From contig JAIPGA010000021.1 of assembly GCA_021736445.1 (NCBI GenBank), forward strand, positions 1 to 34,316: DNA of 34,316 nucleotides. Reading direction: 5' to 3'. Source of the DNA: Synergistales bacterium. GTDB taxonomy: Bacteria; Synergistota; Synergistia; Synergistales; Aminiphilaceae. The translations under genes and the position numbers were made by a program. Shown in pieces: positions 1 through 34,316 of this stretch. Each line of letters begins with the position of its first letter. The stretch's first letter is position 1. The notes under the pieces are model-generated. The model was not told the origin of the DNA and did no database searches. It saw only the letters and a program-made list of their open reading frames with translations.

Positions 1-2
1 CC

Positions 3-47
3 TACGAACCCAAAGACCTGGAACGTCTTGTCTTCGATATGGTATAA
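3..47 (+). CDS. 3' end of an unidentified upstream gene
   Basis: The window opens inside a reading frame that runs from base 3 to a TAA at 45-47 and encodes the last 14 residues, YEPKDLERLVFDMV. It ends 26 bases before the GspF/PilC start, so it probably belongs to the same operon. In such operons the gene before gspF/pilC is usually a GspE/PilB or PilT-type secretion ATPase, but the fragment is too short to identify the family. The ATPase idea rests on position only. Confidence 0.5.
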   Translation, partial: YEPKDLERLVFDMV

Positions 48-73
48 GTGTTCCAGGAACGAGGTGAGCGACA

Positions 74-1330
74 ATGCATTTTGCCTACAAGGCCAGGAGA
101 GGGAACGGCGACGTGGTGCGCGGCAAGCAGGAAGCCCGCACCCGGCAGGAGGTGGCCGATTGGCTCCGTGCCAATTCGTTGCTGCCGATCACTATAGAAA
201 CGACATCGAAGGGGGCGGCGACCGGAAGCTCGGCAGAGAAGCTCTCCTTTACGGAGAGGCTGCAGTCGCTGGGCCGGAAGCTGCAGGAGATCTCCACGAT
301 CAGCATCAAGGACAAGGCGATCTTCTTCCGGCAGCTCTCCACGATGCTTGCCTCCGGTCTGACCCTGACCTCCAGCCTCGACATCCTCCAGGGACAGACC
401 AAGAACAAGCGGTTGATCCGGGCGATCCGCGAGGTCAAGCGCCAGCTGGACACGGGAAACAGCATGGCGGGAGCCATGCGCGGACGCTCCGAGTTCACGA
501 CGCTGATCGTGGCGATGGTGCAGGCCGGGGAGGAATCGGGGATGCTCGACGTGACGCTGGAGCGGCTCGCCAGCTTTCTGGAAAAGCAGGATGCCCTGCG
601 GAGGAAGATCCTCTCGGCGGTTTCCTACCCTGCGGTGGTCACCCTCTTTGCCATCGGCGCTCTGTACGTCGTTGTGGCCGTCATTGTCCCCAGGTTCCAG
701 GTTCTGTTCCGGCAGATGAACATCAACCTCCCCGGGATCACCCGGTTTCTGTTCTCCATGGCCGAGCTGCTGCAGCGGTACTGGTATGTGGCGCTGCTCA
801 TCTTTGTCGGCGTCATCGGGTTGCTGATCCTGCTGAGCCGCCTCCCCAGGACCAAACCCTACATGGACCGGTTCAAGCTCATGCTGCCGATCTTCGGCGA
901 CATCCTCCGGAAATCCGCCCTCACCCGGGCGTCGAGGACGCTCTCCACGCTGCTCCGTTCCGGTGTCCCCATCCTCAGTGCCCTGGAGATGACCGCCGGT
1001 GTGGCTAACAACGAGCGGATCGGCCATGCCTACATCCAGCTCCAGCGCTCCGCCAAAGCCGGAGGGAGCCTCGGGGAGACCGCAAGCGAGATGAAGGAAT
1101 TCCCCCCCATGATCGCCCACATGATCACCGTAGGCGAGCAGACGGGACAGCTGGAGGAAATGCTGGACCGGTCGGCCGACTGGTTCGAAGGCGAGCTTGA
1201 CGAGAAGATCAACAACCTCACCTCGATCCTGGAGCCCTTCCTCCTCCTGCTCGTAGGGGGCGTTGTCGGGATCGTGGCCCTCTCCATCTTCACGCCCATC
1301 CTCTCGGCGATCCAGCAGTATGTGAACTAG
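74..1330 (+). CDS. Type II secretion/type IV pilus inner-membrane platform protein, GspF/PilC family
   Basis: This 418-residue protein is the polytopic platform protein that couples the assembly ATPase to pilin polymerisation in the inner membrane. A cytoplasmic N-terminal region is followed by two repeated T2SSF domains, roughly residues 80-205 and 283-406. Each carries a family-like segment such as FFRQLSTMLASG and, in the second, RTLSTLLRSGVPI. Each domain is followed by hydrophobic segments (about 185-215, 235-255 and 385-408). The length matches the family. The ATG at 74 follows GAGGTGAG at 61-68 with good spacing. The next three genes are prepilin-like proteins, which supports a pilus or pseudopilus cluster. 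Whether it serves pili or secretion cannot be decided from this gene alone. Confidence 0.93.
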   Translation: MHFAYKARRGNGDVVRGKQEARTRQEVADWLRANSLLPITIETTSKGAATGSSAEKLSFTERLQSLGRKLQEISTISIKDKAIFFRQLSTMLASGLTLTSSLDILQGQTKNKRLIRAIREVKRQLDTGNSMAGAMRGRSEFTTLIVAMVQAGEESGMLDVTLERLASFLEKQDALRRKILSAVSYPAVVTLFAIGALYVVVAVIVPRFQVLFRQMNINLPGITRFLFSMAELLQRYWYVALLIFVGVIGLLILLSRLPRTKPYMDRFKLMLPIFGDILRKSALTRASRTLSTLLRSGVPILSALEMTAGVANNERIGHAYIQLQRSAKAGGSLGETASEMKEFPPMIAHMITVGEQTGQLEEMLDRSADWFEGELDEKINNLTSILEPFLLLLVGGVVGIVALSIFTPILSAIQQYVN

Positions 1331-1348
1331 ATGGTATGAGCGCAGTAC

Positions 1349-1377
1349 TGGCATATCTGAAACCCTTGTGGTATAGT
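1349..1377 (+). promoter_or_regulatory. Putative promoter for the prepilin gene
   Basis: A TATAGT hexamer at 1372-1377 is preceded by TG one base upstream (TGGTATAGT), an extended -10 arrangement. The -35 position 17 bases upstream (TGGCAT, 1349-1354) is poor. The site lies in the 126-base gap before the major prepilin-like gene, which often has its own strong promoter. Confidence 0.4.
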
Positions 1378-1456
1378 CGTACCATCGCCATGAGGGATTT
1401 AGGATGTAGATGACTTGGGTAAGAAGTCTGAACAATGCCGAGAAGGAGGACTCAAA

Positions 1457-1909
1457 ATGAGAAAAAAGATGATGAAACGGCGGAGCGCCTTTACACTGGT
1501 GGAACTGCTGGTGGTGATCGTGATTATCGGGATCCTCTCCAGCATGCTGATGCTGACAATGGGATCGGGAACGGACCGCGCCACGGCGACGAAGATCGTC
1601 AGTGATTTGCGGAATCTGAAGGCCGCGGCGATTATGGTGTATGCAGACGATGATGCCTGGCCAACGAATTCAGATATAGCTTCGTTGGATCGCTATGTTG
1701 ATCAATCAATATCAAGTGATGTCTATGCAATATCTGACTCTAATGATTATGTGGGCTATTTGGGTATAGACACTAATGGCGAAGTTGATAACTATCTAAA
1801 GGATATGGCAGAGGATAATGGACTCTATGGAACTAACGGTGGGACAGATCTTTCAACCCCAAATAGTTATGCGGAAGGAGATACAGCTGTTTGGATGAAA
1901 TTAAGATAG
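1457..1909 (+). CDS. Prepilin-type N-terminal cleavage/methylation protein (major pilin-like)
   Basis: This 150-residue pilin-like protein has a class III signal: a basic leader MRKKMMKRRSA, then FTLVELLVVIVIIGI with Phe at mature +1 and Glu at +5, continuing into the hydrophobic polymerisation helix. The residue before the predicted cleavage site is Ala rather than the usual Gly. The start is ATG 1457 because AGGAGGA at 1444-1450 sits 6 bases upstream; the frame is open back to 1415 but lacks a better ribosome site there. The C-terminal half is very AT-rich: by hand count only 71 of 180 bases are G or C in 1681-1860, far below the neighbours. It is rich in Asp, Asn, Tyr and Ser and has few Lys/Arg. 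This suggests a surface-exposed variable domain or recent acquisition. Confidence 0.9.
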   Translation: MRKKMMKRRSAFTLVELLVVIVIIGILSSMLMLTMGSGTDRATATKIVSDLRNLKAAAIMVYADDDAWPTNSDIASLDRYVDQSISSDVYAISDSNDYVGYLGIDTNGEVDNYLKDMAEDNGLYGTNGGTDLSTPNSYAEGDTAVWMKLR

Positions 1910-2044
1910 AGCAGGGATTCCTTTATCCGGCGTTTTGTTTTTTGTTTATTGAACAATGAATCCAAGCTATACCAGGCTCCTTGTTGTCGTTGTCATAATG
2001 ACCATGGGTGCCGGGAACGACTGGGCCAAAGTAACGCATCGACC

Positions 2045-2073
2045 AGGACCACCCGCTTAGAGCGGGTGGTCCT
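2045..2073 (+). repeat. Perfect 13-bp inverted repeat with 3-base loop
   Basis: AGGACCACCCGCT (2045-2057) and AGCGGGTGGTCCT (2061-2073) are perfect inverted copies separated by TAG. There is no T-run after it, so it is not a standard intrinsic terminator on the + strand, although it could still stop or slow transcription between the major prepilin and the next gene. Hairpins of this look occur at the ends of IS200/IS605-type elements, so a relic of such an element is possible. No transposase gene is present here. Confidence 0.6.
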
Positions 2074-2102
2074 GACATACCGACGGAAACCGGGAGCAGA
2101 GG

Positions 2103-2477
2103 ATGATGAGAAACAGAGGCGGCTTCGGACTCGTCGAGGTGATCATATCGCTGGTACTGGTGGGGATCGCCCTCTCGGCGCTCGCCCTGACGCCGACCAT
2201 GGTGGCCTATCTCACCAAGGGGCTGATCCAGCGGGAGCAGGCGGGGAGCATCGTCAACGCCTATCTGGTGCGGTACTCCCTGGTTTCCCTCGACGTTGAC
2301 CAGCATACCTTCCCCATTGCGGAGCTCCCGGCCGGGAGATTGAGTTTCGACCGCGTCAGCGATGACGAGGCGCTCACGGTGCAGCTCACCTGGAGCGGCA
2401 CCAGGCCGGGGGGCAACAATGTCCTCCGCCGTACCAGAACCGTGGTGGTCTCCGAAGACAGCGGAGGCGGGTCATGA
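2103..2477 (+). CDS. Prepilin-type minor pseudopilin (PilV/GspI-like)
   Basis: This 124-residue protein has a short leader MMRNRGG, then FGLVEVIISLVLVGIALSAL, with the Gly-Phe cleavage site and Glu at mature +5 of type IV prepilins. The rest is a small, poorly conserved globular region ending in a Gly/Ser-rich tail. Start ATG 2103 (or ATG 2106) follows GGGAG at 2092-2096. Its TGA overlaps the ATG of the next gene (ATGA at 2474-2477), showing translational coupling. The short length and position between a major pilin-like protein and a longer PilW-like protein suggest a minor pseudopilin of the pilus tip. Assignment to PilV or GspI is by context. Confidence 0.85.
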   Translation: MMRNRGGFGLVEVIISLVLVGIALSALALTPTMVAYLTKGLIQREQAGSIVNAYLVRYSLVSLDVDQHTFPIAELPAGRLSFDRVSDDEALTVQLTWSGTRPGGNNVLRRTRTVVVSEDSGGGS

Positions 2478-3379
2478 GGCGGATTCGCCGGGGCCTCAAG
2501 GATTCCGCAGAGGGGTTCACGCTGGTCGAGCTGATCATCACCATGCTCATCGGCGGGCTGATCATGGCGGCGGTGGTGTCGCTGCTTTTCATGTTTACCC
2601 AGCAGGCTACCCAGAGCAGGGATCTGGTGGAGGCCGCCCAGCGTGGGCAGATGGTGGTCCTCCTGCTTGACCGGCCGGTCCAGCACGCCGGTCTGGGGAT
2701 GCCCGGCGACTCCAGTGACTATGCCAAAATGCTGTCCTTCGATACCAAACCGGCCTACCGGTCCTGGGGTACGCCCTTCTCGGTCGACGAGGGCGGTGAG
2801 CGCCTGTACGTGCTCTACGGGATCGACACGGAACTGGGCGTGGTCTCGCCCTGTGCGATTTCCCCCGACACCGCGCTGTGCTCCCTGGATCTCTCCACCG
2901 ACGAGGGGGATTCCCTTCCGCCAGCGACGGAGGTGGGTGACTATACCCAATGGCTGTCGCTGGTGGGGAGCGATATCGTCCTCTATCGCACCGGCTATGA
3001 TCCCGGCCTGGGTAGGCTGTACGGGAAGTACCAGCCTGACAGGGTCGACAGGATCAACCTCAACTCCGATCTCTACCAGCTCCGCGGTCTGGAGGCCTGG
3101 GTCTCCCCCTCGGAGGATATCTTCTATACGAGGGACTACAAAAACGAGGAGATCGGTGTGGTGCCGCCCCGGCAACCGCGGGTCCGCGGGATCGCCAGCT
3201 GGGATATCTCTTTCGGCCGTGACCCGGCGCTGGTCACCGTGAAGGTGCTCGCCAGAGCCGGCACCAGGCACGACAGAGCCGTGTCCACCACGGTGCCGGG
3301 CTGGGGCGCCCCGCCGGATCCCTACTACCGCTATGTCCTGATCCAGCGGACCTGGCATCTGCGCAACTGGGTCTGGTAG
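2474..3379 (+). CDS. Prepilin-type minor pseudopilin (PilW/GspJ-like)
   Basis: This 301-residue protein begins with a 14-residue basic leader ending in EG, followed by FTLVELIITMLIGGLIMAAV: Gly-Phe cleavage site, Glu at mature +5, and one hydrophobic helix. The remaining ~265 residues form a large extracytoplasmic domain containing two Cys residues near the middle (CAISPDTALC) that could form a disulfide. The length fits PilW or GspJ-type minor pilins, which cap the pilus or pseudopilus tip. It overlaps the previous gene by four bases and ends the pilus cluster; the next gene has its own promoter. Confidence 0.85.
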   Translation: MRRIRRGLKDSAEGFTLVELIITMLIGGLIMAAVVSLLFMFTQQATQSRDLVEAAQRGQMVVLLLDRPVQHAGLGMPGDSSDYAKMLSFDTKPAYRSWGTPFSVDEGGERLYVLYGIDTELGVVSPCAISPDTALCSLDLSTDEGDSLPPATEVGDYTQWLSLVGSDIVLYRTGYDPGLGRLYGKYQPDRVDRINLNSDLYQLRGLEAWVSPSEDIFYTRDYKNEEIGVVPPRQPRVRGIASWDISFGRDPALVTVKVLARAGTRHDRAVSTTVPGWGAPPDPYYRYVLIQRTWHLRNWVW

Positions 3380-3402
3380 CGCCGCTTTTTACAAAACGAT
3401 CC

Positions 3403-3431
3403 TTGCCAGGGGCGGGGAGATGTGCTATGGT
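3403..3431 (+). promoter_or_regulatory. Promoter of the pyr operon
   Basis: TTGCCA (3403-3408) and TATGGT (3426-3431) are separated by exactly 17 bases, and the -10 carries an upstream TG (TGCTATGGT). This predicts a start near 3438, placing the whole PyrR-responsive leader in the transcript. It lies right after the last pilus gene. Confidence 0.75.
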
Positions 3432-3437
3432 CCCCAG

Positions 3438-4147
<710 letters not shown>

Positions 4148-4150
4148 GGA

Positions 4151-5080
4151 ATGGCCTGGACCCACAGGAACCTGCTTGATGTGGACGTGCTGAGCCGGGC
4201 GGACCTGGAGCTTCTGATGGACCAGTCCACCTACATGGAGGAGCTCCTGGACCGGCCGATCAAGAAGGTGCCCGCTCTGCGGGGGAGGATGATCGTCAAT
4301 CTCTTTTTCGAGCCCTCCACGCGGACCAGGGCCTCCTTCGAGCTGGCCGAGAAGTTCCTCGGCGCCGATGTGGTCAACTGGTCGGCTTCCGGTTCCAGCG
4401 TCAAGAAGGGCGAAAGCCTTGTCGATACGGCCTGGACGCTGGAGGCCATGGGGGCCGACGCCGTGGTGGTGCGCCACTCCCGGGTGGGCACGCCCTGGTA
4501 TCTCCGCGACAAGCTCTTCCACGCGGCGGTCTTCAACGCCGGCGACGGCGCCCACGCCCATCCCACCCAGGCGCTGCTGGATGTCTACACCCTCTGGAAG
4601 GAGGTGGGCGATCTGGACGGGAAGAAGGTGGCCATCGTGGGCGACGTGCTCCACAGCCGGGTGGTGCGCAGCGATATCACCGCCTTCCAGGCCCTGGGCG
4701 CCGAGGTGGTGCTCTCCGGTCCGGGGACGCTGATGCCCCTGGATATCGGGGCGCTGGACGCCCACTATGAACCCGATCCCAGGAAGGCCGTGGAGGGCGC
4801 CGACGCGGTCTATCTGCTGCGCCTGCAGCGGGAGCGGCAGGACGAAGGACTGCTGCCTACGGAAGACGAGTACCACCGCCGGTACGGGGCCCACGGGGAG
4901 CTGCTCGGGCACGCCAGGAGCGATGCCTTTGTGATGCACCCGGGGCCGATCAACCGCGGCGTGGAGATCGCGTCGGAGGTGGCCGATTCCTCGCAGAGTC
5001 TGATCCTCAAGCAGGTGCGCAGCGGTGTGGCCGTGCGTATGGCTCTGCTCTATCTCTGCCTGGGGGGGAGTGTCGAATAA
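4151..5080 (+). CDS. pyrB: Aspartate carbamoyltransferase catalytic subunit
   Basis: This 309-residue enzyme condenses carbamoyl phosphate with aspartate to form carbamoyl aspartate, the committed step of pyrimidine synthesis. The carbamoyl-phosphate site FFEPSTRTRASFE is at about residues 52-64, and HAHPTQALLD near residue 135-145 supplies further active-site residues. The length is that of the free catalytic chain. No pyrI regulatory subunit is present, consistent with control by PyrR. The ATG follows a GGAGGAG stretch at the end of pyrR. Its TAA overlaps the pyrC ATG (TAATG). Confidence 0.96.
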   Translation: MAWTHRNLLDVDVLSRADLELLMDQSTYMEELLDRPIKKVPALRGRMIVNLFFEPSTRTRASFELAEKFLGADVVNWSASGSSVKKGESLVDTAWTLEAMGADAVVVRHSRVGTPWYLRDKLFHAAVFNAGDGAHAHPTQALLDVYTLWKEVGDLDGKKVAIVGDVLHSRVVRSDITAFQALGAEVVLSGPGTLMPLDIGALDAHYEPDPRKAVEGADAVYLLRLQRERQDEGLLPTEDEYHRRYGAHGELLGHARSDAFVMHPGPINRGVEIASEVADSSQSLILKQVRSGVAVRMALLYLCLGGSVE

Positions 5081-6396
5081 TGCTGCTGCAGAAGGTCTAT
5101 CTCTTCGACGGAAGAACGGTCACCGACGAGACCGTGGATATCCATGTGCGGGACGGAAAGGTGGCGGCCATCGGGAAGGAGCTGGATGCGCCCCGGGGGG
5201 AGGAGCGTGTCGATCTGCAGGGGATGCTGGTGGCCCCGGGCTTTATCGATATCCACGGCCACTTCCGCGACCCCGGCCAGACCTGGCGGGAGGATCTGCT
5301 CTCCGGTTCCCGGGCGGCGGCGGCGGGGGGCTATGTGACGGCGGTGGCCATGCCCAACACCGACCCGCCGCTGGACGCCCAGGTGCAGGTGGAGTATGTG
5401 GCCGGCAAGCGATACCCCGAAAACGGAGCGGTGGTCCGCCCGGCGGGGGCGGTGACCAAGGGCCGTGCGGGGGTGGAGCTCACCGAGATGGCCCGGATGG
5501 TGGAATCCGGGGCGGTGCTCTTTACCGACGACGGCTCCCCCGTCAGGACCCACCATCTGATGCGCACGGCCCTGCTCTACGCGCGGGATCTGGGGGTGCG
5601 GATCATGGAACATCCCGAGGAACCGGAGCTCACCAGGGACGGCGAGGTCAACGAGGGCCGCTGCTCCGCCATCAGCGGGATGAAGGGCTTCCCCCACTCC
5701 GGCGAGACCCTTGGGGTGATCCGGTCTCTGGAACTGAGCCGGGAGACAGGGGTCCCCATCCATCTCACCCATGTCAGTCTGGGGAGAGCCCTGGAGATGA
5801 TCCGCCGGGCCAAGAAGGAGGGGGTGGCGGTGACCTGCGATGTCACCCCGCACCATCTGGTGCTCTCCGAGGAGGATGTCCTGGAGAGCCATTTCAACGC
5901 CGCCTACAAGGTGAACCCGCCCCTCCGGAGCGAGGCCGACGTCAGGGCCCTCTGGGAGGGCATCGCCGACGGCACGGTGGACGCGATCGGTACGGACCAC
6001 GCCCCCTACCGGGTGGAGGAGAAGGATGTCCCCTTCCAGGACGCCCCCTTCGGGATCGCCTCCTACGAGTGCGCCGTGGCGGCTGTCCTGGATGCCTGGC
6101 AGCGCAATCCCCGGGGCGTGGCGCTCCACCAGCTGCTGGCCAGGTGGTCTGCAGGACCGGCGGGGATACTCGGCGAATACGGCAGGGCCTTCGGAGCCGT
6201 GGAAGAGGGGAAACCCGCCACCCTCACCGTGCTGGACCTCCACAGGAGTCGCACGGTGGACACCAGACAGTGGTACAGCAAGGCGGCCATCACGCCCTAT
6301 GCGGGGAGATCGCTGCAGGGATGGCCTGTGGCGGCCATCCTCGAGGGGAAGACGCTCTCCGGCTGCGGCATCGCAGGGCTGGAGGCGGGCAGGTAA
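5080..6396 (+). CDS. pyrC: Dihydroorotase, class I
   Basis: This 438-residue amidohydrolase cyclises carbamoyl aspartate to dihydroorotate. Metal ligands and signature segments are visible in order: DIHGHFRDPG (about residues 57-66), FTDDGSP, HLTHVSL, CDVTPHH and GTDHAPY. Length and motifs fit the long class I PyrC rather than the shorter class II form. It starts within the pyrB stop and ends in TAATG shared with pyrK, so translation is coupled across pyrB-pyrC-pyrK. It has the strong G/C third-position bias of its neighbours, which creates long meaningless frames on both strands here. Confidence 0.95.
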   Translation: MLLQKVYLFDGRTVTDETVDIHVRDGKVAAIGKELDAPRGEERVDLQGMLVAPGFIDIHGHFRDPGQTWREDLLSGSRAAAAGGYVTAVAMPNTDPPLDAQVQVEYVAGKRYPENGAVVRPAGAVTKGRAGVELTEMARMVESGAVLFTDDGSPVRTHHLMRTALLYARDLGVRIMEHPEEPELTRDGEVNEGRCSAISGMKGFPHSGETLGVIRSLELSRETGVPIHLTHVSLGRALEMIRRAKKEGVAVTCDVTPHHLVLSEEDVLESHFNAAYKVNPPLRSEADVRALWEGIADGTVDAIGTDHAPYRVEEKDVPFQDAPFGIASYECAVAAVLDAWQRNPRGVALHQLLARWSAGPAGILGEYGRAFGAVEEGKPATLTVLDLHRSRTVDTRQWYSKAAITPYAGRSLQGWPVAAILEGKTLSGCGIAGLEAGR

Positions 6397-7163
6397 TGCG
6401 CTGCGGGTCCATCGAGGGGACGGGTGTGGTCGAAGCGATCCGTCCCCTCACGGAGGACACCTGGGCGATGGAGGTCAGGGCTCCGTGGATCGCCGAAGGA
6501 GCGCTTCCCGGCCGGTTCCTCCTTCTGCGACCGCTGCCGGGCCGGGATCCCCTGCTGGGGAGACCCCTGGCCATCGCCGGTACTGCGGGGGAGACGGTCC
6601 ATCTGCTTGTGCAGGCGGTGGGACGGGGGACCTCCATCCTCGCCTCCCTTCCCCGGGGGGCTTCGGTGCAGCTGCGGGGCCCCCTGGGAAGGGGCTTCCC
6701 CGGGGAACCCCGGGGACGGCTCCTGCTGCTGGGCGGAGGGGTGGGGGGGGCGCCGCTGCGGGTCGCCTCGCAGCTGCTCAGTTGGGGGGGGATGGCCCAC
6801 CGCTTTCGTCTGGGCCTTCCGGACCACCGGTGGATCCCCTTCGGGCGGCATCTGCAGGGGGAATTCCCCTGGCTCGAGCTGTGGTCGGAAGACGGCAGCA
6901 TAGGAAGCGAGGGCACGCCGCTGGAGGAGCTGCCGACGGATGTCGAGGAGGTCTGGGCCTGCGGCCCGCCGGGGATGCTCCGTGCGCTCTGCCGTTCGGT
7001 GCCTTCCGGCGTGCGGTGCTTTGTCTCCATGGAAGCCAGGATGGCCTGCGGCTACGGCGGCTGTCTCGGCTGTGCCGTGCCGACCACCGGGGGGATGCGG
7101 CGGGCCTGCACCGACGGGCCGGTTTTTGCGGGAGAGGAGATCCTGTGGGATGAACTGGGATAG
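6396..7163 (+). CDS. pyrK: Dihydroorotate dehydrogenase electron transfer subunit PyrK
   Basis: PyrK carries FAD and a [2Fe-2S] cluster and passes electrons from PyrD to NAD+. In this 255-residue protein an N-terminal ferredoxin-reductase-like FAD domain contains RPLAIAG, followed by an NAD-binding segment LLLGGGVGGAPL. The C-terminal cysteine cluster ACGYGGCLGCAV plus a later Cys in ACTDGP supplies four iron-sulfur ligands. The frame is open far upstream over pyrC, but the ATG at 6396, overlapping the pyrC TAA, is the sensible start and gives the usual family length. It overlaps pyrD by 14 bases, fitting a stable two-subunit complex. Confidence 0.94.
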   Translation: MRCGSIEGTGVVEAIRPLTEDTWAMEVRAPWIAEGALPGRFLLLRPLPGRDPLLGRPLAIAGTAGETVHLLVQAVGRGTSILASLPRGASVQLRGPLGRGFPGEPRGRLLLLGGGVGGAPLRVASQLLSWGGMAHRFRLGLPDHRWIPFGRHLQGEFPWLELWSEDGSIGSEGTPLEELPTDVEEVWACGPPGMLRALCRSVPSGVRCFVSMEARMACGYGGCLGCAVPTTGGMRRACTDGPVFAGEEILWDELG

Positions 7164-8076
7164 ACTGGCATGCCGGGTGGGGGATGTGGCGCTGCCCACG
7201 CCGGTGGTGATCGCCTCCGGTGTCTGGCCGCTGGACACCGACGAGTGGTGCGGCCAGGCGCTGGAGGGCGTCGGCGCGATCTGTACCAAGGGGATCACGG
7301 CCGCGCCCCGTGAAGGCAACAGCGGACACCGGATCTGGGAGACCCCCTGCGGGATGCTGAACAGTATCGGTCTCCAGAATCCGGGTATGGAGCGGTTCTG
7401 TGCCGATGCCCTGCCTTCCATGCTGGCCGGGGGCGTACCCCTTGTGGCGAACATCGCGCCGGCTTCGGCAGAGGAGATCCCCTGGATGCTGGAACGGCTC
7501 CGCCCCTTTGGGGAGCGGCTGGCGACGGTGGAGCTGAACCTCTCCTGCCCCAATGTGGACAGGGGGGGACTCAGCTGGGGCGGCTCACTGGAGGGTATCC
7601 ACGAAGCCACATCCCTGGCGCGCGCCGGCTGGCCGGGGGCGCTCTGGGTCAAGATCAGTCCCCAGGCCGCCTCCATCGGCAATGCCGTGGAAGCCGCGGC
7701 GCGTGCCGGTGGCGACGCGGTGGTGGTGGCCAATACCTGGCTGGGGATGGCCATGGATGTGGAGCAGGAGCGGCCGGCCTTCCGGCGGACCTTCGCGGGG
7801 CTCTCCGGTCCGGCGGTCTTCCCCCTCGCGCTGCGGGCGGTCTGGGAGGCGGCGGCCTGCGACCTCCTTCCCGTGGTGGCCTGCGGGGGCGTCGCCGACT
7901 GGCGGGATCTGGCCGCCATGCTGCTGGCCGGTGCGTCGGCGGTGGAGGTGGGCACGGCGCTCTGCTCGGACCTCACAGCGCCCCGAAGGCTCTGTGAAGG
8001 GCTGGACGATCATATGGAGGCGCGGGGATACCGCGACCTCACCCGGCTGGTCGGGAAGGCCCGCTGCGGTCAATGA
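7150..8076 (+). CDS. pyrD: Dihydroorotate dehydrogenase, class 1B catalytic subunit
   Basis: This 308-residue FMN enzyme oxidises dihydroorotate to orotate. The catalytic Cys lies in ELNLSCPNV, the substrate/FMN segment GMLNSIGLQNPG is near residue 75-86, and phosphate-binding GGVADW and GASAVEVGTA are near the C-terminus. Coupling to pyrK identifies the NAD+-dependent class 1B form, which suits an anaerobic life. ATG 7150 lies inside the last codons of pyrK; the frame is open upstream, but that part is a shadow of pyrK. Confidence 0.95.
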   Translation: MNWDRLACRVGDVALPTPVVIASGVWPLDTDEWCGQALEGVGAICTKGITAAPREGNSGHRIWETPCGMLNSIGLQNPGMERFCADALPSMLAGGVPLVANIAPASAEEIPWMLERLRPFGERLATVELNLSCPNVDRGGLSWGGSLEGIHEATSLARAGWPGALWVKISPQAASIGNAVEAAARAGGDAVVVANTWLGMAMDVEQERPAFRRTFAGLSGPAVFPLALRAVWEAAACDLLPVVACGGVADWRDLAAMLLAGASAVEVGTALCSDLTAPRRLCEGLDDHMEARGYRDLTRLVGKARCGQ

Positions 8077-8095
8077 AAGGAAGGAGAGGCCGACG

Positions 8096-8821
8096 ATGGC
8101 GTATGTTCGCGAGAGAAACCCGGTGATCCTGGCGCTGGATATCACCGTGCCCGAGGAGGCTCTGGCCTTTCTCGAGCCGCTTGCCGGTGTGCTCCGGTAT
8201 GTCAAGATAGGCCCCGCTCTCTTTCTGCGGGGCGGTATCGACGTGGTGCGGAGGGTGCAGGGGATGGGCTTTTCCGTCTTCCTGGATCTCAAGCTGCACG
8301 ATATCCCCAACACCGTGGCGCTGGCCGTGGAGTCGCTGGGCGAAGCCCCTCCCTGGTCGCTCACGCTCCACGCCTCCGGCGGGGCGGCCATGCTCCGACG
8401 GGCCGTGGCGGCCCGGGACGCCCACTGCCCCGACATGCTGCTCTTTGGGGTGAGCGTCCTGACAAGCTTCAACGACGCCATGCTGCAGGAGGTCTCCCCG
8501 GGTGTGCCGTCGATGGAGGAACTGGTGGTCCACCGGGCCCGGCTGTGCGCCCGGGAGGGGCTGGACGGGCTGGTCTGTTCTCCCCGGGAACTCCGGTTCC
8601 TCCCCGGCAGGGGTGAGCTGGGGCTCGCCCGGGTGGTCCCGGGGATCAGACCCCGCGACAATGCCGGGGACGACCAGCGGCGTACGGCGACACCGGCGCA
8701 GGCCTATGGTGACGGAGCGGACTACCTGGTGGTGGGGAGGCCGATACGGGAGGCCGCGGACCCTGCCGCCGTGGTGGAATCCATCGTGGAGGAGACAGGA
8801 GGCGCGCGGGAACATGAATGA
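8096..8821 (+). CDS. pyrF: Orotidine 5'-phosphate decarboxylase
   Basis: This 241-residue TIM-barrel enzyme decarboxylates OMP to UMP. The catalytic DxKxxD motif is visible as DLKLHDIPNTV (about residues 61-71); an early substrate Asp lies in ILALDIT, a Lys in YVKIGP, and a C-terminal phosphate-binding GADYLVVGRPI. Start ATG 8096 follows AAGGAGAGG a few bases upstream. The frame continues upstream over pyrD but without need. It overlaps pyrE by eight bases. Confidence 0.95.
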   Translation: MAYVRERNPVILALDITVPEEALAFLEPLAGVLRYVKIGPALFLRGGIDVVRRVQGMGFSVFLDLKLHDIPNTVALAVESLGEAPPWSLTLHASGGAAMLRRAVAARDAHCPDMLLFGVSVLTSFNDAMLQEVSPGVPSMEELVVHRARLCAREGLDGLVCSPRELRFLPGRGELGLARVVPGIRPRDNAGDDQRRTATPAQAYGDGADYLVVGRPIREAADPAAVVESIVEETGGAREHE

Positions 8822-9386
8822 GATGGAGTCGACGCTCTACGAACAGCTGGAGGAGTCCGGGGCGCTGCAGAGGGGACACTTTCTTCTTGCCTCAGGGCTG
8901 CACAGCGAGTACTACCTGCAGTGTGCCCGGTTCCTGCGCTTCCCCGCATACGCCGAGGCGGCGGGGCGGGCGCTGGCCGGGCTGCTGCGGGAAACCAGCC
9001 CCGAAGTGGTGGTGGCGCCGGCGGTGGGTGGATTGATCATCGGCCACGAGGTGGCCCGGGCGCTGGGGGTTCCCTTTCTCTTCTGCGAACGGGAGGAGGG
9101 GGGCATGCGCCTCCGCCGTTTCGACCCGCCTGGCGGCGCGCGGTTTGTCGTTGTCGAGGATGTCATGACCACCGGCGGATCGGTTGCCGAGGTGGGGGAA
9201 CATATGGAAACGCTGGGTGCCCAGTGGTGTGGCTCCGGTTGTATTGTCAGACGCGGGCGGAAGCTGCGCATTCCGCACCAGCCGGCGGCGCTGCTTGAAC
9301 TGGAGTTCCCCGTCTATCAGCCCGATACCTGTCCGCTCTGTGCGAGTGGTGTCCCGGTCTCAAAGCCGGGGAGTCGGGGGTTGTAG
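8814..9386 (+). CDS. pyrE: Orotate phosphoribosyltransferase
   Basis: This 190-residue enzyme joins orotate with PRPP to give OMP. The PRPP motif is VVVEDVMTTGGS (about residues 110-121), with VVVAPAVGGLIIG upstream. A CPLC pair near the C-terminus (PDTCPLCASG) could bind metal or form a disulfide; related short PyrE proteins often have it. ATG 8814 overlaps the pyrF stop; ATG 8823 is an alternative start. It is the last pyr gene; carA and carB, which make carbamoyl phosphate, are not in this operon. Confidence 0.93.
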   Translation: MNEMESTLYEQLEESGALQRGHFLLASGLHSEYYLQCARFLRFPAYAEAAGRALAGLLRETSPEVVVAPAVGGLIIGHEVARALGVPFLFCEREEGGMRLRRFDPPGGARFVVVEDVMTTGGSVAEVGEHMETLGAQWCGSGCIVRRGRKLRIPHQPAALLELEFPVYQPDTCPLCASGVPVSKPGSRGL

Positions 9387-9459
9387 CAAACCCGGGGCAA
9401 AAGGCCCTTTATGGGCACCATCTCCCATCCGTAACAGTGCATGAACGGCTGCAACAACG

Positions 9460-9465
9460 TATAAT
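9460..9465 (+). promoter_or_regulatory. Putative -10 element upstream of mltG
   Basis: A perfect TATAAT stands in the 164-base gap between pyrE and mltG. I see no good -35 hexamer 16-18 bases upstream, so the promoter may be weak or activator dependent. A start near 9472 would put the 9478 hairpin at the very 5' end of the transcript. Confidence 0.4.
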
Positions 9466-9477
9466 GGATTCAGCAAT

Positions 9478-9511
9478 GAGCGGGCAGGGGGACTGTCCGC
9501 TCTGGTTCTTG
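9478..9511 (+). terminator. Stem-loop between pyrE and mltG, possible terminator
   Basis: GAGCGGGCAG (9478-9487) pairs with CTGTCCGCTC (9493-9502) through ten pairs including one G-U, with loop GGGGA. It is followed by TGGTTCTTG, which is only moderately T-rich. It may end the pyr transcript, or if the TATAAT just upstream is a promoter, stabilise the 5' end of the mltG message. Confidence 0.45.
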
Positions 9512-9550
9512 TAGAAGGGAATGCTTGGAGCCGGGGAAAGGGGATAGGCT

Positions 9551-10570
9551 GTGGTCTCTCGATTTCTTGCTGTTGTGGTACTGCTGATTGCTGTCGTTGC
9601 GTACGGTGCTCTCCTCGCTCTGCCTGTCCAGTGGTGGCAGGAGCGGATTGTGCTCGGCCGCGGCGAGGCCAGAACCTGTGTGGTCACGGCGGGCATGAGC
9701 GCTTCGGAGATTGCCGGTGTGTGCAGGGAACGCGGTGTTGTCGACGATGAGAAGGCGTTGGTCCGCTGGTTTGTCTCGCTGGGCCTGGACAGGCATCTGC
9801 TCCCCGGTGTCTATACGTTGCGTTCGGGCAGTCCCTGGGAGGTGGCCAAGCAGATCGAGGACGCCGACCCGACGGTGCTGAATACGACCGTCATCCCCGG
9901 GATGAATGTGCGTACCCTTGCGGCGAGGCTGCGGATGCCCGCGCCGGAGGAAGAGAAAATGCCTGCTGTGGAAGGAGCGCTGGCCGACGAAGACAACTTC
10001 CCGGAGGGGTTGCGGGGGATCCTGCCCACCCGTTCGGATGACCGAATCGCCTTTCTCCTGCCTCAGACCTACGCGCTTCCGCCGGTGGAAGGGGGCGCCG
10101 CAGATGCGCTGGTCGCCGAGGCCTCCCGGCTCTGGTGGGAAAACTTTCACGATGCTGTGGAGGGGATGGAAGCCGGGGAGCTTCTGCGGAAGGCCACACT
10201 GGCCTCGATTGTCGAGAAGGAGGCCAAGGTGGACCGGGAGCGGAAAACGGTGGCCGGGGTCTTTGTGAACCGACTCGACAGGGGGATGCCCCTGCAGTCC
10301 TGTGCGACTGTGGTCTACGCCTGGGGCGAGCGGGGGATCCGAAAGAAACGCCTCACCAATGAGGATCTCAGGATTCCGTCGGCCTACAACACCTACCTGC
10401 ATGCGGGACTCCCGCCGGGGCCGATCTGTATCCCCTCCGTCCCGTCCTGGAAAGCGGCGCTCAACCCGGAGGAACACGACTATCTCTACTTTGTGGCGGG
10501 TTCCGGGGGGGAGCACATCTTTTCCGAGACCTTTGACCAGCACATCAAGGCGAAAAACAGCCGGAACTAG
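9551..10570 (+). CDS. mltG: Endolytic murein transglycosylase MltG (YceG family)
   Basis: MltG cleaves nascent peptidoglycan strands at the outer face of the inner membrane and is thought to release or end growing glycan chains. The 339-residue protein has an N-terminal membrane anchor (about residues 4-26), a LysM-like portion (GMSASEIAGVCRERGVV), and the YceG catalytic domain. The expected catalytic Glu lies in LASIVEKEAKV, and further family segments include FVNRLDRGMPLQSC, SAYNTYLHAGLPPGPI and DYLYFVA. The start is GTG 9551 with AAAGGGGA at 9538-9544. A YqeH-like GTPase gene follows 53 bases downstream. Confidence 0.93.
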   Translation: MVSRFLAVVVLLIAVVAYGALLALPVQWWQERIVLGRGEARTCVVTAGMSASEIAGVCRERGVVDDEKALVRWFVSLGLDRHLLPGVYTLRSGSPWEVAKQIEDADPTVLNTTVIPGMNVRTLAARLRMPAPEEEKMPAVEGALADEDNFPEGLRGILPTRSDDRIAFLLPQTYALPPVEGGAADALVAEASRLWWENFHDAVEGMEAGELLRKATLASIVEKEAKVDRERKTVAGVFVNRLDRGMPLQSCATVVYAWGERGIRKKRLTNEDLRIPSAYNTYLHAGLPPGPICIPSVPSWKAALNPEEHDYLYFVAGSGGEHIFSETFDQHIKAKNSRN

Positions 10571-10623
10571 ACAGCCGGTGACGTTGTCGGTGTCGCAAAC
10601 GGCCGTGAAAGGAGCTGTCGAGG

Positions 10624-11739
10624 ATGCCCAATGATGGATCGTTGTGCCCCGGTTGCGGGGCTGAGCTCCAGTCCGAACGGCCGGGGGAGCCGGGATATCT
10701 CCCGCAGAAGCTCCGGGAGCGGGAAGGCGCTGTCTGCCAACGCTGTTTCCGGCTGCATCACTATAAGGAGTACCATAAACCGGTGGTGAGTGATACGGGG
10801 CTCCGCCGGGCTCTGGAGGAGGAATGGCGGCAGGCCGACGCCGCCCTTGTGGTCATTGATCCGCTTACGGTGGACATGCTGCCCCGGCTCCTCCGGCAGG
10901 CCGAGGATGCCGGCGTTACGGTAACGGCGGCCTTCAACAAGGCTGATCTGCTCTATCCGGCCCGGCGGGCCGCCGAGCTGGAGGCGTGGCTTGCCGCCCG
11001 CCACGGCGGCCTTGAGGTGATCGCCTGTTCCGCCAGCCGTGGCTTCCGGACCGGAGTGCTCCGGGAGCGCCTGCTCCGGAGCGGGGCGAAGCGGATCGTG
11101 GCCCTTGGTCTGCCGAATGCGGGGAAGAGCACGCTGTTGAACAGCCTTGCGGAGCGGGAACGCCACACCGTTTCAGCGCTGCCGGGAACCACCGTGGGCG
11201 CCCTCGCCACGAGTCTTGGCGGAGGGGTGACCCTGGTTGACTTCCCGGGGCTTGCGTCGGGAACCCCGCTTTTCCCCCTGCTTTGCCCAGACTGTCTTGC
11301 GGCCCTCTCCCCGAAAAAAAGGCTTTCGGTGACCTCCTTGGTGTTGAAGCCGGGAAAGGGTATCATGCTCGGTGGTGCCGTGTGGGTGCGGTACGATGCG
11401 CCCGCCGGCAGTGTCTCCGGGGAGGTGGAGGTTGCCGTGCCCGATACCATCGCCGTCCATGGAACCACGGCGGGCCGGGAAGAGGAACTCCTCCACCGTC
11501 ACGGAGCCGAGCTGTTTGGTGTGCCCTGTGGTTCCTGCGTCCCGTCGATCCTGGAGCGGATGGGCCGATGGAAAGACCTCGTGCTGGAGCGGGACCGGGA
11601 GCTCTCCTTCCCCTACTGGGGATGGATACGGCCGCTCGGTGCGGAACCACTGAAAGATATCACCGTCCTCTGCCCCGGCGACACGCCTCCCTCCGTACGT
11701 ATGGCGATGTCGGGCGAAAGCGGGGCATGGGGCCCGTAA
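10624..11739 (+). CDS. Circularly permuted GTPase, YqeH-like ribosome assembly factor
   Basis: This 371-residue protein has an N-terminal zinc finger (CPGCG at residues 8-12, CQRC near 38-41). The GTPase motifs are in permuted order: G4 NKAD (about 105-108), G5 SAS (about 137-139), then G1 GLPNAGKST (about 162-170) and G3 DFPG. This order, with the zinc finger, is the mark of YqeH, which in Bacillus assists 30S subunit assembly. The C-terminal ~140 residues resemble the RNA-binding domain position of that family. ATG 10624 follows GGAGCTG upstream. Function is by family. Confidence 0.88.
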   Translation: MPNDGSLCPGCGAELQSERPGEPGYLPQKLREREGAVCQRCFRLHHYKEYHKPVVSDTGLRRALEEEWRQADAALVVIDPLTVDMLPRLLRQAEDAGVTVTAAFNKADLLYPARRAAELEAWLAARHGGLEVIACSASRGFRTGVLRERLLRSGAKRIVALGLPNAGKSTLLNSLAERERHTVSALPGTTVGALATSLGGGVTLVDFPGLASGTPLFPLLCPDCLAALSPKKRLSVTSLVLKPGKGIMLGGAVWVRYDAPAGSVSGEVEVAVPDTIAVHGTTAGREEELLHRHGAELFGVPCGSCVPSILERMGRWKDLVLERDRELSFPYWGWIRPLGAEPLKDITVLCPGDTPPSVRMAMSGESGAWGP

Positions 11740-11822
11740 GAGCGGCAGGCTGTTCGGAGCCACAGGGCACGGGAGGCCCGGATGTCCCGTGTCCGTGCCG
11801 TGACGATTGCTGACAGAGGATT

Positions 11823-14270
11823 GTGTTGGAGGCTGTTGTACCCACTATGGGGAATGATCAGGACAAACAGGAATACGAAGAACAGCCAACTGGCGTAGGG
11901 GAGCGAATAGCACGGATCAAGGCTCTTTTTTCCCTGCACTCCCTTTCTCCTCTGGCTTCAAGTCTTATACTGCTCTTCTTTTTTGGCGTCACCCTCTATC
12001 TCCTGGCGGCTCTCATCACCCCCTGGGCCGGTTCCTGGGGGATGGGGGTCCGTCGTCTTCTGACGGGTACGCTCGGTGGAGGGGTGGTGCTCTTTCTGAT
12101 CCACTCCCTCTACTACCTCTCCTCTGCACTGGGGGGGCACGAGACGGGGAACTGCCTGCGCGACTTCCTGGGCACCTTCTGTCTCTTTCTCGCGGTCTCC
12201 GTCCTCCTGGGGTTTCAGGATCTCGGTCTCTTTTCCCTGGGATTCGCCTGGACCGAACCGGGGATCTTCGGCAGCCGACTGAGTCTGTTTCTGTTCCGGC
12301 ACATCGGTCCCCTGGGAACGCTCCTTGCCGGGGTGACGGTGACGATGATGGCGCTGCTCTTTTTCCAGCTGGAGTACACCAGGAGGAGCCTGGCCGCCAT
12401 GTACGGTACGCTGGTCTCGCTGTACGGGGCAGTGGAAGGAAGGCTCCGCAAAGTGGGGAAGGATACCGGATCCCCCGATGATCAGCACCCCGGCGAGGAC
12501 CGGCCGGCCGCGGAGGGGGACGCGGAGTCCTGGAAGGGCGAACCCCTGGAGGGGGCCTTCCCGGAGGAGGAAGCCTCTCCGTTGATCCGGCGTGTGCGGG
12601 GCGCGCGTCCCTCGGCGGAGGATGCCGAGCAGCCGGTCGCCGCGGTGGTGGAGCACCATGGCCGGGAGGAGAGTGAGGACCGCAGGGACGCGGGCAGCGC
12701 TGTGCCGGAGGGAGAGAGCGACGATGTGCCGGAAGGCCGGAATGGGGAGCCCCTGGACCCCCTGGGCGAGGATCTCGTGGATATGTTGCTGGAGGAGGGA
12801 TCGCCGGCCACCGAGGACGCGCTGGATCTCCCCCCGGACATCGAACCCGGACGCTTCCCGCCGCCTACCTCGCTGCTGGGGGCCTTTCGCGACAACTCCG
12901 ACACGCTCAATGAAGAGCTTGTGCGGCAGCACGGGGAGCAGATCGTGGAAACGCTGGCGGATTTCGGACTGGAGGCGGAGCTTGCGGAGACCGTGGTGGG
13001 GCCGACGGTGGTGCAGTTCAGGCTGCAGCTGGCGCCGGGCATCAAGGTCAGCAAGGTCGCTGGGCTGACCAACGATCTGGCTGTCTCTCTGGCGGTCCCC
13101 AGTCTGCGCATCGAGGCGCCCATCCCGGGGAAACCCTATGTGGGGGTGGAGATCCCCAATCCGGAGCGGGCGACGGTGTCGCTCCGGGAGATCATCGAGT
13201 GCGATCTCTTCATGAAGACAAAAGGGGTGCTCCCCCTGCCTGTAGGGCTGAGTGTGGACGGCCGGCCGATGGTCATGTCTCTGGAGGACATGCCACACCT
13301 TCTGGTGGCGGGGACCACGGGATCGGGAAAGAGTGTCTTTATCTCCAGCTGTCTGATCGGTCTCACCTATCTGCGCAGGCCTTCGGAGCTCCGCCTGATC
13401 CTTGTGGACCCCAAACGGGTGGAGATGGCGCTCTACGAGAATCTCCCCCACGTCCTCTGTCCGCCTATCGTGGAGTCCAAAAAGGCTGTCGAGGCCCTTG
13501 CCTGGGCGGTCCGCGAGATGGAGCGCCGCTACGCCCTCTTCGCCGATGCGCGGGTGCGGCATCTGCAGGCCTACAACGAGAAGGCCATCCCCAAGGACCG
13601 GCTTCCCAATATCGTGATCGTCGTGGACGAGCTGGCCGACCTGATGATGGCGGCGCCGAAGGAGGTGGAGGACTATATCTGCCGACTGGCGCAGAAGGCC
13701 CGGGCTACGGGGATCCATTTGATTCTGGCCACGCAGCGGCCCTCGGTGAATGTCATCACCGGCCTCATCAAGGCGAATATCCCCGCCCGGGTGGCCTTCA
13801 GCCTCCCCACACAGGCCGACTCCAGGACGATCCTCGATGTGGGCGGAGCGGAACGTCTGCTGGGGAAGGGAGACATGCTGATTCTCACCTCCCGCCTCCC
13901 CAAACCGGCACGCAGCCAGTCCCCGTGGATTGACGAGAGCGCCATACAGGCCTATATCTCCTATCTCGAATCGCTCTTCGGGGCGCCGGAATACACGGAC
14001 ATCACCGACCAGACGAACGGAGCCCCCGGTCAGGGGGCCCAGGAGATCGACGATCCGCTGTTCGAGGAGGCCGTCCAGATTGTGCTCAATACGGGGACGG
14101 CGTCGGCGAGCCGGCTGCAGCGGCAGCTGCGCATCGGTTTCACCAGGGCCGCCCGTCTTGTAGACGCTATGGAGGATATGGGCATCGTGGGTTCCCAGGC
14201 CGGATCGAAGGCGCGGGAGCTCCTGATGTCGGAAGAAGAGGTGCAGACTGTGCTGGAGGAACATGGATAG
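11823..14270 (+). CDS. ftsK: DNA translocase FtsK/SpoIIIE
   Basis: FtsK pumps chromosomal DNA through the closing septum. The 815-residue protein has four to five N-terminal membrane segments (between about residues 42 and 195), then an acidic, Pro/Glu-rich linker (about 200-350). The RecA-like motor follows, with Walker A GTTGSGKS (about 497-504) and a DPKRVEM segment. The C-terminal winged-helix gamma domain (about 745-815) normally reads KOPS sites. The start is uncertain: GTG 11823 opens the frame, TTG 11826 has AGAGGA 5 bases upstream, and ATG 11847 lies 14 bases after GGAGG. The stop overlaps the thiN ATG. Confidence 0.96.
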   Translation: MLEAVVPTMGNDQDKQEYEEQPTGVGERIARIKALFSLHSLSPLASSLILLFFFGVTLYLLAALITPWAGSWGMGVRRLLTGTLGGGVVLFLIHSLYYLSSALGGHETGNCLRDFLGTFCLFLAVSVLLGFQDLGLFSLGFAWTEPGIFGSRLSLFLFRHIGPLGTLLAGVTVTMMALLFFQLEYTRRSLAAMYGTLVSLYGAVEGRLRKVGKDTGSPDDQHPGEDRPAAEGDAESWKGEPLEGAFPEEEASPLIRRVRGARPSAEDAEQPVAAVVEHHGREESEDRRDAGSAVPEGESDDVPEGRNGEPLDPLGEDLVDMLLEEGSPATEDALDLPPDIEPGRFPPPTSLLGAFRDNSDTLNEELVRQHGEQIVETLADFGLEAELAETVVGPTVVQFRLQLAPGIKVSKVAGLTNDLAVSLAVPSLRIEAPIPGKPYVGVEIPNPERATVSLREIIECDLFMKTKGVLPLPVGLSVDGRPMVMSLEDMPHLLVAGTTGSGKSVFISSCLIGLTYLRRPSELRLILVDPKRVEMALYENLPHVLCPPIVESKKAVEALAWAVREMERRYALFADARVRHLQAYNEKAIPKDRLPNIVIVVDELADLMMAAPKEVEDYICRLAQKARATGIHLILATQRPSVNVITGLIKANIPARVAFSLPTQADSRTILDVGGAERLLGKGDMLILTSRLPKPARSQSPWIDESAIQAYISYLESLFGAPEYTDITDQTNGAPGQGAQEIDDPLFEEAVQIVLNTGTASASRLQRQLRIGFTRAARLVDAMEDMGIVGSQAGSKARELLMSEEEVQTVLEEHG

Positions 14271-15003
14271 TCGAGGCGTTTCCCGGGGAGGAAGGGTTCT
14301 GCTGCCTCAGGTGGAGGTTGAGATCTTCCCTGCTCCTTCTGACGAGGCGACGCTGCTTCTTGTGGCGGGGGGAAGGGCGCCGGAGACGGAGTGGTTGCGG
14401 ACCCTCTCCGCAGGGATGACGGTCTGGGCGGTGGATCGGGGAGCGGAGCACTGTTTCGCCGCAGGTGTGGTCCCGGAGCGGTTTATCGGCGATGCCGACA
14501 GTATCTCCCAGGGAAGCCTGGCCAGGCTGGAGCGGACAGGTGTTCCCCGTCTGGTGGTCGACGCCGACAAGGACCTGACGGACCTGCAGCTGGCGCTGCG
14601 CGAGGCCTCCCATTCCCACAGGATGGTGATGGTGACCGGCTGCTGGGGCGGACGGTACGACCATACGGCGAGCGCTGTCCATTCCGCTCTCTGGGCTCGG
14701 GACTGGGGCGTGCCGGTGACGGTCTATGCCGATCAGCAGGAGATGCTGATCCCTCTTGGTCCGCAGCAGGTATGCGCCGCAGGGTGGCATCGCTTTCCTT
14801 CCGCCGTCTCGCTGCTCCCTTTAGGTGGTTCATGCCATATCCTGCGACTGAAGGGCACCTTCTGGGAGCTTGCCGATACATGGCTGGATATAAAAAAGCC
14901 CTATGCTGTCAGTAACCGACCGGCATTGGGCAGAGGCGGCGAACTGCTTGAGATCGAGGTGGGCCGGGGGGTTGCGGGTCTCTACGGCTGGTGGGAGGGT
15001 TGA
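14263..15003 (+). CDS. thiN: Thiamine pyrophosphokinase
   Basis: This enzyme transfers pyrophosphate from ATP to thiamine to form thiamine diphosphate. Family features in the 246-residue protein include AVDRGAEHC, FIGDADSIS (about residues 70-78), DADKDLTDLQLAL (about 98-110) and TGCWGGRYDHT. The C-terminal ~80 residues form the thiamine-binding part. Start ATG 14263 overlaps the ftsK stop by eight bases. It is convergent with rpmB, whose stop is only 22 bases away. The thiamine diphosphate produced is the cofactor of Dxs, encoded 1.5 kb downstream. Confidence 0.9.
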   Translation: MDSRGVSRGGRVLLPQVEVEIFPAPSDEATLLLVAGGRAPETEWLRTLSAGMTVWAVDRGAEHCFAAGVVPERFIGDADSISQGSLARLERTGVPRLVVDADKDLTDLQLALREASHSHRMVMVTGCWGGRYDHTASAVHSALWARDWGVPVTVYADQQEMLIPLGPQQVCAAGWHRFPSAVSLLPLGGSCHILRLKGTFWELADTWLDIKKPYAVSNRPALGRGGELLEIEVGRGVAGLYGWWEG

Positions 15004-15012
15004 TGAGGGTGG

Positions 15013-15040
15013 AAAAGGGCTGCTTTTACACAGCCCTCTG
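15013..15040 (-). terminator. Intrinsic terminator of rpmB
   Basis: AGGGCTG (15016-15022) and CAGCCCT (15031-15037) form a hairpin. Read on the - strand it is followed by TTTTCC, a short U-run, so it terminates rpmB. The rpmB stop codon falls within the loop. On the + strand no T-run follows, so thiN is not clearly terminated by it. Confidence 0.65.
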
Positions 15041-15220
15041 TACTTTGTTGGATCGCAGGCACCTGGTGCAGACTTTCATCTTCCTGGTCTCGCCGTTACC
15101 GAGATCGGTCTTGACCGTCTGGAGGTTGATGTGCCAGCGTCTCCGGGTGTGCCGGTTCGAATGGCTGACGTTATTCCCCGTTGTGGGACCGCGCCCGCAG
15201 AGATCACAGTGTCTGGACAT
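15026..15220 (-). CDS. rpmB: 50S ribosomal protein L28
   Basis: This 64-residue basic protein is a structural component of the large ribosomal subunit. It shows the L28 pattern: N-terminal [18 protein letters not shown], the [11 protein letters not shown] segment, and CTRCLRS near the C-terminus. The two CxxC pairs make it the zinc-binding form. The ribosome site GGAAGGGAG (- strand) lies nine bases before the ATG. It is the only - strand gene in the window, flanked by its own promoter and terminator, so it is an independent unit inserted between two + strand operons. Confidence 0.96.
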
Positions 15221-15262
15221 GGTCAGACAGCTCCCTTCCTGTCGGTGTGGAAAACAAGGGGA

Positions 15263-15291
15263 ATTCTAGCACAATGCGGACGCAAGGGCAA
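15263..15291 (-). promoter_or_regulatory. Promoter of rpmB
   Basis: On the - strand TTGCCC (complement of 15286-15291) and TAGAAT (complement of 15263-15268) are separated by exactly 17 bases, with TG one base before the -10 (TGCTAGAAT). This predicts an rpmB transcript starting about 35 bases before the ATG. The region must also hold the xseB promoter on the other strand, which I cannot pinpoint. Confidence 0.7.
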
Positions 15292-15320
15292 TGAGGAACC
15301 CTTCGAAAGGTGGAATAGGT

Positions 15321-15563
15321 GTGACGTTTTCGCAGGATTTCAATACACTGGAGACGATAGTCGGACAGCTTGAGGAGGATACCATGGAGCTGGAGCGCTC
15401 CCTGGAGCTTTTTGAAGAGGGGGTGCGTCTGTACAGAAGGTGCAGCCACGCTCTCCAGCAGTCCGAACAGAGGGTCGCCATGTTGCTTGAGAACGAGGAC
15501 GGGGAACCCGCCGAGCTCCCCTGGGAGGGTGCGGAGCGGGACGGGGAGAACGGCGATGCATGA
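15321..15563 (+). CDS. xseB: Exodeoxyribonuclease VII small subunit
   Basis: XseB is the small subunit of exonuclease VII, which degrades single-stranded DNA from both ends. The 80-residue protein has the family core: FNTLETIVGQLEEDTMELE, then LELFEEGVRLYRRC, an all-helical pair that coats the XseA subunit. Start GTG 15321 is preferred because AAAGGTGG lies 7 bases upstream and the length then matches the family; an in-frame ATG at 15291 has a poorly spaced ribosome site. The usual partner gene xseA is not adjacent. It overlaps ispA by eight bases. Confidence 0.9.
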   Translation: MTFSQDFNTLETIVGQLEEDTMELERSLELFEEGVRLYRRCSHALQQSEQRVAMLLENEDGEPAELPWEGAERDGENGDA

Positions 15564-16455
15564 CAGCGGATTGCAGCACTACATGGAAGAGAAGCGCACC
15601 TTTTTGAACGGCCAGCTGCAGGCCAGGGCGGAGCGCAAACCGGCGGATGTCCCCAGCCGTCTCTGGGAGGCGATGAACTACTCTCTGCTGGCGGGGGGCA
15701 AGCGTATCCGGCCGGTGCTCTGCTTTGCCGCCGCGGAACTCTTCCATCCCCAGTGGCAGTCGGTGTCCCCCATGGCGGTGGCCCTGGAGATGCTCCATAC
15801 GGCCTCGCTGATCCACGACGATCTTCCCTGCATGGATGACGACAGCCTCCGGAGGGGGCGCCCCACCAGCCATATGGTGTTTGGAGAGGGTCTTGCCCTT
15901 CTGGCCGGTGATGCCTTGTTTACCCAGGCCTTCACGCTGCCTCTGGAGGAGCTGCCGGGCAGCGGTATCCCTGCGGAACGGATCGTCCGGGCCATCGCCC
16001 ATTTCGGCAGGGCCACGGGGCCTGCCGGGATATGCGGCGGGCAGGTATGGGATACCGACGGAAGGAGTTACGAAACGGATCGCCCTGGGGTGGAGGGGAT
16101 CGCCCGGAAAAAGACGGCGACCCTCATCCAGACCTCCCTGGTGACAGGGGCGATCCTGGCTGGAGCTGGTACAATCGATATACAGCATATCGAGGAATAC
16201 GGATTGCATCTGGGGACATCCTTCCAGATTGTTGACGACATCCTCGATGTTACCGCAACGGCCGAAGAGCTCGGGAAATCGCCGGGTAAGGACGCAACCC
16301 AGGGCAAACGCACCTATGTCTCCTCCTATGGGGTCGACGGCGCGCGGAGCCGGGCGCAGGAGGAGACAGAGCAGGCGCTGTGCGCCCTGGAAAGGGTGGA
16401 GGGAACGGGGATGCTCCGGCGGTTGACCACCACCATTGCGGAGAGGGCCACCTAG
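15556..16455 (+). CDS. ispA: Polyprenyl (farnesyl/geranyl) diphosphate synthase
   Basis: This all-helical prenyltransferase condenses isopentenyl diphosphate with allylic diphosphates. The 299-residue protein has both Asp-rich motifs: DDLPCMDDD (about residues 88-96) and DDILD near residue 228, plus GGKRIRP near 50-56 and the characteristic LLAGDALF. Short-chain product length (C15 or C20) is inferred from family and from its place before dxs, which feeds the same pathway. ATG 15556 has GGGGAG 7 bases upstream and lies within the last codons of xseB. Confidence 0.92.
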   Translation: MHDSGLQHYMEEKRTFLNGQLQARAERKPADVPSRLWEAMNYSLLAGGKRIRPVLCFAAAELFHPQWQSVSPMAVALEMLHTASLIHDDLPCMDDDSLRRGRPTSHMVFGEGLALLAGDALFTQAFTLPLEELPGSGIPAERIVRAIAHFGRATGPAGICGGQVWDTDGRSYETDRPGVEGIARKKTATLIQTSLVTGAILAGAGTIDIQHIEEYGLHLGTSFQIVDDILDVTATAEELGKSPGKDATQGKRTYVSSYGVDGARSRAQEETEQALCALERVEGTGMLRRLTTTIAERAT

Positions 16456-16501
16456 TTCCCGGTACGGGGACGATTCAAAGCGGGAAAGGGAGTAGGCTGT
16501 C

Positions 16502-18364
16502 ATGAGTTATCTAGAGCAGTTGAACGAGCCGGAAGATCTGAGGGGAATGGATCCTGCACAGCTTCCCGAACTCTGCGAGGAGCTGCGGGCCATGATCACC
16601 GATGTGACCATCCAGAACGGGGGGCATCTGGCATCGTCTCTCGGGGCGGTGGAGCTTGTGGTTTCGCTGCTGCGGGTTTTCGACTTCGAGCGCGACAGGA
16701 TTGTCTTCGATGTGGGACACCAGGCCTACGCATACAAGATCCTCACCGGCAGACGGGATCGTTTTCATACACTGCGAACCTGGGACGGCATCAGCGGCTA
16801 TCCCAAAAAGAGCGAAAGCCCCTACGACCATTTCAACGTAGGGCACAGCAGCACCTCCCTTTCGGCGGCCCTGGGGTACGCAAAGGCCCGTGATATCCGA
16901 AAGCAGAGCCATCATGTGGTTGCTTTCGTCGGTGACGGGTCGCTGCTCAACGGCGTGGCCCTGGAGGCGCTGAACAATATCCAGCAGTCCCACACCAGGC
17001 TGCTCATCATCCTGAACGACAACGAGATGTCCATCAATCAGCGGATCGGCGGCTTTTCGGAGCACATAGGCCATCTGAGCGTCAATCCCGCCTACCGCAA
17101 GCTGAAAGAGACGATCAAGGAGCAGTGCCGGTATCTGCCCAGGGGGGAGCGGATCGAGACCCTCCTGGGCAGGGTGAAAAGCCACGTCAAGACCTTCCTC
17201 CAGCCGGCGAACATCTTCGAAGAGCTGGGGATCACCTACTGGGGTCCCTTTGACGGTCACAACGTGGAGGAGATGGAGGCCGTCCTCACGCTGGCCAGGG
17301 AGGTGGACACCCCTATTCTTGTCCATGTACGGACCACCAAGGGCAAGGGATACCCCGAGGCGGAGAAGAACCCGAGCAAGTTCCACGGTGTCCCCCCCCG
17401 GGAGCCGTCCCCGACGGAGCGGAAGCAGCGCAGCTGGAGCGCGGCGGCGGTCCAGGCGGTGACGGATCTGGCCGCGAGGTCGCCGAAGGTGGTCTGCTGC
17501 ACGGCCGCCATGAAAGAGGGTACCAAACTGAGCCAGTTCGCCGAGGCCTATCCGGAACGGTTCTTCGATGTCGGTATCGCCGAGGAACACATGCTGACCT
17601 TCTCGGCCGGCCTGGCCTCCGGAGGGCTCCGCCCCTATGCCTTCATCTACTCCACGTTCCTGCAGAGAGGCATGGATCAGCTCTTCCACGATCTCGCCAT
17701 GCAGGACAATGCCGTGGTGGTGGCGATCGACCGTGCCGGGCTGGTCGGTGAGGACGGGGAGACGCACCACGGTCTCTTCGATATCGCCTGGTGCAGGGCG
17801 ATCCCCCACATCACCATGGCGGCGCCGCGGGACGAGATCGATCTGGAGTATCTCTTCACCCAGGGGCTTGACTGCAGACAGCCGCTGTTTGTGCGCTATC
17901 CCCGGGGGAAGGCGCCGGTGTCGCTTGCGCGAAAGGAAGATGGCGAGCCCGCGGGATGGGGGCGTGCCGAGGTGCTGGCGGAGGGGTCGCGTTGGCTTCT
18001 GATAGGTGCGGGCAGTACGATACCCATTCTGCTGGATGCGCGCGACCGTGCCGAACAGGCCGGGTTCCCGGCTCCGACTGTGGTGGACCTCCGTTTCCTC
18101 AAGCCCCTTGACTGGGAGACCCTCCTGCCGGTGATCGAGCGGCATGAATGTGTGGTGACCGCGGAAGAGGGGGTCCTCGCCGGCGGTGTCGGCGAGGAGA
18201 TACGGGCCGGCGTACAGCGTGAGGGGGGCAGTACGGCTGTCCATACACTTGGCGTGCCGGACCGGCTGATCCCTCAGGGGACACGGCAGCGGCAGCTTGA
18301 AGAGGTAGGGCTTACTGCCGAGAAGATTCTCCATGTCTACCAACAATACCAGACGTCGTCTTGA
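16502..18364 (+). CDS. dxs: 1-deoxy-D-xylulose-5-phosphate synthase
   Basis: Dxs makes 1-deoxyxylulose 5-phosphate from pyruvate and glyceraldehyde 3-phosphate, the entry step of the MEP isoprenoid pathway. The 620-residue protein has the N-terminal thiamine diphosphate domain with GHLASSLG and VGDGSLLNGVALEALNN (Mg-TDP site), a transketolase-like central domain with DVGIAEEHML and DRAGLVGEDGETHHG, and a C-terminal domain ending in VTAEEGVLAGGVGEE. Length and motifs fit the family. The ATG follows AAAGGGAG. The last 32 bases overlap tlyA. Confidence 0.95.
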   Translation: MSYLEQLNEPEDLRGMDPAQLPELCEELRAMITDVTIQNGGHLASSLGAVELVVSLLRVFDFERDRIVFDVGHQAYAYKILTGRRDRFHTLRTWDGISGYPKKSESPYDHFNVGHSSTSLSAALGYAKARDIRKQSHHVVAFVGDGSLLNGVALEALNNIQQSHTRLLIILNDNEMSINQRIGGFSEHIGHLSVNPAYRKLKETIKEQCRYLPRGERIETLLGRVKSHVKTFLQPANIFEELGITYWGPFDGHNVEEMEAVLTLAREVDTPILVHVRTTKGKGYPEAEKNPSKFHGVPPREPSPTERKQRSWSAAAVQAVTDLAARSPKVVCCTAAMKEGTKLSQFAEAYPERFFDVGIAEEHMLTFSAGLASGGLRPYAFIYSTFLQRGMDQLFHDLAMQDNAVVVAIDRAGLVGEDGETHHGLFDIAWCRAIPHITMAAPRDEIDLEYLFTQGLDCRQPLFVRYPRGKAPVSLARKEDGEPAGWGRAEVLAEGSRWLLIGAGSTIPILLDARDRAEQAGFPAPTVVDLRFLKPLDWETLLPVIERHECVVTAEEGVLAGGVGEEIRAGVQREGGSTAVHTLGVPDRLIPQGTRQRQLEEVGLTAEKILHVYQQYQTSS

Positions 18365-19175
18365 CTGGCTGGTGGTGGAGCGCGGTTTGGCGCCTACCCG
18401 CAGCAAGGCCAAAGGTCTGATCATGGCCGGTGAGGTGCTGGTTGACGGAGAACGGATGGATAAAGCTGGCACACTCGTGGCGGAGGCGTCGTCCCTTTCG
18501 TTGAAAGGGGGAGGGGACCGGTGGGTCAGCCGCGGTGCACAGAAGCTCCTCAAGGGGTTGAGGGCCTTCGATCTCTCCGTAGAGGGGGAGACCTGCCTCG
18601 ATGTGGGCGCCTCTACGGGAGGATTCACCGAGGTGCTCCTGCACTACGGTGCGGTCAGGGTGTTCGCCGTCGACGTGGGGTACGGCCAGCTGGCCTGGTC
18701 GTTACGGAATGATCCCCGGGTAGAGGTCCGCGAACGGACCAACGCACGCTATCTGCATGCCCACAGCTTCGCGGTACGCCCCGCTTTCGCCTCGGTGGAT
18801 GTCTCGTTTATCTCGCTGCGGTCCATTCTCCCTGCGGTGGCGTCGGTGCTTGCCGAAGGGGGAAGGGTGGTGGCCCTGGTGAAACCCCAGTTCGAGGCGG
18901 GACCCGCCCGTCTCGGCAAGGGGGGGGTTGTCCGGGAACGCCGGGTCCACGCGGAGGTACTCCGGGAGATGGTAGAATTCATAGAACACCAGCTCCCCTT
19001 CGTGCTTCGGGGTGTGTCCTATTCCCCCATCACCGGACCGAAGGGGAATATCGAATTTCTTTTGTACCTCCAGACTGGGCACGATGCTGCCGGCGGTTCC
19101 ACCTCTCCTTCACAGTGGCTGAAAAGGGTGGAAGAGGTGGTGGAACAGGCCCACCGGCAGATGGCGGTGTCGTGA
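18333..19175 (+). CDS. tlyA: TlyA family rRNA 2'-O-methyltransferase (S4 + FtsJ-like domains)
   Basis: This 280-residue protein has an N-terminal S4 RNA-binding domain (about residues 8-65: RLDWLVVERG, KGLIMAGEVLVDG) and a Rossmann methyltransferase domain with SAM motif CLDVGASTGGFTE (about 88-100). The catalytic-type Asp/Lys segments VDVSFISL and LVKPQFEAG follow. Family members methylate 16S and/or 23S rRNA; the older name haemolysin A is misleading. The start overlaps dxs by 32 bases; it is supported because the S4 domain begins within the first ten residues, though the ribosome site is weak. Confidence 0.9.
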   Translation: MSTNNTRRRLDWLVVERGLAPTRSKAKGLIMAGEVLVDGERMDKAGTLVAEASSLSLKGGGDRWVSRGAQKLLKGLRAFDLSVEGETCLDVGASTGGFTEVLLHYGAVRVFAVDVGYGQLAWSLRNDPRVEVRERTNARYLHAHSFAVRPAFASVDVSFISLRSILPAVASVLAEGGRVVALVKPQFEAGPARLGKGGVVRERRVHAEVLREMVEFIEHQLPFVLRGVSYSPITGPKGNIEFLLYLQTGHDAAGGSTSPSQWLKRVEEVVEQAHRQMAVS

Positions 19176-19208
19176 GAAACTCTGAATCCGGGAGGCATTA
19201 CGCCGAGG

Positions 19209-20081
19209 ATGAATATCGGATTACTTGTCAATACAAAAAAGAAAGAGGCCCTCGCTATTGGGAAACGCCTTGTCATGTGGGGCCAGCGGCGCGAGCTGCG
19301 GTTCTGCACGCCCCCCTACGAGGCATCCTTTCTGGGGATCCCCGAAACACCGGACAAGGAGTGGAAAGAGAGTGTCGACTTCGCTGTAGTCGTAGGCGGC
19401 GACGGCACCTTCCTCCGGGCCGCCCGCTATGTACAGGGGCATGATATCCCGCTCTTCGGGGTCAATGCCGGGAGACTGGGCTTCCTTGCAGTGGGAAACC
19501 CGCAATGTGTCGAAGATGACATCGAAAACATCATCGCAGGCAAATACGGCTGTACGGAACGCCATCTGCTGGAAGGGCGCGTGTGGCGGGAGAGCCGTCT
19601 TGTCCATAAGCTCTATGCACTCAACGATCTGGTGGTCACCAAGGGCGCTTTCGCCCGTCTGATCTATATTGAGGTGCACGTGGGGGACCGTTATCTCAAC
19701 ACCATGCCCTCCGATGGCATGATCGTGGCCAGTCCCACAGGCTCGACCGCCTACGCCCTTTCGGCGGGCGGTCCGATTGTCCCGCCCCATGTTCCCTGCC
19801 TGGTGCTGGTCCCTATCTGTCCGCATACGCTCTATGCCCGTCCCCTTGTGCTGGGGGAGCATGATTCGGTCACCCTGGTCCCCCTGGGCGAACACCGCGA
19901 ACTGATTCTGACGCAGGATGGTCAGCTGGGCTACGAGATTCTGCCGGGAGACCGCTTTGAGGTCTTTATCTCGCCGGGGAAGACGGTGCAGACGATCTCC
20001 CCCCACTACGGGGAGTACTACGAGCTTTTGCGAGAGAAGTTTCTCTGGGGAAAAAGCCAGGTGAACACACCGGGAGAGTAG
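19209..20081 (+). CDS. nadK: NAD kinase
   Basis: NAD kinase phosphorylates NAD to NADP. The 290-residue protein shows the GGDGTFLRAAR motif (about residues 63-73), NAGRLGFLA, the ND pair in ALNDLVVTKG, and SPTGSTAYALSAGGPIV, all NAD-kinase signatures. Start ATG 19209 has GGGAGG 13 bases upstream and CGAGG immediately before. It sits between tlyA and recN, a gene order often seen in diverse bacteria. Confidence 0.94.
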   Translation: MNIGLLVNTKKKEALAIGKRLVMWGQRRELRFCTPPYEASFLGIPETPDKEWKESVDFAVVVGGDGTFLRAARYVQGHDIPLFGVNAGRLGFLAVGNPQCVEDDIENIIAGKYGCTERHLLEGRVWRESRLVHKLYALNDLVVTKGAFARLIYIEVHVGDRYLNTMPSDGMIVASPTGSTAYALSAGGPIVPPHVPCLVLVPICPHTLYARPLVLGEHDSVTLVPLGEHRELILTQDGQLGYEILPGDRFEVFISPGKTVQTISPHYGEYYELLREKFLWGKSQVNTPGE

Positions 20082-20087
20082 AAGACT

Positions 20088-21746
20088 ATGCTCGAAGAAC
20101 TGCAGGTACACAACCTTGGGGGCATTCGGGAGGCCGAGCTCCGGCTCGGCGACGGGCTTATCGTGTTGACTGGGGAGAGCGGTACGGGAAAGAGCAGCAT
20201 TGTCAGGGCCCTGGAGTTTCTGGCCGGACGCCGTGCCCAGAGTGCCCTTGTGCGGCACGGCTCGGAGGAAGGCAGCGCCTGGGGCGTGTTTTCCGCCGAC
20301 CGCCTTCAGGGTATCCCGGAGGAGTACCAGCCGGAAGAGGGAACGCTGCTTGTCCGTCGGGTGCTTTCCCGGAACGGCAGGGGCAAGTGCTACCTACAGG
20401 GGAAACCGGCGGCGCTCCATCAGCTCTCTCAGGTGATGAACGCCCTGATCGGCATACAGAGTCAGTTTGCGCAGCTGGAACTCCTTGAATCGGAGAAACA
20501 GCGGGAACTCCTCGATGCCTACGGCGGTGCTGCGGTGCGGGAGGTGAAGGACTCCCTTCATGGGCTGTTTGTGCGCGCCGTCGGCGAGGAGCGCAAGCTC
20601 CGCGCTCTCCGGGAGAAGCGGGCGGAGGTAGAGCAGCAGTACGAGCGCTACCATGAGATCCTGGGCCGCATTCATTCCATAGAGCTCCACGAGGAGATCG
20701 AACAGAAATGGGAGGAGCGGACCCGCCGGCTGATGCGCCTGAAGGAGCGGAAGGAACGCATCGACGAGCTTGCCGCGCTTCTGGACGGGGGGCTCGCCGG
20801 CGAAGGTCTGCTTTCCTCCGTGGAGACCCTCTGTGAAGGGCTCCGGACGCTCCAGAGGGTCAACGGGGAATCGAGCTGGCACCGCCACACCGATGCCGCG
20901 TTGAATCTCTTTCAGTCTCTCTCGGCGGCCCTCGCCTCGGAGTCGACGCAGATCCATACCGAGGGGATCGAACAGGAGCTCGAGGAGATTGAGCATGCCA
21001 GGGGGCTTGTGCGGCATCTCCAGAGGGAGCTGCAGACCAGCTCGGTGGCCTCTGTCGTGGAGTTCGCCAACAAGCTGCGCAGCGATCTTGACTGGTTCGA
21101 GTCGAGCCTCCAGGAGATCACGGAACGGAAAGATACGGTGCAGACCCTGCGCAAACAGACCGGCGAACTGGCCCTCCAGCTCCGGGAGTGTCGGGAGAGA
21201 ACCGCGGAGGATCTGGCCGCCCGGATCAACAGTATCCTCGACGAACTCGGCATGGAGGGGGCCAACTTCCATGTGGAACTGGCGAAATCCGACCGTATCC
21301 GCGCCAATGGGGCCGACGAAGTCCGGTTCTCCTTCCGGGTCGGTTCCGGCACGCCGGTTCCTGTGGAGAAGATGGCCTCCGGAGGCGAACTGAGCCGGCT
21401 CATGCTGGCGATCCAGCTGGCTCTGCCCAACGAACGGCTTCCGGGGGTGCTTGTCTTTGACGAGGTGGAGGCTGGTTTGGGCGGCAAGTCGGCGTTGCTT
21501 GCGGGATATAAACTGAAGGAGCTGTCGCAGAGGTGCCAGGTGATCCTGGTGACCCACGAAGCCACCATAGCGGCCCTGGCCGATCAGCATTTCACCGTAG
21601 AAAAAGAGGGCGGGGGTACCATTCTGCGGGAGGTCGCCGATGAGAAACGTGTCGTGGAGGTGGCGCGCATGCTGTCTGGCGACACCTCCTCTCGGGAAGC
21701 GCTCTCCCACGCGCAGCAGCTGCTTTCACTGCAGGCGAGTTCGTGA
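20088..21746 (+). CDS. recN: DNA repair protein RecN
   Basis: RecN is an SMC-like ATPase that acts in double-strand break repair. The 552-residue protein has N-terminal Walker A TGESGTGKSS (about residues 28-37), a long central helical region rich in Glu, Arg and Leu (about 150-370) likely to be coiled coil, and C-terminal ABC signature ASGGELSRLML followed by Walker B LVFDEVEAGLGG. The length matches. It is the last gene of the xseB operon; 67 bases separate it from the kinase gene. Confidence 0.95.
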   Translation: MLEELQVHNLGGIREAELRLGDGLIVLTGESGTGKSSIVRALEFLAGRRAQSALVRHGSEEGSAWGVFSADRLQGIPEEYQPEEGTLLVRRVLSRNGRGKCYLQGKPAALHQLSQVMNALIGIQSQFAQLELLESEKQRELLDAYGGAAVREVKDSLHGLFVRAVGEERKLRALREKRAEVEQQYERYHEILGRIHSIELHEEIEQKWEERTRRLMRLKERKERIDELAALLDGGLAGEGLLSSVETLCEGLRTLQRVNGESSWHRHTDAALNLFQSLSAALASESTQIHTEGIEQELEEIEHARGLVRHLQRELQTSSVASVVEFANKLRSDLDWFESSLQEITERKDTVQTLRKQTGELALQLRECRERTAEDLAARINSILDELGMEGANFHVELAKSDRIRANGADEVRFSFRVGSGTPVPVEKMASGGELSRLMLAIQLALPNERLPGVLVFDEVEAGLGGKSALLAGYKLKELSQRCQVILVTHEATIAALADQHFTVEKEGGGTILREVADEKRVVEVARMLSGDTSSREALSHAQQLLSLQASS

Positions 21747-21813
21747 TGGCGGTGTTGCGGGGGACCGCACGGTACAGCGGTGTGGTCTATAGAACCTGAG
21801 AGAGTGATTGTCT

Positions 21814-23745
21814 ATGAGCGGAGTACCGTCTTCTCTGGGGACCTACTATCGGCGGCTTGCCGAGCAGTTGCCGGATGCGCTCTGTCTGCACACGGCTGCA
21901 GGGAGAATCCTCTTTTGCAACCAGGCCGGCCTGCAGCTGCTGGGAATTCCGCAGGCTGATGTGGGCCGGATCGATTTCTTTGCTCTCTTTGCTTCCGGTT
22001 CACAGCGGTACCGCGATGCCCTTGCCGCGGCGGGTCAGGAGGATCGAAACACCCTTGACGCAGCGCTTCTCCGCAGAGATGGGGCGGAGGTTCCCGTTGT
22101 GCTCAATGCGCAATTCCTCGACGAAGAGGAATCCCTTGTGCAATGCCTGATGAAGGATCGTTCACCCCGGCTGCGGCAGGAGGAGCGTCTCCGGCTCGAG
22201 TGGGCGATCTCGATGGTTGACCAGGCCACGGATGCGTTGGTGCATACCGACTGCAGCCATCGTATCGTCTACATGAACAGAGCCGCGGAGGATCTCTTCG
22301 GTTTCGCCTTTTCCGAGATACGAGGCAGGACACCGGATATCTTCAACGCCGAACCGGAAGCCCGTCGGTTACAGCAGCGTATCGGGGCTACCCTGCGGAA
22401 GGGAACCCCCTATACGGGGGATCATCTGAACAGACGGAAGGATGGAGCGCTTTTTGTCTGCCGGATACGGATCAGCCCTCTGCGGGACAGCGAAGGGCAT
22501 GTCGTAGGGTATGTGGAGTCCCGGCAGGATGTGACAGAGGAAAAGGAGATCCAGGAAAAACTGGGCAAGGCGCTTGAAGAGGCCCGATTGGCACAGCGGC
22601 GTGCCGAAGCGGCGAACCAGGCGAAAAACCGCTTCTTTTCCAGCATGAGTCATGAAATCAGAACGCCTATGAACGGTGTCATGGGGATGCTTCAGCTCCT
22701 GCACTCGACGGAGCTCACTGATGAGCAGAGCGAGTGGGTCGATGTGGCGCTCCAGTCAGCGGAGAGGATGACCAATCTGTTGAGCAGGCTCCTTGACCTT
22801 GCCCGGGCCGAGTCGGGATTGGTCCAATTGAAGGTACAGCCCCTCTCACTCCGGTGGGTGATCGAGTGCATTGAAGGATTGTTCACCGTAAAAGCCAAGC
22901 AGAAGGGACTCGGCTTCCACTGCAGCTGTGAGGACAGTGTCCCCGAGCAGGTAGTGGGTGACGAGACCCGGGTGACACAGGTTCTCACCATCCTGGTGGA
23001 GAATGCCTTTGCGTTTACCGATCAGGGACGGATCGATGTGCATCTTGGAGGAGGGCTTGGGGAGAACGAGGAGGGCGATCCCCTCTTCCAGGCCCGCCTT
23101 ACGGTGCAGGACACAGGCGTGGGCATGTGCCGGGAGCCCCTTTGTGGCACGGCTGAAAGGGAAAGCGACTGGTTGACGGATCATCGGCATGGGCCGGGAA
23201 TGGGTCTCCCGATGGTGCGTCGGCTTCTGGAGCTGATGTCGGGAACGATCCAGTTCGAGGGCGTGCCCGGCGGGGGGACAGCCGTTCAGGTGACCATCCC
23301 GTTCCTCCTGTCTGAGGGAGAGGCCTCGACGGAGGGGGGAGCCGAAGAGAGGTGTTCCCCGAATGAAGGGTTGTCCGTGCTCCTTGTCGAGGACGACTCC
23401 GTCAACCGGCTGGTGTTGTGCCGCATTCTGGAACGGTCGGGATACAAGGTCACGGAGGCGAAGGACGGGGAACAGGCGCTCGAGATTCTGTGCGGTACGT
23501 CCTTCGATTGTATTCTGATGGATATACGGATGCCCAGAATGAACGGTCCGGAAACGGTTTCCGTGATCCGAAACAGCGAGGCATTCCGCCATGTCTCTAC
23601 CGTTCCGGTTATTGCCGTCACAGCCTATGCCCAGTCGGGAGACAGAGAGCGTTTTCTCGAGGAGGGGATGGACGCCTATCTGACAAAACCCGTCCACCGG
23701 GAGGAACTGTTGCACACGCTGGAGCAGCTCTGTTCCCCCGGATGA
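21814..23745 (+). CDS. Soluble hybrid histidine kinase (PAS-PAS-HisKA-HATPase-REC)
   Basis: This 643-residue sensor kinase has two PAS-like domains (about residues 10-115 and 128-245), a short coiled-coil linker, and a HisKA domain with phosphorylatable His280 in SMSHEIRTPMNGV. A HATPase domain follows (VENAFAFTD, DTGVGM, GMGLPMV), then a C-terminal receiver domain (about 520-643) with VLLVEDDSVN, phospho-acceptor Asp in CILMDIRMP and Lys in LTKPVH. No membrane segment or signal peptide is seen, so it probably senses a cytoplasmic cue. It lacks an Hpt domain; a stand-alone Hpt protein is encoded 1.2 kb downstream and may receive its phosphate. ATG 21814 is preferred over TTG 21808. No DNA-binding response regulator is nearby. 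Confidence 0.93.
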   Translation: MSGVPSSLGTYYRRLAEQLPDALCLHTAAGRILFCNQAGLQLLGIPQADVGRIDFFALFASGSQRYRDALAAAGQEDRNTLDAALLRRDGAEVPVVLNAQFLDEEESLVQCLMKDRSPRLRQEERLRLEWAISMVDQATDALVHTDCSHRIVYMNRAAEDLFGFAFSEIRGRTPDIFNAEPEARRLQQRIGATLRKGTPYTGDHLNRRKDGALFVCRIRISPLRDSEGHVVGYVESRQDVTEEKEIQEKLGKALEEARLAQRRAEAANQAKNRFFSSMSHEIRTPMNGVMGMLQLLHSTELTDEQSEWVDVALQSAERMTNLLSRLLDLARAESGLVQLKVQPLSLRWVIECIEGLFTVKAKQKGLGFHCSCEDSVPEQVVGDETRVTQVLTILVENAFAFTDQGRIDVHLGGGLGENEEGDPLFQARLTVQDTGVGMCREPLCGTAERESDWLTDHRHGPGMGLPMVRRLLELMSGTIQFEGVPGGGTAVQVTIPFLLSEGEASTEGGAEERCSPNEGLSVLLVEDDSVNRLVLCRILERSGYKVTEAKDGEQALEILCGTSFDCILMDIRMPRMNGPETVSVIRNSEAFRHVSTVPVIAVTAYAQSGDRERFLEEGMDAYLTKPVHREELLHTLEQLCSPG

Positions 23746-23842
23746 GACGGAGACGCATGAGGGCTTGTCTGGGTCTCGGGGCTCTGCTGGACAGCTTTGG
23801 CTCCGCCTCGGCGATACGGCAGAGCACGGAGGGGATGAAGAT

Positions 23843-24550
23843 ATGCGCTGTGGTGTGGAGGGGCTTGCAATGCTTCCCGGCTTTTCGGTGCTTCCCGGCG
23901 AGCAGGTGTGTCGCATTGCCGAGATCGCCGTTCCCCGGAGGTTCCGTCGGGGGGAGCGCATCTTTTCGGAGGGGGATGAGGGAGAGGGTTTCTATGTTGT
24001 CCTGGAGGGGAAGGTGAAGGTCTTTCGGCTCTCCTCCGAGGGGAAAGAGGTCATCCTTCATTTCTGCCATCGCGGCGATAACTTCGGCCAGGTAGCCATG
24101 TACGCAGGTAATGACTATCCCGCCGATGCCGAGGCCCTCTCCGATACGCGGCTTCTCTTTTTCGAACGGGAATCCTTTATCCAGCACATCAAGGAAGAGC
24201 CGACCCTGGCGCTTGGCATGCTGGCGGCCCTGTCGGTGCGTCTCCGCGAGTTTACCCAACAGGTGGAAAACCTGGCACTCAAAGAGGTGCCGGCACGTAT
24301 CGCCACCTACATCCTCTACCTTGCGGAAAAGCAGCAGAACTGGAGCCGCGTGCAGATGGACAGTACGCAGAACCAGCTTTCCCGGATGATCGGCACGACC
24401 CCGGAGACGCTGTCGCGGCTGATGACCCGACTGGAGGAAACCGGGGTGATTGCGGTCAGCCGCAGCACGATAGCCATCCGGGATTGGCGACGTCTGCAAT
24501 CCCTGTCGGAGCGGGGGTTTGCTGCGATTGAGGGGGATGCGGCAGTGTGA
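23843..24550 (+). CDS. Crp/Fnr family transcriptional regulator
   Basis: This 235-residue regulator has an N-terminal cyclic-nucleotide-binding-like domain (RRGERIFSEGDEGEGFYVV, LHFCHRGDNFGQVAM) followed by a dimer helix. A C-terminal winged helix carries the recognition region QNQLSRMIGTTPETLSRLM. It lacks the N-terminal cysteine cluster of oxygen-sensing FNR (only isolated Cys residues), so its ligand is unknown. ATG 23843 follows GGAGGGG at 23828-23834; the frame is open upstream but without a better start. It lies between the hybrid kinase and the selenocysteine tRNA gene. Confidence 0.9.
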   Translation: MRCGVEGLAMLPGFSVLPGEQVCRIAEIAVPRRFRRGERIFSEGDEGEGFYVVLEGKVKVFRLSSEGKEVILHFCHRGDNFGQVAMYAGNDYPADAEALSDTRLLFFERESFIQHIKEEPTLALGMLAALSVRLREFTQQVENLALKEVPARIATYILYLAEKQQNWSRVQMDSTQNQLSRMIGTTPETLSRLMTRLEETGVIAVSRSTIAIRDWRRLQSLSERGFAAIEGDAAV

Positions 24551-24695
24551 GGAGCCGTGAGGCCATCTATGGGCGATGAAGGTGGTTGGCGGGATCTTCC
24601 GCTGGGTCCACCCTGGCCATGCCGTTTCGGCTTTCCCCCGGGATATGCGATTGGAGAGGCTGAACAACCCGGGTGCCCACAAAGACCGCAAGGTT

Positions 24696-24704
24696 TGCTA
24701 CAAT
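24696..24704 (+). promoter_or_regulatory. Extended -10 promoter of the selenocysteine tRNA
   Basis: TGCTACAAT combines a good -10 hexamer (TACAAT, 24699-24704) with an upstream TG. It would start transcription around 24711, eight bases before the mature tRNA. No convincing -35 is seen, as allowed for extended -10 promoters. Confidence 0.6.
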
Positions 24705-24718
24705 GGTGTTCGATTCAT

Positions 24719-24816
24719 GGAGGCGGTTGTGCTCTGGTGAGTGCCCCGGGCTTCAAACCCGGTGGGGGGCGGTATGAGCCGTCTCCGGTGGGTTCGATTC
24801 CCACACGTCTCCGCCA
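24719..24816 (+). tRNA. selC: Selenocysteine tRNA, anticodon UCA (selC)
   Basis: This 98-base tRNA gene ends in an encoded CCA. The acceptor arm is eight positions long (GGAGGCGG with the 3' strand at 24805-24812; last pair G-A) and the T stem has five pairs with loop TTCGATT, the 8+5 geometry of bacterial tRNA-Sec. The D stem is extended to six pairs (24729-24734 with 24739-24744). The anticodon loop CTTCAAA carries TCA at 24753-24755 on a 5-pair stem. A long variable arm follows. These features separate it from serine and suppressor tRNAs. The genome therefore decodes UGA as selenocysteine. Confidence 0.96.
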
Positions 24817-24830
24817 CGGCGGACCCACAG

Positions 24831-24866
24831 GAGCCTTTCCGGATGCAGGCCGGAGAGGCTCTTTCT
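24831..24866 (+). terminator. Intrinsic terminator after selC
   Basis: GAGCCTTTCCGG (24831-24842) pairs with CCGGAGAGGCTC (24850-24861) over twelve pairs including one G-U, with a seven-base loop, followed by TTTCT. It ends the selC transcript. Confidence 0.85.
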
Positions 24867-24910
24867 ATGATCCAATCATGCTATCTTTCCCTCTGCCTGT
24901 TTGGCAAGGC

Positions 24911-24919
24911 TGGTATACT
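24911..24919 (+). promoter_or_regulatory. Extended -10 promoter of the Hpt gene
   Basis: TGGTATACT provides an extended -10 (TATACT at 24914-24919 with upstream TG), about 32 bases before the ATG and after the selC terminator. The -35 is weak. It may also drive the selenoprotein candidate downstream. Confidence 0.5.
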
Positions 24920-24950
24920 GATATAGGAACGAATGCTCGGAGGTGAGTCG

Positions 24951-25484
24951 ATGACCCTTGCAGAGGAAGGGAAGGAATGGGACGGTGGTGTAGATGGGAA
25001 CGGCGGCACAGAGCGGAGCTCCGGTGACCAGCCGGACGAGGGTACCCGCGTTTCCCCGTCTGAAGGGACTGCTTCTGCCGGGCCCAGTACCGAGAGAGCG
25101 ATCTTCGACGAATCCCTTCTCCTGGAGCAGCAGGGCGGAGACAGGGGATTTGTTGCCATTTTGAAATCGGAGACGGCGCGGCGCCTCCGGGAGTGCCGCG
25201 ACACCATAACGGAGGCGCTCAATGAGAGAGACGGAAGCGATGTGCACGATATCGCCCATGCCCTCAAGGGGATCGCCCTCACTGTCGCGCTTCCTCGCCT
25301 TGCGGAGAGCGCGGAGCGGCTTATGGGGCTCTCGAAGGCCCGGGCGGCGGAGATGGACGACCGACTGTACGAGGCATGCCGAAGGTTTCTGGGAGATATC
25401 GACAGTGCGCTGCGGGCGCTGGATGCGGACCGTTCCGGACAGTCCCGGGGGGCTGACGAAGCCGGAGATCTGCGGAATCCGTGA
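24951..25484 (+). CDS. Stand-alone histidine phosphotransfer (Hpt) protein
   Basis: This 177-residue protein has a ~50-residue disordered, Gly/Glu/Ser-rich N-terminus and then an Hpt four-helix domain (about 65-160). The phosphorylatable His103 lies in AHALKGIAL, matching the Hpt HxxKG pattern. The start is ATG 24951 because GGAGGT at 24939-24944 is well placed; the upstream in-frame ATG 24933 precedes that site. Hpt proteins relay phosphate from a hybrid kinase receiver domain to a final response regulator. The Hpt-less hybrid kinase encoded at 21814-23745 is the obvious candidate donor; the acceptor is not in the window. Confidence 0.85.
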   Translation: MTLAEEGKEWDGGVDGNGGTERSSGDQPDEGTRVSPSEGTASAGPSTERAIFDESLLLEQQGGDRGFVAILKSETARRLRECRDTITEALNERDGSDVHDIAHALKGIALTVALPRLAESAERLMGLSKARAAEMDDRLYEACRRFLGDIDSALRALDADRSGQSRGADEAGDLRNP

Positions 25485-25571
25485 GAAGGATGGTGCCGCC
25501 TGTCTGTGTTGTGTGCGGACGGTGGCGATGTACTGCTGATCGCTGACGAGAGAGAAAGGGAGTTGTTGACC

Positions 25572-25679
25572 ATGAGGTTCAGATATGGGTTTTGCCCTCC
25601 CTGACTGCTGATCTTCCTTGCACTGGCGGTCGTCGGTGTTGTGCGATGGCTCATACGGTGGCTCTCAGGCGGGGGATAA
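25572..25679 (+). CDS. Candidate small membrane selenoprotein with CPPU motif (UGA at 25602 read as Sec)
   Basis: This 35-codon frame has one in-frame TGA. AGGGAG (25557-25562) precedes ATG 25572 by nine bases. Ten codons encode MRFRYGFCPP, then TGA at 25602-25604, then LLIFLALAVVGVV (a single membrane helix), RWLIRWLSGGG and TAA. With UGA read as selenocysteine this gives a Cys8-Pro-Pro-Sec11 redox-type motif at the membrane edge. The UGA is followed by C, a weak termination context. A SECIS-like hairpin lies just downstream and selC lies 0.75 kb upstream. Read as a stop, the UGA would leave a ten-residue peptide. I do not recognise the family; the function is unknown, though a thiol/selenol redox role in the membrane is suggested by the motif. 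It may be co-transcribed with the Hpt gene, 87 bases upstream. Confidence 0.72.
25620..25639 (+). promoter_or_regulatory. Bacterial SECIS-like hairpin
   Basis: GCACUGGC (25620-25627) pairs with GUCGGUGU (25632-25639): eight contiguous pairs, three of them G-U, with apical loop GGUC (25628-25631). The loop starts 23 bases after the UGA. Known bacterial SECIS elements have an apical loop with G in the first two positions at about this distance, and the E. coli fdhF loop also contains GGUC, which SelB contacts. Confidence 0.68.
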
Positions 25680-25730
25680 CGTCGATGGCACTGTGACGTT
25701 CCCAATCGGGAGAGCAGAAGCGGGGTAAAC

Positions 25731-25770
25731 GAGGCTGGATTGCAGGGATACCTGTAGCCCAGCCTCTTCT
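25731..25770 (+). terminator. Terminator-like hairpin after the selenoprotein candidate
   Basis: GAGGCTGG (25731-25738) and CCAGCCTC (25759-25766) form eight perfect pairs, with an inner stem GCAGG/CCTGT closed by GATA. TTCT follows, a weak U-run. It could terminate the Hpt-selenoprotein transcript. Confidence 0.5.
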
Positions 25771-25775
25771 ATGTT

Positions 25776-25933
25776 CCGGGTGGTGCATCGGTGTGAGAGC
25801 GCATCGAGACATTGCGACAGCTCGGTTAAGAATCCCTGACCACTGCGGTATTGCCGGGATGCCTTGTGGTCGGGGAACCAGGGACCCTCGGGAATTTGAG
25901 CAATGGGGCCTATGATGTTACCGACAATCCTGG
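25776..25933 (+). ncRNA. Possible structured RNA upstream of mraZ
   Basis: The 303 bases between the selenoprotein candidate and mraZ contain no convincing gene. Nested complementary segments could form one long interrupted hairpin: CCGGG/CCTGG, CGGT/ACCG, CATC/GATG, CATTGC (25810-25815)/GCAATG (25900-25905), a wide central bubble, then CCCTGACCAC (25834-25843)/GTGGTCGGGG (25866-25875). The rod with a central bubble resembles 6S RNA in outline, but the helices are short and I see no good promoter. It may equally be an mraZ leader. Confidence 0.25.
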
Positions 25934-25938
25934 TATTG

Positions 25939-25972
25939 TGTGGCTGGGTGGGAGAAAGTGTCATAAATTGGG
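25939..25972 (+). promoter_or_regulatory. Possible MraZ operator: period-10 TGGG-like repeats
   Basis: TG dinucleotides recur every ten bases at 25939, 25949, 25959 and 25969, with full TGGG at 25949 and 25969. MraZ is known to bind direct repeats of a TGGG-like core spaced by about ten bases upstream of its own gene. A weak -10-like CATAAA (25962-25967) lies within it. GGGAGG at 25970-25975 is the mraZ ribosome site. Confidence 0.4.
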
Positions 25973-25982
25973 AGGCAGACCC

Positions 25983-26408
25983 ATGCTGGTGGGAACCTAC
26001 GAACATCGGATCGACGCAAAGGGGCGGATTGTCCTGCCTGCCAGATTCCGGCAGGAGCTCGGCGAGGATGTCGTAGCCACCATGGGGATGGATCGCTGTG
26101 TTGCCGTCTATTCAGAGGAAAACTGGAATAACCTGCTTGCCCGTCTTCAATCCACCTCCTTTTCCAGGGGGAGGTCTCGCGAGTTCCGCAGGGTGCTCCT
26201 GGCAACAGCCAACGAAATCCAGGTGGATACAGCCGGGAGGATCCTGGTGCCGCAGTTACTCCGCAACCACGGGCAGCTTGACAAAGAGGTGCACGTGATA
26301 GGGCAGGGGGAACATATTGAGCTCTGGAACAAACAGCTTTGGCTCTCCTACCGGGATACCGTGATGGAAGACTTTGCCGATATCGTTGAGGGGATTGATG
26401 GGTTTTAA
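25983..26408 (+). CDS. mraZ: Transcriptional regulator MraZ
   Basis: MraZ is an AbrB-like DNA-binding protein and the usual first gene of the division and cell wall (dcw) cluster, acting as its autoregulator. The 141-residue protein contains two SpoVT/AbrB-like repeats: YEHRIDAKGRIVLPARFR (about residues 5-22) and ANEIQVDTAGRILVPQLLR (about 75-93). ATG 25983 follows GGGAGG by seven bases; the frame is open upstream but lacks a better start. The TAA shares a base with the rsmH ATG (TAATG). Confidence 0.95.
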   Translation: MLVGTYEHRIDAKGRIVLPARFRQELGEDVVATMGMDRCVAVYSEENWNNLLARLQSTSFSRGRSREFRRVLLATANEIQVDTAGRILVPQLLRNHGQLDKEVHVIGQGEHIELWNKQLWLSYRDTVMEDFADIVEGIDGF

Positions 26409-27322
26409 TGTCGATTGAGCATATTCCCGTGTTGCTGGAAGAGGTGCTCTCTGCTCTCCGACAGCAGGAGCCGCTTACTGCGGTTGTCGACGCTACACTC
26501 GGCCTGGGTGGTCATAGCGAGGCGATTCTGCAGCATTTTCCATCAGCCAGGGTTCTGGGGATCGACCAGGACAGTGAAGCGCTTTCCTGTGCCAGGAAGC
26601 GGCTGGAGCCATTCGGAGCGCGCTGTACCACCGAAGAGGGAAACTTTCGGGCCATCAAGGACATACTGGAACGTCATCACATTGTGGAACCCCACGCGGT
26701 GCTCCTGGATCTGGGGGTCTCCTCGCTGCAGCTCCGGAGTGGGGAAAGGGGCTTTTCCTACAACGTTTCAGGTCCGCTGGATATGCGGATGGCCGCCCGG
26801 CAGGAGGATATCCCTCCAGCCAGTGAAGTGATCAACAGCTGGTCGGCGAAAGAGCTTGAGCGCCTGTTCCGGATCTACGGCGAGGAACGCTATGCGCGGG
26901 ACATAGCTCGGTGCATTGTCAAGCACAGGAAGCATTCCGGGGCTATCTCCACGACGGATGAATTTGTCGGTATGCTTCGAAAACAGCTGCCGGCGCCGAT
27001 CCAGCGCACCATGGGTCGTCATCCGGCCCGCAAGGTGTTCCAGGCTCTGCGGATATATGTCAATGATGAATTGAACAGCCTGGAGACATTCCTGCAGGCT
27101 CTCAGGGAGATGGCCCTGCGCAATTGCACAACCGTGATCATCAGCTATCACTCGCTAGAGGACAGGATGGTCAAACATACATTCCGGAGCTGGAAACAGG
27201 CGGAACTGGGGTCGGTGATCACGAAAAAACCCATTGTTCCCAAAGAGGATGAGGTCCAGGCAAACTACAGCGCACGTAGTGCGAAGATGAGAGTCTTCCG
27301 TTTTCGTGGAAAGGGGGAGTAG
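26408..27322 (+). CDS. rsmH: 16S rRNA (cytosine-1402 N4)-methyltransferase RsmH (MraW)
   Basis: RsmH methylates N4 of C1402 in the decoding centre of 16S rRNA. The 304-residue protein has HIPVLLEEVL at its N-terminus, SAM-binding DATLGLGGHSEAIL (about residues 28-41), LDLGVSSLQL with the following RGFSYNVSGPLDMRM segment, and C-terminal ISYHSLEDRMVKHTF. All are RsmH signatures. It is translationally coupled to mraZ, as is common, and followed after two bases by the ftsL-like gene. Confidence 0.96.
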   Translation: MSIEHIPVLLEEVLSALRQQEPLTAVVDATLGLGGHSEAILQHFPSARVLGIDQDSEALSCARKRLEPFGARCTTEEGNFRAIKDILERHHIVEPHAVLLDLGVSSLQLRSGERGFSYNVSGPLDMRMAARQEDIPPASEVINSWSAKELERLFRIYGEERYARDIARCIVKHRKHSGAISTTDEFVGMLRKQLPAPIQRTMGRHPARKVFQALRIYVNDELNSLETFLQALREMALRNCTTVIISYHSLEDRMVKHTFRSWKQAELGSVITKKPIVPKEDEVQANYSARSAKMRVFRFRGKGE

Positions 27323-27324
27323 CC

Positions 27325-27726
27325 GTGCAGGGCGGGGCGAATGTGTCTCACCAGAGAAGAAAGACCCCTCTGGTTTTGCTGGTTTTTGCGCTTTTTATCA
27401 GTGCATTCATGGGTCTGGCTTGCATGCGCTTTTACTCTTTTCATTTGAAAAGCCAGGCCACCAGGCTTGACGAGCGGCTGACGGAGTTGCAGGAACGCGA
27501 GGTATCGCTGCAATGCAGGCTTGGCTCTCTGTGCGCCCCTTCCCGTGTCTTTCGGGAGGCGAGGTACTCTCTGGGGATGACGCCCTGTGATGCGATGAGC
27601 TATGTACAGGTGCCGCGTATCGATATGAATCCTGGGCGTGGCCGAAATGGACCAGGCGAAACGGAGCATTCCGCTGGAGGGCCTCTCTTCAATCCACTGG
27701 CCGGAACAGCACATGCGCAGGATTGA
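27325..27726 (+). CDS. FtsL-like small division membrane protein
   Basis: This 133-residue protein has a short basic N-terminus and one membrane helix (about residues 16-36: LVLLVFALFISAFMG). A short coiled-coil-like segment follows (TRLDERLTELQEREVSLQC, about 48-66), then a motif region ending in ARYSLGMTPCDAMSYV. Topology, size and position between rsmH and ftsI match FtsL, which joins FtsB and FtsQ in the divisome. Sequence similarity in this family is always low, so the assignment is mostly by position. The last ~30 residues are a Gly/Pro/Asn-rich tail. GTG 27325 follows AGGGGGAG. Confidence 0.7.
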   Translation: MQGGANVSHQRRKTPLVLLVFALFISAFMGLACMRFYSFHLKSQATRLDERLTELQEREVSLQCRLGSLCAPSRVFREARYSLGMTPCDAMSYVQVPRIDMNPGRGRNGPGETEHSAGGPLFNPLAGTAHAQD

Positions 27727-27756
27727 CGGGGAACGCTGTGTGAGTGTGGATTGGGC

Positions 27757-29409
27757 ATGAGAGACAGGCGAAGGCTGCCGTGGCTTTTGATTGTGTTTGC
27801 CTTTCTTGTGCTTGCGGCGAGAACCGTGCAGGTGCATCTGTATCCCGGGGACCGTGTGATGGCACGGGCAGAAAGCCAGTATTGGCAACGAGTGGTGGCC
27901 AGCGAAGGACGTGGCCGGATTGCCGACAGGAAGGGGATACCTCTTGCCATCTCGGTTCCCACTGTAAGCGTTTTCCTCGATCCTCAGCAGTGGGATGTGG
28001 GCAACGCAAAACAGTTGGGGGATCTGTTTCCGTCTTCCGTAGTCAAGAAGGCCGGCCAGGAGTATGAGGGCAGGTTCCGTTGGCTGGTGCGCAAACAGCC
28101 GCCTTCCGTACGCAGGGAGCTTGAAAAACTGAATCTGCCGGGCATCTATACCGTGAAAGAGAAAAAACGCGTCTATCCGCAAGGATCACTGCTGGCCCAT
28201 GTTCTGGGGTTTTGTGACATAGATGACATTGGCCTTGCTGGACTGGAACGATTCTGGAATCGGTTCCTCTACTCTGACCCCAGTGTGCATATCGTTGCGC
28301 AGACCGGTTCGGCGAAGCATGTGGATGTGTTGTCCTCGCTTGCTACGCCCGACTGCAGAGGCGGCAATGTCGTACGTGTCACCATCGATGCGCGCATCCA
28401 GCATATACTCGAACGCTGTCTGGACGAAGCGGCCCGGAACCATGACGCACAGTGGGCGGTTGCCCTCTGCATGAATCCAGAGAGCGGCGAGGTGCTCGGG
28501 ATGGTCAGTTGGCCGACCTTCGATCCGAATCGCCGGGAGACCATGCATCCCCAGCGAGTACTGCGGAATAATGCTGTAGGACGTATCTACGAACCGGGCT
28601 CCGCGCTCAAGCCCATCGTTATGGGGATCGCCCTTGAGCAGGATTATGTCGAAGAGGGGGAGGTCTTCCACTGTCCGGGACGTATCCGTATTGCCGATGG
28701 ATGGATCAGCGAGATATACAATCAATCCCACGGGAAGAGCACATTGGAAGAGATCATTGTCCAGTCCTCGAATGTCGGAATGGCCAAAATCGGTTTGCGC
28801 TTCCAGGCCCAGGATGTCTATGACGCACTCAGGCTGTGGGGGTTTGACCGTGAGACAGGCATCGGTGTCCCCGGTGAAGAGAAGGGGATGCTGTACAAAC
28901 CAGGACGCTGGGTTGGAGTGATTCCAGCCAATATAGCCATCGGGCAGGGCATCGCCGTGACGCCGCTGCAGCTGACAACCGCGATTTCGGCGATTGCCAA
29001 CGGCGGACATCTGTTGCGACCATATCTGGTGGATTCTGTACTGGACGCCGAGGGGGAGAAATTGTATGTTGGTCGCCGCACCGAGCGTGCCCGGGTGTTG
29101 TGTGCCGACACGGCGCAGTGGCTGCAGGGAGCAATGAGACAGGTGGTCGCCCTGGGGACAGGACAGAGAGCCGATGTGGAAGGGCTTGAGATTGCCGGAA
29201 AGACCGGTACCTCCCAGGTGGCCTTGAGGGGCGAGTACAAAGAAGATCGATACGTAGCGACCTTTGTCGGCTTCTGGCCTCAACATCACCCGGAATACGT
29301 CATGCTTGTGAGTATCGGGGAACCGGAAGGGGAAGCCTATACCGGCGGTCGTGTCGCCGCGCCCGTTTTTCGAAAGATGGCTGAGCTGATCAGCCGGGCG
29401 GGTCTGTAG
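27757..29409 (+). CDS. ftsI: Division-type penicillin-binding protein (FtsI/PBP2-3 class B)
   Basis: FtsI is the septal peptidoglycan transpeptidase. The 550-residue protein has an N-terminal membrane anchor (about residues 7-26), a dimerisation domain with GRIADRKGIPLA, and a transpeptidase domain with the three active-site motifs SALK (in YEPGSALKPIV), SSN (in VQSSNVGMAKI) and KTGT (in IAGKTGTSQV). There are no PASTA repeats. ATG 27757 is chosen over TTG 27751; the ribosome site is weak, perhaps because of coupling to the ftsL-like gene ending 30 bases upstream. Confidence 0.93.
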   Translation: MRDRRRLPWLLIVFAFLVLAARTVQVHLYPGDRVMARAESQYWQRVVASEGRGRIADRKGIPLAISVPTVSVFLDPQQWDVGNAKQLGDLFPSSVVKKAGQEYEGRFRWLVRKQPPSVRRELEKLNLPGIYTVKEKKRVYPQGSLLAHVLGFCDIDDIGLAGLERFWNRFLYSDPSVHIVAQTGSAKHVDVLSSLATPDCRGGNVVRVTIDARIQHILERCLDEAARNHDAQWAVALCMNPESGEVLGMVSWPTFDPNRRETMHPQRVLRNNAVGRIYEPGSALKPIVMGIALEQDYVEEGEVFHCPGRIRIADGWISEIYNQSHGKSTLEEIIVQSSNVGMAKIGLRFQAQDVYDALRLWGFDRETGIGVPGEEKGMLYKPGRWVGVIPANIAIGQGIAVTPLQLTTAISAIANGGHLLRPYLVDSVLDAEGEKLYVGRRTERARVLCADTAQWLQGAMRQVVALGTGQRADVEGLEIAGKTGTSQVALRGEYKEDRYVATFVGFWPQHHPEYVMLVSIGEPEGEAYTGGRVAAPVFRKMAELISRAGL

Positions 29410-29445
29410 CCTGCCGTTTCCCGGGCTGTTTGCGAAGAGGTTGGT

Positions 29446-30957
29446 GTGCTGATGATGAAACTAGAGGAGATTGCTTTGTTCCTGTCAGAGCACGGATTTC
29501 TCCAGGAGAGACGCGTCCCGGGCAGGGGCGAACACAGCCCTTCCGTGGCAGCTGTCGCCCACGATCACCGCTATGTGCATAGGGATACCCTCTTTGCCTG
29601 TGTCCGCGGGGAGCACATAGATGGACACGGTTTTGCCGGCGAGGCGTTCCAGCGAGGGGCAAGCGCCCTTCTCTGCCGGGATATCCTCGATGTTCCCCTT
29701 CCGCAGCTCCAGACCTCGGACACACGACGCGTCATGGGCCTGGCGGCGGCGAAGATGTTCGGGTTCCCGGCGAACTCCCTTCTGCTCATTGCCGTCACGG
29801 GCACCAACGGAAAGACCACCACCAGTTGTGTCTTGCAACACATCCTCCGGCAGGCGGGACACATCTGCGGTCGTATAGGCAGTCTCGGATACCACGATGG
29901 CCTGAGTGGGCACCCCTTGGCCCATACGACCCCCGAGGGGACGGATCTCCAGCGCATGCTGGCGGAAATGGTGGACAGAGGGTGTACGGCCTGCGTGATG
30001 GAAGCGTCCTCCCATGCGCTTGTGCAGGGAAGGCTGGCCGGTTGCCTCTTTGACGGCGCAGTGGTGACCAATGTGACGTCCGAGCATCTTGATTATCACG
30101 GAACGATGGAACAGTATTTCTCGGCCAAAGCACTTCTTGTTGCGGCGCACATGAAACCTGGCGGGAAGGTGCTCGCGAACCTCGATAATCCCTACTCGGC
30201 GAGGATTTGTCATCGCTATCCCGCAAACGCCAAAGGCTTTTCCGTTGATGCGCGCCGCGGTGCCTATGTGCTGTCCGACAGCACCTATTCAACGAAAGGA
30301 ACGGCCTGCTCGATAGGGACACCGACAGGGGGCATGCCTGATGTGTTTCTGTCTCTTCCCGGGATGTTCAATGCGCAGAATCTCCTCGGTGCCGCCGGCC
30401 TGCTGCTGGAGCTTGGTCTGGAACCCGAGGTGGTCCGCCATGGGCTGGCATCCCTTTCTCCCGTGCCGGGGCGCTTTGAGTGCTACACCACCACCGGTGG
30501 GATAGGATGTGTCATTGATTTTGCGCACACACCGGATGCCCTGGAAACAATCCTCAAGGCGACCCGTGGTATCACTGCGGGACGTATCCTTGTGGTGTTT
30601 GGATGTGGGGGAGACCGCTTCCGGGCGAAGCGGCCCGAGATGGCCCGCATTGCCGATGCGTTGGCTGATTATATCGTTATCACGAACGATAATCCGCGTT
30701 TTGAAGAACCTGCCGCGATTGCAGAGGAGATCGCCGCCGGTATTCCGGAGGCCTTTCAGCAGGAGAAAGCGATGATACTCCTGGATCGGCAACAGGCGAT
30801 CTACACCGCATTGGATGTGGCGCAACGGGGCGACACGGTGCTCCTGGCCGGAAAGGGGGCCGAGGAGTACATCATCTTTGGAGACAGGAGACTGCCGCAT
30901 AGCGACCGGGGCTGTCTGTTCCACTGGGTAGAGCAAAGGGGTGAGGGGCTTCAATGA
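29446..30957 (+). CDS. murE: UDP-MurNAc-tripeptide synthetase MurE, diaminopimelate type
   Basis: MurE adds the third amino acid to the UDP-MurNAc peptide. The protein of about 500 residues has ATP-binding VTGTNGKTTTS (about residues 116-126), TTPEGTDLQRML, MEASSHAL and the VTSEHLDYHG segment. The substrate motif DNPRFEEP points to meso-diaminopimelate rather than lysine. Start: GTG 29446 lies five bases after AGAGG; ATG 29452 and 29455 are alternatives. The stop overlaps the murF ATG (ATGA). Confidence 0.95.
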   Translation: MLMMKLEEIALFLSEHGFLQERRVPGRGEHSPSVAAVAHDHRYVHRDTLFACVRGEHIDGHGFAGEAFQRGASALLCRDILDVPLPQLQTSDTRRVMGLAAAKMFGFPANSLLLIAVTGTNGKTTTSCVLQHILRQAGHICGRIGSLGYHDGLSGHPLAHTTPEGTDLQRMLAEMVDRGCTACVMEASSHALVQGRLAGCLFDGAVVTNVTSEHLDYHGTMEQYFSAKALLVAAHMKPGGKVLANLDNPYSARICHRYPANAKGFSVDARRGAYVLSDSTYSTKGTACSIGTPTGGMPDVFLSLPGMFNAQNLLGAAGLLLELGLEPEVVRHGLASLSPVPGRFECYTTTGGIGCVIDFAHTPDALETILKATRGITAGRILVVFGCGGDRFRAKRPEMARIADALADYIVITNDNPRFEEPAAIAEEIAAGIPEAFQQEKAMILLDRQQAIYTALDVAQRGDTVLLAGKGAEEYIIFGDRRLPHSDRGCLFHWVEQRGEGLQ

Positions 30958-32396
30958 AGCGTGAGACGGAAGGGTGCTCTGCTGTCCTCGGCTTCGAGGG
31001 TGCCGACGGGTTGGAGGTCTCCGGGTGCTCTCGGGACTATCCAGACCGATGGTGTTCCGACAGCAGGGATTGCCGCGAAGGCTCCTGTTTTGTCGCCCTG
31101 CCTGGGGAGAAGCGTGACGGCCATGAGTATATCGACGATGCGCTCGAGCATGGTGCTGCCTGGGTGATGCTCAGCAAAAGCAGGTACAAGGAGTACGCGT
31201 ATTTGGAGAGCGAGGTATGCCTGCTTTCCGCGGAGGACACCCTGGAGGCGCTGATTGCGTTGGCGAAGCGTCGGCTTTCTGCCCTTGCTTTGAAGCATGT
31301 TATCGCTGTCACCGGAAGTGTCGGCAAGACCACCACCAGAATGATGATTGCCCGGCTGTTGCAGCGGCGATACCGGGTCTACCAGGCCCGGGGGAGTTTT
31401 AATACAGCCATTGGGTGTGCGCTGACCATTCTCGAAGCACCTGAGGATATTGATATCCTTGTTCTTGAGATGGGAGCGAACCGCCCTGGGGAGATCCGGG
31501 AGCTGGTCACCCTCTTCCCTCCGGATATCGCTTTCCTGACAGAGGTGGCCGCAGCGCATCTGAAGGGGTTTTCCGATATCCAGGGTGTGTGCAGAGCAAA
31601 AATGGAGATTACCGAGTCGCAGGCTCTGGGTGCCTTTTTCTACAATGCCGACAACCAGACCATTGCGCAGCATCTTGAAAACCCTTTGCCGGGAGCGAGG
31701 ATGGTTCCCGTGGGGAGGGAGGCAGGCAGTGACGGGGTGGCTATCGGCGCCGCACAATTTGTCTGTGACGAAACGGGACTTGGCCTCGCGGTGGAATTGA
31801 CCCACCGGCGGCAGAGGATGCCCCTCCGCTCCTCTCTCTACGGGGAACATCATGCCTATACCGTTGCCTTCGGCGTGGGATGCGCACTGTGGCTCCGTGT
31901 CCCGGTCGACGACATCCGCAGTGAGCTGGAGCGCATTGCGCCGCTTCCCGGAAGAGGGCGGTATGCTTTCGGTCCCGGCCGTCAACTGGTGATCGATGAA
32001 TCCTACAATGCCAATCCGGCCTCCATGAAGGCGTCGGTTGGCTCGGCGAGGCGTGTGGTGGATCAGTGCGGCTTTAACAGGCTGGTGGCTGTGCTCGGAG
32101 GCATGGGGGAGCTGGGGACCTCGGCTTCCGCTCTGCACGAACAGGTTCTCCAGGAGAGCGTCCTGGGCAATGTCGACGTGCTTGTGCTTGTGGGGGATGA
32201 ATGGAGATCTTGCCGATCCTTCCAGGAGGCAGCCGGAGCTCGACTCCGGTTCGCCGACAACGCTGAAGAGGCGGCGGAGCTGGTAGAGGGTTGTCTCGAC
32301 GCTGGGGATGTTCTCCTGATAAAAGGGTCCAACGTCTATCACTTGAGTGCCGTCGCTGCCCCATACTTTGAAGAGCAAGAGAGTCCCGTCCAATGA
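30954..32396 (+). CDS. murF: UDP-MurNAc-tripeptide:D-Ala-D-Ala ligase MurF
   Basis: MurF joins D-Ala-D-Ala to UDP-MurNAc-tripeptide. The 480-residue Mur ligase has ATP-binding VTGSVGKTTTRMM (about residues 119-131), LEMGANRPGEI typical of MurF, LTEVAAAHLKGF, and C-terminal DESYNANPASMKA. It overlaps murE and mraY by four bases at each end, so murE-murF-mraY are coupled. Confidence 0.95.
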   Translation: MKRETEGCSAVLGFEGADGLEVSGCSRDYPDRWCSDSRDCREGSCFVALPGEKRDGHEYIDDALEHGAAWVMLSKSRYKEYAYLESEVCLLSAEDTLEALIALAKRRLSALALKHVIAVTGSVGKTTTRMMIARLLQRRYRVYQARGSFNTAIGCALTILEAPEDIDILVLEMGANRPGEIRELVTLFPPDIAFLTEVAAAHLKGFSDIQGVCRAKMEITESQALGAFFYNADNQTIAQHLENPLPGARMVPVGREAGSDGVAIGAAQFVCDETGLGLAVELTHRRQRMPLRSSLYGEHHAYTVAFGVGCALWLRVPVDDIRSELERIAPLPGRGRYAFGPGRQLVIDESYNANPASMKASVGSARRVVDQCGFNRLVAVLGGMGELGTSASALHEQVLQESVLGNVDVLVLVGDEWRSCRSFQEAAGARLRFADNAEEAAELVEGCLDAGDVLLIKGSNVYHLSAVAAPYFEEQESPVQ

Positions 32397-33349
32397 CAAA
32401 CGCAACGATGGTGCTGTTCGGGCTTTCTCTCTTTCTTGCTGTGGTCCTGGCGGAAGGGTTTTTCATCCGTTACCTGAGGACGAACAATCTCAACCAGCGC
32501 ATCAAGCTCTACGGGCCGCAACGGCACCTTTGCGACAAACGGGAAACCCCCACCATGGGAGGCATTGTCTTTGTCATCGCTGCACTCTTCGTGGCTCTTG
32601 GTACCTTGAAGGTCTACGCATTTCCTTTTTGGGAGTGGGGGCTGTTCTGGTATTTCCCGCTCTGCTCGAGCCTTGTGGGACTCCTCGATGACCTTCTGAA
32701 ACATCTGAGGGATTCCAGCGAGGGACTGCGGAGCATGCAGAAGCTTGTTCTGCAGCTTGCGGTCACCGTACCGTGGGCTGTCATGGTGATCGCTGTTACG
32801 GAGCATGGGGTCTTTTCCGGAGGACTTCCGGCGGATCTCCTTTCCATCGCTGTGGTGAGCTTTGTGGCCTGCGGGTTGCTCAATGCGGTCAATATTACGG
32901 ATGGGCTTGATGGTCTTGTGGCAGGCAGCGGCATCATCTCCTTTGCTTTTTTGCTGATCGTTGTACGGGGGAGTCTGTGTTGTACCGTAGGGGCGCTCAC
33001 AGGTCTTGCGCTCCTTGCGGCCTTTCTGTGGCACAACGCTCTGCCGGCCCGTGTGTTTATGGGGGACGTGGGGGCGCACTTTATCGGCGGTTTGCTGGCG
33101 AGCATAGCGGTGTTTTCCGGGGATTTCCGGATAGTGGTCCCGGCGGGCTTTCTGTTTGGCATCGAGGTGGCAACAGTCAGCATGCAACTGTTTGCGATTC
33201 ATAAGCTCAATCGAAAGATCTTTCGAATGAGCCCGCTCCACCACCACTTTGAGCTGCTTGGATGGAGCGAGCAGCAGATTGTAACACGTTTTTGGATTGT
33301 CCATGCCCTGGGGATTGTCACCATTGCCGTGTTTCTCATAGAGGCGTGA
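32393..33349 (+). CDS. mraY: Phospho-MurNAc-pentapeptide transferase MraY
   Basis: MraY moves phospho-MurNAc-pentapeptide onto undecaprenyl phosphate to make lipid I at the inner membrane. The 318-residue polytopic protein shows KRETPTMGGIVF near residue 50, LVGLLDDLLK, VNITDGLDGLVAG, FMGDVGAHFIGG and SPLHHHFELLGWSE near the C-terminus, which include the catalytic Asp residues and the His-rich loop. About ten hydrophobic segments are visible. Confidence 0.96.
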   Translation: MTNATMVLFGLSLFLAVVLAEGFFIRYLRTNNLNQRIKLYGPQRHLCDKRETPTMGGIVFVIAALFVALGTLKVYAFPFWEWGLFWYFPLCSSLVGLLDDLLKHLRDSSEGLRSMQKLVLQLAVTVPWAVMVIAVTEHGVFSGGLPADLLSIAVVSFVACGLLNAVNITDGLDGLVAGSGIISFAFLLIVVRGSLCCTVGALTGLALLAAFLWHNALPARVFMGDVGAHFIGGLLASIAVFSGDFRIVVPAGFLFGIEVATVSMQLFAIHKLNRKIFRMSPLHHHFELLGWSEQQIVTRFWIVHALGIVTIAVFLIEA

Positions 33350-33364
33350 GGCGGGGAGGAATCT

Positions 33365-34316
33365 ATGAAACACACTGGTATGACAGCCAGGATAACAAAC
33401 CGCACTGTTACCGTGATCGGAGCCGGAGTCAGTGGACGTTCGTTGACGCGCTTTCTTGTCAATCATGGAGCCCATGTCTTTGTGTCGGACCGGAACGCCC
33501 TGTCTTCCGAGGTCTGCCGGGAGCTGGAGACACTCGGTGTGGAATGGGAAGAGGGGCACAGTCACCGTGCGCTTGAAGCCGATTTCCTTGTTCTTTCCTC
33601 AGGAATCCCTCCGAGCGCCCCTCTTGTCAAGGAAGCCGCGAATGCGGCGGTCCCGGTTGTGGGGGAGGTGGATGTCCTTTCACCGTATCTTCGGGGGGCT
33701 GTGATTGGCGTCACCGGCAGCAATGGAAAGAGCACCACAACGGCGATTGCGGGACATCTTCTCCGCCAGGCCGGGTACCGGACGGCGGTGGCGGGCAATA
33801 TCGGGACCCCCCTTGCCGATATCGCCGATGATCAGTGGGACTATGTCATCGCCGAACTGAGCAGCTTCCAGCTGCATTGGGCCCGGTCGCTTTCGCTGTC
33901 GGGGGCCGTGTTGACCAATATCGCTCCGGACCATATCGATTGGCACGGCACCTTTGAGCAGTACGCTGCTACGAAGCGCAAGATCAACGACTTTGTGCTT
34001 CCCGGCGGCTTTTTGGTGTGTCCACAGCAAGAGCTTCCCTATATGCAAAGAGATGACGTTAAGATAGTATCTTTGGGTGACAAGGGTTCATGTCCGGATG
34101 CCGGCGGGAATGTGCTGTCCTCTACGGAGACCTCATGGCTGCTCCGACTGGATGGGGAATGGCATCGGCTCTTCTCCGGGGCGGATGTGCCGCTGGCAGG
34201 GAGTCACAACGAAGAAAATGTGGCGATGGCTGGTGCCTGTGCGGCCTGCCTCATCGGTCCTCGAGATGTGGGGCCCCTGCTCCAGGGTTTTCAGGGGCTT
34301 GCGCACAGATGTCAAC
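33365..34316 (+). CDS. murD: UDP-MurNAc-L-alanine:D-glutamate ligase MurD (3' end outside the window)
   Basis: MurD adds D-glutamate to UDP-MurNAc-L-Ala. The frame begins at ATG 33365, five bases after GGGGAGGA, and is open to the end of the window, giving 317 residues of a protein usually near 450. It has an N-terminal Rossmann-like domain (VTVIGAGVSGRSLTRFL), ATP-binding VTGSNGKSTTT (about residues 116-126), AGNIGTPL, ELSSFQL and TNIAPDHIDWHG. The last visible residues, LAHRCQ, are the beginning of the conserved HR segment before the C-terminal domain. Confidence 0.95.
   Translation, partial: MKHTGMTARITNRTVTVIGAGVSGRSLTRFLVNHGAHVFVSDRNALSSEVCRELETLGVEWEEGHSHRALEADFLVLSSGIPPSAPLVKEAANAAVPVVGEVDVLSPYLRGAVIGVTGSNGKSTTTAIAGHLLRQAGYRTAVAGNIGTPLADIADDQWDYVIAELSSFQLHWARSLSLSGAVLTNIAPDHIDWHGTFEQYAATKRKINDFVLPGGFLVCPQQELPYMQRDDVKIVSLGDKGSCPDAGGNVLSSTETSWLLRLDGEWHRLFSGADVPLAGSHNEENVAMAGACAACLIGPRDVGPLLQGFQGLAHRCQ

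Follow-up and report, generated by a model that had tools for sequence, protein, structure and literature searches.

A family of tiny, apparently undescribed membrane selenoproteins predicted in anaerobic bacteria

Introduction

SELENOK and SELENOS are small, single-pass membrane proteins of eukaryotes with one essential selenocysteine (Sec) near the C-terminus, and both are longer than the 35-residue protein considered here. The discovery of selenoproteins relies mainly on Cys homologues of UGA-containing frames (PMC12013277, PMC13188914). The rules for the bacterial SECIS element (bSECIS) given in PMC13188914 call for a loop of 3 to 9 nt, a stem of 4 to 16 bp, a G within the first two loop positions, a distance of 16 to 37 nt from the UGA and an energy of -7.5 or lower. 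For Aminobacterium sp. MB27-C1, which belongs to the deep-Sep test set, 13 known selenoprotein genes and no new ones were recorded.

Here we analyze a short UGA-containing frame from a Synergistales bacterium (assembly GCA_021736445.1, contig JAIPGA010000021.1). The whole stretch of 34,316 nt is referred to as the window. The original prediction, made from these letters alone, proposed an undescribed, tiny membrane selenoprotein with a CPPU motif (U, Sec), and this core claim is supported by a reading frame kept across the UGA and by a conserved hairpin. As the UGA must be decoded as Sec, standard gene finders overlook the 35-residue protein.

Results and Discussion

The window gene and the selenocysteine machinery

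The elements from which the gene had been proposed (a Shine-Dalgarno site, an ATG, ten codons leading to Cys-Pro-Pro, an in-frame TGA, a hydrophobic stretch, an Arg/Trp/Gly tail and a TAA, the latter at 25677-25679) are all present as claimed (Table 1). The next gene downstream is mraZ, and a hybrid histidine kinase and a CRP/FNR-type regulator are encoded further upstream of the Hpt gene. A scan for intrinsic terminators found none after the open reading frame (ORF). An inverted repeat 3' of the ORF (25731-25766; GAGGCTGG ... CCAGCCTC) is without a clear T run and was not called a terminator.

Table 1. Features of the window at and near the selenoprotein ORF
Feature	Coordinates	Strand	Basis or comment
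tRNA-Sec gene (selC), same genome as ORF	24719..24816	+	ORF 0.75 kb downstream
Hpt-domain protein, gene just upstream of ORF	24933..25484	+	Pfam PF01627; partnership with ORF unsupported
Shine-Dalgarno-like AAAGGGAG, purine-rich, ATG 9 nt further on	25555..25562	+	Read from sequence
Predicted selenoprotein ORF, 35 aa, MRFRYGFCPPULLIFLALAVVGVVRWLIRWLSGGG*	25572..25679	+	ATG to TAA; relatives share frame
In-frame TGA, putative Sec codon, residue 11	25602..25604	+	Sole internal stop in every significant relative; SelB in genome
Predicted membrane-helix codons after Sec (part of AlphaFold2 helix 9-34)	25605..25670	+	Uncharged-stretch measurement and AlphaFold2 model
SECIS-type hairpin GCACUGGC-GGUC-GUCGGUGU	25620..25639	+	Loop 23 nt after UGA; compensatory changes across relatives

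The selenocysteine tRNA gene that the original prediction had placed 0.75 kb away was recovered, and a SelB gene, with a product scoring above the family cut-off, lies on a different contig of this genome; the window genome therefore has both tRNA-Sec and SelB. Among the genomes that carry a relative of the window protein (see below), tRNA-Sec was found in 24 of the 27 Synergistota carriers and in 22 of the 27 carriers of a second class, and was not found in the other 3 and 5, respectively, most genomes being incomplete metagenome-assembled genomes (MAGs). This co-occurrence is only a modest test, as most genomes of the two classes have tRNA-Sec (123 of 183 and 70 of 98).

Family members and their spread

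An initial search with the protein in 60 relatives produced weak matches; three of these were plainly the same protein, with a TGA in the identical position. Across 183 genomes of the window's class (Synergistia, Synergistota), a DNA pattern consisting of CPPU and three hydrophobic codons was matched 54 times, compared to 17 times for the reversed control. Some matches to the CPPU pattern, such as those in Bordetella, Streptomyces and Mycolicibacillus records, were rejected as chance. A Synergistota profile built from 26 members matched 27 of the 183 genomes (E <= 6e-5), and every one of these matches has exactly one internal stop, a TGA at the Sec column.

A scan of contigs located members in Synergistaceae/Synergistales and in one Desulfotomaculaceae MAG (METKKPWYKNCPPUVFIYILLAVVLGLSALIKNLF), the class of which holds family members in 4 of 113 genomes. 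A profile search at the level of this MAG's phylum retrieved sequences in which the first Cys is absent (e.g., MKEIKSPWYKKISPUMLMYLLLAAVLGIYVLIRYLIN). A second class of the same phylum has members in 27 of 98 genomes (28 copies; E, 1e-16 to 6e-5), and each copy has one TGA. With two further genomes, the family extends to about 60 genomes of anaerobic bacteria. A copy in G033 (L067, 5001 onward), which belongs to the genus of G009, has a frame broken shortly after the Sec codon, probably by decay or an assembly error, and was left out of the member count.

In profile-profile comparisons, the Desulfotomaculaceae-type sequences matched the Synergistota branch with an E value of 2e-11 and the second branch with one of 2e-22, each from a single pairwise comparison and indicative only; the two branches may thus be connected via these sequences. 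Overall, the family consists of proteins of about 34 to 49 residues with a basic N-terminus, a [C/S/P/I..]-P-Sec motif and one hydrophobic helix.

Coding evidence downstream of the UGA

The original prediction would have failed if no relative kept the frame across the UGA, and relatives do keep it on both sides of this codon. Downstream of the UGA, genus g22 gave 60/24/112 pairwise differences at codon positions 1/2/3, family f3 gave 213/102/329, and the second branch gave 2244/1637/3565. Beyond the hairpin, the second branch still yielded 1178/826/1927. Such an excess of third-position changes is, as judged from these alignments, the signature of protein-level selection.

The SECIS-type hairpin

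The window hairpin, with an 8-bp stem, a GGUC loop beginning 23 nt after the UGA and an energy of -9.7 kcal/mol, agrees with the bSECIS rules and is correctly placed, as had been proposed. By itself it is weak evidence, because in single-sequence folding this stretch was no more stable than its own shuffles (z = +0.5). Most relatives also have a hairpin, some of which miss the energy rule, while in G042, G142, G143, G009 and G026 the hairpin departs from the standard rules or position. In most members of the Synergistota set, the 4-nt loop begins 23 nt after the UGA. In the second branch, the stem is mostly 7 to 8 bp or more, the loop is GGC or GGG, and the loop start lies exactly 20 nt after the UGA in 29 of 29 members.

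In the hairpin alignments, 86.2% of cells were paired in the Synergistota branch and 96.6% in the second branch. Compensatory pair changes occur in both, none of 500 shuffles reached the covariation score in either branch, and both pairing and covariation score fell when the partner was slid by 1 to 3 columns. As kinship among the sequences can inflate shuffle tests of this kind, we place weight jointly on the covariation, the constant position and the conformity to the bSECIS rules. Loss of the hairpin in relatives, which would have counted against the original prediction, was not what we observed: it is kept, with compensatory changes. Comparison of relatives thus establishes the gene, its frame and the putative recoding hairpin, and suggests that Sec is inserted at the UGA.

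The motif and the absence of a cysteine form

In the combined alignment, only the putative Sec and the Pro just before it are invariant. The residues preceding Sec in the 32 loci of a second data set were ISP (17), VSP (4), LSP (4), CPP (3), IPP (2), LPP (1) and RSP (1), and the motif of G026 is CSPU. In the second branch, all 29 members read S-P-U or P-P-U and lack a Cys three residues before Sec, and a CxxU redox pair therefore cannot be the shared mechanism. The Cys-x-x-Sec pair of the original prediction is thus present in the CPPU branch, including the window, but does not belong to the family core. Judging by the alignment, the conserved reactive group is a lone selenol rather than a Cys-x-x-Sec pair.

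No Cys form of the family was found among the genomes searched; Cys homologues are usual for a selenoprotein family but not strictly required. Stop-free, weak profile matches considered as Cys homologues (including G065, G007 and G037) were rejected on reading their sequences. It seems reasonably likely that the family represents a widespread class of obligate-Sec microproteins, i.e., membrane peptides about 35 residues long, with the selenol as their sole conserved reactive group and no tolerance of Cys. If so, homology methods that rest on Cys/Sec pairs are blind to such microproteins. The family also poses a clean question: what can a lone selenol at the membrane surface do that a thiol cannot?

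Predicted structure

AlphaFold2 modeled the window protein as a single helix (residues 9 to 34; pLDDT of about 90 in the helix) that begins at the motif and has Sec in its first turn. Sec is followed by 13 uncharged residues in the window protein, compared to 17 to 20 in the relatives measured, and the window helix may therefore be shallow or tilted. The two flanks of the helix carry similar charges, which favor neither topology. We infer a membrane location for the family.

Gene neighborhoods

No universal neighbor or partner gene was found across the neighborhoods compared, and as the neighborhood is not conserved overall, no single pathway is implied. The siting between selC/Hpt and mraZ, which had been suggested as the place to look for relatives, is likewise not conserved. 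One other genome, G634, has tRNA-Sec near its family member (contig C12; tRNA-Sec at 41220-41309 and the member at 42967-43068, 1.7 kb apart).

Several arrangements recur locally. A Sec-containing peroxiredoxin is encoded directly upstream in three Desulfotomaculaceae-type genomes (FYPGDYTFVUATE in one). Loci L185, L186 and L187 have a Sec-peroxiredoxin gene just 5' of the member, a possible two-selenoprotein operon; the peroxiredoxin motif, where read, is PGDYTFVU or PGDFTFVU. Five second-branch loci (L237, L238, L254, L260 and L205) have a gene for a DsrE-like protein of 112 to 115 residues directly downstream, about 85 to 90 nt after the Sec codon; it contains a CKACSAKMG-type motif, and its Pfam DsrE score is weak (E = 0.015) and below the Pfam cut-off. 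In family f5, the member is located between butyrate kinase and a DUF308 protein, and in five genomes of this family a DsbD_TM protein and a TlpA-like protein (a CcdA/TlpA pair) are encoded near it. In family f3, the member is found near ArsR, a methyltransferase apparently of the arsenite methyltransferase type and an ArsP_1 permease, in varying gene order, and one member adjoins a CitMHS/ArsB-type permease gene. A palindrome near AATACCCC[C/T]AGGGGGTGA occurs upstream of eight of the nine family f3 members (G055, G061, G071 and G074-G078; L068, L069 and L074-L079), where it overlaps the ribosome-binding region. We presume that it could be a CsoR-type operator; it could also form a hairpin that masks the Shine-Dalgarno site.

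Interpretation

Taken together, these data make us highly confident that the window ORF is genuine and encodes a single-helix membrane selenoprotein of 35 residues, a confidence that applies to its identity as a selenoprotein and not to its mechanism. Were the UGA a true stop, only a 10-residue leader peptide would be made, and the likeness downstream would reflect a conserved RNA structure, e.g., a regulatory leader. A UGA followed by a structure could in principle regulate, and the hairpin is indeed conserved with compensatory changes. However, the frame downstream stays open with its amino acids kept and with changes mostly at third positions, even past the hairpin; every frame is closed by a second in-frame stop at a similar place; and the members occur in many unrelated contexts without a common downstream gene to regulate. 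We consider this reading very improbable. Even less credence can be given to a chance open frame in GC-rich DNA beside a chance hairpin: the shuffle result for the window hairpin alone would allow it, but the same architecture in homologues from about 60 genomes and the excess of pattern matches over the reversed control contradict it.

Several functions are conceivable for a membrane selenoprotein of this kind. Binding of metals or metalloids (arsenic, mercury or copper) at the membrane, in place of redox catalysis, would agree with the arsenic-type genes around family f3 members, which occur in more than one gene order, with the CitMHS/ArsB-type permease gene beside one member and with a dithiol-like CPPU pair, which could bind soft metals. 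As such neighbors occur in a few genera only, Sec has no adjoining Cys in the second branch, and the genes nearby in other lineages are of the peroxiredoxin, DsrE-like or butyrate kinase type, we regard metal binding as quite unlikely. A regulatory role is also conceivable: as a small subunit or sensor, the protein might dock on a larger membrane protein and use Sec as a redox switch. Its size and form are those of known single-helix microproteins, and genes for a hybrid histidine kinase and a CRP/FNR regulator precede the Hpt gene that the window ORF follows; yet, among the genomes examined, this kinase/Hpt context occurs only in that of the window, and no recurrent large membrane partner was found, which leaves such a role a minority possibility.

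The most likely function, put forward tentatively, is that the peptide presents a reactive selenolate at the surface of the membrane and takes part in peroxide, persulfide or disulfide chemistry. The UGA would be decoded as Sec by SelB and tRNA-Sec under the direction of the hairpin, placing Sec in the first turn of the membrane helix, where the helix dipole and nearby Lys/Arg residues would favor the selenolate. Held at the membrane, the selenolate could attack peroxides, persulfides or disulfides, with a thiol partner for its re-reduction. The Cys that precedes Sec by three residues in the CPPU branch could serve as an optional resolving thiol, whereas a separate partner would have to resolve in the S/P-P-U branch. 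The redox neighbors (Sec-peroxiredoxin, DsrE-like and CcdA/TlpA) fit a redox function but vary.

Comparison with known systems

Pfam and NCBIfam scans of the members gave no model above cut-off, and the literature yielded nothing relevant on the CPPU motif or on short membrane selenoproteins. No counterpart was found by description among the 119 bacterial selenoprotein families in Table 1 of PMC13188914 (a 2026 catalogue), through which the families of Haft and Tolstoy (2025) were also compared. The family of tiny membrane selenoproteins is thus apparently undescribed, and the apparent lack of a Cys form would explain how it escaped notice. If it is real, current counts of selenoproteins in anaerobes are too low for the smallest proteins.

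Thioredoxin-like CxxC/CxxU oxidoreductases resemble the CPPU branch in having Cys/Sec at CxxC spacing. They differ in that the present protein, modeled as one helix, has no room for a thioredoxin fold and no Pfam match, and in that the second branch is without Cys, so that a conserved Cys paired with Sec is not a feature of the family. SELENOK and SELENOS are similarly small, with one membrane helix and one Sec, and no homology is claimed; their Sec lies near the C-terminus, after the helix, whereas in the window protein it is residue 11 of 35, at the helix start. None of the catalogued selenoprotein families (PMC13188914) is described as a tiny single-helix protein like the present one, but they have in common with it a Sec-UGA, a hairpin shortly downstream that is mostly within the bSECIS rules, the Sec machinery and, for one branch here, the CxxU motif.
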